DNA of 64,000 bases from Desulfosarcinaceae bacterium (lineage in GTDB: Bacteria > Desulfobacterota > Desulfobacteria > Desulfobacterales > Desulfosarcinaceae): contig JASJCL010000033.1 in assembly GCA_030066015.1 (NCBI GenBank), positions 1-64,000 of the forward strand, read 5' to 3'. The first letter of the stretch is position 1, and every line of letters begins with the position of its first letter. Positions 1-64,000 of this stretch are shown in pieces. The translations under genes and the position numbers were made by a program. Under the pieces are notes generated by a model. It ran no database searches. It was not told the origin of the DNA and was given only the letters and a program-made list of their open reading frames with translations.

Positions 1-3000
1 GCGACCTCGGGTGCGGGGGCCGGTCGATCGGCAGCATCAGTGGCATACGCGGTGTTCAGGGTAATCCGGGGCAGGTGCACGGTTCGATGGATCCTCGACG
101 CCGTCGCCTGTGCAAGTGGCGTTGCCTTTCCGGGGACGATCCTGGCGATCTCTTCGGTCGACGACGCGGCCGGCATGGGCGGCAGGATCGCTTCGGGTTC
201 CGGTTCGGAGCCACTATCCGGCTCGGGCGAGGATGCTCCGTCGGTGGGATCCGGCGCGGTTGGCGGATTGGGATCGGTGGTCCCCGATGTCACCGGGACG
301 GTGTCGTGGTCGTCTGCCGGATCGGTGCCGTTGATCGGCGTCACGATGATGGTAAAGGATTCGCTGGCCGTCGTCGTGCCGTCGGTCACGCTGACCGAGA
401 TGGTGACCGGCCCACCGCTGCGGCCGGTGGCCGGTATCGCTTCGATGGTCCAACTGCCGCCACCCAGGTCGACCAAGTTCAGGTTGGCGTCCGGGATCAG
501 CGTGGTGTCACTGCTGGCGACGCTGACGGCGAGGCCGGTGGGGGCGGTTTCGATGTCGCTGACGGTGAAGACCAGGGCGCCCGTTGTGCCGCCCACGGCA
601 ATCGTCTGATTGGCGATCGCACTGATCGTCGGGGCGTCGTTGATGGCGGTGATGGTGATCTGGATGGTGTCGGTATCCTGCTGGGCGCCACCAGCGCCAG
701 CATGGCCGCCATCGTCGGTTTGGATCACCAGCGTGTCGACCGAAGGGCCGGTCAGGTTCAGATTGCCGGTGTAGATCAGGGACGCCAAGGTGGCGTTGAT
801 GTCGGTAACCGTCCCTTGGATCGTCAGATCGCTGGTTCCATCGGCGCCGGCGCTGATCGTGGCGCTGCCCGCCAGCCGCACCGCCAGCGTACCATTGGTG
901 ACCGTCAGCCGGGTGGTCAGATCGCCGCTGGCGGCGTCACTGTCGCTGATGGAGATGCCGGCAATGGCGGTCGGGGTGTCTTCGATGACCGTGAGCGTGC
1001 CAGGAACCGTGTTTACCGGCGCGTCGTTCTGGGCCGTAATCGTCAGACTGACGGTCACGGTATTCGACGTGGCGCCGTGAAGATCGTCGATGGTGTAGGT
1101 GAAGCTATCGGAGAAGTTCTCACTGCCGTCGTGATGGTAGTCAACGGTGCCGTCGCCGTTGATCACCAATGCCCCATGAGCCGGTGCGGAGACAATGGCG
1201 ATGGCGGTCGCGTCGAGGCCATCGTCGGTGTCCGTGTCGTTGGCGATCGGATTCAAGGTGCTGTTGGCGCCTTCGGCCAGGGTGAAACTGTCATCCACCG
1301 CCGTCGGTGTGTCGTTGACGCCGGTGTTGGTGATGGTGACCGTTGTGCTGTTCGAATCGCTGCTGCCGTCGTTGGCCACATAGGTGAAGGTGTCCGTCGC
1401 CGTTTCGCCCTGGGCCAGATAATCAAAGCCGCCGTTGGGGTCATAGGAGAGGCTGCCGTCGGCGTTGAGCCTGACCAGAGCGCCCGAGGCCAGCACTATT
1501 GGCGATCCCACATCGGCAGCGTTGCCGTTGATCGCCACTACGGTCAGGGGGTCGCCGTCCCTATCGGTATCGTTGGCCAGCACACCGGAGAGCGCCGAAA
1601 TGGCCAGCGGGGTGTCTTCGTCGGTGACATAGCCCTGGTAGACAGGGGTCGCGGAAGCGCCTTCCGAACCGCCAAGGACGCCGTCGTTGCCATTTCCGGA
1701 ACGGTCGACGATGCTGCCGGTGCCGGCCTCATCCAGACGCCAATACCCCGCCAGACCGGCTTCGGCACCGGTCAACAGGCTGTGCATATGGGCCTGAATT
1801 TCCCCCTGGGTGCGGGTGGTGTTCCACACCCGGACCTCGTCGATCTCTCCCTGAAAGCGCTGATCGGTGGCATTTTCGCGGCCGCCGATGGAAACATCGT
1901 TGTACATGGTGTAGACGTCGCCCATGGGGCCGGGCTGATTATGGGTGTCCACCAAGGTGCCATTGACGTAGGTACGGATCTCGCCGGCGACACCGTCGAA
2001 GGTCACGGCCACGTGGCTCCACTCACCCGGCGTGACGAAGTGGCCGGTGTTGTGCCAGCTCCAGGTGTCCGTATTCTCGGCGATGGCATACTTGATCTCA
2101 CCGGTATCGGCGGTGATCCCCATCTCATATTCCCCCTCCTTGTTGAAGATGAGCTGGCTACCGGTGCCGCCGCCGTTGTGATTGATCCAGGCCTCCATGG
2201 TGACATGGTTGGTCATCTGCAGAGCGGCATCGTCCGCAATCCGGACCACATCATTCCCGTCGAAGGAGAGATGAACGCCGTCGGGCCTGGCGATGGGGAG
2301 GTCATTGGCGCCGCTGATGGTGATGGTTACGGTTGCCGTGTCCGTACCGCCGTTGCTGTCGTCAACTGTGTAGGAGAAGGTGTCGGTGGCAATTTGTCCG
2401 GCAGTTAGATGCTCGAACTGACCGTTGGGATCGTAAGCAAAGCTGCCATCGGCATTGAGCGTCAGCCGCGCACCGGAAGCGAGGATCACCTGTGTTCCGA
2501 TGGTTGCGGCGCTGCCGTTCAACTCGGTCACGCTGAGGCCATCGCCGTTGGCATCCTCGTCATTGACCAGCAGGCCCGTGGCCGCCGTTACGGCGAGGGT
2601 GCCGTTCTCGCCAACGGCGTAATCCTGTATACCGGCCGCGTACAGATCCAGGATCGCAGCGGCACTGAGCTGACTGCCGATGATGGCGACCTCGTCGATC
2701 CGTCCGGTGAAGAATTGATCCACCGGCGTGATCTGTAGATCGTCGCTGGTCTGGGTACCGCCGCCGATGGCGATGGGGTCAAAGTTACCGATGTCGCCCG
2801 AGGTGGCACCCGTACCGCCGGCATAACCATCGGTATCCACAAGCGCGCCATCGAGGTAGAGGGCCATGCCGCCGGCGCCGAAGGAGAAGGCCACGTGGTG
2901 CCATTGACCGGCCGTCACAGCGGCCGGGGAGGTGACGAAGTACGAGGCCGAATCGCTCTGAAAGCGGGTCTCCAGGCGTCCGCTGGCGGTGAGGTAGATG

Positions 3001-6000
3001 CTGAGGTGGCCGCCGGTGTCGTTGCCCTGAGAGTCCTTGGAAAACAGATGCTGCAGGTCGCCGGTGGCCGCCGTGTCGGCGTTGAACCAGAGCTGGATGG
3101 TGCCATTGTCCAGCAGGTAGTCGTTGGCATGGGAAATGGCGACATATTCGCTGCTGGCGGCGTCGAAGTAGACAGTGGTGTCACTGTCGCCGGTGATGGC
3201 CCCGGCTTGCCCCAACGTCCCGCCGGTGTAGGTGCCGGCGTTGCCGCTGGTACCGATATCTGCCGCCGACCCTGCGCCATCGCCCAGACGCCAGTAGCTG
3301 AGCGGGTTCAGGGCCAGCAGTGCGGCCGAATAGGCGCCCGGATCGTCGGTCGCCACCGGTGCCGTGTTCCCAGGGACATCGTTGGCCCCGTTGATGGTGA
3401 TGGTCACCCGCTGGGTGGTGCCGTCGGCGGTGGTCACGAGGAACAGATCGGTGAGGCTGTTTCCGGCATCCAAGCCCTGAATGGCCGCCTGGCTGTTGTC
3501 GGCCAGGTATGTCCAGGCGCCGGCGGCGTCAATGGTCAGCGAACCGTATGATCCGACAATGGTTTCGGCGCTGAAAGCAGACTCGCCGGCATCGGGATCG
3601 GCGACGGTGAGATTGCCGCTGTCGCTGATATTGCCGCCCAGGACACCCACATCCTCGGTCACGGCGCCGGTGTCGTCACCGCTTACACTCGGACCTACAT
3701 TGTCCGGCACGATGGAGATGGCATAGACGCGTTCGCCCTCGGCAACGTCGAAATTGACCTGGCTGCCGTCAAAGACCATCTCGGCGGTGGCGACGGTGCT
3801 GCCGGCCTCTGGCTCCGACTCGGTGACCTTGAGGACGAAGATGTCGCTGGTGGAGGTGCTCAGTGGGGCAGGCGGATCGCCGACGGAGTTGTCGTCAGCG
3901 TTCAGCGTGACGAGGATATCACCGGGGTCCAGGGTCAGCCCCCCGATTAGGGTGGATTTTTCGATCAGATCCAGGCCACGGATATAGCTCGAACTGGCCT
4001 GGTTTATGCCGATATCATCGCCATCGATCAAAATCTGAGAAGTGCCCGCGGCAGCCACCTGACCGACATCTGTTGGCGTGAAATGGTAGATGTGATTGGG
4101 GGTGTTCAGTCCCGATCCAGTCTGCTCCGAGAAGAGAAAACTTCCCACTGGCAACAGGGTATTGCCCACGTAGGTGTCCTGCTCGACCAGGGAGATGGCA
4201 TTGAGGTTGCTGATGGCACCACCGCCAGGATAGGGCACGCCGTTGATCAGCATATGGAACGTGCCGGACGTATAGTCGCCGGCGACATCCGGCCGGAAGG
4301 CCAGAAGGTCATTCATGTGCACGGTGGTTTGAACGCCGGTCTCGTAATGGGCGGCCAAAATGGTTTCGTCCTGATTGAAAGAGACCAGCACGTCACCGAC
4401 CCGCAGATTGAACTGGTTGGCACCGCTGCCGAAGGTCAGGTCACGGCTGACGAAATGCAGGGCGCCGGGATCGGTGGCATCGGTAGTAAAGGCATCGAAA
4501 TCGATGGCCGAGGAGAATTCGCCACGGGTGGTGGTGCCCAGGGTGAGCCCAGGCTCACCGAACTGAAGCACCTCACCCTCCCGCCAGCCGCCGGGCAGTC
4601 CGTTGGCACCGGTGACCGAATCCTGGTCCCCGGAAATCCACAAAGTATTTGCGGCATCGATGACCTGGATACCAAACACCTTTTCGTAGAAGCTGGATGT
4701 GGTGTCGGTCACGCGGACCGTGATGGTGTGGCTGCTGTTCGATTCGTAGTCCAACAGTGCACTATTGACGACGGTGATGAGGCCCGAATTGAGATCGATG
4801 GCAAAGCGTCCGCCCGCATCGTCGGTCAGCGTGTACGTCAATGTATCGCCATCGGGATCGGAGCCGGTTACTATGCCGACGGCCGTTCCATTGACGGCAT
4901 TTTCGTAGACCTCGAAGTTCAGTACCGGGGTGCTAGGGGCGAAGCCGGTACCGGTCACATGCATGAGGTTCAGATTGTTGCCGCTGACGGTGTCGGTCAC
5001 CACACCGGGCCCGGAAAGATCGCTGAAGGTCCAATTGGCAATCAGGCCCGGTTCGCTATTGGTCAGCGTCTGCCTGTAATGGTCCGCGATTTCGCCGACT
5101 GTGCGAACATCATTGAAGATCCGCAGGTCATACATAGTCCCCGAAAACACATCGATGGTGTTGTAGCCGCCCAAGACCGAGTCCTGGTCCTGTCCCACCA
5201 CCAGCTCGCCGGTAGCCGTGATGGCCTGCCCCGTCTGATAACCGGTAAAGGACTCGACCTGCTGACCGTCAACGTAAAAAACGACCGCGCCATTGGTGGC
5301 ATCCCAGGTGACGCCCACATGGTGGCTGTTGCCGTCGAACAGCTGCGTATATTGGCTGGCGGTGCTCTGGTAAGGCGCACCTGGGGAATGGACGAGGAAC
5401 CAAATGGACCCGTCGTTTTTAATGAACAACGCCAGTTCTTCGTCATTGGTGCCATCAGCGTAGGAGAGGAGCGGTGCATTGTCGGTTGCCGGGGCGATCA
5501 TCGAGAAGGTGGCCTCGATGGTCACTGTGGTCAGCCCGCCGAGCAGGCTGGCGCCATCATCGGCGACAAGTCCCGCATCGTTACCGCCGTCGGTGTTCAA
5601 GCTCAAGCCGCCGATGACCGTGGACGTTGCCTGCAGGTCATTGGGTGCCGCCAGCAGATGCGACCAGTTCGAGGCAACCGTATGGTCGATGGTGGTTCGG
5701 GTTGTCACTTCGCCGGCCATAAATTCCAACTGCCAGTTTCCACCAATAAGCGGACTTCCGGTGAGATCGTTCGATGCGGATACGTCCGTGCCAGTTAAGG
5801 TAGCGATATTCTTCAATAGCCCCTGTCCGAGGCTATCGGCGGCGATATTACACCCGTAGAAAAGAAGGTCCCCCGAATCGGTCAGGGCATCGCCCCAGGT
5901 AGCGACACTCTGTTCATCCTGTGCCAAGCGTGAACTGTTCAGCCATGTGCCGCCTAGGGCGATTCGGCCCTCCGATCCGTGGGTGACGACATGCAGGGCC

Positions 6001-6596
6001 GAGAGATCCGATCGCTCGGCCAGGATCGCACTGACCTGCTCAATGCCATCACGGCTGGAATCCAACACCACCACCTCGATGGTCCGGTTTCCGTCGCCGT
6101 TTTCCAGACCCGCGATCAGTTGCTCATAATCGGCGACATTGTCGTTGATCAGGACCAGCTCACGGACGGCCTCGACGGGTGCATCCGTGCAGGTGGATCG
6201 CGCAACCGCCGTCGCATCACCAGAATCGACGCCGCCGGTCGCATCAAGGGCCGCACTGGGGGCCGTTGCGGCATTCGGTAGCGGCGATAGGTCCGCCGTG
6301 TGAAAGGTGTCGTTATTAATATGGATAGCCGGCGCCGCGGTCAGCAGGTCGATGGTGCCGGCAGATGCAGCCGGACGTTTAGCACTGGCGTCCGCCTGGG
6401 CCGCTTTTTCGATGGCGGGAAGGACGGCAGTCTGGTCCAGCCCTTTGTCGGCGGATGCTGGTTCGTCGGCAGCTGGTCCATCGATACCGGCGCCCCAGGT
6501 ACCCGAGAGCAGCAGCCGGGGCTCCAGCGGTTCGATGCAGACCCCTGCCCGCAATCGATCCTGATTTTTTGGTCGCTTCTCTTGTTTAAGTCCCAC
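1..6596 (-). CDS. Giant LamG/cadherin-like surface adhesin, DUF4347 type (C-terminus beyond left edge)
   Basis: One open frame runs from a GTG at 6596 to the window edge, giving about 2,198 residues without a stop. The N-terminus carries LEPRLLLSG (about residues 23-31), a motif common at the start of large DUF4347 exoproteins. A DUF4347 domain follows at about 142-292, with VVTHGSEG and LLFYGCNIA. Three LamG-type concanavalin-like domains lie near 320-510, 1090-1310 and 1440-1640. Between and after them are cadherin-like/VCBS repeats rich in NDxDxDGD and DTFTYT motifs. The last visible ~100 residues are a Pro/Ser/Glu-rich linker. The protein is probably secreted and surface-attached, binding calcium and glycans; the secretion signal would be beyond the edge. 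The start is uncertain: an in-frame stop precedes the GTG by four codons and no strong ribosome site is seen. A longer ATG frame at 6679 lies in another frame and does not continue. Confidence 0.85.
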   Translation of the reverse strand, partial: MGLKQEKRPKNQDRLRAGVCIEPLEPRLLLSGTWGAGIDGPAADEPASADKGLDQTAVLPAIEKAAQADASAKRPAASAGTIDLLTAAPAIHINNDTFHTADLSPLPNAATAPSAALDATGGVDSGDATAVARSTCTDAPVEAVRELVLINDNVADYEQLIAGLENGDGNRTIEVVVLDSSRDGIEQVSAILAERSDLSALHVVTHGSEGRIALGGTWLNSSRLAQDEQSVATWGDALTDSGDLLFYGCNIAADSLGQGLLKNIATLTGTDVSASNDLTGSPLIGGNWQLEFMAGEVTTRTTIDHTVASNWSHLLAAPNDLQATSTVIGGLSLNTDGGNDAGLVADDGASLLGGLTTVTIEATFSMIAPATDNAPLLSYADGTNDEELALFIKNDGSIWFLVHSPGAPYQSTASQYTQLFDGNSHHVGVTWDATNGAVVFYVDGQQVESFTGYQTGQAITATGELVVGQDQDSVLGGYNTIDVFSGTMYDLRIFNDVRTVGEIADHYRQTLTNSEPGLIANWTFSDLSGPGVVTDTVSGNNLNLMHVTGTGFAPSTPVLNFEVYENAVNGTAVGIVTGSDPDGDTLTYTLTDDAGGRFAIDLNSGLITVVNSALLDYESNSSHTITVRVTDTTSSFYEKVFGIQVIDAANTLWISGDQDSVTGANGLPGGWREGEVLQFGEPGLTLGTTTRGEFSSAIDFDAFTTDATDPGALHFVSRDLTFGSGANQFNLRVGDVLVSFNQDETILAAHYETGVQTTVHMNDLLAFRPDVAGDYTSGTFHMLINGVPYPGGGAISNLNAISLVEQDTYVGNTLLPVGSFLFSEQTGSGLNTPNHIYHFTPTDVGQVAAAGTSQILIDGDDIGINQASSSYIRGLDLIEKSTLIGGLTLDPGDILVTLNADDNSVGDPPAPLSTSTSDIFVLKVTESEPEAGSTVATAEMVFDGSQVNFDVAEGERVYAISIVPDNVGPSVSGDDTGAVTEDVGVLGGNISDSGNLTVADPDAGESAFSAETIVGSYGSLTIDAAGAWTYLADNSQAAIQGLDAGNSLTDLFLVTTADGTTQRVTITINGANDVPGNTAPVATDDPGAYSAALLALNPLSYWRLGDGAGSAADIGTSGNAGTYTGGTLGQAGAITGDSDTTVYFDAASSEYVAISHANDYLLDNGTIQLWFNADTAATGDLQHLFSKDSQGNDTGGHLSIYLTASGRLETRFQSDSASYFVTSPAAVTAGQWHHVAFSFGAGGMALYLDGALVDTDGYAGGTGATSGDIGNFDPIAIGGGTQTSDDLQITPVDQFFTGRIDEVAIIGSQLSAAAILDLYAAGIQDYAVGENGTLAVTAATGLLVNDEDANGDGLSVTELNGSAATIGTQVILASGARLTLNADGSFAYDPNGQFEHLTAGQIATDTFSYTVDDSNGGTDTATVTITISGANDLPIARPDGVHLSFDGNDVVRIADDAALQMTNHVTMEAWINHNGGGTGSQLIFNKEGEYEMGITADTGEIKYAIAENTDTWSWHNTGHFVTPGEWSHVAVTFDGVAGEIRTYVNGTLVDTHNQPGPMGDVYTMYNDVSIGGRENATDQRFQGEIDEVRVWNTTRTQGEIQAHMHSLLTGAEAGLAGYWRLDEAGTGSIVDRSGNGNDGVLGGSEGASATPVYQGYVTDEDTPLAISALSGVLANDTDRDGDPLTVVAINGNAADVGSPIVLASGALVRLNADGSLSYDPNGGFDYLAQGETATDTFTYVANDGSSDSNSTTVTITNTGVNDTPTAVDDSFTLAEGANSTLNPIANDTDTDDGLDATAIAIVSAPAHGALVINGDGTVDYHHDGSENFSDSFTYTIDDLHGATSNTVTVSLTITAQNDAPVNTVPGTLTVIEDTPTAIAGISISDSDAASGDLTTRLTVTNGTLAVRLAGSATISAGADGTSDLTIQGTVTDINATLASLIYTGNLNLTGPSVDTLVIQTDDGGHAGAGGAQQDTDTIQITITAINDAPTISAIANQTIAVGGTTGALVFTVSDIETAPTGLAVSVASSDTTLIPDANLNLVDLGGGSWTIEAIPATGRSGGPVTISVSVTDGTTTASESFTIIVTPINGTDPADDHDTVPVTSGTTDPNPPTAPDPTDGASSPEPDSGSEPEPEAILPPMPAASSTEEIARIVPGKATPLAQATASRIHRTVHLPRITLNTAYATDAADRPAPAPEV

Positions 6597-7109
6597 GGTA
6601 GACCATTATTGCCGGTGTAGAATCGCTCCCCGGCCCGCCAGATTTCATTCAAATTATTTACATTGAGCTCTGAATCCATGTCGGCACATAGTGTCTCAAT
6701 CTTGAGGCGGTAAGCGGTTACAATCGTTACAGGATAGGTTGCTGAGCCACCCCAAAAACGGTCTCACCATTCTTGATGTCGTGGAAAGCCCCCCGGACCC
6801 GTAAAGGTCAAATCCCCGTAACGCCTTCGCCCACCAACGCTGCTGCAGAATCACTTTCAGCGGTGATCCTGTGAATATCGGACAGGACACCCTTCCTGAG
6901 CACAAACCCGACCCCGTCGGGGGCCCCAGTTAGTGCCGGCGGTCGTATCACCCCGGATGACGCCACGCTTGGAAGGATGGGGTTCGGGTGCGATCTGAGG
7001 TTCAGGTCGTTGACGGCGAGATCATGGAAATGACGGGATGAGCAATTGGAGCGAAGGCGGAATGACGCTCCTGGTTGGACGTGGCGGCGCAGGTGAGGAA
7101 TGGTGCAGC
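6597..7109. other. Intergenic region upstream of the adhesin, no gene seen
   Basis: About 510 bases between the adhesin start and the orphan terminator. I see no convincing coding frame, tRNA or repeat. It is presumably the promoter region of the adhesin. Its base composition is like the GC-rich chromosome, not like the AT-rich segment that begins near 7200. Confidence 0.4.
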
Positions 7110-7147
7110 AAAAAAAGCCCGGAGAGACGCACTCTCTGAGCCCCGGG
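7110..7147 (-). terminator. Rho-independent terminator, probably the original tRNA-Asn terminator
   Basis: On the minus strand a GC-rich stem with the inner pair AGAGA/TCTCT and outer CCCGG/CCGGG is followed by seven T residues. No minus-strand gene lies directly upstream now. It sits four bases beyond a 12-bp copy of the tRNA-Asn 3' end (7152-7163). The simplest reading is that it once terminated tRNA-Asn before the 7164-10622 segment was inserted. Confidence 0.7.
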
Positions 7148-7151
7148 ATGT

Positions 7152-7163
7152 CTGGCTCCTCGG
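7152..7163 (-). repeat. Candidate attachment-site copy of the tRNA-Asn 3' end
   Basis: CTGGCTCCTCGG on the plus strand is identical to 10622-10633, the 3' acceptor end plus CCA and one flanking base of tRNA-Asn. It forms the outer boundary of the AT-rich rdh segment and lies directly before an orphan terminator. Twelve bases alone could be chance, but the position exactly at a tRNA 3' end, the composition shift and the terminator all agree with a site-specific insertion scar. Confidence 0.6.
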
Positions 7164-7243
7164 TTCATCCACTCGGTGAACCAAACGTCAGGAACAGGGA
7201 CTGAGAAATCCTGTTCGCCTCAAAAAAGTTTGACATTTAGTCC

Positions 7244-7288
7244 TTGACAAATATAGCTTGCTATGTAATTTTACATAGCAAGCTATAT
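7244..7288 (+). promoter_or_regulatory. Promoter with overlapping MarR operator of the rdh cluster
   Basis: TTGACA at 7244-7249 and TAATTT at 7266-7271 (16-bp spacing) form a plausible sigma-70 promoter. A perfect 18-bp inverted repeat, ATATAGCTTGCTATGTAA (7251-7268) and its complement (7271-7288), covers the spacer and -10. Each arm holds its own palindrome, ATAGC-TT-GCTAT (centre 7258.5) and ATAGC-AA-GCTAT (centre 7280.5), 22 bp apart, about two helical turns. This is the layout expected for two MarR dimers binding one face of DNA. The first gene downstream encodes a MarR protein, so autoregulation with ligand-released repression is the likely mode. Confidence 0.7.
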
Positions 7289-7335
7289 AAAATTAACGGC
7301 ATAAGTTCAACAATGACCTAGAAGGAGGAACAAAA

Positions 7336-7776
7336 ATCAACCAATTAGAAGGAAAATCAAATGGCTATGCGCTACAGTATACATCACGATTAGCAAAGAT
7401 CGTCCTTCAGGAAAGGATCAATCGCTACAAGGTGGCCGTTGGTCAATTCCCGATACTAGTTCATTTATGGGAAGAACAAGGCCTCACCCAGAAATCACTT
7501 TGCGATCTTATCCGGGTCGAGCAACCTACAATTGCGAATACATTGAAACGGATGGAGCGAGATGGATTGATTAAGCGGATGCCGGATAAAAACGACAAAC
7601 GGCATCGTCGAATTTACCTGACAAAAAGGGCATTAGAAATTGAAGAGGCGCTCCAGAATGAATCGAGGGATGTAAATCAGATTATCGTAAACGGGATGAA
7701 TGAAACTGAACAGAAAGAATTTAGACGTTTAATTGAGATGATATCCTCAAACCTTGAACATGAGCTGTCAAAGTAG
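7336..7776 (+). CDS. MarR-family transcriptional regulator of the rdh cluster
   Basis: A winged-helix MarR protein of 146 aa if translation starts at ATC 7336. It has helix 1 (GYALQYTSRLAKIVLQER), the HTH (LTQKSLCDLIRVEQPTIANT), the wing (MPDKNDKRHRRIYLT) and a C-terminal dimer helix. Between the in-frame stop at 7294 and GTG 7432 there is no ATG, GTG or TTG. A perfect AAGGAGG site lies seven bases before ATC 7336. Starting at GTG 7432 would give 114 aa and remove the dimerisation helix, so I prefer a rare ATC start or a base error. A two-codon reading frame (ATG ACC TAG, 7313) ends at the ribosome site. MarR proteins often control rdh genes; this one probably senses an organohalide or a related phenol. 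Confidence 0.8.
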   Translation: MNQLEGKSNGYALQYTSRLAKIVLQERINRYKVAVGQFPILVHLWEEQGLTQKSLCDLIRVEQPTIANTLKRMERDGLIKRMPDKNDKRHRRIYLTKRALEIEEALQNESRDVNQIIVNGMNETEQKEFRRLIEMISSNLEHELSK

Positions 7777-7906
7777 TGTTCGGCTGAAAAGTCGCTATCA
7801 CGTGAATTTCCTATAACCTGTCGATGTGCTCTTTTTCGGTCTTCGAACCATGCTTTGATAGCGTTTCATGCCTGTAAAAGGCCTATCAAAAAAGATGGGA
7901 GACGCT

Positions 7907-8269
7907 ATGATAGAGAAAGATACCTCGAAACCAAAAATCCACAGTGCCACTACGTATAAATTGTATGTCATCTCCTGTATCATTGCATCTTCAGGTTTCA
8001 TTTTAATGTTGAAGTTCCCTGAAATGCATTCGCTTGAACCTGGGATTGACCCGCTATCATTAAAAGTTTATGGCCTTTCGATAAAATATTGGAAGGTGGT
8101 TCATATTCTGTCCTCACTCGTTTTTTTAATGCTTTCCGCACTACATATATACTTTAATCGAGACTGGATAAAAAAAGTTGGGTCAAAAAAGCTTAACCTT
8201 AATGTCACTATTGGGCTTTTGTTTGGGATTATAATAATCTTTGCCGGATTATTTGCCCCTTCGGCTTAA
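7907..8269 (+). CDS. DUF4405-like three-helix membrane protein, possible electron-transfer partner of RdhA
   Basis: A 120-aa inner-membrane protein starting at ATG 7907 behind GGGAGA. Three hydrophobic segments are at about residues 20-38, 64-86 and 98-116. Segment 2 contains two histidines 14 residues apart (WKVVHILSS... SALHIYF), which resembles the DUF4405 family and could ligate haem b. It occupies the place where RdhB, the short membrane anchor, is normally found, but I see no similarity to classical RdhB. It may anchor RdhA or pass electrons from menaquinol to the cytochrome downstream. It lies 26 bases before rdhA and is probably cotranscribed. The family call comes from motif memory and the electron-transfer role is inference. 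Confidence 0.65.
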   Translation: MIEKDTSKPKIHSATTYKLYVISCIIASSGFILMLKFPEMHSLEPGIDPLSLKVYGLSIKYWKVVHILSSLVFLMLSALHIYFNRDWIKKVGSKKLNLNVTIGLLFGIIIIFAGLFAPSA

Positions 8270-8295
8270 CACAGTACGGTAAAGGGAGGGACAAG

Positions 8296-9687
8296 ATGAT
8301 AAACTCCAGAAAAAAGGACCGCCTAAATGCAGGTTTTTCACGCAGGCGGTTCTTGGGCATGATGGGAATGGCAACCGGTGCGCTGGCAGCCGGTTGCGCT
8401 TACACACCAGTGCGGGATACCAAAACTGAAAGGATAGGGTCAGCTTTGGACAAAAGCGGAGTTAACCCACCCGCATTTGAAATCAAAAAACTCAATTCCA
8501 CCGCCGAACAGACCTATAAATGCAAACCGGAACTTGGCAGGTTTGACCAGAAAAACATGGCATTCAAGCAGGTAAGTATGGAGATCGGTGCCCCCTTTTT
8601 CGAACCTTTGATAGAAAATTTGGAGAGGGCTGTTAAGGATTCTCACATCGGTCACGGCGTCAAGGTCAAAAGTATGGATGAAGCACGTGCCCATCTGGCT
8701 TTCAGCTTCGGTGCAGGTACTTGGAACAATATGGTCGGCCCATATGGTGAAGGGCATGAGAACATGGGGAACCTGAGCTGGAATCCCTTGTTCGTGCCAA
8801 AGGACTTATACGAACATCCGTTGCAGGATCCCGATCCTGCAGATTTGACCAAAAAGGTCAAACAGATGGCCCGTTTATTCGGGGCGGACATGACGAAAAT
8901 CGGTCGAATCAACCGTAATTGGATCTATGCAACCACCTGCCGAAACATCCCCAAGCCGGGCAAACCCATCACCAAACCCATCGTTTTTAAAGATGTCACC
9001 CATCCTGAGGAGTCGGAATCTGAGTTGGTGATTCCCCAGAGTGTTAAGAATGCCATTATGTTTGTGGTTGCCATGCCCCATGCTTCAACCCAGCTGGGAC
9101 CATCCACGACGCAGACCATGGGATCTGTAGGCATTGGTTACGGTCGCATGGGACTCACGGCTGTGGCTCTGGCGGAGGCGATCAGGTCGATGGGATACAA
9201 CGCCATTCCCAGTATGAATGGTACGGGCTTGTCCGTTCCGATGGCCATTGATGCCGGTCTGGGCCAGCTTGGTAGAATGGGATATATGATTACACCGTGG
9301 TTTGGCCCACATGTACGCATTGCCAAAGTTCTGACCGATATGCCTCTGGTCAAAGACGCTCCCATTGATTTTGGTGTGACGGAATACTGCACTTCATGCG
9401 GCATTTGTGCAAAAGAATGTCCATCCGGTGCCATCAGCCCGGACCGTGAAAGAACGTTCACCCCATCCGCACCTACTGGAAATCCAGGCGCTCTGAAATG
9501 GTATACCGATGGAAAGAAGTGCCTCAGATGGTGGATTGAATCAGGCAGCAGCGGCTGTGCCAAATGCATGAGTGTATGCCCCTACACGAAAATGCAATGG
9601 AGCGACTATTATCAAGGGAATCCTGATCCCGAACGTTTCTGGGATCTGGAGCTCGCACCCTTTGGCTACCGAAGCATAGGCATTTAA
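8296..9687 (+). CDS. rdhA: Reductive dehalogenase catalytic subunit
   Basis: A 463-aa corrinoid/iron-sulfur enzyme that reductively removes halogen from organohalides, normally on the outer face of the cytoplasmic membrane. A Tat signal SRRRFLG (15-21) is followed by a hydrophobic stretch ending LAAGC, close to a lipobox, so a Tat lipoprotein is possible. The corrinoid-binding core includes GYGRMG and AGLGQLGRMGYMITPWFGP. Two 4Fe-4S motifs follow: C365-x2-C368-x2-C371-x3-C375-P and C409-x11-C421-x2-C424-x3-C428-P. The length is typical. The related queuosine enzyme QueG is cytosolic, shorter and lacks the Tat signal. The ribosome site is AGGGAGGG before ATG 8296. It sits in an AT-rich operon with a MarR gene, a membrane protein and a cytochrome c3. 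The substrate cannot be read from sequence. Confidence 0.93.
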   Translation: MINSRKKDRLNAGFSRRRFLGMMGMATGALAAGCAYTPVRDTKTERIGSALDKSGVNPPAFEIKKLNSTAEQTYKCKPELGRFDQKNMAFKQVSMEIGAPFFEPLIENLERAVKDSHIGHGVKVKSMDEARAHLAFSFGAGTWNNMVGPYGEGHENMGNLSWNPLFVPKDLYEHPLQDPDPADLTKKVKQMARLFGADMTKIGRINRNWIYATTCRNIPKPGKPITKPIVFKDVTHPEESESELVIPQSVKNAIMFVVAMPHASTQLGPSTTQTMGSVGIGYGRMGLTAVALAEAIRSMGYNAIPSMNGTGLSVPMAIDAGLGQLGRMGYMITPWFGPHVRIAKVLTDMPLVKDAPIDFGVTEYCTSCGICAKECPSGAISPDRERTFTPSAPTGNPGALKWYTDGKKCLRWWIESGSSGCAKCMSVCPYTKMQWSDYYQGNPDPERFWDLELAPFGYRSIGI

Positions 9688-9707
9688 ATGGTAAAGGCGA
9701 GAAAAAA

Positions 9708-10223
9708 ATGAAGACCGGAGAATATAGAGCCATTAAGCGAACTAAGATTTTAGCGGCAGCGTTCACCATTTTAGGACTATTCATGCTACCAGCCGTCAAC
9801 CTTTTTGCAGAAGATATTCTTCCTCCTTTGATTGTTTTCGACGGTTACGAAGAGTCTTCGAAAAGCTTAAACGATTTTGAAACTGTGTACCGGGGACCGG
9901 TGTCCTTTACACATGGTAAACATGTTGATGACTATAAACTGGAATGCGGTCAATGCCATCACGACGACAGCGGCGAGCCGCTGAAGGACTTCAGACCCAG
10001 CGATGAGATAGATAATTGTATAGACTGTCATTATCTGGAGGGGCTTCTTCGCGGCCAAATCCTGGCGGAAACCTCTCAGGAAGAAGTCCTGGAACACTAT
10101 CCCAATGCCATACATCAGATGTGTATTAGCTGTCATCAGGAGCGCAACAATCTCACCCATACGCTTTTCGCCCCCGAAGCTTGCCGAGGATGCCATGCAC
10201 AGCTACTAGAGGAAGGTCCTTGA
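9708..10223 (+). CDS. Tetraheme class III (c3-type) cytochrome, likely electron donor to RdhA
   Basis: A 171-aa exported protein with an N-terminal hydrophobic signal (about 12-34, ending near LFAED). Four CxxCH sites attach haem: C80-H84, C104-H108, C139-H143 and C159-H163. Extra histidines in FTHGKH, CHH and AIHQM are candidate sixth ligands, as in cytochrome c3. It starts 20 bases after the rdhA stop, so it is almost certainly cotranscribed. Periplasmic c3 cytochromes normally carry electrons from hydrogenases or quinol oxidases in Desulfobacterota. A dedicated copy inside an rdh operon suggests a direct electron route to the dehalogenase. The family call is firm; the donor role is inferred from context. 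Confidence 0.88.
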   Translation: MKTGEYRAIKRTKILAAAFTILGLFMLPAVNLFAEDILPPLIVFDGYEESSKSLNDFETVYRGPVSFTHGKHVDDYKLECGQCHHDDSGEPLKDFRPSDEIDNCIDCHYLEGLLRGQILAETSQEEVLEHYPNAIHQMCISCHQERNNLTHTLFAPEACRGCHAQLLEEGP

Positions 10224-10256
10224 TTAGGTACTTAGATATAAATTTGGTTGTAACCA

Positions 10257-10276
10257 CCTTCATGTAATAATGAAGG
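10257..10276 (+). other. Small hairpin after the cytochrome gene
   Basis: CCTTCAT (10257-10263) and ATGAAGG (10270-10276) form a perfect 7-bp stem with a 6-base loop. No T run follows, so it is not a standard terminator. The 3' arm overlaps an AAGGAGG ribosome-site-like sequence and could mask it. Confidence 0.4.
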
Positions 10277-10336
10277 AGGAATTTTACAGCGGAGGAGGAA
10301 ATTTCTGAGGCTGATCGCTTTAGGGTAACATTTCCA

Positions 10337-10597
10337 ATGGGCTATGACGGAGAGAAAAAATTCTGCTTATGTAATTTGGCTGAAGAGGATGAAAAGCAAG
10401 GTGTTCTTGCGATACAAAAGGCGTTTAGGGAATATAAACTTCGCTCTAAGGCTTCTATGTTTCAACAGGCGATTGAATACATTGACCGTGAAACAGTTAC
10501 TTCAGAATTATTCAACATCAGTTCAATGCCCGATATCATTTTTCCAGCAGCCAAACCTTCAGTTGCCCATAAAAAAACTCAGCGAACCAGGTGGTGA
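10337..10597 (+). CDS. Hypothetical small protein at the end of the rdh islet
   Basis: An 86-aa frame from ATG 10337, rich in charged residues (NLAEEDEKQG, IQKAFREYKLRSK). The frame stays open upstream to a stop at 10271 but has no other start codon there, and the ATG has only a distant AGGG. It could therefore be a 5'-degraded gene or a chance frame. It keeps the AT-rich composition of the rdh segment and ends inside the minus-strand terminator at 10571-10613. I do not recognise a family. Confidence 0.3.
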   Translation: MGYDGEKKFCLCNLAEEDEKQGVLAIQKAFREYKLRSKASMFQQAIEYIDRETVTSELFNISSMPDIIFPAAKPSVAHKKTQRTRW

Positions 10598-10613
10598 TTT
10601 CCGGTTCGCTGAG
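10571..10613 (-). terminator. Rho-independent terminator of tRNA-Asn / aspS transcript
   Basis: A perfect 11-bp stem, CTCAGCGAACC (10578-10588) with its complement (10603-10613), precedes seven T residues on the minus strand. It begins ten bases past the tRNA-Asn 3' end, so it ends the hisS-aspS-tRNA transcript. It appears to have arrived with the inserted segment, replacing the older terminator now at 7110-7147. Confidence 0.85.
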
Positions 10614-10622
10614 AGTGTTGAC

Positions 10623-10698
10623 TGGCTCCTCGGGTAGGACTTGAACCTACAACCTAGTGGTTAACAGCCACCCGCTCTGCCGATTGAGCTACCGAGGA
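10623..10698 (-). tRNA. tRNA-Asn (GTT)
   Basis: A 76-base cloverleaf on the minus strand: acceptor TCCTCGG/CCGAGGA, D-arm with AGCTCAATCGGCAGAGC, anticodon loop CTGTTAA (GTT), T-arm GTAGGTTCAAGTCCTAC, discriminator G and an encoded CCA. The 3' end (10622-10633) is repeated at 7152-7163, which marks it as the probable integration site of the rdh segment. It lies 90 bases downstream of aspS. Confidence 0.95.
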
Positions 10699-10787
10699 TC
10701 GGAAAGCCTGCTTAATAGTGGAAGCCAGCCGGCATGTCAAGGCAAAAGTTGGAACCAGCCGGGACGCGCGTGCATCCCCGCAAAGCC

Positions 10788-12566
10788 TCAGTCGGCCTCG
10801 GCCGACACGGTGGCTTTGACCCGCAGGTTGAGCTCGTCCAGCTGGCTTTTGGCCGCCGTCGAGGGGGCGTTGGTGAGCAAACAGGACGCCCGCTGGGTTT
10901 TGGGAAAGGCGATCACGTCGCGGATAGAAGACTCGCCGCACATCAGCATCACCAGGCGGTCGAAGCCGAAGGCGATCCCGCCGTGGGGCGGAGCGCCCGA
11001 TTCGAGCGCCGCCAATAGAAAGCCGAACTTCTCCTCATAGACGTCTGGCGCCATCCCCAGCGCGCTGAAGACACGGCGTTGGAGATCCATGTCATGGATA
11101 CGGATGCTGCCGCCGCCGATCTCGAAGCCGTTGAGCACCAGATCGTAGGCCCGCGAACGGGCAACGGTGGGATCGCTCTCGATGAGATCGTAGTCGGCTT
11201 CCAGCGGCGCCGTGAACGGGTGGTGCAATGCCTCGTAGCGTTTCTCGTCCGGGTTGTACTCGAACATGGGAAAGTGGGTCACCCAGAGAAAATGGAAGGC
11301 GCTCTCATCGATGAGGCCGAGCTTCTGACCTAGGTGGTTGCGCAGGTGTCCCAGGGCTTCGTTGGCGACCTTGGCCTGATCGGCCACGAAAAACACCAGG
11401 TCGCCGGGGGCCATATCGAGCCGCTCGGTCATGGCGGCCTTTTCAGCGTCGCTGAAGAACTTGGCGATGGGGGATTGCCAACCGTCCGCCTTGACCTTGA
11501 TCCAGGCCAGCCCCTTGGCTTTGTAGACGGCCACAAAGTCGGTGAGTTGATCGATCTCGCCGCGCGAAAAGCTGCTGCAGCCCTTGGCGTTGAGGGCTTT
11601 GACGATGCCGCCTTTGGCGACGACGCTGGCGAAGACTTTGAAATTAGAAGTGGCCATCATCTCCGACAGGTCTTTGAGCTCCAGATCGAAGCGGGTGTCG
11701 GGTTTGTCCAGCCCATAGCGGTCAACGGCCTCGGCGTAGGTCATGCGGCGGAAGGGCGTGTCGAGCGGTTTGCCCAGCACCTCCTGGAAGGTATGGGCCA
11801 CCATCCCCTCGGCCGTGGCCATGACGTCCGCCTCTCCCACGAAGGACATCTCCATGTCGATCTGGGTGAACTCCGGTTGCCGGTCCGCCCGCAGGTCCTC
11901 ATCACGGAAGCAGCGCACGATCTGATAGTAGCGATCGTAGCCGGAGATCATCAGCAATTGCTTGAAGAGTTGGGGACTCTGGGGCAGGGCGTAGAACTGA
12001 CCCGGATTGACCCGACTGGGCACCAGATAGTCGCGGGCGCCTTCCGGCGTACTGCGGGTGAGAAAGGGGGTCTCGATATCGAGGAAGTCGTTGGCGTTGA
12101 GGTAGCTGCGAATGGCGGCGGCGGCGCGGTGCCGCGTAATGATATTGCGCTGCTGACGCGGTCGTCGCAGGTCCAGGTGGCGCTGCTGGAGGCGGATCGA
12201 TTCGGAAACGTCGATCTGGTCTTCGATCATGAAGACCGGGGTCTGGGCGTCGTTGAGGATGCGCAGCTCGCTGACCAGCACTTCGATATCGCCGGTGACC
12301 AGATTGGGATTGACCATCCCTTCGGGTCTCGGTTCCACCTTGCCGCGAACGGCGAGAACGTATTCACTGCGGATGGCGTGCGCCTTGGCGTGCACCTCGG
12401 CGTTGAGTTCTGGGTTGAACACCACTTGGGTGATCCCGCGGCGGTCTCTCAAATCGACGAAAATCACGCCCCCATGGTCGCGCCGGCGCTGGACCCAGCC
12501 CATGAGGACGACCTCGCGGCCCACGTCCTGGGCACTCAGTTCGCAACAATGGTGGCTCCTGCGCAT
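10788..12566 (-). CDS. aspS: Aspartyl-tRNA synthetase
   Basis: Class II synthetase, 592 aa from ATG 12566. It contains the N-terminal OB-fold anticodon domain ([23 protein letters not shown]), motif 2 ([20 protein letters not shown]), the bacterial GAD insertion and C-terminal motif 3 ([16 protein letters not shown]). The length matches bacterial-type AspRS. The frame is open upstream to a TTG at 12644, but homology begins at [11 protein letters not shown], so the ATG is preferred although its GGAGAG site is very close. It is 96 bases downstream of hisS and probably cotranscribed. Because tRNA-Asn is present, it could be discriminating or not; I cannot tell. Confidence 0.95.
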
Positions 12567-12662
12567 CTCTCCGAGTAAGTCAGCCACGAATCTTGCTCCT
12601 TTCGACTGCTTCCGTTTGCCGTGAAGAACGGCAGATTGGGTCAATTACTTCCGGCATCGGCG

Positions 12663-13934
<1,272 letters not shown>

Positions 13935-13970
13935 CGCTCCACATCTCGGTAAAGGGTCGCATCAGGTGCG

Positions 13971-13994
13971 AAAAAAAACCTTCCCCGTGGAAGG
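13971..13994 (-). terminator. Leader terminator / possible attenuator upstream of hisS
   Basis: On the minus strand CCTTCC-ACGG-GGAAGG is followed by eight T residues, a textbook intrinsic terminator. It ends 37 bases before the hisS ATG, and no minus-strand gene lies upstream, so it sits in the leader. TATACT at about 14021-14026 could be a -10. This arrangement suggests conditional termination of the hisS-aspS transcript; no anti-terminator or T-box is obvious. The rest of the gap to 14266 holds no gene. Confidence 0.7.
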
Positions 13995-14266
13995 CTCATC
14001 TCGTCAACTATCTACAAACGAGTATAGTTAACGATTGTGGCCCCGCCAGTCAACGGTAATTTCGCTGGTCCGTCGCGGCGCTCCGGGGGTTGGCGACCAT
14101 ATTGACAAGCATCCGCCTATCGCTTAAATTTCGTGAAGCGACGGGCACTTCGAGACCTATTCCTGCGGAGGATTGCCCCCAACGACACCACTGCCACCGC
14201 CGTCTTTGACCACCATCCATAGCGCCGGCGGGGCGCCAACGACCTTACCTGAACCGGGACGGACCT

Positions 14267-15955
14267 ATGATCATCGGCTTGGATGTTGGTGGAACGCACA
14301 CCGACGTGGTCCTTTTGGGAGAAAAGGGCCTCTTGCGGGAGGTCAAGGTTCCCACCGATTCCCAGGACCTATTCCGCACCATTCTCAAGGCGCTGGACCA
14401 AATCACGGCGGATATCGAACCGGCCCGCATTCAACGAGCGGTCCTCAGCACCACCCTGACCACCAACACCATCATTCAAAAACGCACCGCGCCGGTCGGC
14501 ATGATCGTCTCTTCCGGGCCCGGGATCGATCCCAACCTCTTTCGCACGAATGAGGCCTACTATGCCGTGGCGGGCTGCATGGACCATCGTGGCCGGGAGA
14601 TACACCCCATCGATCCCGATGAGATCCGCCGCGTTGCCGACCAGCTGCAGGGGGCCGGCATCCGGCAGGTGGGCGTGGTGGGCAAGTTCTCTCCGCGCAA
14701 CCCCGATCACGAGCTGGCCATCGCCGATCTTCTGGCCGACCGCTTTGACACCCTCTTTCTCGGCCACCGCATCAGCGGCGATCTCAACTTTCCCAGGCGC
14801 ATCGCCACCACTTTTCTGAACGCATCGGTCTATCCGGTCCACAAAGATTTCTTCGAAGCGGTGCAACGCTCTCTGCGGGAGAAGGGACTGACCGTCCCGA
14901 TCCGCCTGCTCAAACCCGACGGCGGCAACATGCGCTTTGAAAGCGCCGTGGAGACCCCCGCCCAGACCATTCTCTCCGGCCCGGCGGCCAGCGTCATGGG
15001 CGCCCTGGCATCGGCCCCCAATACAGGCGTCAGTCTGCTGCTGGATATCGGCGGCACCACCACCGACATGGCCATCCTCATCGACGGCGTCCCCCTCCTG
15101 GCCCCCCAGGGAATTCAGATCGGCGAGTACAAAACCCTCATCCGGGCGCTACAGACCCTCTCCATTGGCGTGGGTGGGGACAGCGCCGTGCGCGTGGAGG
15201 GGGGGGACCTGCGGGTGGGGCCCCAGCGGCTGGGCGCTCCCATGTCCCTGGGCGGCCCCGTGCCCACCCCCACCGATGCCATGGTGGTCCTGGGGCTCAG
15301 CGAGCGGGGCGACCGCCAGCGCGCCGCGACGGGATTGACGCCCCTGGCGGAGAGCCTCGCGCTGCCGCTGCACCGTCTCGCCGAGAAGGTCCTCGACCAG
15401 GCCTGCCGCCAAATCCTGGCCGCCGCCGAAGAGATGGTGGCCGGCATCAACCGCAAACCGGTCTACACCGTTCACGAACTCTACCAGGGCAGCCGCATTG
15501 TCCCCGACCACATCCTCGTGCTGGGGGGGCCGGCGGCGCAATTCGCCGATCGTCTGAAAGGGCTTTGCCACCAAGGTGTCCATGTCGTGCCTCGCTGGAC
15601 GGTGGCCAACGCCATCGGTGCCGCACTGGCCCGTACCACCTGCGAGGTGGTCCTTTTCGTGGACACCGAGCAGGAGATCGCCATGGCGCCCGGCGAGGAC
15701 TTTGTCGAAAACATCTCCGGCGACTATGGCCTGGAGGACGCTGTGGCCACCGCCCTGACGCTGCTGCGCGCAAAGGCCCGCCGCAGAGGGGCAGACGCGG
15801 CCAATCTGGAGACGGAGATCATCGCGAAGCAACAGTTCAACATGGTCCGCGGCTTCCACACCACCGGCAAGAACCTGCGGGTGCGCGTGCAGGTCAAGCC
15901 CGGCCTGATCGAGGGCTTCGACCCGGTGGCGGCGTCTACGCCGCCGGACAGGTAA
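14267..15955 (+). CDS. Hydantoinase/oxoprolinase-family protein (HyuA-like)
   Basis: A 562-aa protein of the ATP-dependent hydantoinase/oxoprolinase/acetone-carboxylase-like family. The N-terminal ASKHA-type phosphate site GLDVGGTHTDVVL (residues 4-16) and a second one, LLDIGGTTTDMAILIDG (about 259-275), are clear, as is the family hallmark STTLTTNTI. The family uses ATP to open cyclic amides or carboxylate small molecules. It is shorter than HyuA (about 690 aa), and no HyuB partner follows. The GGGACGG site precedes ATG 14267. The next gene starts 29 bases later, suggesting an operon with the deacetylase-family and EpmA-like genes. Substrate unknown. Confidence 0.8.
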   Translation: MIIGLDVGGTHTDVVLLGEKGLLREVKVPTDSQDLFRTILKALDQITADIEPARIQRAVLSTTLTTNTIIQKRTAPVGMIVSSGPGIDPNLFRTNEAYYAVAGCMDHRGREIHPIDPDEIRRVADQLQGAGIRQVGVVGKFSPRNPDHELAIADLLADRFDTLFLGHRISGDLNFPRRIATTFLNASVYPVHKDFFEAVQRSLREKGLTVPIRLLKPDGGNMRFESAVETPAQTILSGPAASVMGALASAPNTGVSLLLDIGGTTTDMAILIDGVPLLAPQGIQIGEYKTLIRALQTLSIGVGGDSAVRVEGGDLRVGPQRLGAPMSLGGPVPTPTDAMVVLGLSERGDRQRAATGLTPLAESLALPLHRLAEKVLDQACRQILAAAEEMVAGINRKPVYTVHELYQGSRIVPDHILVLGGPAAQFADRLKGLCHQGVHVVPRWTVANAIGAALARTTCEVVLFVDTEQEIAMAPGEDFVENISGDYGLEDAVATALTLLRAKARRRGADAANLETEIIAKQQFNMVRGFHTTGKNLRVRVQVKPGLIEGFDPVAASTPPDR

Positions 15956-15984
15956 GCGCAGGCCCCAAACAGCGGAGAGAACGC

Positions 15985-17304
15985 ATGCTGCGTGCCGAAC
16001 ATCAAACCGGGCTGGTCTTCTTCCCGGCCTACGACTGGGCCATCAGCGCCACCCACCCCGAGCGGGAGGAGCGACTGCTCTACACCCAGGACCAGGTCCT
16101 CGAAGAGGGGCTGTTGGACATCGAGGGTATCGTCGAACTCAAACCCGATCTGGTGACGGAAGCCGATGTCCGCCGGGTCCACTTCTGCGTGCCAGAACCC
16201 CAAGCGGTGATGACCGAATCCCATTTTATCAGCGCGGGCGGGGCCAAGACCATCGCCGAGGCGGTCCTCTCCGGCAAAGTGGCGCGGGGGTTTGCCCTGG
16301 TGCGCCCGCCCGGCCACCATGCCCAGCGGGTGGTCCACGGTGCGCGCGGCTTCTGCAACGTCAACATCGAGGCCATCATGGTGGAGTATCTGCGATCGCA
16401 ATACGGCATTCGCCGGGTGGCCATCGTGGACACCGATTGCCACCATGGCGACGGCACCCAGGACATCTACTGGCACGATCCCGATACCCTCTTCATCTCC
16501 CTTCACCAGGACGGCCGCACCCTTTACCCGGGCACCGGCTTCATGGGCGAGCTGGGGGGGCCCACCGCCTTGGGCACCACCATCAATATCCCCCTGCCGC
16601 CGGAGACCGGCAGCGAGGGCTTCCTCTATGCCCTCGACAACACCGTTCTGCCCATCTTGGCCGAATTCCAGCCCGAACTGGTGATCAACTCCGCCGGCCA
16701 GGACAACCACTACTCCGACCCCATCACCAACATGAACTTCACCGCCCAGGGCTACGCCGAGCTGACCGCCCGCCTCAAGCCCGACATCGCCGTGCTGGAG
16801 GGGGGCTACTCCATCGAGGGCGCCCTACCCTACGTCAACGCCGGTATCATCCTGGCCATGGCGGGCCTGGACTACAGCCACCTCAACGAACCCGACTTCG
16901 ATCCCGAGCGCCTTCGGCAGACCAGTGAGGTGAGCGACTGGATCGCCCAAGTCTGCGATCGCGTGATGGAATCCTGGCAGCAGCGCGTGGCTTACGGCGA
17001 ACAGGTGCGACGGCGGCCGGACTGCGGCCGCCGCCAGCGCAACATCTTCTACGACACCGACAACATCAGAGAAGCCCAGTCGGAGGAGATCGTCGTCTGC
17101 GCCGACTGCGCCGGCGCGCTGCGCATCGACAGCCGCAGCGATCGGGGTGACCACATCCTGGCCGTCCATCTGCCCATCCGCGCCTGCAAGGCCTGCCGCC
17201 AGCAGGCCTACGATTGGTTCGAAGGGGCCGATGCGACGACCTATCACCAGATCTTTCTCCAGGATCGCCCCGAAGACGTCTACCGGGTGCGCGGCGCCAA
17301 GTGA
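15985..17304 (+). CDS. Histone deacetylase/acetoin-utilisation-family amidohydrolase with C-terminal CxxC-CxxC extension
   Basis: A 439-aa arginase-fold, zinc-dependent deacetylase-like enzyme starting at ATG 15985 behind GGAGAG. Active-site motifs are intact: RPPGHHA, DTDCHHGDGTQ (Asp and His zinc ligands), SAGQDNHYSDP (third ligand) and LEGGY (transition-state Tyr). About 80 residues after the core hold C372-x2-C375 and C401-x2-C404, a likely structural zinc site not found in the basic fold. Bacterial members deacetylate proteins, polyamines or acetoin-pathway intermediates. Its stop overlaps the GTG start of the next gene (GTGA), so the two are translationally coupled. Target unknown. Confidence 0.85.
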   Translation: MLRAEHQTGLVFFPAYDWAISATHPEREERLLYTQDQVLEEGLLDIEGIVELKPDLVTEADVRRVHFCVPEPQAVMTESHFISAGGAKTIAEAVLSGKVARGFALVRPPGHHAQRVVHGARGFCNVNIEAIMVEYLRSQYGIRRVAIVDTDCHHGDGTQDIYWHDPDTLFISLHQDGRTLYPGTGFMGELGGPTALGTTINIPLPPETGSEGFLYALDNTVLPILAEFQPELVINSAGQDNHYSDPITNMNFTAQGYAELTARLKPDIAVLEGGYSIEGALPYVNAGIILAMAGLDYSHLNEPDFDPERLRQTSEVSDWIAQVCDRVMESWQQRVAYGEQVRRRPDCGRRQRNIFYDTDNIREAQSEEIVVCADCAGALRIDSRSDRGDHILAVHLPIRACKACRQQAYDWFEGADATTYHQIFLQDRPEDVYRVRGAK

Positions 17305-18239
17305 CCCCTTCGGCCAAGGGCTTCCGTCAGACCGGCATTCGCCCCAACCTCCACCTGCGGGCCCGCGCCCTGGCGGCAGCGCGCGCCTTTTTGGATGCAC
17401 AGGGGTTTCTCGAGGTCGAGACGCCCAATCGGATCCCCGCTCCGGCCCCGGAGGCCCACATCGATCCTCAGCCGGCGGGTCGGGCCTATCTGCACACCTC
17501 TCCCGAATTGTGCATGAAGCGCCTCCTCGCGGCGGGCTACCCGAAAATCTACCAGCTCTCCCGCTGCCACCGACGGGGGGAACGGGGACAGCGGCATCTG
17601 CCGGAGTTCACCCTGCTGGAGTGGTACCAGGCCCGCTTGGAGTACGTCGCCATGATGGAACAGACGCAGGCCCTGGTGTGCGCCGTGGCGGCGGCATGCC
17701 GTCCGGCGCAGTTCCCGCTGCTGCACTATCAAGGCCGCCGCATCGATCTCAGCCCACCCTGGGAGCGCCTCACAGTGGCAGAGGCCTTCGACCGCTACGC
17801 GCCAATGAGCATGGCGGCGGCGCTGGCCCAGGACCGCTTTGACGAGACCATCGCCCTGTCCATCGAACCCCGTCTCGGCCAGGCGCATCCGGTATTGCTC
17901 TGCGACTACCCGCTGGACTGCGGCGCCCTGGCCCAACCCAAGGCGGAGGCCCCGCACCTGGTGGAGCGCTTCGAACTGTACATCGGCGGCATCGAACTCT
18001 GCAATGCCTTCGGGGAGTTGCGAGATCCCGTCGAGCAGCGCCGCCGATTTGAGATGGAGCGGGCGCAGCGCCGTGCGGTGGGAAAAAGCGTCGCCCCGCT
18101 GCCTGAAGCCTTCCTCTCCGCTTTAGAACATATGCCGCCCGCCGCGGGCAACGCGCTCGGCATGGACCGCCTGGCAATGCTGCTGACCGATTCGGTTGAC
18201 ATCGCCGACGTGACCGCCTTCATCCCAGAAGAGCTCTGA
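17301..18239 (+). CDS. epmA: EpmA-like lysyl ligase (elongation factor P--(R)-beta-lysine ligase family)
   Basis: A 312-aa LysRS-like catalytic core without the anticodon domain. The GTG start at 17301 overlaps the previous stop. It keeps class II motifs: FLEVETPNRIPAPAPEAHIDP, HTSPELCMKRLLAAGYPKIYQLSRCHR, LPEFTLLEWY and a motif 3 GNALGMDRLAMLLTD. In EpmA systems the ligase adds beta-lysine to EF-P, with EpmB and EF-P encoded elsewhere; neither is in this window. Pairing with a deacetylase-family enzyme and a HyuA-like ATPase is not the standard context, so a different amine acceptor is possible. Confidence 0.85.
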   Translation: MTPSAKGFRQTGIRPNLHLRARALAAARAFLDAQGFLEVETPNRIPAPAPEAHIDPQPAGRAYLHTSPELCMKRLLAAGYPKIYQLSRCHRRGERGQRHLPEFTLLEWYQARLEYVAMMEQTQALVCAVAAACRPAQFPLLHYQGRRIDLSPPWERLTVAEAFDRYAPMSMAAALAQDRFDETIALSIEPRLGQAHPVLLCDYPLDCGALAQPKAEAPHLVERFELYIGGIELCNAFGELRDPVEQRRRFEMERAQRRAVGKSVAPLPEAFLSALEHMPPAAGNALGMDRLAMLLTDSVDIADVTAFIPEEL

Positions 18240-18262
18240 TATTTCAGAATGACTACGCCGGG

Positions 18263-18320
18263 CGGGGTCTTCCGTGCGGGCGCCTGCGAATGGCGTTATC
18301 ACACCGCACGACCGACCCCG
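18263..18320. other. Long stem-loop between epmA and the hybrid kinase
   Basis: CGGGGTC (18263-18269) pairs with GACCCCG (18314-18320), and CGTGCGG (18273-18279) with CCGCACG (18304-18310), giving 14 bp with short bulges. There is no T run on either strand, so it may be a factor-dependent terminator or an mRNA 3'-end stabiliser. Confidence 0.45.
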
Positions 18321-18424
18321 GCGGGATCGCGTCGGAGGAACCCCCACCTTAATACGATTAAAGAGACCGCTCAAAAGACCGATGATGAACCTGATCCCAC
18401 ACCACTATCGATGCTGGAAGTCTA

Positions 18425-20842
18425 ATGAACGTCAAGGCCCCCCACAATCCCGGTCGCGCCGCGAAGCGCGAAAGCGCATCATCGACAGCGCACCTGCCGA
18501 TGTCGGGAAAAGCGTGCTCTCTGGAGAGTGAGGTGCGCCGACTTCGGCAGCAGCTCAAAGCGGAGATCCATCGAAGACGGGCGGCGGAGGCCGCCCTTGG
18601 CCACCAGCGGACCGCCTGCCGAAGCGCCTTCGAGATCAGCCCCAACGCCATTTGGGTGCAGCGGTGGACGGACGAGGTCCTCACAGAGATTAATCCAGGC
18701 TTCGAGGCGCTGCTGGGCTACACGGCCAAAGAGGTGCGGGGCAAGCGGGGCTGCGAGCTGGGCATTTGGGCGGTACCCGAGCAGTATGACGCCCTGATGC
18801 ACAAGTTGGGGAGATCTGACCATCCCATCGAGGTTCAGGCCGACCTGCGCACCCGGGCGGGCGACATCGTTCACACCCGGATCAATGCCGGCCTGACCCA
18901 CCTGGAGGGCAAGGTCCACCTCCTGGCCATCGCCAGGAACGTCACCGATCTTTGGAATACCCTTACCAGCTTGCGCGACAGCGAGGAAACCTACCGCACC
19001 GTCTTCGAAAACACAGGCGCGGCCACCGTGGTTATTGAAGCGGACATGACCATCTCCATGGCCAATGACCGCTGCGAACGCCTCTGCGGCTACCGGCGCG
19101 AGGAGATCGAAGGCCGCATGAAGATTTTGGATGTCATTGCGCCGGAGTACCACGAGATGGTGCGCCAATTTCATTTCGCAAGACGGGCGGGAACGCCGAA
19201 CGTCCCCACCGAGTTTGAACTCACCCTCATTCAGAAAGATGGCCGCGCCCGCGAGGTGGTCGCCAGCGTGCGCCTGATTCCGGGAACGCAGCGCGGTATC
19301 GTCACCATCATCGATATGAGCGAAAAGCGGCGCGCCGAGCAGGAGCGTCTGCGGCTGGCCGCCGTCATCGAGCAGAGCAGCGAGGCCGTCCTCATTACCG
19401 ATACGCAGGGAACCATCCAGTACGTCAACCCGTCCGTCGAGACCTTGACCGGCAGACCGGCCACCGAATGCCTGGGAGCGCCGCTCGAGGCGATCATGGC
19501 CGACGAGGCCGCCGCAGCGGCGTTTGCCCGAATGCAGCAGGTGGGATCGACCACGGACGCCTGGTATGGCCGCATCGAGCGCCAATTGGCGGGCGGCAGC
19601 GCCACCATCGCCGATACCCGGATCTATCCCATCCAAAACCGCAAGGGTGCGGTCATCAGCTACGTTTGCATCCAGCGCGACGTTACCCAAGAGAACCGCA
19701 TGGAGACGCAGCTGCGCCAGGCCCAGCGAATGGAGGCCATCGGCACCCTGGCCTCAGGCATCGCCCACGATTTCAACAACATTCTCACCGGTCTGATCGG
19801 ACATGCCGAATTGGCCGGTAAAGAGGCACCGACGAAATCACGCACCAAAGAACGCATCGACCACATTCTCGGGGCCAGTCTGCGCGCCCGCGACCTGGTC
19901 AACCAGATCCTCACCTATACGCGTCAGAAGGATCAGGCGCACCATCCGGTGGAGGTCCGTCACATCGTCAAGGAGGCCCTCAAACTCCTCCAGGCCACCC
20001 TGCCGGCCAATATCGAAATCCAGTACGCCATCCCCCGTGACAGCGGCGTTGTCTTGGGGAACCCCTCCGAACTCCACCAGGTGGTCCTCAACCTGTGCAC
20101 CAACGCGGCCCACGCCATGTCCCCCAGAGGCGGCCGCCTCGCCATCCGTCTCTCGAATCAGGCCCTGAACGAACGGCGCAATGTGACCACCGGTGACCTG
20201 GCGCCCGGCAACTACATCTGCCTCAGCATCAGCGACACCGGCCACGGCATGACGGCCGAGACCATCGAACGGATTTTCGAGCCCTACTTCACCACCAAGG
20301 AGCCCGGCGAAGGCAACGGTTTGGGGCTCGCCGTCACGCACGGCATCGTCACGCGACTGGCGGGTCAGATCGACATTTGCAGCGATCCCGGCCGCGGGGC
20401 CCGTTTTGAGATTTACCTGCCGCGGGCGTCCCGTTCAGCCCTGCGCCGGGAGCGGTCCCGGACCCGGATACCGGGCGGAGACGCCAACATCCTCATCGTG
20501 GACGATGAGATCGTCATCATCGAACTCCTCTCCGAGATCCTCACCAGCCTGGGATACAGCGTCACCGCCGAATCGGACAGCAACAAGGCGCTGACCCTTT
20601 TTGAGGCTGCTCCCGATCTGGTCGATCTCGTCATCACCGATCTCAACATGCCGGGGTTGAGCGGCAAGGACCTCATTGAAGCGATCCGCACTGAAACGCC
20701 GGAGAAACCCATCCTGGTGATCACCGGCGATACGAACCTCGAGACGGAAAAAGATCCCGTCATCCGCCAAGCCCAGGCGTTTTTGCGCAAGCCCATCCGA
20801 ATCCGGCAATTCGCTGATACCGTCCACGAGCTGGTGGCCTAA
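18425..20842 (+). CDS. Hybrid PAS sensor histidine kinase with C-terminal receiver
   Basis: 805 aa, soluble (no membrane segment). A short coiled coil (about 33-60) leads into three PAS domains (about 62-180, 185-305 and 310-430). The DHp helix follows with phospho-acceptor H448 in GIAHDFNNILTGLIGH, then an HATPase_c domain (N box LCTNAAHAM, G1 DTGHGM, G2 GEGNGLGLAV). A receiver domain ends the protein with D739 in ITDLNMPG and the conserved K in RKP. The signal is unknown; no haem or flavin ligand pattern is obvious. The receiver presumably passes phosphate to an HPt encoded elsewhere. No adjacent response regulator is seen. Confidence 0.88.
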   Translation: MNVKAPHNPGRAAKRESASSTAHLPMSGKACSLESEVRRLRQQLKAEIHRRRAAEAALGHQRTACRSAFEISPNAIWVQRWTDEVLTEINPGFEALLGYTAKEVRGKRGCELGIWAVPEQYDALMHKLGRSDHPIEVQADLRTRAGDIVHTRINAGLTHLEGKVHLLAIARNVTDLWNTLTSLRDSEETYRTVFENTGAATVVIEADMTISMANDRCERLCGYRREEIEGRMKILDVIAPEYHEMVRQFHFARRAGTPNVPTEFELTLIQKDGRAREVVASVRLIPGTQRGIVTIIDMSEKRRAEQERLRLAAVIEQSSEAVLITDTQGTIQYVNPSVETLTGRPATECLGAPLEAIMADEAAAAAFARMQQVGSTTDAWYGRIERQLAGGSATIADTRIYPIQNRKGAVISYVCIQRDVTQENRMETQLRQAQRMEAIGTLASGIAHDFNNILTGLIGHAELAGKEAPTKSRTKERIDHILGASLRARDLVNQILTYTRQKDQAHHPVEVRHIVKEALKLLQATLPANIEIQYAIPRDSGVVLGNPSELHQVVLNLCTNAAHAMSPRGGRLAIRLSNQALNERRNVTTGDLAPGNYICLSISDTGHGMTAETIERIFEPYFTTKEPGEGNGLGLAVTHGIVTRLAGQIDICSDPGRGARFEIYLPRASRSALRRERSRTRIPGGDANILIVDDEIVIIELLSEILTSLGYSVTAESDSNKALTLFEAAPDLVDLVITDLNMPGLSGKDLIEAIRTETPEKPILVITGDTNLETEKDPVIRQAQAFLRKPIRIRQFADTVHELVA

Positions 20843-21203
20843 GCGCCGATCGGCGCACCAGAGCGTCGGCCAGAGCCCGCCTTCGAGGGTTCGTCCCTAT
20901 GCGAAGCAGCCACTTCTTGACAGTCTGCCCCACCCCTATGGCATGCGGCCATGGCGCCAACGCCCTCTCAAAGGACGGTCGCCCGCCAACCGCCGGCAAC
21001 ATTGAAAGCCTCATATGGGTTGCTAGATCGCCTTCGACGACACCGACACCCTGGAATCCGAACGCGTCACTGGCAGCCGCACCACCCGCGTACCTCGCCA
21101 AATATGGGAGCGGTGGTGCGGTCGTCATCGGGGCAAATGCGGTCCGGGTATGGGGAGAACTGCGGCCGCAGGAAACGGGGCGGCCTTGGGAGGAGGGCGC
21201 CGG
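20843..21203. other. Intergenic region between convergent kinase and padR genes, no gene seen
   Basis: About 360 bases separate the kinase stop from the padR stop on the opposite strand. I see no convincing coding frame, RNA or clear intrinsic terminator. Confidence 0.4.
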
Positions 21204-21584
21204 CTAACGAGCGCTTGCCTGGTAGCTCTCGATGAAGGCGGTCAATTTGTCGCGCAGCAGCGCCATGTGGGCGATCCACAGCTCCAGGGCCTCGTCACCC
21301 TCGGATGTGATTTCGTAGATACGCTTGGCAGGTCCCGTTCCCTGGGTCTCCCAATGGGAGGTCACCAGTCCGTCCCCTTCGAGCTGGCGCAGGTGCCGGT
21401 AGATCATCCCCGGCGGTGCGGCGCCCTGGATAAAGCCGAAGCGCTGCAGGGCGCCAATAATCTCGTAGCCGTAGGAGGGGCTCTGCTTGAGACTCAGCAG
21501 GATGGAGGGCTGCAGATAGCGCTCCTGCTTGGCCGTTCCCGGTCCGGGCTGACGCTTCTTTTGACCAGATCGTTGTTCATCCAT
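21204..21584 (-). CDS. PadR-family transcriptional regulator
   Basis: A 126-aa PadR winged-helix repressor: ILLSLKQSPSYGYEIIGAL is the first helix/HTH, PPGMIYRHLRQLEGDGLV the recognition helix, and the wing contains AKRIYEITSEGDEAL. A C-terminal helix for dimerisation follows. It is divergent from a candidate Moco-type leader and the molybdenum genes. A 17-bp palindrome just upstream is a likely self-operator. PadR members often sense small aromatic or metal-related ligands; the ligand here is unknown, and a role in molybdenum control is inferred from position. Confidence 0.85.
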   Translation of the reverse strand: MDEQRSGQKKRQPGPGTAKQERYLQPSILLSLKQSPSYGYEIIGALQRFGFIQGAAPPGMIYRHLRQLEGDGLVTSHWETQGTGPAKRIYEITSEGDEALELWIAHMALLRDKLTAFIESYQASAR

Positions 21585-21593
21585 AGATTGACA

Positions 21594-21612
21594 TATATCC
21601 TATAAGGATATA
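21594..21612. promoter_or_regulatory. Palindromic candidate PadR operator
   Basis: ATATCCT-ATA-AGGATAT (within 21594-21612) is a perfect 7-bp inverted repeat with a 3-base centre, about 12-28 bases upstream of the padR ATG. It lies in the shared region before the divergent 74-aa gene. AT-rich dyads near the promoter are typical of PadR sites. Confidence 0.5.
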
Positions 21613-21647
21613 AATAGCAAAACTAAATACTACCTGTTAAAATCTTC

Positions 21648-21715
21648 TCAGGCACCCTCCGCCCGCAGCAAGATTGCCGGGGCGGACGAATCGCCCCTGG
21701 GGAAACGGAGGCTGC
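21648..21715 (+). ncRNA. Moco/Tuco-riboswitch-like structured leader
   Basis: A leader with nested pairing: CCTCCG (21656-21661) with CGGAGG (21706-21711), enclosing AGATTGCC and a perfect hairpin GGGGCG/CGCCCC (21679-21697), then TGGGGAAACGG. The order GATTGCC, G-rich hairpin, then GGAAA before the closing strand resembles the molybdenum-cofactor riboswitch that precedes moaA in Escherichia coli. It lies before a small gene next to molybdenum storage and molybdate transport genes, which fits. This is a motif-memory match; covariance-model search was not possible. A different structured leader remains possible. Confidence 0.5.
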
Positions 21716-21731
21716 TGAAGGGAGAACCAAC

Positions 21732-21773
21732 CTGTCGCTGCGGCGGTTCGGTCCGCAGCCAGCACTTCGACAG
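21732..21773 (+). other. Second stem-loop of the same leader, before the ribosome site
   Basis: CTGTCG (21732-21737) pairs with CGACAG (21768-21773) and CTGCGG (21738-21743) with CCGCAG (21753-21758). It ends ten bases before the AGAGGAG ribosome site of the 74-aa gene, so it could act as the expression platform of the upstream fold. Confidence 0.5.
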
Positions 21774-21794
21774 ATCGCACCAGAGGAGACCGGC

Positions 21795-22019
21795 ATGGAC
21801 ACGCAAATCTTCGTTCGAATCCGCCGCAAGATCGAAAAAGGCGAAAAGAAGCCCCGCTTCCGCGTGGTGGGCGTGAGCGGCGCCCACCTCAGGCTGTACG
21901 CAAAGCACATCCGCCGACAGGAGTTGGATCAGATCGCCGCCGCCACCGGTGCCAAAGTGATCGAGCTCACGGACGCCGGCGACGGTTCCGGCCCGGGGAC
22001 GGGCAGCGGTCGCGCCTAG
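21795..22019 (+). CDS. Small basic protein (74 aa) in the molybdenum locus, unknown function
   Basis: ATG 21795 follows a strong AGAGGAG site. The N-terminal 60 residues are basic and look folded: VRIRRKIEKGEKKPRFRVVG, then HLRLYAKHIRRQELDQIAAATGAKVIELT, which suggests a small alpha/beta domain. The tail is Gly/Ser rich. It is the first gene after the structured leader and divergent from padR. I do not recognise a family. A role in molybdate or cofactor homeostasis is inferred only from position. Confidence 0.6.
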   Translation: MDTQIFVRIRRKIEKGEKKPRFRVVGVSGAHLRLYAKHIRRQELDQIAAATGAKVIELTDAGDGSGPGTGSGRA

Positions 22020-22135
22020 CCCCAACCTGGGATCGGTGGCGGCGCCCGCAGGGCGAGCGGACCGGCCGGTCGCCCATGCCCGTCCGGATGGCGCTCACGC
22101 CCAGCCGCCCGGGAGATGCGGCGAGATGATCGGTC

Positions 22136-22996
22136 CTACTTCTCCTGATAGATGATGGTGCCGAGATGGGCTCCCGCCAGCGCCGGCTGGATGTGCTCGG
22201 GGTGGTGGAGGGCGTCGATGATTTGAAGTTGCTTTAGACATTTGGCGTTCTGAAGCATTTTGAGAATGGGCCGCTCGATGATCAGGTCGTCCAGGTCCAT
22301 TGCGAGAAGCTCGGCTGCGCTGATCCGGTCGAAAAAGCGCAGGCTGTCTCGCTGTTCGGCGGGCACCTTCTTGGGGTCCTGGTCGAAAAGGCCCTTCTCA
22401 TCTTTGAGGAAGATCAGCGAGCGCGCCCCGATATTCTCCGCCAACAGGAAGGCGCCGCAGTCGGTGCGGTGCGGCGGGATGGAACCCAGCTCCGCCGGGT
22501 GCTCGAAAAATCCGTAGGGGGGGATGCCGAAGGTGATGGGCAGATTGCCCAGCCGGCAATACATGTTGAGCTGCTCCAGGTGATCTCCGTGGCCGATCTT
22601 GACCCCGCCGTGTTTGGCCAGCAGCACGCTGAGCATCTCGGCATTCTGCCAGGAGACCTTGTCCCCCAACTTGGAGAGGACCCCGGTGGGCATGCCGAGG
22701 TCCACCCCGATATTGTAGACGTGACGGGCGCGGGTACCGCCGCCCGTCATGAGCAGCAGCTTGTGATCGTCCTTGGCCGCGATCAGCTCATCGAGAATCG
22801 GCAGAAGGGCCTTGGCGCCACGGTCCATGATGCTCTGCCCTCCGATCTTGAGGACATTGACGTCGGGGTGCATGCGGAAATATTCGCCCGCCTCGGTGGA
22901 TTGTAGAAACGCCTTGCTGACCAGGGACTCCCCCATCATGGGCGTGTCGATGTGCAGACGGCCCTCTGCGCCCTCTTCCTTAATCAATTTGCCCAT
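22136..22996 (-). CDS. mosB: Molybdenum storage protein subunit (MosB-like amino-acid-kinase fold)
   Basis: A 286-aa protein of the amino-acid-kinase fold. VLKIGGQSIMDRGAKALLPI, MTGGGTRARHVYNIGVDLGM, GIPPYGFFEHP, IPPHRTDCGAFLLAENIG and FLKDEKGLFDQDP line up in order with the Azotobacter MoSto subunits, closest to MosB by GGQS. MoSto packs polyoxomolybdate or tungstate clusters in an ATP-dependent hexamer. ATG 22996 follows GGGGAG. Only one subunit gene is present, whereas Azotobacter uses an alpha3beta3 complex; a homohexamer or a partner elsewhere must be assumed. It follows the MOT1 transporter gene by 58 bases, in one operon. Confidence 0.82.
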   Translation of the reverse strand: MGKLIKEEGAEGRLHIDTPMMGESLVSKAFLQSTEAGEYFRMHPDVNVLKIGGQSIMDRGAKALLPILDELIAAKDDHKLLLMTGGGTRARHVYNIGVDLGMPTGVLSKLGDKVSWQNAEMLSVLLAKHGGVKIGHGDHLEQLNMYCRLGNLPITFGIPPYGFFEHPAELGSIPPHRTDCGAFLLAENIGARSLIFLKDEKGLFDQDPKKVPAEQRDSLRFFDRISAAELLAMDLDDLIIERPILKMLQNAKCLKQLQIIDALHHPEHIQPALAGAHLGTIIYQEK

Positions 22997-23054
22997 TCCA
23001 TCTCCCCTTCCCTTGTTTCCCGCATTGCGTTTCAATGACGCCGCGGCAGTTGTG

Positions 23055-24254
23055 CTACACCTTGAATCTTCCCGATTGGAGCCCGTAGGCGGCGACCATC
23101 CCGCAGAGAAAGCCCACCGCCAGGTTGGATGCCAGGGTGATTCCCAGCACGAGAAAGGCCGTAAACAGATCCCTGCGGGTCTGCATATCCTGAAGGGTCA
23201 GACAAAGCTGGCTGCCGGCGAAGAGCAGCAGAACCCCCATGACGGACAGCGGCAGCAGGTACAAGATAGCCAGTAAGTGAGAGCCGCACAAGAGCGCCAG
23301 AAGGATGAAGCCGATGCCGATAATCACGTTTGAGCCGGCCGTGCGCGCCCCGAAACGATAGTGGGCCGCCAGCCCGCCGGCCCCGTGACACAGCGGCATG
23401 CCGCCCAGCAGAAAACTGAGCAGATTGCCCCCGGCCATGCTCAGGCAGAGCCCCCGATGAGTGACTCGGCGGCTGGCGGGCCCAAAGTACTCGCGGGAGA
23501 GATCGGCGTCGGCGATGACGGCGTTTCCCAGCGTCATGGGCAGCTGGGGCAGGACAAGGACCAAGAGGGCGAAGCTCAACTCTGTGCCGCCGGGCATTCC
23601 GAGCGGCAGCAGGTCGGGGATGGTGAACCCCAGGCGGAAGTCGGCCCAGCCGGTGTGGGTGCCGAAGAGCAGCCCCACCGTCGCACCGCCGAGGAGCACC
23701 GCCAAAGCGGCGGGCAGTCGGCGGTTGTCCAGGAGGAGAAAGGTGAGCAGTGCACCCGCTAGGCCGATGACGGGTCCCAGCGGCAGCGGGCCGATCTGCT
23801 GAAACCGCAGATAGGGCTCGGCCACCTGCTGCAATTGCTGGAGAGGGGTCGTTCCCAGCATCAACCGCACCCCTTTGGCCATGAGCAGCACGCCCGTACT
23901 TAATTGGACCCCCCGAATGACGGCCTTGGGGGTATGCCGACCGATCCAGTCCACCGCCCCACTGAGCCCGACGACGGCCAGCAGGACTGCCACGAGGAGG
24001 GTTGCCGCACTGATCTGATGGGCCCCGAGGCCCATGGCGACCGCGTAGGCCCCGATCACCTTCATGGGTTGCACCGGTGTGGTCACGCCGAAATAGAGGC
24101 CGGTGGCGACGTAAAAGAGCCCGACAGCAAGGAAAAGGCCGGCGGGTTGCAGGCCGCAGACCAGCACCATGCCGATGCCCAGGGGCAAGAGGGTGCCCAA
24201 GTCCCCCATGGCACCGGCCAGTTCGTGGCGGGTAAAGCGGATGGGGTGGCCCAT
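23055..24254 (-). CDS. MOT1-type molybdate (sulfate-like) transporter
   Basis: A 399-aa, roughly 10-12-helix permease. It shows the MOT1/SulP-like pattern: ELAGAMGDLGTLLPLGIGM near the start, PVQPMKVIGAYAVAMGL, and the repeated-half signature GGMPLCHGAGGLAAHYRFGARTAGSN near residue 300. MOT1 carriers import molybdate with high affinity. ATG 24254 follows AAGGAGG; an upstream extension in the same frame is not homologous. Its neighbour downstream is the molybdenum storage subunit, so uptake and storage are coupled. Confidence 0.85.
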   Translation of the reverse strand: MGHPIRFTRHELAGAMGDLGTLLPLGIGMVLVCGLQPAGLFLAVGLFYVATGLYFGVTTPVQPMKVIGAYAVAMGLGAHQISAATLLVAVLLAVVGLSGAVDWIGRHTPKAVIRGVQLSTGVLLMAKGVRLMLGTTPLQQLQQVAEPYLRFQQIGPLPLGPVIGLAGALLTFLLLDNRRLPAALAVLLGGATVGLLFGTHTGWADFRLGFTIPDLLPLGMPGGTELSFALLVLVLPQLPMTLGNAVIADADLSREYFGPASRRVTHRGLCLSMAGGNLLSFLLGGMPLCHGAGGLAAHYRFGARTAGSNVIIGIGFILLALLCGSHLLAILYLLPLSVMGVLLLFAGSQLCLTLQDMQTRRDLFTAFLVLGITLASNLAVGFLCGMVAAYGLQSGRFKV

Positions 24255-24301
24255 TCCTCTATCCTCCTTGATCGCCAGCGTCGCAGGTTGTGGCGGCCGC
24301 T

Positions 24302-25543
24302 TCAGCCAATGGGCGGCCCCTCCTCGGCCGGCGGTGGCTCCGATGGCAGCGGGGCGCCGGCCGTCTCCATCCGGGGACCCCGCCCAATGAGGAGTCCCAT
24401 GAAGAGTACCACCCCCACCGTGACGACGGCGGCCCCCAGGTGAAAGGCCAACTCCAGATGATACCAATCCATCATCAAGCCACCGAGGAGGGATCCGGCC
24501 AGCATGCCGGCACTGTGGGCCACCGTCAAGATGGCCATGACGGTTCCCATGCTGTGGGTGGTGCGGCCCTTCTCGACGGCGATGGCCATGAGGGCCGGCA
24601 TGGCGATACCACCGCCGGTGCCGAACAGGAGACCGCCCCAGATCAGGCCTTCAAAATCGCGTGCCGTCGCGTAGCGTACCAGCGAACCGCTCACCAGCAG
24701 CCCGCCGATGATCACCAGGACTTTGCGGTTCCAGCGGTCGGAGAGCCAGCCCATGGGGGTGTTGAGGCATCCGGAGATGAAGACCCCCAGCATCACCAGA
24801 AATCCAATGGCGGTGCTGTCCAGTCCCAATCGACTGTCCGCCAGGATGGGCAAAAAGCACCAGATGACCCCGATGGCGGCGGTGTAGGCCAGTCGAAAGC
24901 CCACCAACGCCAAGGTTACCCGGTCTCGGAGCAGATGCCCCCAGGGGGCTACCGGATGGCGGTGCTGGACCACGCGCTCGGTATGGATGGGCGGCAAAAA
25001 GGCCCAAGCGAGCAGAAAGCCGAAAAGGGCCAATAGGCCCAGGCAGACGAAAGCGGCGTCCAGACTGAGCTGATCCTTGATAACGCCGCCCATGAGGGGC
25101 CCCAAACTCAACCCGAAGAACATCGACATGTTGAAGAGCCCCATAATGAAGCCCTCCCGCCCCGGTGGGGTGATGTCGCCCACATAGGCTTGGACCACCG
25201 GCATGATCATGGCCGAGGCGATCCCCTGGACGAAGCGAATGCCGATGAGGGTGGTCACATCGGCGGCGAAGAGAAAGAAGAGGGAGATGAGGGCATAGGC
25301 CCCCAAACCGGCGACAATGAACCCTTTGCGCCCCTTGCGATCGGAAAGACGGCCGAAATAGGGCAGACAGACGGAGCGCGAGAGGGCGAAGGCCCCGAAG
25401 ATCAAACCGATGTATATCCCTTTGGCGCCCAGTTCATGGGCGTAGACCGGCAACAGCGGCACCACGATGCCCATCCCCAGTACCGCCGCAAAGATGGCGA
25501 AGAAAAGGGTCGCGAAGACCTTGTAGTCGAAGACTTGGCTCAC
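24302..25543 (-). CDS. Major facilitator superfamily transporter
   Basis: A 413-aa, 12-helix MFS permease of the drug:H+ antiporter type. Motif A is GRLSDRKGRKGFIVAG (loop 2-3), repeated as GWLSDRWNRKVLVIIGG in the second half. RFVQGIASAMIMP marks helix 4. The C-terminus is a Pro-rich cytoplasmic tail. It ends 47 bases before the MOT1 gene and is probably in the same operon. The substrate is unknown; export of an oxyanion or drug would be guesswork. Confidence 0.85.
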   Translation of the reverse strand: MSQVFDYKVFATLFFAIFAAVLGMGIVVPLLPVYAHELGAKGIYIGLIFGAFALSRSVCLPYFGRLSDRKGRKGFIVAGLGAYALISLFFLFAADVTTLIGIRFVQGIASAMIMPVVQAYVGDITPPGREGFIMGLFNMSMFFGLSLGPLMGGVIKDQLSLDAAFVCLGLLALFGFLLAWAFLPPIHTERVVQHRHPVAPWGHLLRDRVTLALVGFRLAYTAAIGVIWCFLPILADSRLGLDSTAIGFLVMLGVFISGCLNTPMGWLSDRWNRKVLVIIGGLLVSGSLVRYATARDFEGLIWGGLLFGTGGGIAMPALMAIAVEKGRTTHSMGTVMAILTVAHSAGMLAGSLLGGLMMDWYHLELAFHLGAAVVTVGVVLFMGLLIGRGPRMETAGAPLPSEPPPAEEGPPIG

Positions 25544-25558
25544 AGCCCTGCCACGCGG

Positions 25559-26917
25559 CTAAGCAAACTGGGAAATGACATCGTTCAAGCGCGCTTCAAC
25601 CATCTGCCGGATCTCGGTCAACCGTGCCGCCGAAAGGGCCTCGAATCGCAACACCAGGGCCGGTTGGGTGTTGGACGCCCGCACCAGACCCCACCCGTCG
25701 CCGAAGAGGACCCGCACCCCGTCAATGTCGATCACCTCCTCCTGCCTGCGGAAGTGGTCGGTGACCTGGGCGACCACGTCGAATTTGAGCTTGTCGGGGC
25801 AGTCCACGCGGATCTCGGGCGTGGAGAAGGTCGCCGGAACGTCGCTGAGCAGATCGCCGATGGTCTGGCCCGTGTCGGCCAGGATCTCCAGCAGTCTGAG
25901 GGCCGCGTAAAGGGCGTCGTCATAGCCGAAATAGCGATCGGCGAAGAAGATGTGACCACTCATCTCACCGGCCAGCTCCGCCCGGACCGCCTTCATCTGC
26001 TTTTTGATGAGGCTGTGGCCCGTCTTCCACATGATGGCCCGACCGCCGTTCCGCTCGATGTCGTCGTAGAGGGTCTGGGAGCATTTGACTTCGGCGATAA
26101 AGGTCGCCCCCGGCTTGCGGTGCAGGATTTCCCGCGAGAAGAGGATCATCAGGTGATCCCCGTAAATCAGGCGACCGTCCTTGTCCACCACGCCAAGCCG
26201 ATCGCCGTCGCCGTCGAAGGCCAGCCCCACATCCAGCCCCTCCCCGGTCACCAGGTCGACCAGGTCGGCCATGTTGGCCGCCACGGTGGGATCCGCCTCG
26301 TGGTTGGGGAAAGTCCCGTCCATCTCGGTGTAGAGCGCCGAAACGCGGCACCCTTGTGCCGTGACCGCCGCCACAGCGGCCGGACCGGCGGTACCGTTGC
26401 CGGCATCGATGCCCACGCGCAGGGGACGTGAAACCCTGATGTTCTCCGCGAGGTAGGCCAGATAGGGGGTCATGATATCGGTCTGGCGGACCTGGCCCCT
26501 GCCGGCGGAGAAATCTTCTGTTTGGATGAGCTCCAGAATCTCCTGCAGGGCCTCGCCGTAGACCGAGTCCACACCACTGCAGATCTTGAAGCCATTGTAG
26601 TCGGGCGGATTGTGGCTGGCCGTCACCATGACGCTGCCATCCAGTTCCAGATGACGGATGGAGAAGTAGGAGACGGGCGTGGAGCAGACCCCGATGTCCA
26701 CAACGTCGAGGCCGCTGGCGGTGAGACCGTCGATGACGCGGGCGGTGTATTCAGCGGAGGTGGTGCGGCAGTCGCGTCCCACCGCAATCCGCTGCCGGCC
26801 CTGGCGATGGAGATAGGTGCCGATCCCACGGCCGATCTGATGAACCCCCGCCGCGTCCATATCGTTGCCGGCGATGCCGCGGATGTCGTATTGGCGGAAG
26901 ATCTCGGGGTTCAGCAT
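25559..26917 (-). CDS. Phosphomannomutase/phosphoglucomutase
   Basis: A 452-aa alpha-D-phosphohexomutase of the AlgC/ManB type, interconverting hexose 6- and 1-phosphates for envelope polysaccharide. It carries the active-site serine loop TASHNPPDYNG, the metal loop GDGDRLGVVD, the sugar-binding EMSGH and the phosphate-binding RASNTQPALVLRFEA near the C-terminus. ATG 26917 follows AAGGAGC. It is 60 bases downstream of uppP and 15 bases upstream of the MFS gene. All are on the minus strand, so a shared transcript is possible. Confidence 0.9.
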   Translation of the reverse strand: MLNPEIFRQYDIRGIAGNDMDAAGVHQIGRGIGTYLHRQGRQRIAVGRDCRTTSAEYTARVIDGLTASGLDVVDIGVCSTPVSYFSIRHLELDGSVMVTASHNPPDYNGFKICSGVDSVYGEALQEILELIQTEDFSAGRGQVRQTDIMTPYLAYLAENIRVSRPLRVGIDAGNGTAGPAAVAAVTAQGCRVSALYTEMDGTFPNHEADPTVAANMADLVDLVTGEGLDVGLAFDGDGDRLGVVDKDGRLIYGDHLMILFSREILHRKPGATFIAEVKCSQTLYDDIERNGGRAIMWKTGHSLIKKQMKAVRAELAGEMSGHIFFADRYFGYDDALYAALRLLEILADTGQTIGDLLSDVPATFSTPEIRVDCPDKLKFDVVAQVTDHFRRQEEVIDIDGVRVLFGDGWGLVRASNTQPALVLRFEALSAARLTEIRQMVEARLNDVISQFA

Positions 26918-26976
26918 ACGGGTCGCTCCTTTCAACGAATTGGCGGCCGTAGCAGACGGCGGCGGAGTGGTTCGGA

Positions 26977-27801
26977 TCACCAGCCGACGACGAGGGCGAG
27001 CACTCCCAGCGCCCAGCAATAGGGGGCGAACCAGCTCAGCTGGCCCCGCCGCACCAATCCCAGCAGCACTTTCAGTGCCAGGATGCCAACGATGGCGGCG
27101 ATCAGGGTGCCGAGGAGGGTCATCTCAATCGAGATGGTCGTCTGCATCTCCTCCGCATCCAATCCCAAGGCCAGGGCACCCAGGATGGCGGGGACGGACA
27201 AGAGAAAGGAGTAGCGACCGGCCACCTCCCGGTCGATCCCCAGAAAAAGCGCGGTTGCGATGGTGGAACCGGAGCGCGAGATACCCGGTATGATGGCCAT
27301 GCCCTGAACGAAGCCGATAACCAGCGCATCTTTGGGGTGGGTGTCGAGCAGGGCACGACCCGCCGGTGCCATGTAGCGCGTACACCACACCAGGGTTCCG
27401 GTCACCAGCAGCATGAGCCCCACGATCCACACGGCGCCAAACAGATGCTCCGCGCCAGATTTGAAAAAAAGACCCAGGAGGGCGGTGGGGACCGAACCGA
27501 TCACGATCAGTGTTGCCAGCCGCACATCGGCATTGGTGGCGTAGAGCGCTTTGAAGCCACCCGTCGAGCGCAACAATCGCGGCAAGCGCGCCAGGGTAGC
27601 GAGGATGTGCCATATCTCACGATAGAAGACCAGCAGCACCGCCACCAAGGTTCCCACGTGGAGGCAGATGTCAAAGAGCAGTTCCGGCTCCTTCATGCCA
27701 AAGAAGTTCTGCAAGAGCACCAAATGGCCGGAGCTGCTCACCGGCAGAAACTCTGTCAACCCCTGAATCAAGCCCAACGCGATCGCCTGTGCTGGTTCCA
27801 A
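26977..27801 (-). CDS. uppP: Undecaprenyl-diphosphate phosphatase
   Basis: A 274-aa polytopic membrane protein of the BacA/UppP family that dephosphorylates undecaprenyl pyrophosphate in the lipid-carrier cycle. Both catalytic segments are present: GLTEFLPVSSSGHLVLL and IPGISRSGSTIATALFLGI. I use the TTG at 27801 (product LEPAQAIALGLIQG) because GGAGG lies five bases upstream and the length is then typical; the frame is open further upstream without homology. Confidence 0.92.
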   Translation of the reverse strand: MEPAQAIALGLIQGLTEFLPVSSSGHLVLLQNFFGMKEPELLFDICLHVGTLVAVLLVFYREIWHILATLARLPRLLRSTGGFKALYATNADVRLATLIVIGSVPTALLGLFFKSGAEHLFGAVWIVGLMLLVTGTLVWCTRYMAPAGRALLDTHPKDALVIGFVQGMAIIPGISRSGSTIATALFLGIDREVAGRYSFLLSVPAILGALALGLDAEEMQTTISIEMTLLGTLIAAIVGILALKVLLGLVRRGQLSWFAPYCWALGVLALVVGW

Positions 27802-28400
27802 ACCGCCTCCAGAGATGGGGGTTTTGCTTCCGATTCGGTGCACCGAGGCATGGCGGAATCTGGCCGCGCTCGGCACCCCGAAAAGGGGAGCGGATCAAGG
27901 GGGTCATATCAAGTCAAGTGCTTCAAAGCAAAAGAAAAGGGGTGGGCCGGAGAGCCGGTGACCGGTTTTGGAGTGACAGAGTGGCAGGGTCTCAGAGTGG
28001 GAGGGAGAGATGGGGGTGGTGAGACCATACCCAGGGATCCGTATCCAGTGGCCAGGAACCAGTATCCAGTAACTAGAGTTGTAGGTCAGGTTGTGAGCGA
28101 AGCGAACTACCTGACAGAGTTAGCCAGTTAGCCTGGCTGGGCCGTGTTCCAACTTGATCGAATGATAGAAATCGACAGAATGCCGCTACCGGCATACCGG
28201 CCAACCCGCACACTGCCGTCAGCCTTTCACCACTACCAAGGGTTTGAGGCGGGCCACCTTGCGCGAGATGCCGGCCTGATGGACGGCCCATCAGACCACT
28301 ATCGATGGCATCAGCCGCTCACAAATCCAAGTGTCAAATACGGCCCCCCATGGTCAAATGCCCGCCTGATGGGCATTCCATCGGGCATGATTCGTGGCCG
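27802..28400. other. Intergenic region with a duplicated rtcB end and a hairpin
   Basis: About 600 bases without an intact gene. GTCAGGT/ACCTGAC (about 28084-28114) can form a 7-bp stem. From 28215 to 28285 lies a near-perfect copy of the 3' end of rtcB (separate entry). The intervening stretch contains short GCCCGCCTGATGGGC-like dyads. No promoter for rtcB is expected here because it reads toward this region. Confidence 0.5.
28215..28285 (-). pseudogene. Duplicated 3' end of rtcB (remnant)
   Basis: These 71 bases repeat 28397-28467 with about two mismatches, in the same orientation and 182 bases away. On the minus strand the copy still encodes GISRKVARLKPLVVVKG followed by a stop, the exact C-terminus of RtcB. 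It is either the scar of a tandem duplication or the ancestral gene end left behind after recombination. Confidence 0.85.
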
Positions 28401-28467
28401 TCAGCCTTTCACCACTACCAGGGGTTTGAGGCGGGCCACCTTGCGCGAGATGCCGGCCCGATGGACG
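28397..28467 (-). repeat. Direct repeat covering the rtcB 3' end
   Basis: Second copy of the 71-base repeat whose partner is at 28215-28285. It includes the final 22 codons and stop of the intact rtcB. Confidence 0.85.
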
Positions 28468-29849
28468 ACGTCCACCACCGCTTCGATATCCTTGTACGCC
28501 TCCGGCATCTCCTCGGCCAGGGTGGCTCGGCCCGTCCAGCGAACGGTCACGCCTCGATCAGCCAGCTCGCGGTGCAGTTGCCGGCCGCGGCTCCGTTGCT
28601 TGGCCTTCTTGCGGCTCAGCACCCGGCCGGCCCCGTGGCAAGTGGATCCAAAGGTCTCACCCATCGCCCCCTCCGTCCCCACCAGAACGTAGGAGGCGGT
28701 CCCCATATCGCCGGGGATGATGATCGGTTGGCCCACCTGACGATAGGCCGGCCCCAAGGCGGGATGCCCGGGGGCGAAGGCCCGTGTGGCCCCTTTGCGA
28801 TGCACGCAGAGGGTCTGCTCCCGGCCGGCCACGGTATGTACCTCTTTTTTGGCGATGTTGTGGCACAGGTCATAGACCAGACGCAGGCCCAGGTCCCGCG
28901 GACCCATCCCCAGCGTGCGCTGCAGGGTCTCCTCGGCCAGGTGCATGAGAACCTGGCGGTTGGCCCAGGCGTAATTGGCCGCGCAGGCCATGGCGGCCAG
29001 ATAGCGCTGGCCGGTGCTGCTCTGAATGGGCGCACAGGCCAGTTGACGATCGGGCAGCTTCAGGCCGCTGGACCGCATCGCCTTGGTCATTCCGGCGAGG
29101 AAATCGTCGCACACCTGATAGCCGAAACCCCGTGATCCCGTATGCAGCAGGACCGTTAGCTGGCCCTCGAACAGGCCGAAAGCCCGAGCCTCAGCTTCGG
29201 CAAAGACAGCGTCCACCACACCCAGTTCGAGAAAGTGATTGCCGCTGCCCAGAGTGCCCAACTGACCGGCGCCCCGCTTGAGGGCCCGCGCGCTCACCAC
29301 CTCGGGGTCGGCCCCGGGCAGGCAGCCCCCGTCCTCGGTGTGTTCAATATCCTGCGCGTGCCCGAAGCCCTGTTCAATTGCCCAGCGGCTGCCCTCGGTC
29401 AACACGCGCCGCTCCTCCTTGGCGGAGAGCTTCACGCGACCGCCGGTGCCGACCCCGGCGGGTATGGCGCGGTAGAGGGCGTCGGCCAGCGCTTCGAATT
29501 GGGGAGCGACCGCCCTCGCTTCCAGCTGGGTACCGGCCAGACGTACCCCACAATTGATGTCGTAGCCCACGCCACCGGGGGAGATCACCCCCTCCTCCCA
29601 GTCGAAGGCCGCCACGCCGCCGATGGGGAAGCCATAGCCCCAGTGGATGTCGGGCATGGCCATGGAGGCCCCCACGATGCCCGGCAGATGGGCCACATTG
29701 GCCACCTGCTGAAGGGCGCCCCCTTTCCCGGCTGCCTCTCGTTTCAACGCCGTCAGCAGCTCGGCGTTGGTGTAAACTCTGCCCGGCACGCGCATGCCGC
29801 CGCTGCGGGGCAACTCCCAGCAGTTAGCCGATACTTTTCGTAGATCCAT
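28401..29849 (-). CDS. rtcB: RNA-splicing ligase RtcB (3'-phosphate/5'-OH RNA ligase)
   Basis: A 482-aa Mn- and GTP-dependent ligase that joins 2',3'-cyclic phosphate or 3'-phosphate ends to 5'-OH RNA. Key motifs: MPDIHWGYGFPIGGVAAFD, GGVGYDINCGVRL (metal-binding Cys), LGTLGSGNHFLEL, LHTGSRGFG, HNIAKKE, HRKGATRAFAPG and GSTCHGAGRVLSR with the guanylylated His. ATG 29849 follows GGGAGG. The activator archease is 6 kb away at 35880-36293 instead of adjacent. Its 3' 71 bases are repeated downstream. Confidence 0.95.
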   Translation of the reverse strand: MDLRKVSANCWELPRSGGMRVPGRVYTNAELLTALKREAAGKGGALQQVANVAHLPGIVGASMAMPDIHWGYGFPIGGVAAFDWEEGVISPGGVGYDINCGVRLAGTQLEARAVAPQFEALADALYRAIPAGVGTGGRVKLSAKEERRVLTEGSRWAIEQGFGHAQDIEHTEDGGCLPGADPEVVSARALKRGAGQLGTLGSGNHFLELGVVDAVFAEAEARAFGLFEGQLTVLLHTGSRGFGYQVCDDFLAGMTKAMRSSGLKLPDRQLACAPIQSSTGQRYLAAMACAANYAWANRQVLMHLAEETLQRTLGMGPRDLGLRLVYDLCHNIAKKEVHTVAGREQTLCVHRKGATRAFAPGHPALGPAYRQVGQPIIIPGDMGTASYVLVGTEGAMGETFGSTCHGAGRVLSRKKAKQRSRGRQLHRELADRGVTVRWTGRATLAEEMPEAYKDIEAVVDVVHRAGISRKVARLKPLVVVKG

Positions 29850-30136
29850 GCGAGCCTCCCGGTAAACCACCGTCACGGAAACAGACATCCAGCCCTATGC
29901 TCAGTATGGTCAGTGCGGCGGCAAGTTGCAAGTTCAAGTCAATCGCAGGAGTGGGATCCCTCTTGACGATGCTGGATCCACGCGGCGGGATTGGAAGCTT
30001 GGGGCAAAATGGCGGTGTTATTGGCTGCCAATGCCACTGTCGGCGACGACGTGTGAATCGCACCCCGCCGGAGTAGGCCTCTGGCGGCGGGACCAGTATC
30101 CCAGCCGGGGGAGCTTGATACCACCTGCCTCCTGCT

Positions 30137-31471
30137 TCAGGCGTTCAATTTGCGGTAGAGGGTTTTGCGGCCGATGCCGAGAATTTTGGCGGCTTTGGTG
30201 CGCGAATCGCCGACATAGCGCAGGACCGCCTGGATATGTTGCCGCTCGATCTCCCGGAGCGGCAGAAAGGGGGCTGCGTCATTGGTGGCAATGCCGGTGC
30301 GGTTGAGTTCCTGGGGGAGACATTCTTCGGTGACGACACCTGAATCGGAGAGAATCAGTCCCCGCTCGAGGACGTTCTGCAGTTCGCGTACATTGCCCGG
30401 CCAGTCATAGGCCATGAGACATTGCAAGGCCCGGTCGGAGACGCGCGCCTCGGTATCGCCGCTGGCCATGCGGCCGAGAAAGAACGCCACCATGGCGGGA
30501 ATGTCCTCCTTGCGCTCCCGGAGGGGCGGCAGGGGAATATTGAACACGTTGATGCGGTGATACAAGGCCTGACTGAAGCGGCCCGCTTCGACGGCCGCCT
30601 GAAGATTGCGATTGGTGGCGAAGACGAGGCGCACATCCACGTGCTGCTCGTCACGGTCGCCCACCCGCCGAAAGGTCTTGGTTTCGATGACCCGCAGGAG
30701 AGCGCTCTGCACCTCCATGGGTACCTCGCCGATCTCATCGAGGAAGAGGGTGCCCTTGTTGGCAAAAGAGAGCAGCCCCTCCGAGGCCTCGTGGGCGCCG
30801 GTGAAGGCACCGCGGCGATGGCCGAAGAGTTCACTGCGGATCAGGTCCTTCTGGAAGGCGCCGCAGTTCTTGGTGATACAGGGGTGCCCGCTTCTGGCGC
30901 TCAGATCGTGCAGGTACTGGGCCACCAGGGTTTTGCCAGTCCCGCTCTCACCAGTGAGCAGCACCGGTACATCGGTGGGGGCCACTTTGCCCAGGAGAAA
31001 GCGCACCTCGTCCATCCGGGGCGAACGGCCCACCAACTGGCGGGGCGGCTGCTCGGCCTGGGCATGCCGCAGGGTGCGGATTTCCCGCTGCAGCAGGGTG
31101 CGCTGACAGGCCCGTTCCAGCAGCAGTTCCAGGTGATCCAGTTCAAAGGGCTTGGTGACGTAATCGTAGGCCCCCCCTTTCATCGCCTGAACGGCGTTGT
31201 CCACATCGGCGTGGCCGGTGATCACGATCACCTGAACCTCCGGGTCCAGGTCCTGAAAGTGTTCGAGGAGGTCCAGACCGCTGCCGTCGGGCAGGCGCAT
31301 ATCCAGCAGGACGCCGTCGAAGGAGGCCTTCTTGAAGGCCGCCAGCCCGGTTTGCACTGAATCGGCCGTCGTGATCCGCCGCCGCTCGTCGCCGAGTTCC
31401 TTCTCGATGAGTCGGCGGATGCCCTCTTCGTCGTCCACCACCAGAACCTGGAGCACCTCGGCGGCCGTCAT
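30137..31471 (-). CDS. Sigma-54-dependent NtrC-family response regulator
   Basis: A 444-aa activator: receiver domain (1-120, phospho-acceptor D57 in LLDMRLPDGSG), AAA+ domain with Walker A GESGTGKT, the sigma-54 contact loop GAFTGA, and a Fis-type HTH (SRTKAAKILGIGRKTLYRKL). It overlaps the upstream kinase stop by one base (TAATG), so it is its cognate partner. The operon begins with an iron alcohol dehydrogenase carrying a perfect -24/-12 promoter, and the divergent dehydrogenase has another, so it most likely activates both by binding the GGGTCA repeats between them. Confidence 0.93.
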   Translation of the reverse strand: MTAAEVLQVLVVDDEEGIRRLIEKELGDERRRITTADSVQTGLAAFKKASFDGVLLDMRLPDGSGLDLLEHFQDLDPEVQVIVITGHADVDNAVQAMKGGAYDYVTKPFELDHLELLLERACQRTLLQREIRTLRHAQAEQPPRQLVGRSPRMDEVRFLLGKVAPTDVPVLLTGESGTGKTLVAQYLHDLSARSGHPCITKNCGAFQKDLIRSELFGHRRGAFTGAHEASEGLLSFANKGTLFLDEIGEVPMEVQSALLRVIETKTFRRVGDRDEQHVDVRLVFATNRNLQAAVEAGRFSQALYHRINVFNIPLPPLRERKEDIPAMVAFFLGRMASGDTEARVSDRALQCLMAYDWPGNVRELQNVLERGLILSDSGVVTEECLPQELNRTGIATNDAAPFLPLREIERQHIQAVLRYVGDSRTKAAKILGIGRKTLYRKLNA

Positions 31472-32709
31472 TACGCCTCATCTCCTCTGTCTTGCCGGGG
31501 AAGGACCACGCTGAAACACGATCCTTGATTCGGCGTGCTCTGCACCTGGATCTCCCCGCTGTGGGCCTGGATGATGCTGTAACAGGTGGACAGACCGATG
31601 CCCACCCCCTCCCCAGCGGGTTTGGTGGTGAAAAAGGGTTCGAACAACTTGGTTTGATCCTCCGCGCTGATCCCGCAGCCGTCGTCCGCGACCTCCAGGA
31701 CGATCCAATCCCGATTGTCGGTCCGGGTCCTGATCTGGATCGCGCCGCGGCCGCCGACGGCATCCAGTGCGTTGAGCACCAGGTTGAGGATCACCTGCTC
31801 CAGTTCCGCCGGATTGCCCATGATCTCCGGCAAATCCGACTCCAGATCGAGCGCCAGCCTGCATTGCGGATGGGACTTGAGGCGGTGATGGAGGATGCGC
31901 AGCACATTCTCCACCAGGGGATTCAGCGCGGTTCGGCTCAAGGGTGCGTCCTTGCGCGGACTGAAGGTCAAGAGGCTCTGGACGATGTCGCTGCAGCGCC
32001 GACACTCCTTGATGATGATGCCAACATATTCTTCCACATCGCCCCGCAGATCCGGATCCTGAATTTCGGCTTTGAGCGCTCCCAGGCGCCGGTGCAGCCC
32101 CTGGGCAAATCCCTGAATGGACGCCAGCGGATTGTTGATCTCATGCGCCACCCCGGCGGCCAGCAGGCCGATGGTGGCCATCTTTTGCGCATGCTGATAC
32201 TGGGCCTGGTATTGTTTCTCCAGCGTAACGTCCCGTTTGACCAGAATGATGTCGGTGGGCCGCCCCTGAGCATCGCGCAAAGGTGATGCGGTGATGTCAA
32301 ATTGCCGGTTGCGGCCCCCGATCCGGAGGATGGCGCTCTCCCGGCAGACCTGGTTGGTCGTAAGGGCCCGGCGGTGAACACAGTCGTCACACGGCTGGCG
32401 GCGGTTGCGAAACAATTCGTAGCACCGGGTACCCAGTGGTTCTCGGTTGGGAAACTGGTCGTAGAAGCTGTTGTTGACCGAGCGCACGCGATAATCTGCG
32501 TCGATCACGGCGACCACATCGGAGATGCCGTCCAGGATGGCCTGCACCTCCTGCCGGCGCGTTTCCAGCTCCTTGTTGGACCGGCGCAGTTCAGCGATCT
32601 TGTCCTGCACTTCCCTGAAAAAGCCGAGTTTGGTGTGTCCCAGGCCGATGAGGTCGTCCAGACTGGGTTTACCATTTGCGCCCGCACCGTCGGGTGGCTG
32701 CTTTACCAT
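31471..32709 (-). CDS. PAS sensor histidine kinase, partner of the NtrC-type regulator
   Basis: 412 aa, cytosolic. A coiled coil (about 35-55) leads to one PAS domain (about 55-170) containing CYELFRNRRQPCDDC, a cysteine pattern seen in PAS domains of anaerobes that might bind metal or sense redox. The DHp box is GVAHEINNPLASIQGF, followed by HATPase_c (NLVLNALDA, ADDGCGI, GVGIGLSTC). Its ATG (32707-32709) lies within four bases of the dehydrogenase stop (32703-32705), so it is translationally coupled. The signal may be an alcohol, an aldehyde or redox state. Confidence 0.92.
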   Translation of the reverse strand: MVKQPPDGAGANGKPSLDDLIGLGHTKLGFFREVQDKIAELRRSNKELETRRQEVQAILDGISDVVAVIDADYRVRSVNNSFYDQFPNREPLGTRCYELFRNRRQPCDDCVHRRALTTNQVCRESAILRIGGRNRQFDITASPLRDAQGRPTDIILVKRDVTLEKQYQAQYQHAQKMATIGLLAAGVAHEINNPLASIQGFAQGLHRRLGALKAEIQDPDLRGDVEEYVGIIIKECRRCSDIVQSLLTFSPRKDAPLSRTALNPLVENVLRILHHRLKSHPQCRLALDLESDLPEIMGNPAELEQVILNLVLNALDAVGGRGAIQIRTRTDNRDWIVLEVADDGCGISAEDQTKLFEPFFTTKPAGEGVGIGLSTCYSIIQAHSGEIQVQSTPNQGSCFSVVLPRQDRGDEA

Positions 32710-33851
32710 GCCGCCTCACAAACGGCCATCATCTCTTCCAGCGTCGTCGGTCTCGGGTTGGTGATCAGGCAAGCGTCGCTTTGCGCCATCCGGCAGATGG
32801 GTGGGAGGATGGCGCGGTCCGCAGTGCCGAGGATCTCCCTCAGCCGGGTGGCGATATTCAATTCGGCGAAAAATTCCTCCAGCCTTTCGATGCCGGCCCT
32901 GGCGGTGTCGCCATCGTCGCCATAGCGCCGGCCCAGGATGATCTCCCCGATATCGGCCATCTTCTCCGGACAGGCCGGCTGATTAAATCGCATCACCGGC
33001 GGCAATAGAACCGGGTGGATCAGGCCGTGGGCCAAATCCAGCTTGCCCCCCAGGGAGTGGGCCAGCGCGTGGTCGAGTCCCAGGCTCGCGTTGCTGAAGG
33101 CCATGCCCGCCGATGTGCCCGCGCTGGAGAGTTTCTCCAGTACCTGTAAGGAGCGCTCCTCCAGTGCCATGGGCAGGGTCTTCATGATCAGATCGATGGC
33201 CTTTAAGGCGTGCACATCGGTCAGGGTCGAGGCGATGGTCGAGGTATAGGCCTCCACCGCGTGGGAGAGGGCGTCGATGGCAGAGGAGAGCACCAGGTCG
33301 GTGGGCTTGGTGGTCAGCAGCAGGGGATCGATGATCGAGATATTGGGCACCAGCGTGCGGCTGATGATGGACATCTTCACCTGCCGCTCCACGTCGGTGA
33401 TGATGGCGAACTGGGAGATATCCGCCCCGCTGCCGGCAGTGGAGGGGATGAACACCATGGGGGGCAGGGGCCGCTGGATGCGGTTGGCACCCTCGTAGTC
33501 CTGGACGCGGCCGCCGTTGCTGGCCACCATGGCGATCCCCTTGGCCGCGTCCATGGGGCTGCCCCCGCCGATGGCCATGACAACGTCGCAGCCCGCCTCC
33601 CGGTAATGTCGGGCGCCGTCGATCACCTGCACGTCCCTGGGGTTTGCCACCACCGCATCGAAATAGGCCCAGGTCAGGCCCTCCCGACGAAGCTGATCGG
33701 TCAGCTTCTCCACCCAGCCCACCTGCTTCACGCCGGGATCGCTCACCAGGAATACCTTTTCGCCGCCCAGCCGCCGGGCGCAAAGCGCCGCGTAGCCGAG
33801 GCTGCCTTCACCGAAGAGGATCTCCGGAACCGAAAATTTAAGCACGTTCAT
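32703..33851 (-). CDS. Iron-containing alcohol dehydrogenase (first of the operon with the two-component system)
   Basis: A 382-aa group III NAD(P)-dependent alcohol dehydrogenase. The nucleotide-binding GGGSPMDAAKG and the metal-ligand set AIDALSHAVEAYTS (Asp and His), LDHALAHSLGG (His) and DLAHGLIHP (His) are complete. It probably oxidises or reduces short alcohols and aldehydes. It is about 16 bases from a predicted start under a perfect sigma-54 promoter at 33879-33893, and it leads the kinase-regulator genes. That arrangement makes the enzyme and its control system one autoregulated operon. Confidence 0.92.
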   Translation of the reverse strand: MNVLKFSVPEILFGEGSLGYAALCARRLGGEKVFLVSDPGVKQVGWVEKLTDQLRREGLTWAYFDAVVANPRDVQVIDGARHYREAGCDVVMAIGGGSPMDAAKGIAMVASNGGRVQDYEGANRIQRPLPPMVFIPSTAGSGADISQFAIITDVERQVKMSIISRTLVPNISIIDPLLLTTKPTDLVLSSAIDALSHAVEAYTSTIASTLTDVHALKAIDLIMKTLPMALEERSLQVLEKLSSAGTSAGMAFSNASLGLDHALAHSLGGKLDLAHGLIHPVLLPPVMRFNQPACPEKMADIGEIILGRRYGDDGDTARAGIERLEEFFAELNIATRLREILGTADRAILPPICRMAQSDACLITNPRPTTLEEMMAVCEAAW

Positions 33852-33878
33852 GGACCAACTCCTTGGCGGGAATGCGCC

Positions 33879-33893
33879 GCAAACCCCGTGCCA
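33879..33893 (-). promoter_or_regulatory. Sigma-54 (-24/-12) promoter of the minus-strand dehydrogenase operon
   Basis: On the minus strand TGGCAC-GGGGT-TTGC matches the -24/-12 consensus exactly. Transcription would start near 33867, about 16 bases before the ATG at 33851. The operon encodes an NtrC-type activator, which sigma-54 promoters require. Confidence 0.85.
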
Positions 33894-33941
33894 TCGGAAG
33901 GATCCCCCTCAGATACACCAGGAGCGGGCGCTCGACTCCCG

Positions 33942-33996
33942 TGACCCCGGAACAGACGGGTCACTATGACCCAAAGCTCGGTCCCGGGGCGGGTCA
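33942..33996. promoter_or_regulatory. Upstream activator sites: four GGGTCA/TGACCC half-sites
   Basis: TGACCC at 33942 and 33967 and GGGTCA at 33958 and 33991 form overlapping dyads: TGACCC-N10-GGGTCA (33942-33963) and GGGTCA-N3-TGACCC (33958-33972). They lie between the two divergent sigma-54 promoters, about 50-130 bases from one and 155-210 from the other, ideal for enhancer sites of the NtrC-type regulator. Confidence 0.65.
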
Positions 33997-34149
33997 ATCT
34001 GCCACGCGGCCGCCAGGCGAACCGGCTGTAGAAACCTTCCCAACGCCCTCGGAGGCCGCGGGTTGAGCCACCATCATAATAAATATGAGTATATCTTTCA
34101 ATCAGATAGCTTCCTCGATGGCCGGATGCAGAGCAGGAGCACCTCCCTT

Positions 34150-34165
34150 TGGCCCACGATTTGCC
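34150..34165 (+). promoter_or_regulatory. Sigma-54 (-24/-12) promoter of the plus-strand dehydrogenase
   Basis: TGGCCC-ACGAT-TTGCC keeps the invariant GG (34151-34152) and GC (34163-34164) ten bases apart. Transcription would start near 34176, leaving an ~88-base leader to the ATG at 34264. Confidence 0.75.
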
Positions 34166-34263
34166 ATAGGAGATCGCCACAACGTTCCAGGCGTATTCCA
34201 CCAAAACTGCGGATCAGGGCGCGGGCCCTTCGATTCGGACCATCAATCCCCAAGGAGGAGATC

Positions 34264-35430
34264 ATGGCAGTTCAAGAACAAGTCTACGGATTCTACATTC
34301 CCACCGTCACTCTCATGGGCGTGGGCTCCCACAAGGAGATCGGCAACCAGATTAAGACCCTCGGTGGTAAGAAACCCTTCATCTGCACGGATCAGGGCAT
34401 CGTCGACGCGGGCATCTCCGACCAGATCGTGACCCAGATCAAAGAGACGTGCGGTGTCGAGGCCGTCGTCTACGGCGGCACCCAGCCCAACCCCACCGAC
34501 GAAAATGTACACGAGGGTCTTGCGATCTACCAGAAGAACAAGTGCGACCTGATCATCTCACTTGGCGGTGGCAGTGCCCATGACTGCGGCAAAGGGATCG
34601 GCATTGTGGCCACCAACGGCGGCAGCATTCGCGATTACGAGGGTGTGGATCAGTCCAGCAAAGCCATGCCGCCCTTCATCGCCATCAACACGACTGCGGG
34701 CACTGCCAGCGAGATGACCCGGTTCTGCATCATCACCGATACGAGCCGTAAGGTGAAGATGGCCATCGTAGACTGGCGGGTAACGCCCAATGTGGCCATC
34801 GACGACCCCCTCCTGATGGTGGGGATGCCCCCTGCGCTCACCGCTGCCACGGGCATGGACGCCCTCACCCACGCAGTGGAGGCCTATGTGTCCACCATCG
34901 CCACCCCGGTGACCGATGCCTGCGCCCTCAAGGCCATCGAGTTGGTGGCCCAGAACCTGCGGGCCGCAGTGGCCAACGGCCAGGACATGGAGGCCCGGGA
35001 CAATATGTGCTACGCCCAGTACCTGGCCGGGATGGCCTTCAATAACGCCAGCCTCGGCCACGTGCATGCCATGGCCCACCAGTTGGGCGGATTTTATGAC
35101 CTGCCCCACGGCGTGTGCAACGCCATCCTGCTGCCCCACGTGGAGCGCTTCAACCTCATCGCCAAGATGGACCGCTTCGCCGACATCGCCGTCGCCATGG
35201 GCGAAAACATCACGGGGCTTTCGGCCCGAGCCGCGGCGGATGTGGCTCTGGAGGCGATCAGTACCCTTTCGACAGACATCGGCATTCCCTCTGGACTGGC
35301 CGAACTGGGCGTGAAGGAAGCGGACCTCAAGATCATGGCGGAGAACGCCCAGAAAGACGCCTGCGGTCTCACCAACCCCCGTTGTCCCAATTTGGACGAC
35401 GTGGTCCAGATCTACAAGAACGCCCTGTAA
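34264..35430 (+). CDS. Iron-containing alcohol dehydrogenase (divergent partner)
   Basis: A 388-aa group III alcohol dehydrogenase of the methanol/butanol dehydrogenase type common in sulfate reducers. GGGSAHDCGKG binds nucleotide; GMDALTHAVEAYVS, VHAMAHQLGG and DLPHGVCN supply Fe ligands. ATG 34264 follows AAGGAGG. Its own sigma-54 promoter is at 34150-34165. It is clearly a paralogue of the minus-strand enzyme, but only moderately similar, so the two may act on different substrates or directions. A stem-loop follows at 35459-35498. Confidence 0.93.
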   Translation: MAVQEQVYGFYIPTVTLMGVGSHKEIGNQIKTLGGKKPFICTDQGIVDAGISDQIVTQIKETCGVEAVVYGGTQPNPTDENVHEGLAIYQKNKCDLIISLGGGSAHDCGKGIGIVATNGGSIRDYEGVDQSSKAMPPFIAINTTAGTASEMTRFCIITDTSRKVKMAIVDWRVTPNVAIDDPLLMVGMPPALTAATGMDALTHAVEAYVSTIATPVTDACALKAIELVAQNLRAAVANGQDMEARDNMCYAQYLAGMAFNNASLGHVHAMAHQLGGFYDLPHGVCNAILLPHVERFNLIAKMDRFADIAVAMGENITGLSARAAADVALEAISTLSTDIGIPSGLAELGVKEADLKIMAENAQKDACGLTNPRCPNLDDVVQIYKNAL

Positions 35431-35458
35431 CCAAGCCAACGCTTTGGCTGGAAACGAG

Positions 35459-35498
35459 CCGGGAACCAGCGGTGACACCTCTCACCGGTGGTTCCCGG
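35459..35498 (+). terminator. Stem-loop after the dehydrogenase gene
   Basis: CCGGGAACCA (35459-35468) pairs perfectly with TGGTTCCCGG (35489-35498), with an inner GGTGA/TCACC pair. No T run follows, so termination would be weak or partial. It lies 19 bases before the glutaredoxin-like start. Confidence 0.6.
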
Positions 35499-35516
35499 AA
35501 ACAGAAGAGCGCCGAG

Positions 35517-35804
35517 ATGAACGAGCTCAACGACCCATCAGAGGTGCGTCTCTATTCGCTGACCACCTGCAGTCATTGCAAGGCGTTGCGACGCTATCTG
35601 GATGTCCGGCAAGTGACCTACCGGGTGACCTACGTGGACATGCTCTGCGGTGAGGAGCGCAACCGCGTCCTGCGACGGCTCAAGCAGCTCAACCCGGCGG
35701 GCACCTTTCCCACCATGGTCGTGGGCGAAACCGTCGTGGTCGGCTTCAAGGAGGCGAAGATTTCGTCGGCATTGTCCGGTTTCAAGATGGATGGCGACCG
35801 ATAG
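35517..35804 (+). CDS. Glutaredoxin-like thioredoxin-fold protein
   Basis: A 95-aa protein with TTCSHCKALRRYLD (redox CxxC, SHC) near residue 17 and the cis-Pro segment GTFPTMVVGETVVVGFKEAK. It fits small glutaredoxin/NrdH-like thiol reductases. The start at ATG 35517 has only a weak ribosome site. It may be cotranscribed with the upstream dehydrogenase past the stem-loop. Confidence 0.8.
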   Translation: MNELNDPSEVRLYSLTTCSHCKALRRYLDVRQVTYRVTYVDMLCGEERNRVLRRLKQLNPAGTFPTMVVGETVVVGFKEAKISSALSGFKMDGDR

Positions 35805-35879
35805 GGCCACCCCTTCCATCCCACGGCGGACAAAGATGGCCCTTCTGGATGGCGACTTCGGAGATGCGCCTGAAGGGCA

Positions 35880-36293
35880 TCAGAGGTCGAAAATCACCGT
35901 TGCCCGCCAACCTTCGGCGCAGGAGGAGACATCCAACTGGTGATAGGTGACGGCCTTGATCTCCTGCTTGGGGGTATGCACGGCAGGGTCGAAGTCGAGC
36001 AGATCCACGTCCGCCGTGAGGGTGTGTGGGGACAATGCCAGGCAGCGGGCGGCCCGCACCGCCCGCCCCTCGACATGCCAGAATGCGAGGAGTTCCCGCA
36101 ACCAGTTGATCAGCAGATCGGCCCGGTCCTCACCAGATATCTTCAGCCGCTGGCATTGGATCTCCTGGTTGGGCGCAGCTTCCAGAAGCTGGTGCCCCAG
36201 GGCGGCAGCGGCTGTTTCGTAGAGCTCGGGCAGGTCCGGCGCGACGATCTGAAGGCCCAGATCGGCAGTGTGGTCGATGAATTGGTATGGCAT
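35880..36293 (-). CDS. Archease, RtcB activator
   Basis: A 137-aa archease with the diagnostic FIDHTADLGLQI N-terminus, FE-like acidic residues near AAAALG, LLINWLRELLAFWHVE, and a C-terminal DFDPAVHTPKQEIKAVTYHQLDV. Archease speeds up guanylylation and multiple turnover of RtcB through bound metal. The matching rtcB is at 28401-29849, so the pair is split by regulators and dehydrogenases, although usually adjacent. Confidence 0.92.
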   Translation of the reverse strand: MPYQFIDHTADLGLQIVAPDLPELYETAAAALGHQLLEAAPNQEIQCQRLKISGEDRADLLINWLRELLAFWHVEGRAVRAARCLALSPHTLTADVDLLDFDPAVHTPKQEIKAVTYHQLDVSSCAEGWRATVIFDL

Positions 36294-36388
36294 CGTGCTT
36301 TCGTTAAATCGTCAATTCGGTGATTCGTCAATTCGGTTGATTACGCGCACCGTCCTTCGACGAAGTGACCATTCGACGATGTAGCGCA

Positions 36389-38323
36389 TCAACCCATCTC
36401 CCATACCGTCCCGGTTTGCTCGGTGCTGTAGCCGCCGAGAGCGGCCACCCGTTCCTGAAAGCTTCTGCCCGAGATGATGGTCAGAACGGTCTGGATCATC
36501 TCGCTCGCGAAGATCTCCTCGGGGATTATCAGGTCGTACTGCTCGGTGACCACGGGGAGGAAGTCCAGGTCCAGCGCACGTGCGGCGGCGTTGATGCCCA
36601 GGGCGGCGTCGGCGGCCCCGCTGAGGACGGCGGCGGCCACCGCCATGTGGGTAAACTCTTCGTTCTGATAGCCGCGGATCTGCTCCCCGCCAAGGCCCAG
36701 CTGGCCGAGGCGGTAATCCAAGAGGATACGGGTGCCGGAGCCCCCCTGGCGATTGATGAAGCTCAGGTCCGGTCGGGCCAGATCCTCGATGCCCCGAATC
36801 GCTTTGGGATTGCCCTTGGGAATGATCAGACCCTGTTCGCGTAGGACCAGATTTACCAGGCGCACAGGCGTATCGCGCAAAAAGCGCGCCACATAGCTGC
36901 GGTTGTAGCTGCCGTCGCTGGTATCCAGAAGATGGGCCCCCGCCAGGTGGCAGGCGCCCCGTTTGACCGCCATGAGGCCGCCCATGCTGCCCACATGGCT
37001 GGAGCTGAGGCTCAAACCACTCTTGGCGCGCAGCTCATCGGCGAGCAGGTCCAGGGTATTGTCGTGACTGCCCACGGCCACCACGGTCTGTTGGACAGCG
37101 GCGGCGGGCTTGAGCAGCTCGGCCCGCACCGGTTCATCATCCTTGAGCCCATCCACATGCGCCGGCAGGCGGATAATGCCGTCGGCCTCGGTGATGCTGG
37201 TGATGATCCCCGCCCCACGCGGCAGGGGGGTGGCCACGACGCGGCCCTGGACCTGCCCCAATTTGACCCGCAGAAACTCCTCGACCCCCAGCTTGCTGGC
37301 CAGCTTGCGGGTCGGCTGTACCGGCACCGTGGCCCGCTGCGGTTCGGCCTGCCCCAGCATACGGTAGAGGAGGGGTTGCACGAATTGCTCGAACGCGATG
37401 ATGGCCGACACCGGGTAACCGGGTATCCCGAAGACCGGTTTGCCTGCGATTTTGCCCGCCAACACGGGTTTGCCGGGCATGATGGTCACCCCGTGGACGA
37501 GGACCTCCCCTAGGTGGGCCACCACCGGTTTGGCGTAGTCCTCCGAACCCGCCGAGCTGCCCCCGATGGTCAGCACCATCTGGAAATCTTCCGCAACGGC
37601 GTCCGCCACGGCGGTCTGGATCTCTGTCAGACTGTCCATGACGGCAGGATGCCGCACATAGGCCCCCCCGCTGGCTTCCACCAATTTGCCCAGGACCACC
37701 GAGTTGGTTTCCAGTACCTGACCCGGTTGAAGCGCCTCGGGGGCGGTGGTCCGCCAATCCACCAGCTCGCTGCCGGTGGGGATGATGAGGACCTTGGGTC
37801 TACGATAGACCGGCACCGTGTACACCCCACCGGAAAGCAGGGCCCCCACGGCGTAGGGCGTTATCTCTTCGTGACGGGCGAAGAGCAGTTCCGTGGCGAC
37901 GATGTCCTCGCCCAATTTGCGCACGTTCTGCCAGGGGAAGGCGGGCGCCTCGATGCTCAGGGTGGTCTCGTCGATCTTGTGGACATTCTCGATCATGATG
38001 ACCGCGTCGGTGTTCTCGGGCAGCACATGGCCGGTATTGACGTAGATGGCCTGGTCACCGACGGTGAGGCGCTTGGGACGATCCTCCCGGGCCCCGAAGG
38101 TATCCGCCGCCGTGACGGCGATACCGTCCATGGCGGCGCTGTGAAAGTTGGGCGAGCTGACCCGGGCGCTCACCGGCCGGGCCAGGATCCGCCCCACCGC
38201 GTCGGGCACGGAAACGCTCTCCGCCTCGAGGACCGGCAGGGAGCGAAAGGCGTCGAACACGATGCTGCGCGCATCCGCGAGGGAGCGCATCTCCAGATAT
38301 ACATTGCGTTTGGGAGTGGGCAC
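36389..38323 (-). CDS. MoeA fused to a periplasmic-binding-protein-like domain
   Basis: A 644-aa protein. Residues 1 to about 415 are a full molybdenum insertase: SSPNFHSAAMDGIAV, GHVLPENTDAVIMIEN, TGSELV, TIGGSSAGSEDY, HGVTIMPGKPVLAG and GIPGYPVSAI. The C-terminal ~220 residues form a PBP-like (LysR-ligand-type) domain: VGSHDNTLDLLADELRA, SSSHVGSMGGLMAV, RQGGSGTRILLDYRL. The insertase places Mo or W into molybdopterin; the fused domain might bind the oxyanion. A second, unfused MoeA lies 171 bases upstream on the same strand. This pairing is common in Desulfobacterota. Confidence 0.92.
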   Translation of the reverse strand: MPTPKRNVYLEMRSLADARSIVFDAFRSLPVLEAESVSVPDAVGRILARPVSARVSSPNFHSAAMDGIAVTAADTFGAREDRPKRLTVGDQAIYVNTGHVLPENTDAVIMIENVHKIDETTLSIEAPAFPWQNVRKLGEDIVATELLFARHEEITPYAVGALLSGGVYTVPVYRRPKVLIIPTGSELVDWRTTAPEALQPGQVLETNSVVLGKLVEASGGAYVRHPAVMDSLTEIQTAVADAVAEDFQMVLTIGGSSAGSEDYAKPVVAHLGEVLVHGVTIMPGKPVLAGKIAGKPVFGIPGYPVSAIIAFEQFVQPLLYRMLGQAEPQRATVPVQPTRKLASKLGVEEFLRVKLGQVQGRVVATPLPRGAGIITSITEADGIIRLPAHVDGLKDDEPVRAELLKPAAAVQQTVVAVGSHDNTLDLLADELRAKSGLSLSSSHVGSMGGLMAVKRGACHLAGAHLLDTSDGSYNRSYVARFLRDTPVRLVNLVLREQGLIIPKGNPKAIRGIEDLARPDLSFINRQGGSGTRILLDYRLGQLGLGGEQIRGYQNEEFTHMAVAAAVLSGAADAALGINAAARALDLDFLPVVTEQYDLIIPEEIFASEMIQTVLTIISGRSFQERVAALGGYSTEQTGTVWEMG

Positions 38324-38494
38324 GGCAAGGTTCCTATGCTTGGGAAGTTGACGTTGAGAGAGATCGTCCTGGTATACATGGCTTGATGAATCGCCGCTGC
38401 CGAACGCCGGTCAGCCGGTTCGCCGATGCAGCGGCGTGTTGGGAATCGATTCGCCCACGGGCGATCTGTCCGTCCGGTGGACGGGTCGACCGCT

Positions 38495-39721
38495 TCACAG
38501 CGGGAGCACTTCCACCACCGCCCCCGACTCCAGCCCCTCGGTATCCTTGGGTACGGCCACCAGTCCGTCGGCCTCAACCATGGTGCGGATCAAACCCGAT
38601 TTCCCCAGGAGGGGGTCGGCCCACAACTCCCCGTCACGCAGCGCGAGGCGTACCCGCAGATACTCCTCGCGCCCCTGGGCCGACGCCACGTTGCGGCTCA
38701 AGTAGGCCAGACAGCGGGCCGGGGTCCGGGCCATCGCCTGCCCCCCCACATGCAGCAGGAAGGGTTTGACCACCGCCGCAAACACCACCATGGCCGATGT
38801 CACGTGACCGGGCAGCCCCCACACGGCCTTGGTGCCGCTGCGGGCCAGGATGGTGGGTTTGCCGGGACTGATGCTGATGCCGTGGACCAGGACCTCGGTA
38901 TCGGGCAGGGCGCCGAGGATCTCAATGGTGAAATCGCGCGCCCCCACCGAGCTGCCCCCGGAAAGAAGAACCATGTCGCACTCGGCGAGGGCGGCGGCAC
39001 AGCGCTGCGCCAAGGCCGCGGCGTCGTCGGCGACGATCCCATAGTTCCGAGTGTCTGCGCCGCAGCGGCGGGCCTGCCCCGCCAGGGTGTAGGCGTTCAT
39101 ATCGCGGATCTGGCCGATGCGGGGCGCCGTGCGAATATCCACCACCTCGTCGCCGGTGGAGAGGATACCCACCTGGGGCCGGTGATGCACGTCCACGACC
39201 GCCCGCCCCAGGGCGGCCAGCAGCCCCAGCTCCTGGGGCCGCAGGCGGGTTCCGGCAGACAGCACCTCGCTACCGGCGGCCACATCTTCTCCCCGGGAGA
39301 CCATGTTCTGGCCGGGGGCCACGCTCTTATAGACCTCAATGGTGGTCTCATCCAGCTGATCGGTATGCTCCACCATCACCACTGCGTCGGTGCCGGCGGG
39401 CAGCATACCGCCCGTGGCGATCTGCGCCGCCGCACCGGGCTCCACCGAAAGTTCGGTCTCCTCGCCCATGGCCACCGTGCCGGTAACGTCGAGGTAGGCG
39501 GGATTCCCCTCAGAGGCGCCGAAGGTGGAGGCCGCCGCCACGGCGAAGCCATCCATGGTCGAGCGCGGGAAGCCGGGGATATCGAGATCGGCGGCGACGG
39601 GCGCCGATAGCACCCGCCCCAGGGCGTTCTCGAGCGCAACTGTCTCGCTGGCAGTGACCGCGAAGCGGTTGGTCAGGGCCAGAACGGCCGGCAGATCCAT
39701 CAGTTTAAAGAACTCTTTCAT
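38495..39721 (-). CDS. moeA: Molybdopterin molybdenumtransferase MoeA
   Basis: A 408-aa MoeA: IPGFPRSTMDGFAVAA, GGMLPAGTDAVVMVEH, LSTGDEVVD, LLSGGSSVGARD, HGISISPGKPT and GLPGHVTSAM. It has the usual four-domain length and no fusion. It precedes the MoeA-PBP gene, suggesting division of labour, for example molybdenum versus tungsten cofactor. Confidence 0.93.
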   Translation of the reverse strand: MKEFFKLMDLPAVLALTNRFAVTASETVALENALGRVLSAPVAADLDIPGFPRSTMDGFAVAAASTFGASEGNPAYLDVTGTVAMGEETELSVEPGAAAQIATGGMLPAGTDAVVMVEHTDQLDETTIEVYKSVAPGQNMVSRGEDVAAGSEVLSAGTRLRPQELGLLAALGRAVVDVHHRPQVGILSTGDEVVDIRTAPRIGQIRDMNAYTLAGQARRCGADTRNYGIVADDAAALAQRCAAALAECDMVLLSGGSSVGARDFTIEILGALPDTEVLVHGISISPGKPTILARSGTKAVWGLPGHVTSAMVVFAAVVKPFLLHVGGQAMARTPARCLAYLSRNVASAQGREEYLRVRLALRDGELWADPLLGKSGLIRTMVEADGLVAVPKDTEGLESGAVVEVLPL

Positions 39722-39807
39722 AGGGCAATCGCTCGCTTCCAGCCATTTCGTTCGTGCAAAATAAGGACGACCGACATGTTCATAGGCGTATCGCCACTGA
39801 AATCGGG

Positions 39808-40788
39808 TCAGGTGTCAGCAGATCTGCTGGAGGGCCAATTGAGGCAGTTGGGCGGCTGCCGGCCGGCCAGGCCGGCCAGGAGATTCTCCGCCGCCAAAGC
39901 CGTCATACGGGTCCGGGTTTCCCAGGTGGCGCTGCCCATGTGGGGCAGGAGGACGACGTTGTCGAGTTCCGCCAGACCGGGCGCCAAGGCGGGTTCATTC
40001 TCATAGACATCCAGCGCCGCGCCAGCGATCTGGCCGGACCGCAGGGCGCCCACAAGGGCGGTCTCGTCCACAACCGGCCCGCGAGCCGTGTTGATGAGGA
40101 AGGCGTTGGACTTCATCCGCGCCAGGGCGGCAGCGTCGATGAGGTGCTGGGTCTCGCGGGTGAGGGGCAGGTGTAGGGTGACGAAATCGGCCCGCTCGAG
40201 GAGCGCGTCGAACGAGACGGCCTCCCCTTCGAAGCCCGCCGCCGCATCCTCCGGGAGGGGGCTGCGGCTGTAATAGCAGACGGGCATCTGGAAGCCCGCC
40301 GCCCGACGGGCCACGGCCCGACCGATGCGGCCCATGCCGATGATGCCGAGGGTCTTGCCGCTCACCTCCGTGCCCAGAAAATGAAGCGGGGCCCAAAAGC
40401 GAAATCGGCCGGCCCGCGTGTAGGCGTCGCCGCTGACCACGTTGCGGCTGATGGCCAGGATGAGGGCCCAGGTGAGCTCGGCGGTGGCCTCGGTGAGCAC
40501 GCCGGGGGTGTTGCTCACCAGGATGCCGCGCCGGCTGCAGTCGGCCACATCGATGTTATCGTAGCCAACCCCGCAATTGGCCACCATCTTCAGGTTCGGC
40601 GCGCGGTCCAGCAGTTCGGCGTCCACCCGGTCGGTGATCATGCAGAGCAACCCGTCCGAGTTCGCCACCTGGTCAAGGAGATCGGCCCGCGCCATGGGGG
40701 CGTCATGAAGATTGAGGATGACCTCATGCTGGGCCTCAAGGCGCTCCCGCACCACGTCGGGCAAGCGACCGCTCACCACTATCCGCAT
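39808..40788 (-). CDS. D-2-hydroxyacid dehydrogenase (glycerate/glyoxylate-reductase type)
   Basis: A 326-aa NAD(P)-dependent dehydrogenase. GIIGMGRIGRAVARRAAGF is the Rossmann site; substrate and catalytic residues are in NCGVGYDNIDV, INTARGPVVDE (Arg), VYENEP (Glu) and LLPHMGSAT (His). ATG 40788 follows GGAGG; a longer frame upstream is not homologous. It probably reduces glyoxylate or hydroxypyruvate, or oxidises D-glycerate. Confidence 0.88.
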   Translation of the reverse strand: MRIVVSGRLPDVVRERLEAQHEVILNLHDAPMARADLLDQVANSDGLLCMITDRVDAELLDRAPNLKMVANCGVGYDNIDVADCSRRGILVSNTPGVLTEATAELTWALILAISRNVVSGDAYTRAGRFRFWAPLHFLGTEVSGKTLGIIGMGRIGRAVARRAAGFQMPVCYYSRSPLPEDAAAGFEGEAVSFDALLERADFVTLHLPLTRETQHLIDAAALARMKSNAFLINTARGPVVDETALVGALRSGQIAGAALDVYENEPALAPGLAELDNVVLLPHMGSATWETRTRMTALAAENLLAGLAGRQPPNCLNWPSSRSADT

Positions 40789-40919
40789 ACCTCTTCCTCC
40801 AGGATCCGATTGAGACAGATTTGGTTTTTCATTGGGGCCATGGTACACTTCGGCGTCATTTGGGACCTCTAAAATACGCTCCGCGGCGCAATAACACAAC
40901 CCGGAAAGGTTGGTGATGG

Positions 40920-41462
40920 ATGGCGGCGTTACCCGATCTGGACCAAAGAGAATCAGAGTACCTCAAGGCCATGGTGGAAGCGTGCCAGGGTGAGGCCAGT
41001 GCCCAGGTCTCCATGTACGACGTGGGGGCGCGTATCGGCTTAGACCGCGATACAGCCTCGCAGGTGTGCCAGGAGCTCATCGGTTTCGGCCTGGTGGAGA
41101 TCAAGACACTGTCGGGTGGCGTGGGTCTCACCGCCGACGGGCTGACTGGGGGGGTCGGATTGGCCGGCGGCGCTGATGCAGCCGCTCCCCGGCTCAAAGC
41201 GGGCCCCATCCTCGACGCGGAAGACCATCAGGCCGTTCTCACCCTATTGGATCAGCTCAAACTGGCGGCCGGCCGGTGGCAGCTGGACTACGAAGCGATG
41301 GCGGCCTTTGTGGTCGATATCAAGACCATCGAAACCCAGCTCCTCGCCCCCCAACCCAAGACGGCCGTGGTCAAGGCCGTCTGCGAGAGCCTGGCGACCT
41401 GGGTCCGCAGGAACGGGGATCGGGGGGCAGCCGCCAAGATCGACGCCTTCGCCGGCCGCTGA
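40920..41462 (+). CDS. Hypothetical protein with N-terminal winged-helix-like region
   Basis: 180 aa. Residues 10-60 (SEYLKAMVEACQGE, VGARIGLDRDTASQVCQELIGFGLVEIK) look like a winged helix. A Gly-rich linker (64-86) joins a helical C-terminal domain of about 85 residues. It is 34 bases upstream of the DUF3786 gene, same strand. Two starts are possible (40916 or 40920 ATG in different frames); only 40920 continues. Family not recognised. Confidence 0.7.
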   Translation: MAALPDLDQRESEYLKAMVEACQGEASAQVSMYDVGARIGLDRDTASQVCQELIGFGLVEIKTLSGGVGLTADGLTGGVGLAGGADAAAPRLKAGPILDAEDHQAVLTLLDQLKLAAGRWQLDYEAMAAFVVDIKTIETQLLAPQPKTAVVKAVCESLATWVRRNGDRGAAAKIDAFAGR

Positions 41463-41496
41463 AGAACAGAACCCGCCAATATTTCGAAACCGATTC

Positions 41497-42117
41497 ATGA
41501 CAACCACCTACGATCGAATCGCCGCAGGCCACCTCGCCGAGATCTTCGCCGCACCCGACAGCGATCTGGCGCGACGCATGGGCGCCGAGGCCTCCGATGC
41601 GGGCTACACCTTCGCCGCCTTCGGACAGCGCTGCCGGTTAGCGCCAGAGGGGATCTGGCTCGACGGTGCGCCGGCCAGCGGCGTGCCGGCGCTCCTCATC
41701 GCCCTCTATGCCCGCTTCGCCGTCGACGCGGGGGGTGTGGATCTGCCCCTGAAGGCCTTCATCGAACTGCCCGACAGCGCTCCCTATGCCGCCGCCTTTC
41801 GCACCCACAGCGAGACCCCCTTGATCCCCCATGTGGATCAAATCTTGGCCCATCGGGAAACAGTGGCGGCGCGATTCGGCGGTCGTCCGGCCCCGCCCGA
41901 GATTGGCGGCGACTGGACCATCCTCCTCCAGCCCCTGCCCAAGATCGCCCTTTGCTACGCCTTCTATCTGGCGGACGAGGAGTTTCTGCCGGGGGTTACC
42001 TGCCGATTCAGCGCCAACGCCGAGCGATTTCTGCCCACCGACGCCCTGGCCGACGTGGCCGAGTACACCAGCCGGGCCCTGATCCATCTGAGCCAATCGC
42101 TCGCGCCGGGTGAATAG
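41497..42117 (+). CDS. DUF3786 family protein
   Basis: A 206-aa protein resembling DUF3786, found mainly in anaerobes and often near corrinoid or metal genes. The C-terminal pattern LPKIALCYAFYLADEEFLPGVTCRFSANAERFLPTDALADVAEYTSRALI is characteristic. Function unknown. It lies directly after the winged-helix protein. Confidence 0.75.
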   Translation: MTTTYDRIAAGHLAEIFAAPDSDLARRMGAEASDAGYTFAAFGQRCRLAPEGIWLDGAPASGVPALLIALYARFAVDAGGVDLPLKAFIELPDSAPYAAAFRTHSETPLIPHVDQILAHRETVAARFGGRPAPPEIGGDWTILLQPLPKIALCYAFYLADEEFLPGVTCRFSANAERFLPTDALADVAEYTSRALIHLSQSLAPGE

Positions 42118-42171
42118 GGCACAGCACCGGCATACTAAAGCGAAGCGACCAGGTACCGATCTAAGTTAGAT

Positions 42172-43197
42172 ATGGTCGCAGCGCGCCGCTCACCCGTGCT
42201 ATTCGAAACGATGGAGGGCATTGTGCCTAATGGTATCAAATTAAGAGATGTGTCGAGATGGCGACACCTCATCGGCGTGATCGCATGCGGACTCCTGGGG
42301 TTGCAGCTCATGTGGGCCGGCAGTTCGGCCGCCCAAACCGCCACAGAGAGCGATCGTGGGCATACCCTGGTAATCGGACATGTCTCCGAAAACCCGAAGA
42401 AGCTCTATCAGCGGCTCAAGCCCATGGCCACCTACACCATCGCCAAAATGGACGATGTGGGCATCCGTCGGTGCGAGGTGCTCATCGCCAAAGACAATCG
42501 CCAGATGATCAGCTACCTGCGCCAGGGACGGGTGGACTGGGTCACCGACACCCCCTTTTCGGCCATTCTCTACGAGGAGAAGGCCGGGGCCGAGATCTTG
42601 TTGAAAAAATGGAAGAAGGGGGTCGGCGAGTACCACACCGTCCTCTTCTGCCGCAGGGAGAGCGCGATTCAGACCCTACACGACCTGGTGGGCAGAACCA
42701 TCGCCTTAGAGGATCCGGGGTCCACTTCAGCCTACCTGGTGCCGGCAGCCCTCCTGCTGCGGGAAGGCCTGCAGCTGGCCCTCCTCGCCTCGCCCCGCGA
42801 ACGGCCCCCGGCCGATATGGTGGGCTACGCCTTCTCCCAGCAGGAGATTAACACCTCCACCTGGGTCTATCGCGGATTGGCGGATGCCGGCGCCTTCAGC
42901 AACCTGGACTGGCGCAACGACGACCATTCGTTTCAAACCCATCGGCAGGCGTTTCGCATCTTCCACCGCAGCAAAGCGATTCCCAGGGCCATCGAGCTGG
43001 TGCGCGGAGACCTGGATCCGGCGATCAAGTCCCGCTTGAAGGCGATTCTGCTGGCGGCCCCCGCGGATCCCGATGCCGCGGCAGCCCTCAAGGCCTATCA
43101 GAAAACCACCAAATTCGAAGCCCTCGATGCCGCGGACCTGGCAGGACTGGCGGAAATCCGCGCGCTCACCCAAATCGTTCAACGAGCAATGGAGTAA
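42172..43197 (+). CDS. PhnD-like periplasmic phosphate/phosphonate-type binding protein
   Basis: A 341-aa exported binding protein; a hydrophobic signal (about 33-52) follows a long N-terminal stretch, so translation may start later, for example at 42211 or 42229. GRVDWVTDTPFSAILYEEKAG and EDPGSTSAYLVPAALL are typical of PhnD-type proteins, which bind oxyanions. No permease follows. Instead the next gene is a transmembrane hybrid kinase 77 bases away, suggesting that it presents a ligand to the kinase sensor domain. Confidence 0.78.
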   Translation: MVAARRSPVLFETMEGIVPNGIKLRDVSRWRHLIGVIACGLLGLQLMWAGSSAAQTATESDRGHTLVIGHVSENPKKLYQRLKPMATYTIAKMDDVGIRRCEVLIAKDNRQMISYLRQGRVDWVTDTPFSAILYEEKAGAEILLKKWKKGVGEYHTVLFCRRESAIQTLHDLVGRTIALEDPGSTSAYLVPAALLLREGLQLALLASPRERPPADMVGYAFSQQEINTSTWVYRGLADAGAFSNLDWRNDDHSFQTHRQAFRIFHRSKAIPRAIELVRGDLDPAIKSRLKAILLAAPADPDAAAALKAYQKTTKFEALDAADLAGLAEIRALTQIVQRAME

Positions 43198-43274
43198 TCG
43201 CGGCCGCCCTCACCCAACGCCGCTTCGCCGCAGCGCCGGGTGAGGGGACCTGCGCGGCGGAATTATCGAAGCAA

Positions 43275-45473
43275 ATGAAGCACAGTCTCCAGTTAAAATT
43301 CCTGTTCACCTTTATGCCCCTGATGCTGGCGGTCGTGGTGTTTCTATCGGGCAGCCTCCTCTATCAGTTCCGATCGGCCATGACGGGCCTGCGGGAGGCC
43401 AGCACGGTCACCATGTCCGCCGATCTGCTCGAACAGGAGAAAGCCCGCGGCGAGGTCATCATTCGCCTTTTGGCCGAAACCCTCCTCAACCCGCTCTATC
43501 ACTATGACCTGGCCACCATCGAGGAGCTGCTCAAGGCCACCTTGTCCCAGGAAAATGTGAACCGGGCGTGGGTCTACGACGAGCAGGGCCGGATCATCCA
43601 CGATGGTTCGGGGGACGTGAACGCCTATGGCACGCTCCTGGAGGACCCGGCGAGCATCACCGCCCTTGGAACCAAAGGGGAGCTGGTATCCACCCTCGAC
43701 GGCCATCAATTATCCGTATCACTGCCCATCTGGCTGGCCGACAAGCCCCTGGGGGGCGTCAAGATCCGGCTCTCACTGGAGCGCGGAATCCAACACATCG
43801 ACGCCGTCAACCGCAATTTCGGCCAGATCGTCAGTGAGGCGATCCGCAACAACCTCATCGTGGTGCTGCTGACCACGGCCCTATCACTGCTCATCGTCGT
43901 GGTGGTGGTCGCTGTCTTGGCCAGACGCCTCACGCGGCCGGTCAAGGAGCTGGCCGCATCGGTGGCCCAGATCGGCCACGGCCACTACGATGTGGCGCTG
44001 ATGCCGGCACCCAAGGATGAGATCGGGGATCTGGTGAATGCCTTCAACCAGATGAAGGCCGATCTCAAAGCGAGTACCATCTCTCTGGACCAACTCGAGA
44101 AAGAGGTCGCCCACCGGACCCGGGAGATCACCACGGCCAAGGAGAAACTGGAATTCGAAATTGCCGAACGGCGCAACGCCGAAGCCCAACTCAAGCGCTA
44201 TCAGGGAGAACTGGAGCAACGGGTGGCGGCGCGCACCGCCGACCTGGAGCGTTCCAATGCAGAACTGAAAAAACAGATCGACGAGCGGCGCAAGGCGGAG
44301 GCAGAGCGCCGCAGCGTGACGGCGGCCCTCCAGCGCGCCCAGAAGATGGAGGCCATCGGCCAGCTGGCCGCCGGCGTGGCCCACGACCTGAACAATATTC
44401 TATCGGGCATCTCCAGCTACCCCGACCTGCTCATCATGAAGCTGCCCCCTGACAGTCACCTGATCAAGCCCCTCACCACCATTAAGAAGAGCGGCCAGAA
44501 AGCGGCGGCCATTGTCCAGGATCTGCTCACCCTGGCGCGCCGCGGGATCCCCATAGAGCAGGTCATCGACCTGAGGGAGATCGTCAGCGAGTATCTGGCC
44601 AGTCCCGAACAGCAAAAATTGGCCGCTCGCTATCCAGCGGTTCGACTGGAAACCCGCTTTGAGGCAGACCTGAGCCACATCAAAGGCTCCCCCATCCATC
44701 TCTTTAAATCCGTCATGAACCTGGTGGCCAACGCCAGCGAAGCCATGCCCGAGGGCGGCGCCCTGCGGATCGGCCTCGCCAACGTCACCATCGACCAGCC
44801 CGTTACCGGATATGAGAACCTGGCCGAGGGCAAGTATGTCAGGCTCAGCGTGGCCGACGAGGGGGTCGGCATCTCGGAGGCCGATCTCGATCGGATCTTC
44901 GAGCCCTTCTACTCCAGCAAAAAGATGGGCCGCAGCGGCACCGGGCTGGGCATGGCCATCGTCTGGGGGACGGTGAAGGATCACGGCGGCCACATCGACG
45001 TCCAGAGTGCCGTCGGTAGCGGCACCACCTTCAATCTCTACTTCCCCAAAACCGACGCAAAGCCGGTGGCCGAGGAGACGACATTCGATATCGGCGCCTA
45101 CCGGGGCGGTGCCGAATTGATTCTGGTGGTCGACGACGTGGCGATCCAGCGCGAAATCGCCTGCCAGATGGTGGATAGCCTGGGCTATGCGTGTCGCTGC
45201 GTCACCTCGGGGGAGGAGGCCGTCGCCTACCTGCAGGCGCACACGGCGGATCTGGTGCTGCTCGACATGATCATGACGCCGGGAATGGACGGATTGGACA
45301 CCTATCGGCAGATCGTCGCCCTACACCCCGGCCAGAAAGCCATCATCGCCAGCGGCTACTCCGAATCGGACCGCATTCGGGAAGCCCAGGCCCTCGGCGC
45401 CGGCGCCTATATCAAAAAACCCTACTTCATCGATCAGCTCGCCAAAACCATCCAGGCGGTTCTGCGCGGCTAG
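43275..45473 (+). CDS. Membrane hybrid histidine kinase with HAMP and receiver
   Basis: 732 aa: TM1 (about 8-30), a periplasmic sensor (30-190), TM2 (about 193-216), HAMP (about 215-268, RRLTRPVKELAASVAQIGHG), a long coiled coil (270-365), DHp with H370 in GVAHDLNNILSGISSY, HATPase_c (LVANASEAMPEGG, DEGVGI, GTGLGMAIV) and a receiver with D664 in LLDMIMTPGMDG. It pairs with the PhnD-like protein upstream. The terminal receiver suggests a phosphorelay partner elsewhere. Confidence 0.9.
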   Translation: MKHSLQLKFLFTFMPLMLAVVVFLSGSLLYQFRSAMTGLREASTVTMSADLLEQEKARGEVIIRLLAETLLNPLYHYDLATIEELLKATLSQENVNRAWVYDEQGRIIHDGSGDVNAYGTLLEDPASITALGTKGELVSTLDGHQLSVSLPIWLADKPLGGVKIRLSLERGIQHIDAVNRNFGQIVSEAIRNNLIVVLLTTALSLLIVVVVVAVLARRLTRPVKELAASVAQIGHGHYDVALMPAPKDEIGDLVNAFNQMKADLKASTISLDQLEKEVAHRTREITTAKEKLEFEIAERRNAEAQLKRYQGELEQRVAARTADLERSNAELKKQIDERRKAEAERRSVTAALQRAQKMEAIGQLAAGVAHDLNNILSGISSYPDLLIMKLPPDSHLIKPLTTIKKSGQKAAAIVQDLLTLARRGIPIEQVIDLREIVSEYLASPEQQKLAARYPAVRLETRFEADLSHIKGSPIHLFKSVMNLVANASEAMPEGGALRIGLANVTIDQPVTGYENLAEGKYVRLSVADEGVGISEADLDRIFEPFYSSKKMGRSGTGLGMAIVWGTVKDHGGHIDVQSAVGSGTTFNLYFPKTDAKPVAEETTFDIGAYRGGAELILVVDDVAIQREIACQMVDSLGYACRCVTSGEEAVAYLQAHTADLVLLDMIMTPGMDGLDTYRQIVALHPGQKAIIASGYSESDRIREAQALGAGAYIKKPYFIDQLAKTIQAVLRG

Positions 45474-45537
45474 GCGACCGCATGGCCAGCGGGGCTGTTT
45501 GCGGGAACAACTGCGGGGATCGGTGGCCTGCGGCGTC

Positions 45538-46143
45538 TCAGGTCGCGCGGCCGCCGCTTCTGAGCAGCAGCCAGTAAGGCGCCGTGCTGACGGGTTCCAC
45601 GAAGCGCGCCACCGTCCGGTAGCCCAGACGATGGTAGAAGGGAAGGCTGCGGGCGGCGAAGGTCTCCGCATAGGTGGGGATGCCCAGGGCATCGGTTCGG
45701 GTGAGGGTCTCGTGCACCAGGGCGGCCCCGAGGCCTTGCCCCTGATAGGCCGGTCGGATGCCAAGGATGGAGAGGTACCAGGTATCCGCCGGGATGTGAG
45801 GCTGTGCCTTTGCCGCCATGTAATCGACGATGGCCCCGTAGGTGGCCGCGCTTTTGCGCCCCAAGTGCTCTCTCAGGAAGGCGATCTTCTCGCGGTGCTG
45901 CCGCGCCGTGAGGGCGGCATCCAGCGGTTTCGTCCACACCGATGCCCCTCCCCCGGAAGCTTGTGAAAGGTGCAGGGCGCCAAGGTTCTCCGCTTCCACC
46001 ATGGCGTAATCCATGTAGCGGATCATCGCTTCGCGGGGCGTGCCCTTGGTGACGGACGCTTCCATGATGACATAGAAGACATCTTCCCGGAGGGCCAGGT
46101 AGAGGGCCTCGGCATAAGGCCGGTAGCTGAAGTCGTATCCCAT
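45538..46143 (-). CDS. GNAT-family N-acetyltransferase
   Basis: 201 aa from ATG 46143. The acetyl-CoA site ILGIRPAYQGQGLGAALVHE (motif A) and YAETFAARSLPFYHRLGYRTV (motif B) are intact. The substrate is unknown. It follows the SRPBCC gene on the same strand. Confidence 0.85.
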   Translation of the reverse strand: MGYDFSYRPYAEALYLALREDVFYVIMEASVTKGTPREAMIRYMDYAMVEAENLGALHLSQASGGGASVWTKPLDAALTARQHREKIAFLREHLGRKSAATYGAIVDYMAAKAQPHIPADTWYLSILGIRPAYQGQGLGAALVHETLTRTDALGIPTYAETFAARSLPFYHRLGYRTVARFVEPVSTAPYWLLLRSGGRAT

Positions 46144-46204
46144 GTTTTCCCGCCAAATGGCCTGATGGGGTTCTCGCTGGTCGCCGTTTCGCTGGCGCGC
46201 GGCC

Positions 46205-46648
46205 TCACGCTTCGCAGAGCGCTTTGATCTTCTCGAGGGCCTTGGGCCAGCACTCGTCGAACATCTCGACGAAGGCGCTGTGGGTGGCCATTTCAATGGT
46301 CAATTGGGTGACGCCCTCCGCTTCGGACAGCAGATAGGTTTCGGTCGTCCCGATCCACTGGCGGGCCGCCTCGCTGGTCGTGTCCACCTCGCCCGCTTGG
46401 GTCACCATGGCCACGTGCCGGGCACGGATGCAGCGGTGGGGATCGACGACATCCAGGACCGCCTCGGTGCCCCCCATGTTGGGATCGACGAAGCGGACCG
46501 TCGCACCCTGCTCCCAGGTCCCCTCGAGGCGTGAGTCAGGAGAGAAGGCGCTCACCCATTGGGCATAGGTGTCCGGCGCCAGCATGGTGTCCCAGACATG
46601 GGAACGCGCTGCGTCGATGCGGATCGAATAGCGGAGTGTCTGCAGCAT
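46205..46648 (-). CDS. SRPBCC/AHSA1-type lipid- or ligand-binding protein
   Basis: A 147-aa START-like fold: YSIRIDAARSHVWDTMLAPDTYAQWVSAFSPDSRLEGTW at the N-terminus and a C-terminal helix (FVEMFDECWPKALEKIKALCEA). ATG 46648 follows GGAGGTGG. Members bind hydrophobic ligands; the role here is unknown. It lies 61 bases upstream of the GNAT gene. Confidence 0.82.
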   Translation of the reverse strand: MLQTLRYSIRIDAARSHVWDTMLAPDTYAQWVSAFSPDSRLEGTWEQGATVRFVDPNMGGTEAVLDVVDPHRCIRARHVAMVTQAGEVDTTSEAARQWIGTTETYLLSEAEGVTQLTIEMATHSAFVEMFDECWPKALEKIKALCEA

Positions 46649-46846
46649 GACCACCTCCAGGGTTGGGCAGTGGATGGATGGATCTTCAGGGGGTCAGGAT
46701 CGGAAGTGTTGCCGCTCGGCCGGGCGACGGCTGCCGCCGCGGCACGTTCAGGGACCCGACGTCGAAGACCGTTTGCAAAGAATAGGTCATGGAATCTCGT
46801 TTGGCAAAGTGACGCCGATCGAGGCGGGTGGCATAGGGGAAACACC

Positions 46847-46875
46847 ACCGCCGCCGGAACCGTTCCGGCGGCGGT
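46847..46875 (-). terminator. Hairpin terminator after transketolase
   Basis: A perfect 13-bp GC-rich stem (46847-46859 with 46863-46875) and a 3-base loop lie 33 bases past the tkt stop on the minus strand. Only a short T run follows. It also insulates the SRPBCC-GNAT genes. Confidence 0.7.
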
Positions 46876-46907
46876 TACCTGGGTCTCAGCGGGGAGGTCA
46901 GCGCACG

Positions 46908-48914
46908 CTAGGCAAGCAGTTCCTCGGCTTTGGCGACCACGTTGGCGACGGTGAAACCGAGATTCTCCAGCACGGTGCCGCCCGGGGCCGAAGCACCGAA
47001 ACGGTCAATGCCGATGACGGCGCCGGCGTCGCCCACATAGCGTTCCCAGCCCAGCGAGCTGCCGGCCTCGATGGCCAAGCGGGCCCTTATCTCGGGCGGC
47101 AGAACGGTATGGCGGTAGCTTTCGGAACGCTCCTGGAAAATATCCCAACTGGGCATATTGACCACCCGCGCGGGGATATCCTTGGCAGCCAACTCGGCCT
47201 GGGCGGCCAGCGCCAGGTGTACTTCGGCGCCGCTGGCGATGAGGATCAGTTTGGGACTGCCCTCACAGTCGCTGAGCACATAACCGCCGCGCGCCACGCC
47301 GTCGGCGACACGCTCAGCGGCCAGGATGGGCAGTTTCTGGCGACTGAGGATGAGGGCCACCGGCCGGTTGGTGGTCTGAATCGCCTGACGCCAGGCCTCG
47401 GCGGTCTCGTTGGCGTCGGCCGGCCGGATGACGGTCAGCCCGGGGATGGCGCGCAGGGAGAGCAGATGCTCCACCGGCTGGTGGGTCGGGCCGTCCTCCC
47501 CCACGGCAACGCTGTCGTGCGTAAAGACATAGATCAGCGGCAGATGCATCAGAGTGGCCACCCGAATGGCGGGGCGCATGTAATCGGCAAACACCAGAAA
47601 GGTGCCGCCGTAGGGCCGCACCCCGTTATGGAGAAACATGCCTGACATGATGGCGGCCATGGCGTGTTCACGCACGCCGAAGCGGATGTTGCGCCCGGCG
47701 TAGTTGTCCCGCTGAAACTCGGGAAGGCCGTTCAGGAAGGTTTTGTTGGAGGGTGCCAGGTCGGCGCTGCCGCCGATCAGGGTGGGGAGCCGGGCGGCAA
47801 TCCCATTGAGCACCTGGCCCGATGCGGCGCGGGTGGCCAGCGGGCCGTCGCTCTCCTGATAGGTGGGCACGTCATCGGCCCAGTCGGCGGGCAGGAAGCC
47901 ACTCAGGGCGTCCACCAGCTGGTTGGCCAACTCGGGGTGGGCCCCCTTGTAGGCGTCGAAGCGGGCCTGCCACTCGGCCTCGGCGGCGGCCCCCTTGCTG
48001 CCGACCCGACCGAAGTGCTCGCGCACCGCATCGGCCACGCAGAAGGTCGCGTCGGACGGGCAGCCCAGGCACTCCTTGGTCAGACACACCTCCTCCTGCC
48101 CGAGGGGGGCGCCGTGGGCATCGGCGGTGTCCTGCTTATTGGGGCTGCCGAAGGCGATGTGGGTGCGCAGCTTGATGAGGGTGGGCCGCTGGGTTTCCTG
48201 GCGGGCCGCCACGAGGGCCTGCTGGATGGCGGCCAGGTCGTTGCCGTCCCCCTCCACCACGATCACCTGCCACTGGTAGGCTTCGAAGCGTTTGGCCACA
48301 TCTTCGGTGAAGGCGATCTCGGTGCTGCCTTCGATGGAGATGCGGTTGTCGTCGTAGATGCAGATCAGCCTACCCAGCCCCAGATGGCCGGCCAGGGAGG
48401 CGGCCTCGGCGGCCACCCCCTCCATGAGGTCGCCGTCGCCGCACATCACATAGGTGTAGTGATCGACGATTTCGTGCCCGGGTTGATTGAAGCGCGCCGC
48501 GAGATGGCGTTCGGCCATGGCCATGCCGACGGCGTTGGCCACTCCCTGGCCGAGAGGGCCGGTGGTGGTTTCCACGCCGGGGGTATGGGCGTATTCGGGG
48601 TGCCCCGGGGTGCGGCTGCCCCATTGGCGGAACTGCTTGAGATCCTCCATGGAGAGATCGTAACCGCAAAGATGGAGTAGACTATATAGCAAGGCGGAGG
48701 CATGCCCGCCCGAAAGGACAAAGCGGTCCCGGTCGGGCCAATCCGGATTGGCCGGGTTGTGGTTCATCTCCCGGGTCCACAGCACATAACCGGCCGCCGC
48801 GAGCCCCATGGGAGCACCGGGATGACCGGAGTTGGCCGCTTGGACGGCATCCATGGCCAGGGTCCGGATGGTGTTGACGCAAGTGGTGTCGAGGGCCCCA
48901 GGTTGGTCGGTCAT
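46908..48914 (-). CDS. tkt: Transketolase
   Basis: A 668-aa thiamine-diphosphate enzyme of the non-oxidative pentose phosphate pathway. N-terminal [14 protein letters not shown], the ThDP/metal motif [32 protein letters not shown], pyrimidine-binding [12 protein letters not shown] and [19 protein letters not shown] are present. ATG 48914 follows AGGAGAG. Full length. A single gene with a terminator behind it. Confidence 0.96.
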
Positions 48915-49181
48915 GTCAATCTCTCCTGTTGTGCAATGAGGTGATACGCCAAAGATGGCCGCCAGGCCGCCGTGCAGCGGTGATACAATGGATCGTAGGT
49001 GGATGCAAGCGCTTTGCCCCGCAACGGGCGGCGGCGGCGCGGCGCGATTTTACCTTGATTCTGCGAATGGCGCTGTATTATATTTTTGGCGATTTTTAAT
49101 CGACATTATGCCCGAAGATTCAGACCTGCATCTCACCATCAGCGCCCCGCCGGGCGCCCATCCCTAAACAGGACGAACAGA

Positions 49182-49565
49182 TTGATACCCGGTTTTGAGA
49201 AAATTGTGGAAGATCGCATCCGCAAAGCCCAGCGGGAGGGCGCCTTCAACGACCTCGACGGCAGCGGCCGGCCTCTGGATCTGGCAGAGGACAGCCACAT
49301 TCCGCCGGATCTGCGCCTGGCCCACAAGATTTTAAAAAATGCCGATTGCCTGCCGCCGGAGATCGAACTCAAAAAAGAGATTCAGCGCACCGAGGAGCTG
49401 CTTGGCGGTATGACGGACACGGCCGAGAAACACCGTATTCTGAAAAAATTAAACTTCCTCATCCTCAAGCTCAACAACCATCGCCAGGGCGATATCTCGC
49501 GCGAACTGCCCCAGCGCTACCTGGGCGAGGTGGTTGATCGCATGAGCGCAACACCGCGCAAATAG
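49182..49565 (+). CDS. DUF1992 (DnaJ-C28-like) domain protein
   Basis: 127 aa, matching the DUF1992 pattern: PGFEKIVEDRIRKAQREGAFNDLDGSGRPL followed by PPDLRLAHKILKNADCLPPEIELKKEI. There is no ATG at the right place; TTG 49182 follows AGGAC by nine bases and gives the family's normal N-terminus. Function unknown, possibly a chaperone-associated factor. A membrane SHOCT gene starts 27 bases later. Confidence 0.85.
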   Translation: MIPGFEKIVEDRIRKAQREGAFNDLDGSGRPLDLAEDSHIPPDLRLAHKILKNADCLPPEIELKKEIQRTEELLGGMTDTAEKHRILKKLNFLILKLNNHRQGDISRELPQRYLGEVVDRMSATPRK

Positions 49566-49592
49566 AGCTTCAGCGGAAAGCAAAGATCCTCA

Positions 49593-50090
49593 ATGTTCAA
49601 GCGACAGAAACCGAAGAAAGAGAGCGACGGCCTGCTCAAGAGCGTCCTCATGGCCTATCTGGTGCTGGCCCTCCACGTGCTGGTCATCGCCATGATCTGT
49701 ATTCTGGTGATCTTCTTCCGCGGAATCGTCAACTACATGCTGTGGATCTTCCTGGCGATCACCCTGCTCATCCTCGCTTCCGGCTATTACTTCTACCGCC
49801 GCATGCGGGCGGAGGGCAAGAATCTGCGGGAGATGATGCACTCGCCACTGTTTGCCGGCCGATCGGTGGAGGTCAGCTTCATGGGGGGCTTTGCCAGCAT
49901 CCGGCTCAATCAGCAGGGCGATCCGCTGCCGCCGGCCATCGCGGCGACGCCGGCCCAAATGCAGCTGGAGGACCCGGAAACCCAGCGCATTCGCCAGCTG
50001 ACGGAGTTGGCCGGCCTGCTGGAGAGGGACCTGATATCGCGGGAGGAGTACGACACCGCCAAGCAGCAGCTCCTCAAGCCCAGTCCCTGA
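49593..50090 (+). CDS. Two-helix membrane protein with C-terminal SHOCT-like domain
   Basis: 165 aa. Two adjacent membrane helices (about 17-41 and 48-67) are followed by a cytosolic stretch and a C-terminal SHOCT-like helical hairpin (QRIRQLTELAGLLERDLISREEYDTAKQQLL). SHOCT domains mediate oligomerisation. It is likely cotranscribed with the DUF1992 gene. Function unknown. Confidence 0.78.
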   Translation: MFKRQKPKKESDGLLKSVLMAYLVLALHVLVIAMICILVIFFRGIVNYMLWIFLAITLLILASGYYFYRRMRAEGKNLREMMHSPLFAGRSVEVSFMGGFASIRLNQQGDPLPPAIAATPAQMQLEDPETQRIRQLTELAGLLERDLISREEYDTAKQQLLKPSP

Positions 50091-50160
50091 GCGTCCTTCC
50101 GGTGATCCGGCACCGGCGATCGCCGTAGGCCCGGCCTGGGCCCGAACGATGGCGGGATCC

Positions 50161-50202
50161 ACATGGCGCACCGCCACATGGCGCACCGCCACATGGCACC
50201 GC
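50161..50202. repeat. 15-bp tandem repeat
   Basis: ACATGGCGCACCGCC occurs twice in tandem (50161-50190), followed by a shortened third copy. It lies in the noncoding gap between the SHOCT gene and ddl, followed by a CA-rich stretch (about 50275-50315). Confidence 0.85.
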
Positions 50203-50336
50203 ATCCCGGTGCCCTCGCCGTCGAGGGCCTGCCGCTCCGTCGGCAACCACCAGCGTCGACGCACCACCGACCACTAAGCGCACACCACACATAACGCATA
50301 ACGTACCACGCACCACGCCCCGAAAGGAGTGTTTTC

Positions 50337-51278
50337 ATGGCCAAACTCAACCTTGCCTTGATCGCCGGCGGCATCTCCTCGGAACGTGAAGTTTCCCTCA
50401 GCAGCGGGGACCAGGTGTACGCCGCCCTGGACAAATCCAAGTACACCATCCATCGCTACGATCCCCAATCAGATCTGAAACAGCTGGTGGCCGACGCGGA
50501 GGGTCTCGACGTGGCCCTGATCATCCTCCATGGGCCCTACGGTGAAGACGGCACCGTCCAGGGGCTCCTGGACCTTTTGGGCATCCCCTATCAGGGGGCC
50601 GGCGTGCTGGGCAGCGCCCTGGCGATGAACAAATTGGTGACCAAGCAACTTTACGCCGCAGCCGGCCTGCCGACGGCAGCGCATGTCATTCTACAAGCCG
50701 GCCAACCAGCAGAGGAGTCCGATGTGGTGGCGCGTCTGGGGCTGCCGGTGGTCATCAAGCCGGTGGAAGCCGGTTCGAGTATCGGCATGGCCATCGTCGA
50801 ACAGCAATCCGACCTGGGACCGGCACTGGAAACGGCCTTCTCCCACGGTGACACCGTTATGGTGGAAGCCTACAAAAAGGGAATCGAAATCACGGCCGGG
50901 GTCCTGGGCAATGCAGAGCTCACCGCCCTGCCCCTCATCGAGATCATTCCCGACAAAAGCCATACCTTCTTCGACTACACCGCCAAATATACCGCCGGCG
51001 TGACGGAGGAGATCTGCCCGGCCCGCATCTCGGAAGCGCTGACGGAGAAGGCCCAATCCTACGCGTTGGCCGCTCACCGGGCGCTCCAGCTCAGCGGCTA
51101 CAGCCGGACCGACATGATTCTGGTCGAGGATGAGTTCTATCTTCTGGAGACCAACACCATTCCGGGCATGACGGGCACCAGCCTCTTCCCCCAGGCGGCG
51201 GCCAAGGCCGGCCTGCCCTTCAGCGAATTGCTCGACCGTCTCATCGAACTGGGCATCGAGGCCAAACGTAAACAATAA
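50337..51278 (+). CDS. ddl: D-alanine--D-alanine ligase
   Basis: A 313-aa ATP-grasp ligase making D-Ala-D-Ala for peptidoglycan. LIAGGISSEREVSLSSG, HGPYGEDGTVQGLLDLLGIPYQGAGVLGSA, VIKPVEAGSSIGM and ETNTIPGMTGTSLFP are family signatures. ATG 50337 follows AAAGGAG. It precedes the purine gene by 123 bases on the same strand. Confidence 0.94.
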   Translation: MAKLNLALIAGGISSEREVSLSSGDQVYAALDKSKYTIHRYDPQSDLKQLVADAEGLDVALIILHGPYGEDGTVQGLLDLLGIPYQGAGVLGSALAMNKLVTKQLYAAAGLPTAAHVILQAGQPAEESDVVARLGLPVVIKPVEAGSSIGMAIVEQQSDLGPALETAFSHGDTVMVEAYKKGIEITAGVLGNAELTALPLIEIIPDKSHTFFDYTAKYTAGVTEEICPARISEALTEKAQSYALAAHRALQLSGYSRTDMILVEDEFYLLETNTIPGMTGTSLFPQAAAKAGLPFSELLDRLIELGIEAKRKQ

Positions 51279-51401
51279 GCCCGGTTCCGGACAGCCACGC
51301 GCCGATCCAGATCGGCCGACAGCAAATGGTAAGGCCGTACCCGTATTCATAGATGCGCTGATCAAGCGATATCCAGATTGCCAAAGAAAGGAAGGTCGTT
51401 C

Positions 51402-53174
51402 ATGAAGGTACTCGTCGTTGGTGGTGGCGGCAGGGAACACGCCCTGGTATGGAAGATCGCTCAGAGCCCCAAAGTCAAGAAGGTTTTCTGCGCCCCGGGC
51501 AACGCCGGGATCGCCCAGCTGGCCACCTGCGTCCCCATCTCTGCGGATGCGATCGATCAGCTGGTGGACTTTGCCGTACAGGAGCATATCGACCTCACGG
51601 TGATCGGCCCGGAAGACCCGCTCTCCATGGGAATCGTCGACCGCTTCGAGGAGAAGGGCTTACGGGTCTTCGGCGCTTCGGCCGAGGCCGCCCAATTGGA
51701 GGCGAGCAAGAGCTTCGCCAAACGCATCATGAACAAATACGGGGTTCCCACCGCCCAGGGGGAGACCTTCACCAGCCACACCAAGGCGCGCCAGTACGTG
51801 CAGAAGATGGGGGCCCCCATCGTGGTCAAGGCCGATGGCCTGGCAGCCGGCAAGGGCGTCCTTGTCTGCGCCACGGTCAAGCAGGCCCTGGACGCCCTGA
51901 ACGAGATCATGGTTCAGAAGGCCTTTGGCGACGCCGGCCAAAAGGTGGTCGTGGAGGAGTGTCTGGTGGGCGAGGAAGCCTCCTTCTTGGCCTTCACCGA
52001 CGGCAAGACCATCCTGCCCCTGCCCAGTTCCCAGGATCACAAGCCCGTCTACGATGACGACAAGGGCCTCAACACCGGCGGGATGGGGGCCTATTCACCG
52101 GCCCCCATCGTGGACGCACACCTCCATCAACGCATCATGAAGGAGGTGATGGCGCCCACCGTTAAGGGCATGGCGGCCGAGGGACATCCCTACAAGGGTG
52201 TCCTTTACGCCGGCCTGATGATCGACCGCGATAAAATCAAGGTGCTCGAATTCAACGGCCGCTTCGGCGATCCCGAATGCCAACCCCTGCTCATGCGCCT
52301 CAAGAGCGACCTGGTGCCCGTCATTGAAGCGGTGGTGGACGAACGGCTCGATCAGTGCACCCTCGACATCGACCCGCGCGCGACCGTCTGCGTGGTGATG
52401 GCCGCCGGCGGCTATCCCAAGGCATACAAGAAGGGCCACGCCATCAGCGGGCTCGACAAGGTCAAACGGATGAAGGACGTGGTGGTCTTTCACGCCGGCA
52501 CGGCCCTGAAAGGCAAGCAGGTGGTGGCCAGCGGCGGACGCGTCCTGGGCGTCACCGCCCTGGGCGACACGGTGGACAAAGCGATCGACAAGGCCTACCA
52601 GGCGGTGGCCAAGATCAAATGGACAAAAGTCCACTACCGCACCGACATCGGCCGCAAGGCCCTGGTGCGCATGTCGCGCACCCCCAAGGTGGGGGTCGTC
52701 ATGGGCAGCGACTCCGACCTGCCGGTGATGGAGGCCGCCGTGGGGATCTTCAAGAAATTTGACATCCCCTTCGAGATGACCGTGGCATCGGCCCACCGCT
52801 CCCCGGCACGGGCCGCCGCCTGGGCGGAGAGCGCCCGTGACCGCGGCCTGGCCGTCATCATCGCCGGCGCCGGCCACGCCGCCCATCTGGCCGGCGTGCT
52901 GGCCGCCCACACCACCGTGCCCGTCATCGGCGTGCCCATCGACAGCTCCTGTCTCCAGGGGCTGGACAGTCTGCTGGCCACCGTCCAGATGCCGCCCGGC
53001 ATCCCCGTGGCCACCATGGCCTTGGGCAAATCGGGCGCCAAAAACGCCGCCATCTTCGCCGTCCAGATCCTGGCCCAGAGCGATCCCACGCTGGCCGAAG
53101 AGCTCGTCCGCTTCAAAGCCGACATGGCCGCCGAAGTGGAGCGCAAGGCCGCCAAGCTCAGTGACTACCGCTAA
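51402..53174 (+). CDS. purD-purE: PurD-PurE fusion: phosphoribosylamine-glycine ligase plus N5-CAIR mutase
   Basis: A single 590-aa frame from ATG 51402 (behind AAGGAAGG). Residues 1-423 are PurD: VLVVGGGGREHAL, IGPEDPL, KADGLAAGKGV, NTGGMGAYSPAP and EFNGRFGDPECQ. From Met424 a complete class I PurE follows: VGVVMGSDSDLPVMEAAV, ASAHRSP, AGAGHAAHLAGVLAAHTTVPVIGVPI and MPPGIPVATMALG. No stop or strong ribosome site separates them. PurD is step 2 and PurE step 6 of purine synthesis, so the steps are not consecutive. Internal initiation at ATG 52671 could still give free PurE. The end overlaps tsaC by 14 bases. Confidence 0.93.
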   Translation: MKVLVVGGGGREHALVWKIAQSPKVKKVFCAPGNAGIAQLATCVPISADAIDQLVDFAVQEHIDLTVIGPEDPLSMGIVDRFEEKGLRVFGASAEAAQLEASKSFAKRIMNKYGVPTAQGETFTSHTKARQYVQKMGAPIVVKADGLAAGKGVLVCATVKQALDALNEIMVQKAFGDAGQKVVVEECLVGEEASFLAFTDGKTILPLPSSQDHKPVYDDDKGLNTGGMGAYSPAPIVDAHLHQRIMKEVMAPTVKGMAAEGHPYKGVLYAGLMIDRDKIKVLEFNGRFGDPECQPLLMRLKSDLVPVIEAVVDERLDQCTLDIDPRATVCVVMAAGGYPKAYKKGHAISGLDKVKRMKDVVVFHAGTALKGKQVVASGGRVLGVTALGDTVDKAIDKAYQAVAKIKWTKVHYRTDIGRKALVRMSRTPKVGVVMGSDSDLPVMEAAVGIFKKFDIPFEMTVASAHRSPARAAAWAESARDRGLAVIIAGAGHAAHLAGVLAAHTTVPVIGVPIDSSCLQGLDSLLATVQMPPGIPVATMALGKSGAKNAAIFAVQILAQSDPTLAEELVRFKADMAAEVERKAAKLSDYR

Positions 53175-53832
53175 ACGCCTCTTCATCCAGGCCGGGTCCA
53201 CGGATGCCGTGGACCCGGCCCTGGTTCGGGCCGCCGCCGAGATCATCCGCCAGGGCGGTGTCGTGGTCTGCCCCACCAGCGGCCTCTACGGACTGGCCGC
53301 CGATCCCTTTCAACCCGCCGCCGTCCAACGCATCTTCGAGATCAAAGGGCGCCCCGCCCACATGCCGCTGCTGGTGCTTATACACGACCGCCACATGCTG
53401 CCGCGTCTGACCACCGCGGTCCCGCCCGTGGCCAAGCGCCTCATGCACCGATTCTGGCCCGGCGGCCTGACCCTGATCCTGCCCGCCCACCCGGACCTAC
53501 CGGCGCCCCTCACCGGAGGCGGCGCCACGGTCGGCATCCGCCTGACCGCCCACCCCGTGGCCCGCGCCCTGGCCAAAGCGGCCGGCGGCGTGATCACCGG
53601 CACCAGCGCCAACCCCAGCGGTAAAGCGGGCTGCAGCCGCATCGACAACCTCGATGGCACTGTGGCCGCCGCCGTGGACCTCATCCTCGATGCCGGCGCC
53701 CTTGCCGGGGGGCCCGGATCCAGCGTTGTGGACTGCACCGCGACGCCGCCCCAAGTGCTGCGCGAAGGGGCTGTTCGCACCGCGAACCTCACGCCCCTCA
53801 TCAACGAGCAACCGGTTGACAACTCAGGATGA
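53161..53832 (+). CDS. tsaC: L-threonylcarbamoyladenylate synthase (Sua5/YrdC/YciO family)
   Basis: 223 aa from GTG 53161, overlapping the preceding gene by 14 bases. VVVCPTSGLYGLAADP, IFEIKGRPAHMPLLVLI, FWPGGLTLILP, VGIRLTAHPVA and GTSANPSG define the YrdC fold that makes threonylcarbamoyl-AMP for t6A tRNA modification. The Sua5 extra domain is absent. It could be the housekeeping TsaC or a YciO paralogue. Confidence 0.88.
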   Translation: MTTAKRLFIQAGSTDAVDPALVRAAAEIIRQGGVVVCPTSGLYGLAADPFQPAAVQRIFEIKGRPAHMPLLVLIHDRHMLPRLTTAVPPVAKRLMHRFWPGGLTLILPAHPDLPAPLTGGGATVGIRLTAHPVARALAKAAGGVITGTSANPSGKAGCSRIDNLDGTVAAAVDLILDAGALAGGPGSSVVDCTATPPQVLREGAVRTANLTPLINEQPVDNSG

Positions 53833-53861
53833 TTTTTTTATACAAGGCCACCTCTCCAAAT

Positions 53862-53948
53862 GCCGGGGTGGTGAAACTGGTAGACGCACTGGACTCAAAA
53901 TCCAGCGGGCTTTGGCCCATGCGGGTTCGATTCCCGCCCCCGGCACCA
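53862..53948 (+). tRNA. tRNA-Leu (CAA)
   Basis: An 87-base class II tRNA: acceptor GCCGGGG/CCCCGGC, D-loop GAAACTGGTAGACGC, anticodon loop CTCAAAA (CAA), a long variable arm, T-arm GCGGGTTCGATTCCCGC and encoded ACCA. The last 32 bases (53917-53948) recur with one mismatch at 59583-59614, so this gene is the probable integration site of the segment between them. Confidence 0.95.
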
Positions 53949-53955
53949 TCCCATC
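53917..53955 (+). repeat. Candidate attachment site at the tRNA-Leu 3' end
   Basis: The 3' third of the tRNA plus TCCCATC downstream is shared with 59583-59622: 32 tRNA bases with one mismatch, then one extra base, then TCCCATC. It bounds a 5.7-kb segment. Confidence 0.7.
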
Positions 53956-54021
53956 AAGGAACTACGGTAGGTGCCTTTCTAAAACGGCTATTGAAGAACG
54001 TTTAAGGAAGGTAGTTGCGAT

Positions 54022-54062
54022 AAGGCCGCATCGGAAGAAGCATTTCCGAGCAGGCCTTTTTT
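54022..54062 (+). terminator. Rho-independent terminator after tRNA-Leu
   Basis: AGGCC/GGCCT outer and CGGAA/TTCCG inner stems (54023-54057) are followed by six T residues. It is 74 bases past the tRNA. Confidence 0.8.
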
Positions 54063-54381
54063 GGTGTTTGGGGTGGGAGGTTGTGCGGTAAGTTGCGTGG
54101 CCATCATTTCGACGAAACAATCTCAGATCTCCACAAGACTGCCTTCTCATTTCTTCACCTCATTTGCTTCGTGCTGATGCCCAACTCCAGCGAACAGATC
54201 CTCCACGGCGGTCGTGGGCCTGGCCTTGGTATCCTTGGCACCCCACACATATCGCGCAATTGCTGCAACGATGCGATGACGGGCTGCCGCCAACATCTCC
54301 TCACAATATCTCCCCTCGTTAGAATCATGCACGCGGATTGATTTTCAGCCGGAGTGCCTGCTTTGAATCGGATGCGGTCAC
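54063..54381. other. Intergenic, no gene seen
   Basis: About 320 bases between the tRNA-Leu terminator and the DHH gene end. Short open frames exist on both strands but have no ribosome site or recognisable motif. Confidence 0.4.
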
Positions 54382-55611
54382 CTAAGTTTTCTGCTTCGCG
54401 TTCATCTGGCGTAAAAGAAGCTGCTCAATTTCTTGGATGAGCGCTTCCGCTTTGCCCGCAGGTATCGTTGTGGCAGCGGCCAAGCTGTGGCAGGCATCGG
54501 CAAAGCCGCCCAGGCGTCGGGTGGCCTCCGGGAGAAAGGTATCGAGTCCGGGGGTTCGACCGGCGCGGATCTCCCTGCACAGCGCGGTTGACACCCGCAT
54601 GGAGATTTTGACTTGGTCCAGGGCCACCGGCCCGAAGCCCGGAACCTCGTTGGGGATCGTCTGAAATGCGGCAATGAACTTACGCGGGTCAAAGGGGTCA
54701 TTCTCCTTGCAGTGATCACAGAAGACCCCGATCATTTTGACGCCCATGGGGACAAATCGGTTCCCGACGTGGAACCACTGCAGGTGAGCGGTGGTGTTCA
54801 AGCCCCCTTGTTTCAGCCGTTTAATCTCCTGCGCGAACAGCCGCGATCTTAACTTCTGCAACTTCCCCACCATTAGCTTCGATGCCGGACCGATGCCGTC
54901 CATGCAAACACGAATGCCCATCTCCGGCCCGTTCTGGTAATAGCCGACGGCTCCCAAGGTATCCAGGACGGCGGCCAATGCTTGGCAGGTCACTGGTCCT
55001 TGGCGCGTTTTGAGGTGGTATCTCTCCCCCCCTGGGTGGGTCTCAATTTCAAGCGTCCCCTGCCCTGACGCCACGCGCGCCACCGCACGGTTGGGGCCGG
55101 ATAATCGCCCGTCGACGAGAAAACCGTCCCCTACCGCACCCACGGTCGCAATGGGGGCCAGATCCGCATTGGACGGATCCAGTTGGTAAGCAAACAGATA
55201 ACAGGTCGTCGAGGCCGTGATATCGCGGTCGCCGGTGAGTCCGTACAATTCAGGATCGAGGTTGTGAACCCGGGAATCGGTGGAGGGGAATGCCTTGTGG
55301 TGGTCCAGGATGATCACCAGGTTCCGGCCACGGTTCCAATCGGAGATCAGCGGTGCGATGCGGCCGCCAAAATCGGCGAAAACGATCACGCGACCTTCGT
55401 CGGACAACACCTTTTGCACCACCATCTGATAGGTCTTTTCCAGGCACAGCCGTTGGACGGTGAATCCCGCCCGTTCAAAGGCCCGGGTCAGCACAGCCCC
55501 GGAGGTCAACCCGTCTGCATCGTTGTGATGGAGGAGTTGTAGGGTCTTGTCGGGCCATTTTTTCAGTTCTTCGATGGCAGCGGTCATTGCCGTCCTCAGT
55601 TGCTGAGACAT
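54382..55611 (-). CDS. DHH-family phosphoesterase (RecJ/NrnA-like)
   Basis: 409 aa from ATG 55611 (AAAGGAAACG before it). Metal motifs: LLHHNDADGLTSGAVL (HxDxDG), VIVFADFGGR and VIILDHHKAF (DHH). A DHHA1-type C-terminal domain includes CMDGIGPASK. Such enzymes cleave nanoRNA, cyclic dinucleotides or single-stranded DNA with Mn. Two cysteines in VFCDHCKEN are unusual. It is the only gene on its strand inside the tRNA-Leu-bounded segment. Confidence 0.85.
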   Translation of the reverse strand: MSQQLRTAMTAAIEELKKWPDKTLQLLHHNDADGLTSGAVLTRAFERAGFTVQRLCLEKTYQMVVQKVLSDEGRVIVFADFGGRIAPLISDWNRGRNLVIILDHHKAFPSTDSRVHNLDPELYGLTGDRDITASTTCYLFAYQLDPSNADLAPIATVGAVGDGFLVDGRLSGPNRAVARVASGQGTLEIETHPGGERYHLKTRQGPVTCQALAAVLDTLGAVGYYQNGPEMGIRVCMDGIGPASKLMVGKLQKLRSRLFAQEIKRLKQGGLNTTAHLQWFHVGNRFVPMGVKMIGVFCDHCKENDPFDPRKFIAAFQTIPNEVPGFGPVALDQVKISMRVSTALCREIRAGRTPGLDTFLPEATRRLGGFADACHSLAAATTIPAGKAEALIQEIEQLLLRQMNAKQKT

Positions 55612-55953
55612 GTCGTTTCCTTTCAGCGGGAAGTAACCGTCACCGCCATTGTGAGGGCTCTCGTCCGGCTGGTTCACACGATGCCGTCGCATCGCGAGAC
55701 GATGCCCCCGTAGGTAACACTTTGGGTTGTAACAACCCGCAAAGGGTGAATCAACTGGGGTACCGCATGGTGGTTGACACGCCCCTGCTCACCAGCATTT
55801 TAACAGGGCCTGCGACGCCTGGTGATTGCTGCTATCATATTGTTTTAGTTTGACAAAATAACGCATCAATTGTAGGCTGTTTTTGGCCTTTCCAGAGGGA
55901 ATTTCCATCTCGCACCTCATTGGCATCACACTTAAGTTTGAAGGGGGGAGACG
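55612..55953. promoter_or_regulatory. Divergent promoter region between DHH gene and phnD
   Basis: About 340 bases. A weak plus-strand promoter, TTGACA (55850-55855) with TAGGCT (55873-55878, 17-bp spacing), precedes phnD. I see no Pho-box-like direct repeat. The phnD ribosome site is GGGGGAG before ATG 55954. Confidence 0.4.
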
Positions 55954-56982
55954 ATGAAAGACACAGTGTTGTTCCGTAGATTGTGCTGGTTAGGATTGGT
56001 CGCTGCCGGTGCGTTGGCCCTAATATGCGGCCCGGTATCGGCGGTTGCGGCGGATACGTGCACGAACCGTGGCACTCTGGACGTAAAATATTGTGATGAG
56101 AATGGCGATCTGGTGGCCGATACACCGAAAGATCCCAGCCAATGGCTTAATCCGGACACCCTGGTATTTTCCTACACGCCGGTGGAAGATCCGTCCGTGT
56201 ATGAAAATGTGTTTTCTGAGTTCATGGATTACCTCGCCCAGAAAACCGGCAAAAAGGTCCGTTGGTACGGGGCCGAATCCTACGCGGCCCAGGTGGAGGC
56301 CATGCGCTCCGGCCGGCTGCATGTCGCCGGGATCTCCACCGGCCCCACCTGTTTCGGCGTCAACCTGGCCGGCTATGTGCCCTTCTCCATCATGGGCAAG
56401 GAGGACGGCACCTTCGGTTACAAGCTGCAGGTCATCACCCATAAAGATACCGATATCAACGCTCTCAAGGATATGAAAGGCCGCAAAATCGCCCACGTCA
56501 CGCCCTCTTCCAACTCGGGCAACCAGGCCCCGCGGGCATTGTTCAAGGCGCAGGGCGTCGAGCCGGATGTGGATTACAAGGTCAACTACTCCGGAAAGCA
56601 CGACAATTCGATCATGGGCGTGGCCAACAAGGACTACGATGCCGCCCCCGTCGCATCCAGCGTTCTGGACAGGATGGTCCAGAAAGGGGTCGTCAAGATG
56701 GATGACCTGCGGGTTATCTGGGAATCCAAACTGTTTCCCACCACGTCCTACGGATACATTTACAATCTCGACCCGGCCCTGGCCGAAAAGATCGTGGACG
56801 CATTTTTGACCTTTGACTGGAAAGGCACCGGCCTCGAGACAGAATTCGGCAAACAGGCCGACCGCTTCATTCCCATCACCTATGAAAACCACTGGTCCGA
56901 TATCCGCACCATCCAGAAGACAAATGGCGTGGTCTACAGCGATGAGGCCCTGAAGGGGCTCAAGGTCAAGAAGAAGAAATAG
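55954..56982 (+). CDS. phnD: Phosphate/phosphite/phosphonate ABC transporter binding protein
   Basis: 342 aa with a Sec signal (about 1-33, ending VAADTC). VFSYTPVEDPSVYENVFSEFMDYLAQKTGKKVRWY and RLHVAGISTGPTCFGVNLAG are PhnD-type; SSNSGNQAPRALF forms the phosphonate-binding Ser loop. The next gene is the ATPase at 57083 and two permeases follow. No C-P lyase, phosphonatase or phosphite dehydrogenase is in the window, so the substrate could be phosphonate, phosphite or phosphate. Confidence 0.88.
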   Translation: MKDTVLFRRLCWLGLVAAGALALICGPVSAVAADTCTNRGTLDVKYCDENGDLVADTPKDPSQWLNPDTLVFSYTPVEDPSVYENVFSEFMDYLAQKTGKKVRWYGAESYAAQVEAMRSGRLHVAGISTGPTCFGVNLAGYVPFSIMGKEDGTFGYKLQVITHKDTDINALKDMKGRKIAHVTPSSNSGNQAPRALFKAQGVEPDVDYKVNYSGKHDNSIMGVANKDYDAAPVASSVLDRMVQKGVVKMDDLRVIWESKLFPTTSYGYIYNLDPALAEKIVDAFLTFDWKGTGLETEFGKQADRFIPITYENHWSDIRTIQKTNGVVYSDEALKGLKVKKKK

Positions 56983-57082
56983 GGCCACGCCTTTCGATAG
57001 AGGCCACCGGTATGGCAGATTGCCGGTGGTCTTTCTTTCTTGGGATTCGCGACCCGACCGCCAATGACAGGCCCCAAGCGAT

Positions 57083-57919
57083 ATGCTGACGATATCAAAT
57101 CTCCAAAAAGTCTATCCCAACGGTACCAAAGCACTTAACAGCATCAGCTTCACCGTGGACCAGCCCCAGGTCATCGCCATCATCGGCCCCTCGGGGGCGG
57201 GCAAGAGCACCCTGATCCGATGCATCAATCGCCTGGTGGAACCCTCCGCCGGGCAAATCATGCTCGACGACGTCAACATCGCGTCGCTTGGCCGGCGCGA
57301 TCTGCGCAAAGCCCGTCGGCGCATGGGGATGATCTTCCAGGAGTACAACCTGGTGGACCGCCTGACCGTCATGGAGAACCTGCTTTCGGGCCGCCTGGGC
57401 TACGTCTCGTTCTGGCGCGCCTGGCGGCGGAACTTCCCACCGGATGATGTCAGGGCGGCCTTCAAGCTGCTCGAGCGCGTCGGGCTCGAGGGATACCAGG
57501 ATACGCGGGCGGATGCCCTGTCCGGGGGCCAGCGGCAGCGCGTCGGCATTGCGCGGGCGCTGATGCAGGCGCCGGACCTGCTCCTGGTAGACGAGCCCAC
57601 CGCCAGCCTGGACCCGAAAACCAGCCGCCAGATCATGCGGCTGCTGGTGGAACTGGTGGAGGAGCAGGGCACCCCGGCCCTGGTCAATATCCACGACGTG
57701 GCCCTGGCCCAGACCTTTTCCGACCGCATCATCGGTCTGCGTAAGGGGGAAATCGTATTTGAAGGCACCTCCCAGGACGTCACCGAAGATGTGCTGACCG
57801 ACATCTACGGCGAAGAGGACTGGAGCCTGACCATTCGCAAGGCAAATGGAGAGGATCGGGGCGATGATCAGACGCAGGGCAAGAACAACGGCTATCTTCG
57901 CGAGGCAGCCACCGGATGA
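57083..57919 (+). CDS. phnC: Phosphonate-type ABC transporter ATPase
   Basis: 278 aa. Walker [10 protein letters not shown] (about 33-41), Q-loop IFQEYNL, signature [16 protein letters not shown], Walker [13 protein letters not shown] and the switch His in NIHDVALA are all intact. The C-terminus is a short basic tail. It overlaps the first permease by 4 bases (ATGA). Confidence 0.94.
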
Positions 57920-58731
57920 GCCCATCATTGCCTGACCAAACACCGGCACCGCCACGCTGGAACCGGCTCCGCATGATTGAAAACCCGGCCCTGCGCTACG
58001 GCCTCTTGTGCCTGGGCGTGGTTTACATCATCTGGTCCATTGGCGTTCTGGAGATCAACTGGCACCGCATCTCGACAGGCATCCCGCGGGCGGGGAATAT
58101 GTTTGTCCGGATGGTGCCGCCGGATTTCACTCGCTGGTCCCTCCTCGTCAAAGGCGTCCTCGAAAGCGTCCAGATGGCCCTGGCGGCCAGCTTCTTCGGC
58201 ATGCTCCTGGCCATTCCACTGGGCATCTGCGGCGCGGTCAACCTGGTGCCCAAGCCGGTGTATTTCGTGGCCCGCACCCTGATCATTCTCTCCCGCACCT
58301 TCCACGAGATCATCATCGCCATTTTCTTCGTCAAGATATTCGGTTTCGGCCCGCTTGCCGGGGTCCTCACCCTCATCGTGGCGAGCACCAGTTTTATCTC
58401 CAAGATGATCGCGGAGGACATCGAGAATATGACGCCCGGGCAGCTGGAGGCCATCCGGGCCACCGGCGCGAGTTTTCCCCAGCTGTTGCTGTATTGTATC
58501 TCCCCCAATGTACTGCCGCGGTTTCTCGGGGTATCCATCTACCGTCTGGATGCCAATGTCCGGCACTCCACCGTCGTTGGGATCGTGGGGGCCGGCGGCA
58601 TTGGGCAGGTCCTGGCCGCGACCTTCAGCCGGTATGACTACGATTTCAGCCTCGCCATCCTCATGGCCATCGTCTCCCTGGTCTTTCTGGGCGAGTTCTT
58701 CTCCAGTTGGGTAAGGGGCTACCTGCGATGA
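57916..58731 (+). CDS. phnE: Phosphonate-type ABC permease, first subunit
   Basis: 271 aa, about six membrane helices. The coupling EAA loop is [28 protein letters not shown], and [12 protein letters not shown] is the PhnE C-terminal signature. It overlaps the second permease by four bases. Confidence 0.92.
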
Positions 58732-59540
58732 CCGTCACCGAACATGCCAAAAAATACCCGCAGGTGTGGCGGCGTTTTTCACCCCGGACCACCCTGATAC
58801 ACTACGCCTGGTACTTGGGTATCGTGGCCGTGGCCGTCTGGTCGGTCAGCAACCTGGATCTGCCGTGGGGCTATTTCTTGGACGCTCACGTTCAGGCGAT
58901 GGATCTGGCCACACGCATGTTTCCACCGGATCTCGAGTTCTGGGATACCCTCGCCGCACCGCTGCTGGAGACCATCCACATTGCCACCCTGGGCACCATC
59001 GTGACCTGCGCCATCGCGTTTCCCATTGCGTTTCTGGCCGCCCGCAACACCACCTTCAATACTGCCACCTGGTTTGTGGGCCGTTTTATCCTCGTCACCT
59101 CCCGATCGGTAAACACGGTTGTATGGGGGCTTTTCTTCGTCGCCATCTTCGGACCGGGACCCCTGGCCGGCATTTGGGCGATCGCTTTTCGGTCCATCGG
59201 ATTCATGGGCAAGCTGGTGGCAGAGGCCATCGAGGAGATCGACGAGGGGGTCGTGGAAGCGATAGAGGCCACCGGCGCCTCCCGCCTCCAAGTGCTCACC
59301 TATGGCATCCTGCCCCAGGTGCTGCCGGTGATATACGGCACCGCCGTCTACCGCTGGGACATCAACATCCGCGAATCCACCGTCCTGGGCTTTGTGGGCG
59401 CCGGCGGGATCGGCATCCTGCTCTACTCCTCCATCAACCAGTTCCAGTGGCGCGAAGTGTCCCTCATTCTCTGTTCCGTTTTCGGCGTCGTTCTGGTGAG
59501 TGAGTTTGTTTCGGCGATGGTACGCCAGCGCATCAGTTAG
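58728..59540 (+). CDS. phnE: Phosphonate-type ABC permease, second subunit
   Basis: 270 aa. The EAA loop EAIEATGASRLQVLTYGILPQVLPV and GFVGAGGIGILLYSSI match PhnE. With the first permease it would form the heterodimeric channel. It ends 42 bases before the tRNA-Leu fragment that closes the segment. Confidence 0.92.
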   Translation: MTVTEHAKKYPQVWRRFSPRTTLIHYAWYLGIVAVAVWSVSNLDLPWGYFLDAHVQAMDLATRMFPPDLEFWDTLAAPLLETIHIATLGTIVTCAIAFPIAFLAARNTTFNTATWFVGRFILVTSRSVNTVVWGLFFVAIFGPGPLAGIWAIAFRSIGFMGKLVAEAIEEIDEGVVEAIEATGASRLQVLTYGILPQVLPVIYGTAVYRWDINIRESTVLGFVGAGGIGILLYSSINQFQWREVSLILCSVFGVVLVSEFVSAMVRQRIS

Positions 59541-59582
59541 CGCCGACCAATGACAAATAGAACCTGTTTGAAGGTCCTCCAA

Positions 59583-59622
59583 CCATGCGGGTTCGATTCC
59601 CGCACCCGGCACCAATCCCATC
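59583..59622 (+). repeat. tRNA-Leu 3'-end fragment (candidate attachment site)
   Basis: Bases 59583-59614 repeat the last 32 bases of tRNA-Leu, including T-arm, acceptor 3' strand and CCA, with one mismatch. TCCCATC after it also matches the tRNA flank. No other tRNA-Leu parts are upstream, so this is a fragment, not a gene. It marks the right end of the 53949-59614 segment. The remaining bases up to 59830 hold no gene. Confidence 0.8.
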
Positions 59623-59830
59623 CTGGCCAAACCTAGCCATCGGACCGAACGCCATCTATCCGCAACATTTGACACACCAAACGAGACCAAGGTAGGCTTC
59701 ATATATCTGCAATTGCGCAATACGGAGCGTACGACACATCCTGGCAACGATTTCATCCCAGTTCTGACATTTGTTTCAACAGCTTTTTTACGAGAAGTAA
59801 ATTTGAAGCGTACTGACTTTGGGTGCTTCG

Positions 59831-60976
59831 ATGAAAAAGATCGAGAGTTTCTTTGAGGTGGTTCTGAATACCGTGAACGATGCTGTCATCGTTATTGACA
59901 ACGATTTCAGGGTTAATTTTCAAAATAAGATTTTAAATCAACTATATGGTTCGCAGGTCGGAGAATATTGCTATCGGGCGTATCGCGGCCGCACGAAGCC
60001 TTGTGAGAACTGTTTGGTCCTCGAAGTCCTCAAAGACGGAAAGAGCAGAAGATGGATAACAGACGTTACCCTGCCCAACGGCGATACCCTCTTGATTGAG
60101 GTGAACTCTGCAGCCATTACGGATGCGAATGGAACCATCACCGGGGCTGTTGAGGTATCGCGGGATGTTACCGAGCAAAAAAAAGCGGAAGCAATTCTGA
60201 ATAAAACGCTTCTTGACAGAAATGAGATACTAAAGCAGCTAAGCCATGAACTTTCCGATGCGATTGGATACGTTAAAACGGTGCTCCCGCAACCCATCAC
60301 GACGGGACCGGTGGTCACTGACTGGAAGTTTATTCCTTCGCATTCATTGGGAGGCGACACCTTTGGATACCACTGGATAGATGACGATCATTTTGCCATC
60401 TATTTGGTGGATGTAAGCGGCCATGGCTGGGCCGCAGCCCTTCTCTCCGTCTCGGTGATTAACGTTTTACGCTCGCAATCATTGCCAGATACGGATTTTC
60501 ATCAGCCCAATCAGGTATTGTTTTCGCTGAACAATGCGTTTCCAGCGGAGAATAACAATGATCTGTTTTTTACCATCTGGTATGGGGTTTATCATCGTAA
60601 TTCGCACCAATTGGTGTATGCCAGTGGTGGTCATCCACCAGCGCTATTATTGTCCGGGGCCCGTTCGCCCAATCGTCGACTGGATCAGCTCCGAACGCCG
60701 AATTCGGTGATGGGTATTGAACCGGATATCCCCTATCAGAGCAAGATACAGGCGATTGACGGTTCTGCTCGTCTTTACGTTTATTCAGACGGGGTTTATG
60801 ATATCAAAAAGATTGATGAATCCATCTGGGGGTTTAATGGATTGCTAGAATTTGGCCATCAATCCTTTCAGGTTGACCAGCCCAACCTGGATGGCCTTCT
60901 CCGGCATGTACAAGCGATCGCCCTGCAGGTAAGTTTCGATGATGATTTCACAATTCTGGAGGTAGCCTTCGCGTGA
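59831..60976 (+). CDS. PAS domain-coupled PP2C/SpoIIE-type serine phosphatase
   Basis: 381 aa from ATG 59831 (weak ribosome site; TTG 59819 is an alternative). A PAS domain (about 5-120) contains CYRAYRGRTKPCENC, a Cys pattern like that in the kinase at 31471-32709. A short coiled coil leads to a SpoIIE/RsbU-type phosphatase: SLGGDTFGYHWIDDDHFAIYLVDVSGHGWAAALL, ASGGHPPALLL, YSDGVYD and DDDFTILEV, carrying the metal aspartates. It probably dephosphorylates an anti-sigma antagonist or similar. Its GC content is lower than that of its neighbours. Confidence 0.88.
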   Translation: MKKIESFFEVVLNTVNDAVIVIDNDFRVNFQNKILNQLYGSQVGEYCYRAYRGRTKPCENCLVLEVLKDGKSRRWITDVTLPNGDTLLIEVNSAAITDANGTITGAVEVSRDVTEQKKAEAILNKTLLDRNEILKQLSHELSDAIGYVKTVLPQPITTGPVVTDWKFIPSHSLGGDTFGYHWIDDDHFAIYLVDVSGHGWAAALLSVSVINVLRSQSLPDTDFHQPNQVLFSLNNAFPAENNNDLFFTIWYGVYHRNSHQLVYASGGHPPALLLSGARSPNRRLDQLRTPNSVMGIEPDIPYQSKIQAIDGSARLYVYSDGVYDIKKIDESIWGFNGLLEFGHQSFQVDQPNLDGLLRHVQAIALQVSFDDDFTILEVAFA

Positions 60977-61426
60977 ACCATTGCCCCTTCCATTGACCCA
61001 GCCCCTGGATGCCGCCACCCGTTTCAATTCTTGCGATAACGCCAATCAAGCCTTAAGCGACCGAACAGTCACCTCACCGCTCTGGCCTCACCAAACCCGG
61101 AGATGCTGAACGCCTTGACGGCAGAGTGACGGGCAAATAGTGCACAAGGAGAAAAGCGAACACGCATTTTCGGACCCACTCGGAAGGGTGAAGGAAGGCC
61201 AGCGACGCACCGAAAGGCGGGCTTTGCCGCACCTGCGGACGAGTGGCGCAAGGGCGGCCGGCGCGTCATAATGTCAAATACTGTAGCGTATCCAACGACG
61301 AGATGTTCTGCCAAGCGAGCCTTCGCGTCAACGCTTCCTGGAATTAGGCAATGGACGGTGATCTTGCGCCGGTTGCTGGGGACCATCCCACTCCCATGGT
61401 GGGGGGGCTGGCGGGCCGTCGGCTCC
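60977..61426. other. Intergenic between convergent genes, no gene seen
   Basis: About 450 bases. No convincing coding frame, tRNA or clear terminator. Open frames here on both strands read as antisense extensions of the radical SAM gene. Confidence 0.4.
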
Positions 61427-62764
61427 CTATTGCAGACAGTGGAACAATCCTGTGCACCAGAGGCAGGCCCCGCAGGGAACCGCGCTGATGTGGCAGTCCT
61501 GTTCGAATTCGGCCATCTCGACATAGTCGCACAGGGCCATGCTACAGTCGTAGCAGAAGGGGAAGTCATAGCGCCGGACCGCCTGCCGGAAGGCGGCGAA
61601 CTCCGGCGCGTTCCAGATGGAGAGCAGGGGCTGGCCGGTGACGCGGCCGAATGACAGCGGCTGTACATGTTTCGCCAGGCCGCCGATGTAGCAGCGGTAT
61701 TGGTGCCATAAAAAATAGCAGGGATGCACCCGACCGTCCCATGAGATGAAGGCGGCGCCCGCCTCGATGAACTCGCAGCGCCGCGTCTGGGTCGGCACCC
61801 GGCTGGGCAGTCGCAGGGCGATCCCCTTCGCGGCGGCGATCTGCTCAGCCTCGGCAAAGGCGTCCTGCACGCGGCCCAGCATCTCCCGGTCGCGCTTGAG
61901 CAGCCGCTCCACGTGAAGGGTGATCCCACGTTGCAGCGCCTCGGCCTTCATGCAATTGACGTAGTCCACCAGACCTTGTTGTTCAGGGGTTTTTTGAAAC
62001 TTCATGAAGATGTCGAAGTAATTGTTCAGATCGATGCCGCGTCGCTCCGCCGCTGCCTGCCACTGCCCGAAGATCTCCTGGGCGCGGTCCGTGTTGGTGT
62101 CGAAGGCCGCCGCGTCGACCTGCCCATCGTGATAGGGCAGGAGGTGTGAGACGATGACGAAATCGATGGTGTGGCGCGCGGCCCAGCGCACCAGCGGGGA
62201 AAGTTCGCCGATGTTGTGCCGGGTGACCACAAACTCGATCCCCAGGGAGAGCGGTCGGCCCATACGGCGTGCGGCTGCCCGCAGCGCCGCGATCCCGGTC
62301 TCCACCGCCGCTCTCTCGCCCCCGGTGCGCATGGCCCGGAAGATATCGGGCGTCACCGCGTCCGCCGAAACACACACCTTGTCCACCCCGGCCGCCACCA
62401 GTGCATGGGCCCGACGTGGGGTGAGCAGTTGGCCATTGGTCTGGAATCCCACCCAGGCGCCCGCGGGCAGCTTCGCTTTGGCAACTGCGATGAATCGTTC
62501 CAGAGAAGGGTGCAGCAGGGGTTCGCCGATGCCGTTGAGGATCAAGGCCTCGAGCCGTGAGAAGCTGGGGGTGATACGGTCGAAGATGTCACCAGTCATC
62601 TCCCCTTCGGCGATGCCGCAACCGGTAGACTGCTTGCAGCACATGGGACAGCTGAGATTGCAGCGGGTCGTCACTTCCACGAAAAGCTTCGATGGAAAAT
62701 CGTATTGCGCCGGGCTGGCGACGGGGGTCACTTCACGTCGATGGGGGTGGGCTATCGGGTTCAT
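61427..62764 (-). CDS. Radical SAM/SPASM protein, putative peptide or metalloenzyme maturase
   Basis: 445 aa. The radical SAM cluster is C35-x3-C39-x2-C42 (RCNLSCPMC), followed by the TIM-barrel segments LILNGIGEPLLHP and VCVSADAVTPDIFRAM. The C-terminal ~120 residues hold many cysteines (CEFIEAGAAFISWDGRVHPC, RCYIGG, FCYDCSMALCDY, CHISAVPCGACLWC), a SPASM/twitch-type domain binding auxiliary Fe-S clusters. SPASM enzymes modify ribosomal peptides or activate metalloenzymes. The upstream gene on the same strand (63049-63354) encodes a small six-Cys protein, a candidate substrate. Confidence 0.88.
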   Translation of the reverse strand: MNPIAHPHRREVTPVASPAQYDFPSKLFVEVTTRCNLSCPMCCKQSTGCGIAEGEMTGDIFDRITPSFSRLEALILNGIGEPLLHPSLERFIAVAKAKLPAGAWVGFQTNGQLLTPRRAHALVAAGVDKVCVSADAVTPDIFRAMRTGGERAAVETGIAALRAAARRMGRPLSLGIEFVVTRHNIGELSPLVRWAARHTIDFVIVSHLLPYHDGQVDAAAFDTNTDRAQEIFGQWQAAAERRGIDLNNYFDIFMKFQKTPEQQGLVDYVNCMKAEALQRGITLHVERLLKRDREMLGRVQDAFAEAEQIAAAKGIALRLPSRVPTQTRRCEFIEAGAAFISWDGRVHPCYFLWHQYRCYIGGLAKHVQPLSFGRVTGQPLLSIWNAPEFAAFRQAVRRYDFPFCYDCSMALCDYVEMAEFEQDCHISAVPCGACLWCTGLFHCLQ

Positions 62765-63048
62765 GCATCGGTTTGTAATATGGCAACAGAGCCTTGTCCT
62801 TGACCTAAGTCAAGCCTCGGTCCCCAGTGGTCCGAAATCCGCTGCGCCGCGTCCGAGCGGGATTGACCATTGGTAGCATGGCGCGTAGGCGCGAAACCGC
62901 CGCAGCCAGGACACCACGCCGCTTTGGCAGACCTTATGCGCCCGTCGGTAACGGGCGGATGACATCCAGGTCCCCGCCGCGCGGGAGTGCCATGGACATC
63001 ATCCAACCCGTGTTCAAGATGGATTCAGCGGTGACATTAACGGATGGG

Positions 63049-63354
63049 TCAGGCGAAGATCGTGTCCCACCAGCCGCCGGTGCAGGTGCAGGCGACATCG
63101 ACCCCGCCGCTTGAATTGCCCCTTTCCACCGTTTTACAGGTGCGACCCAGGAGCCTGTCGAACCATCCACAACTGCCGCCGCAGCGGTAGCCCTTGATGT
63201 CAAAATCGGGCCCGACCACGACAACCGTGGTGCAGCCGTTGAGGCCCTTATCGCGCCCTGCCGCTTTGGCCGCGGCAGCGTCAAGATTGGGCTGTATGGT
63301 AACGGTCGTGGTTTCCGTAAACGCGGTATTGGTATGGGATTTTTGGGTAGACAT
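63049..63354 (-). CDS. Small Cys-rich protein, candidate radical-SAM-modified precursor
   Basis: 101 aa from ATG 63354 behind a strong TAGGAGG site. The N-terminal ~40 residues are cysteine-free, Thr/Ala-rich and leader-like. The remainder has six cysteines (C41, C58, C62, C73, C89, C91) and many glycines and aromatics (RCGGSCGWF, CTCTGGWWDTIFA). No signal peptide or CxxCH. It is 284 bases upstream of the radical SAM/SPASM gene, same strand. The composition fits a ribosomally made, modified peptide, or a small metal-binding protein matured by that enzyme. I do not recognise the family. Confidence 0.7.
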   Translation of the reverse strand: MSTQKSHTNTAFTETTTVTIQPNLDAAAAKAAGRDKGLNGCTTVVVVGPDFDIKGYRCGGSCGWFDRLLGRTCKTVERGNSSGGVDVACTCTGGWWDTIFA

Positions 63355-63647
63355 GGTAGGCCTCCTACAGTATCGGTTTGATGGAAGCCCATTGTGCCAC
63401 AATCGTAAGTCCTTTGAAGTGAGGCCGATCTGCCTTTACGCTGGTATTTGTTCACACCTTGCGCGGGCAATGACGGCGACCATACCGCCGGCTTGTAGGA
63501 ATGCAACCTTCCGGCGCCGAGGCGAACGATAACCTTGGCGGCCATGGTGCCCGAGAAGTGGCGAGGGGGCCATCACACCGGCGGGGATGGTCCCGGCAGC
63601 CGCCCTGCGCGCAAGCGATTCGTCGCCCCTGACGACCGGTGTTAGCC

Positions 63648-64000
63648 ATGCTGATGCAGCTGTCCAACAAGATACGCTATATGGTGATAGGGGCCTTGAT
63701 CGTCCCCTGCTTCGGCCGAATTGCGCTTCACAACACCGGCCATGAGCATGAGTACTACCGCTTTCTCGTGCCCCTCTTCATCGGCGCGGTGGCCGGCTAT
63801 CTGATCGGCCTGATGAAAGACAGGTGGATGGCGCTCAACGACGACCTCATCCAGACCAATGCCGACCTAGAGGCGAAGATCAGGGCCCAGAAAGAGACGG
63901 AGGCAGCGCTGCAGGAGAGTGAGGCGAGATACCGCAGCCTGTTCGACAACAACCACTCCGCCATGCTGCTGGTGCATCCCGAGACCGCCGCCATTGTCGA
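63648..64000 (+). CDS. PAS-domain sensor protein (probable histidine kinase), truncated by right edge
   Basis: The first 117 residues are visible from ATG 63648. Two N-terminal membrane helices (about 9-28 and 41-57) precede a short coiled coil (EAKIRAQKETEAALQESEARYRSLFDN), which opens a PAS domain (AMLLVHPETAAIV). The layout is that of a membrane-anchored PAS kinase; catalytic parts lie beyond the edge. It is divergent from the Cys-rich peptide gene, 293 bases apart. Confidence 0.75.
   Translation, partial: MLMQLSNKIRYMVIGALIVPCFGRIALHNTGHEHEYYRFLVPLFIGAVAGYLIGLMKDRWMALNDDLIQTNADLEAKIRAQKETEAALQESEARYRSLFDNNHSAMLLVHPETAAIV

Follow-up and report, generated by a model that had tools for sequence, protein, structure and literature searches.

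Among solved enzymes, PceA of Sulfurospirillum multivorans (PDB 4uqu, 5m90) is the closest relative, by sequence and by fold, of the RdhA described here. In Sulfurospirillum, the genes next to rdhA include a small RdhB-like one, and the region also encodes NapGH-like 4Fe-4S proteins and two-component systems, but no c3 cytochrome. In the solved menaquinol:organohalide oxidoreductase PceA2B2 of Desulfitobacterium hafniense (8q4h), PceA is joined by RdhB, and the C-terminal PceA residues H495, R499, D515 and Y520 contribute to the menaquinol site (PMC10624902). In sulfate reducers, the step from menaquinol to Co(I) is uphill. For Desulfoluna, which like the host of our locus belongs to the marine sulfate-reducing Desulfobacterota, electron supply through c3 has been proposed only as one possible option; most of its rdhABC clusters carry RdhB/RdhC, and TpIc3 was not found in those genomes (PMC7031245). 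How RdhA is supplied with low-potential electrons has yet to be settled in the study of organohalide respiration.

Here we analysed a window of 64,000 nucleotides from a Desulfosarcinaceae bacterium (contig JASJCL010000033.1). We consider it probable that a horizontally acquired islet at a tRNA-Asn gene encodes an exported PceA-like RdhA that operates outside the usual RdhA-RdhB menaquinol:organohalide oxidoreductase and has an acidic c3 of its own as electron donor. The evidence is genomic and comes from two genomes, and from it we infer the electron transfer, as well as the regulation, the role of DUF4405 and the halogenated nature of the substrate.

A low-GC islet at tRNA-Asn

All four genes named in a previous sequence-only reading were found as described on one strand (+): a MarR-family regulator (7336..7776; PF01047, E 2.4e-14), a three-helix DUF4405 protein (7907..8269), a Tat-exported RdhA with both 4Fe-4S motifs (8296..9687) and a four-CxxCH cytochrome (9708..10223). 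They sit within a larger unit, a 3.46-kb low-GC islet (7164..10618) recognised by its composition shift (GC of 0.454 versus 0.615 and 0.626 in the flanks, that is, 45% versus 62%) and placed between two copies of a tRNA-Asn 3' end. The left border is a 15-nt direct repeat, TGTCTGGCTCCTCGG (7149..7163), which copies the tRNA-Asn 3' end; at the right border the repeat, TGACTGGCTCCTCGG (10619..10633), overlaps the 3' end of the tRNA-Asn (GTT) gene itself, the insertion target (10623..10698, minus strand). This 15-mer has just two copies in the whole window, and in a control only 1 of 400 random 15-mers had a second copy within 4 kb. Two marks of a tRNA-integrated genomic island, a second copy of the tRNA 3' end at the opposite border and the shift in composition, are thus present.

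The left-border repeat is probably the displaced original 3' flank of tRNA-Asn. Immediately outside it, a terminator scan and folding revealed a terminator-like hairpin with T7 (7110..7147, minus strand), which fits the expectation for the original tRNA-Asn terminator and whose fold was overall not better than those of shuffles. Inside the right border, a strong terminator with a 13-bp stem and T7 (10571..10613, minus strand; fold z -3.66) would end tRNA-Asn transcription. No integrase gene was found inside 7164-10618, and a relative (G011) has an integrase at the same tRNA. In the empty-site comparison of the left flank, relatives had no common DNA beyond the tRNA; the viral contigs scanned held no relative, and plasmid records contained RdhAs only at 41% identity or less. 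Acquisition of the islet by the host at tRNA-Asn, by horizontal transfer, is the best reading of these borders. The Dehalococcoides ssrA islands (PMC3146451) likewise place rdh genes on an element with a direct repeat where a gene for a small stable RNA has its 3' end, whereas the islet in our window uses another RNA gene, spans only 3.5 kb and lacks an integration module. The sequence-only reading mentioned neither the insertion at tRNA-Asn nor the short C-terminus described below.

An RdhA without the menaquinol-binding C-terminus

The RdhA scored 218.2 bits against TIGR02486 (curated cut-off 160.35) and is of the PceA type. It carries the twin-arginine motif RRRF at residue 16 (8341..8352), the FeS1 motif CTSCGICAKEC (C365-C375; 9388..9420) and the FeS2 cysteines C409, C421, C424 and C428 (9520..9579). 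Tyr282 and Arg341, the equivalents of Y337 and R396 in the catalytic domain that it has in common with the D. hafniense enzyme, are invariant across 30 aligned sequences, and with PceA of S. multivorans it shares the catalytic Tyr, Asn and Arg as well as the two 4Fe-4S clusters. In a Foldseek comparison, its AF2 model resembles PceA (E 1e-36). The predicted corrinoid fold, the catalytic Tyr/Arg pair and both 4Fe-4S motifs are kept, and the protein may bind corrinoid and dehalogenate. In the tree it falls among exported PceA-type enzymes, in support of the sequence-only reading.

The difference from both PceA enzymes lies at the C-terminus. The tail of 35 aa (9580..9684) lacks the approximately 30-aa menaquinol/RdhB element of PceA: K489 is kept, but equivalents of H495, R499, D515 and Y520 are absent. 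This element, found in Sulfurospirillum and Desulfitobacterium, is present in RdhB-linked relatives and absent in both RdhAs linked to a c3 (this one and that of locus L031, see below), neither of which has an rdhB gene. For the islet, the lack of RdhB already claimed for it was upheld by tblastn, which gave no rdhB match at 6000-12000 of the window and found the positive control in locus L168. Of the features of respiratory RdhAB systems, the protein has the Tat signal but neither an adjacent rdhB nor the C-terminal menaquinol-binding element. Since the element has also been lost in Tat-less relatives without a cytochrome, its loss marks independence from RdhB and quinol rather than input from c3. 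The lost C-terminus is the strongest argument that electrons may arrive by a non-quinol route.

A tetraheme cytochrome linked to RdhA

The last gene of the set encodes a secreted acidic tetraheme class III cytochrome (pI 4.7; PF02085, E 1.3e-11) with CxxCH motifs at 80, 104, 139 and 159. The closest RdhA found (65% identical, with an equally short C-terminus) belongs to another family of the same order, in Desulfobacterium sp. MAG Pec_A4 bin17 (JAQYWC010000001.1, locus L031). There, a tetraheme c3 that is 56% identical to ours, and has the candidate distal His in common with it, begins 10 nt after the RdhA gene. None of 67 other RdhA loci, all of which continue for 1 kb or more downstream, had a multihaem cytochrome gene beside RdhA. 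In trees, the two c3-linked RdhAs pair (support 100), and so do their two c3s (99), which form a branch of their own apart from their nearest relatives, the dsr/tat-linked c3 of the order. As the RdhA-c3 arrangement, known from two genomes of which at least one is a MAG, recurs in another family, it represents a conserved pair, and the cytochrome is, as had been suggested, specifically linked to this RdhA. Assignment of the cytochrome as TmcA was rejected (NCBIfam 36.5 bits, cut-off 114). At L031, the c3 gene is overlapped by a longer antisense ORF.

The missing anchor and quinol-binding tail, together with a cytochrome of its own, suggest that respiration of halogenated compounds is wired differently here. 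RdhA would acquire corrinoid and two 4Fe-4S clusters on folding, be exported by Tat and stay in the periplasm, in soluble form or loosely attached, where the presumably co-transcribed c3 would pass electrons to its 4Fe-4S clusters. The c3 could in turn be recharged by the periplasmic cytochrome pool of the host (hydrogenases, c3, Qrc); in agreement with the Desulfobacterota electron donors previously invoked, its genome encodes QrcA, the small subunits of two NiFe-hydrogenases and further cytochromes of the c3 type. The c3 could also obtain its electrons in another way or work with a different enzyme. The module had been called self-contained, which goes too far, because it depends on the host for electron input and for corrinoid. 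If the proposed route is true, flow from hydrogenase through c3 to RdhA could bypass the thermodynamically awkward menaquinol step.

A different, rather unlikely explanation is that RdhA is a non-respiratory periplasmic dehalogenase for detoxification or scavenging, which draws on the general c3 pool with the adjacent cytochrome as added capacity and conserves no energy. Loss of the quinol site would remove the redox-loop coupling of PceA2B2, the Tat-less sister enzymes look cytoplasmic and non-respiratory, and the occurrence of this single rdh islet is sporadic. However, Tat export, the position in the PceA-type clade and the dedicated cytochrome fit a respiratory role, and catabolic enzymes are Tat-less (PMC7565698). 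Coming back to supply by the linked c3, we regard it as quite possible, though short of probable, that sulfate reducers hold a distinct class of exported RdhA which has given up both RdhB and the menaquinol site, connects to the network of periplasmic cytochromes by way of an acidic tetraheme c3 of its own and moves as a small tRNA islet. An RdhA that no longer has the known quinol site would, with its linked cytochrome, make up a two-component soluble system, in which cytochrome-driven dehalogenation is directly testable in vitro. Such a system would be evidence, too, that rdh modules are able to change their wiring to suit the electron chains of a host and are mobile on very small islets.

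The DUF4405 protein and the regulator

The DUF4405 protein (120 aa; PF14358, E 1.1e-7, 32.6 bits versus a cut-off of 26.7) has three TM helices and the pair His66-x13-His80, probable haem b ligands that are common to homologues of the order and to a DUF4405 from a Sulfurospirillum organohalide-respiration region. The helices appear in a single-sequence AF2 model of low confidence (pLDDT 65), too weak for haem geometry. According to the sequence-only reading, this protein replaces RdhB. On this view it would act as membrane anchor and quinol-oxidising cytochrome b and hand the electrons of menaquinol either to c3 or straight to RdhA, the four genes making up one respiratory complex. Haem b binding by other DUF4405 members (PMC11334425), the conserved His pair and the gene's presence in Sulfurospirillum organohalide-respiration regions speak for this, but in those regions it coexists with the small RdhB-like protein, and the RdhA of the islet lacks the C-terminal helices that contact a membrane partner. 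Moreover, the four-gene order is not conserved: at L031, the only other RdhA-c3 locus, a sigma-54 activator, a -24/-12-like site and a 100-aa ORF stand in place of MarR and DUF4405, which makes the replacement unlikely. The GC content of the DUF4405 and MarR genes (0.36-0.42) is also below that of RdhA-c3 (0.47-0.51), suggesting separate origins. Taken together, we consider replacement of RdhB improbable, more so than a detoxifying RdhA. With c3 as the donor, DUF4405 would be a haem-b membrane protein with an accessory role, perhaps connecting the quinol pool to c3.

A motif scan for sigma-54, whose overall numbers were at chance level, gave a one-mismatch site upstream of the L031 operon and none ahead of the operon in the window. 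Upstream of marR lies a perfect inverted repeat of 2 x 18 nt with a 2-nt spacer (7251..7288), which occurs once in the window with 0 expected in shuffles and is likely the MarR operator; a MarR repressor bound to it may sense the halogenated substrate. The MarR frame has no ATG, GTG or TTG at its Shine-Dalgarno (AAGGAGG); either the ATC that follows it at 7336 or a GTG within the frame at 7432 would have to serve as start codon. The absence of a normal start codon weakens our preferred explanation. Together with the missing integrase and the single copy among the genomes sampled from the order, it would also suit an islet of decaying acquired DNA that has lost its function. We hold this to be very improbable, since all frames are intact, the catalytic and haem motifs are complete, and the ribosome-binding sites and the palindrome are preserved.

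A reductive dehalogenase gene and its cytochrome c3 neighbour

The sequence-only reading had described a four-gene set of MarR, DUF4405, RdhA and c3, and profile searches recovered all four genes as described. The low-GC islet at 7164-10618 contains a marR gene (PF01047, E 2.4e-14), a gene for a 120-aa three-helix protein (PF14358/DUF4405, E 1.1e-7), a third gene matching the reductive dehalogenase profile TIGR02486 (218 bits against a cut-off of 160) and a fourth matching Cytochrom_CIII (E 1.3e-11) with four CxxCH motifs. Gaps of 26 nt between DUF4405 and rdhA and of 20 nt between rdhA and c3 are consistent with co-transcription of these three genes, while 130 nt separate marR from DUF4405. 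Just upstream of marR lies a perfect palindrome of 2 x 18 nt (7251-7288). In the marR frame (7336-7432) the codon behind a good Shine-Dalgarno sequence is ATC, with no ATG, GTG or TTG at that place, and an ordinary initiation codon comes only inside the gene, as a GTG; translation may begin at the ATC, or a sequencing error or a mutation of the start codon may explain the oddity. The region 3' of the c3 gene (10224-10330) is AT-rich and folds better than its shuffles (z -2.9), without a T run.

The rdhA-c3 pair was found again in the Desulfobacterium sp. MAG Pec_A4 bin17 (JAQYWC010000001.1; L031), from a different family of the host's order, where the gene for an RdhA 65% identical to that of the window ends 10 nt before a tetraheme c3 gene whose product is 56% identical to the window c3. 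The expected conservation of the four-gene order did not hold, since MarR and DUF4405 are both missing at L031, which instead carries a 100-aa ORF and a sigma-54 activator (PF00158), the kind of regulator that is usual in Deltaproteobacteria (PMC6299228). Downstream sequence of 1 kb or more was available at 68 RdhA loci, of which only L031 showed a cytochrome with at least three CxxCH on the same strand within 1.5 kb; the pairing rests on two loci, at least one of them from a MAG. Both c3 proteins form their own tree branch (support 99) and carry a common N-terminal segment, PLI-FDG...TVYRGPV. Their pI values are acidic (4.7 and 5.5), versus a basic pI of 8.9 for the host's dsr-linked c3 paralogue, whose neighbours read by inspection as dsrD, dsrN and tatC.

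No report of rdhA paired with a dedicated c3 was found in the open-access literature, subscription papers lying outside that search. The enzyme family is an established one; the novelty lies in the proposed arrangement for electron input. Dedicated tetraheme donors serve other periplasmic reductases, NapM being a precedent, and in Desulfomonile tiedjei a cytochrome c is reportedly co-induced with dechlorination, a precedent for the idea of a dedicated donor.

A PceA-like enzyme without the quinol site

The closest solved structure to the window RdhA is PceA of Sulfurospirillum (1.6e-73), and a structure model from 30 sequences (mean pLDDT 81) also placed PceA at the top (Foldseek E 1e-36), with the catabolic NpRdhA far lower. 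Tyr282 and Arg341, invariant across 30 sequences, align with Y337 and R396 of DhPceA, which are named essential in that enzyme (PMC10624902). In an 81-row tree, the window and L031 enzymes pair with support 100 within a set of 13 that includes Sulfurospirillum PceA (support 97). The closest sister clade consists mostly of Tat-less enzymes.

In PceA2B2, the menaquinol:organohalide oxidoreductase of Desulfitobacterium hafniense, menaquinone lies between PceB and two C-terminal PceA helices (S486-Q551), and the key PceA residues of the site include K489, H495, R499, D515 and Y520 (PMC10624902); an offset of 48 between the numbering of the paper and the PDB chain puts these five, as well as Y337 and R396, on the right letters. 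The C-terminal element W.H...D...GY, which the two PceA structures share with the RdhB-linked L033 and L168 enzymes, is absent from the window and L031 RdhAs, whose tails measure 35 aa versus 61-73 where the element is present. Of the quinol-site residues, the window RdhA retains the K489 position only. The absence of RdhB, already claimed from the sequence, was confirmed: none was detectable at the window locus or at L031 with a query that matches the L168 RdhB. Because the Tat-less RdhAs of L032 and L034-L037 have likewise lost the element and have no cytochrome, its loss by itself shows only independence from RdhB and quinol. The RdhA of MAG B73_G16 (L033:4825-6141, QMLA01000019.1) is an odd combination, having no Tat signal yet both the quinol element and an adjacent small RdhB-like gene.

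Proposed electron route

Based on established family knowledge and the anatomy of the locus, we propose that substrate would relieve MarR, that RdhA would be exported in the folded state, that c3 would reduce its 4Fe-4S/corrinoid chain and that the cytochrome pool would recharge c3. The host encodes QrcA (260 bits versus a cut-off of 180), two NiFe-hydrogenase small subunits and several c3-type cytochromes. Replacement of RdhB by DUF4405 was not supported, as DUF4405 is missing from L031, which makes the islet protein a probable accessory rather than an anchor. DUF4405 proteins bind haem b (PMC11334425), and one is also found in the Sulfurospirillum organohalide region, alongside an RdhB-like gene; a role as a quinol:c3 link is possible.

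Islet borders and distribution of RdhA

GC content is 0.454 within 7164-10618 versus 0.615 and 0.626 in the flanks, and the right end of the islet abuts a tRNA-Asn gene (10623-10698, minus strand). The 15-mer TGACTGGCTCCTCGG, formed by the last 11 nt of this tRNA and 4 nt beyond, has a second copy with one mismatch at 7149-7163, the position of the GC drop. Even allowing one mismatch, the window holds no third copy, and only 1 of 400 random 15-mers recurred within 4 kb. Outside the left copy, a hairpin with a run of seven T resembles a terminator, which fits the original terminator of tRNA-Asn, and the islet has its own strong terminator inside the right border (z -3.66). A mis-join of the contig at the islet is unlikely, since assemblers usually work with words longer than this 15-nt repeat. 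The window's islet contains no integrase gene. Within the host's family this tRNA-Asn gene, a neighbour of aspS, is a hotspot for insertions: genome G011 (L208) carries a tyrosine integrase gene and an HTH_17 protein at the tRNA-Asn 3' end, and genome G028 (L205) has a 20-nt copy of the tRNA-Asn end about 300 bp downstream. Next to the islet, a minus-strand frame (3-6596) stays open for more than 2198 aa and runs off the contig; its repeats look by eye like VCBS, cadherin or LamG, as in a giant surface protein.

At E 1e-20, any RdhA was found in 2 of 30 family genomes (G025 and the host), and the host alone passed E 1e-60 among 291 genomes of the order; a second, class-wide sample gave two more RdhA-bearing genomes, both in the host's order. 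Besides a probable epoxyqueuosine reductase, the host genome holds only one further RdhA-like gene, diverged and cut by a contig end. This gene (G000 C28, about 21049-22262; L030:11049-12263) encodes hydrophobic N-terminal helices and is similar to the transmembrane RdhAs of 'hybrid' type from marine Deltaproteobacteria (PMC6797604).
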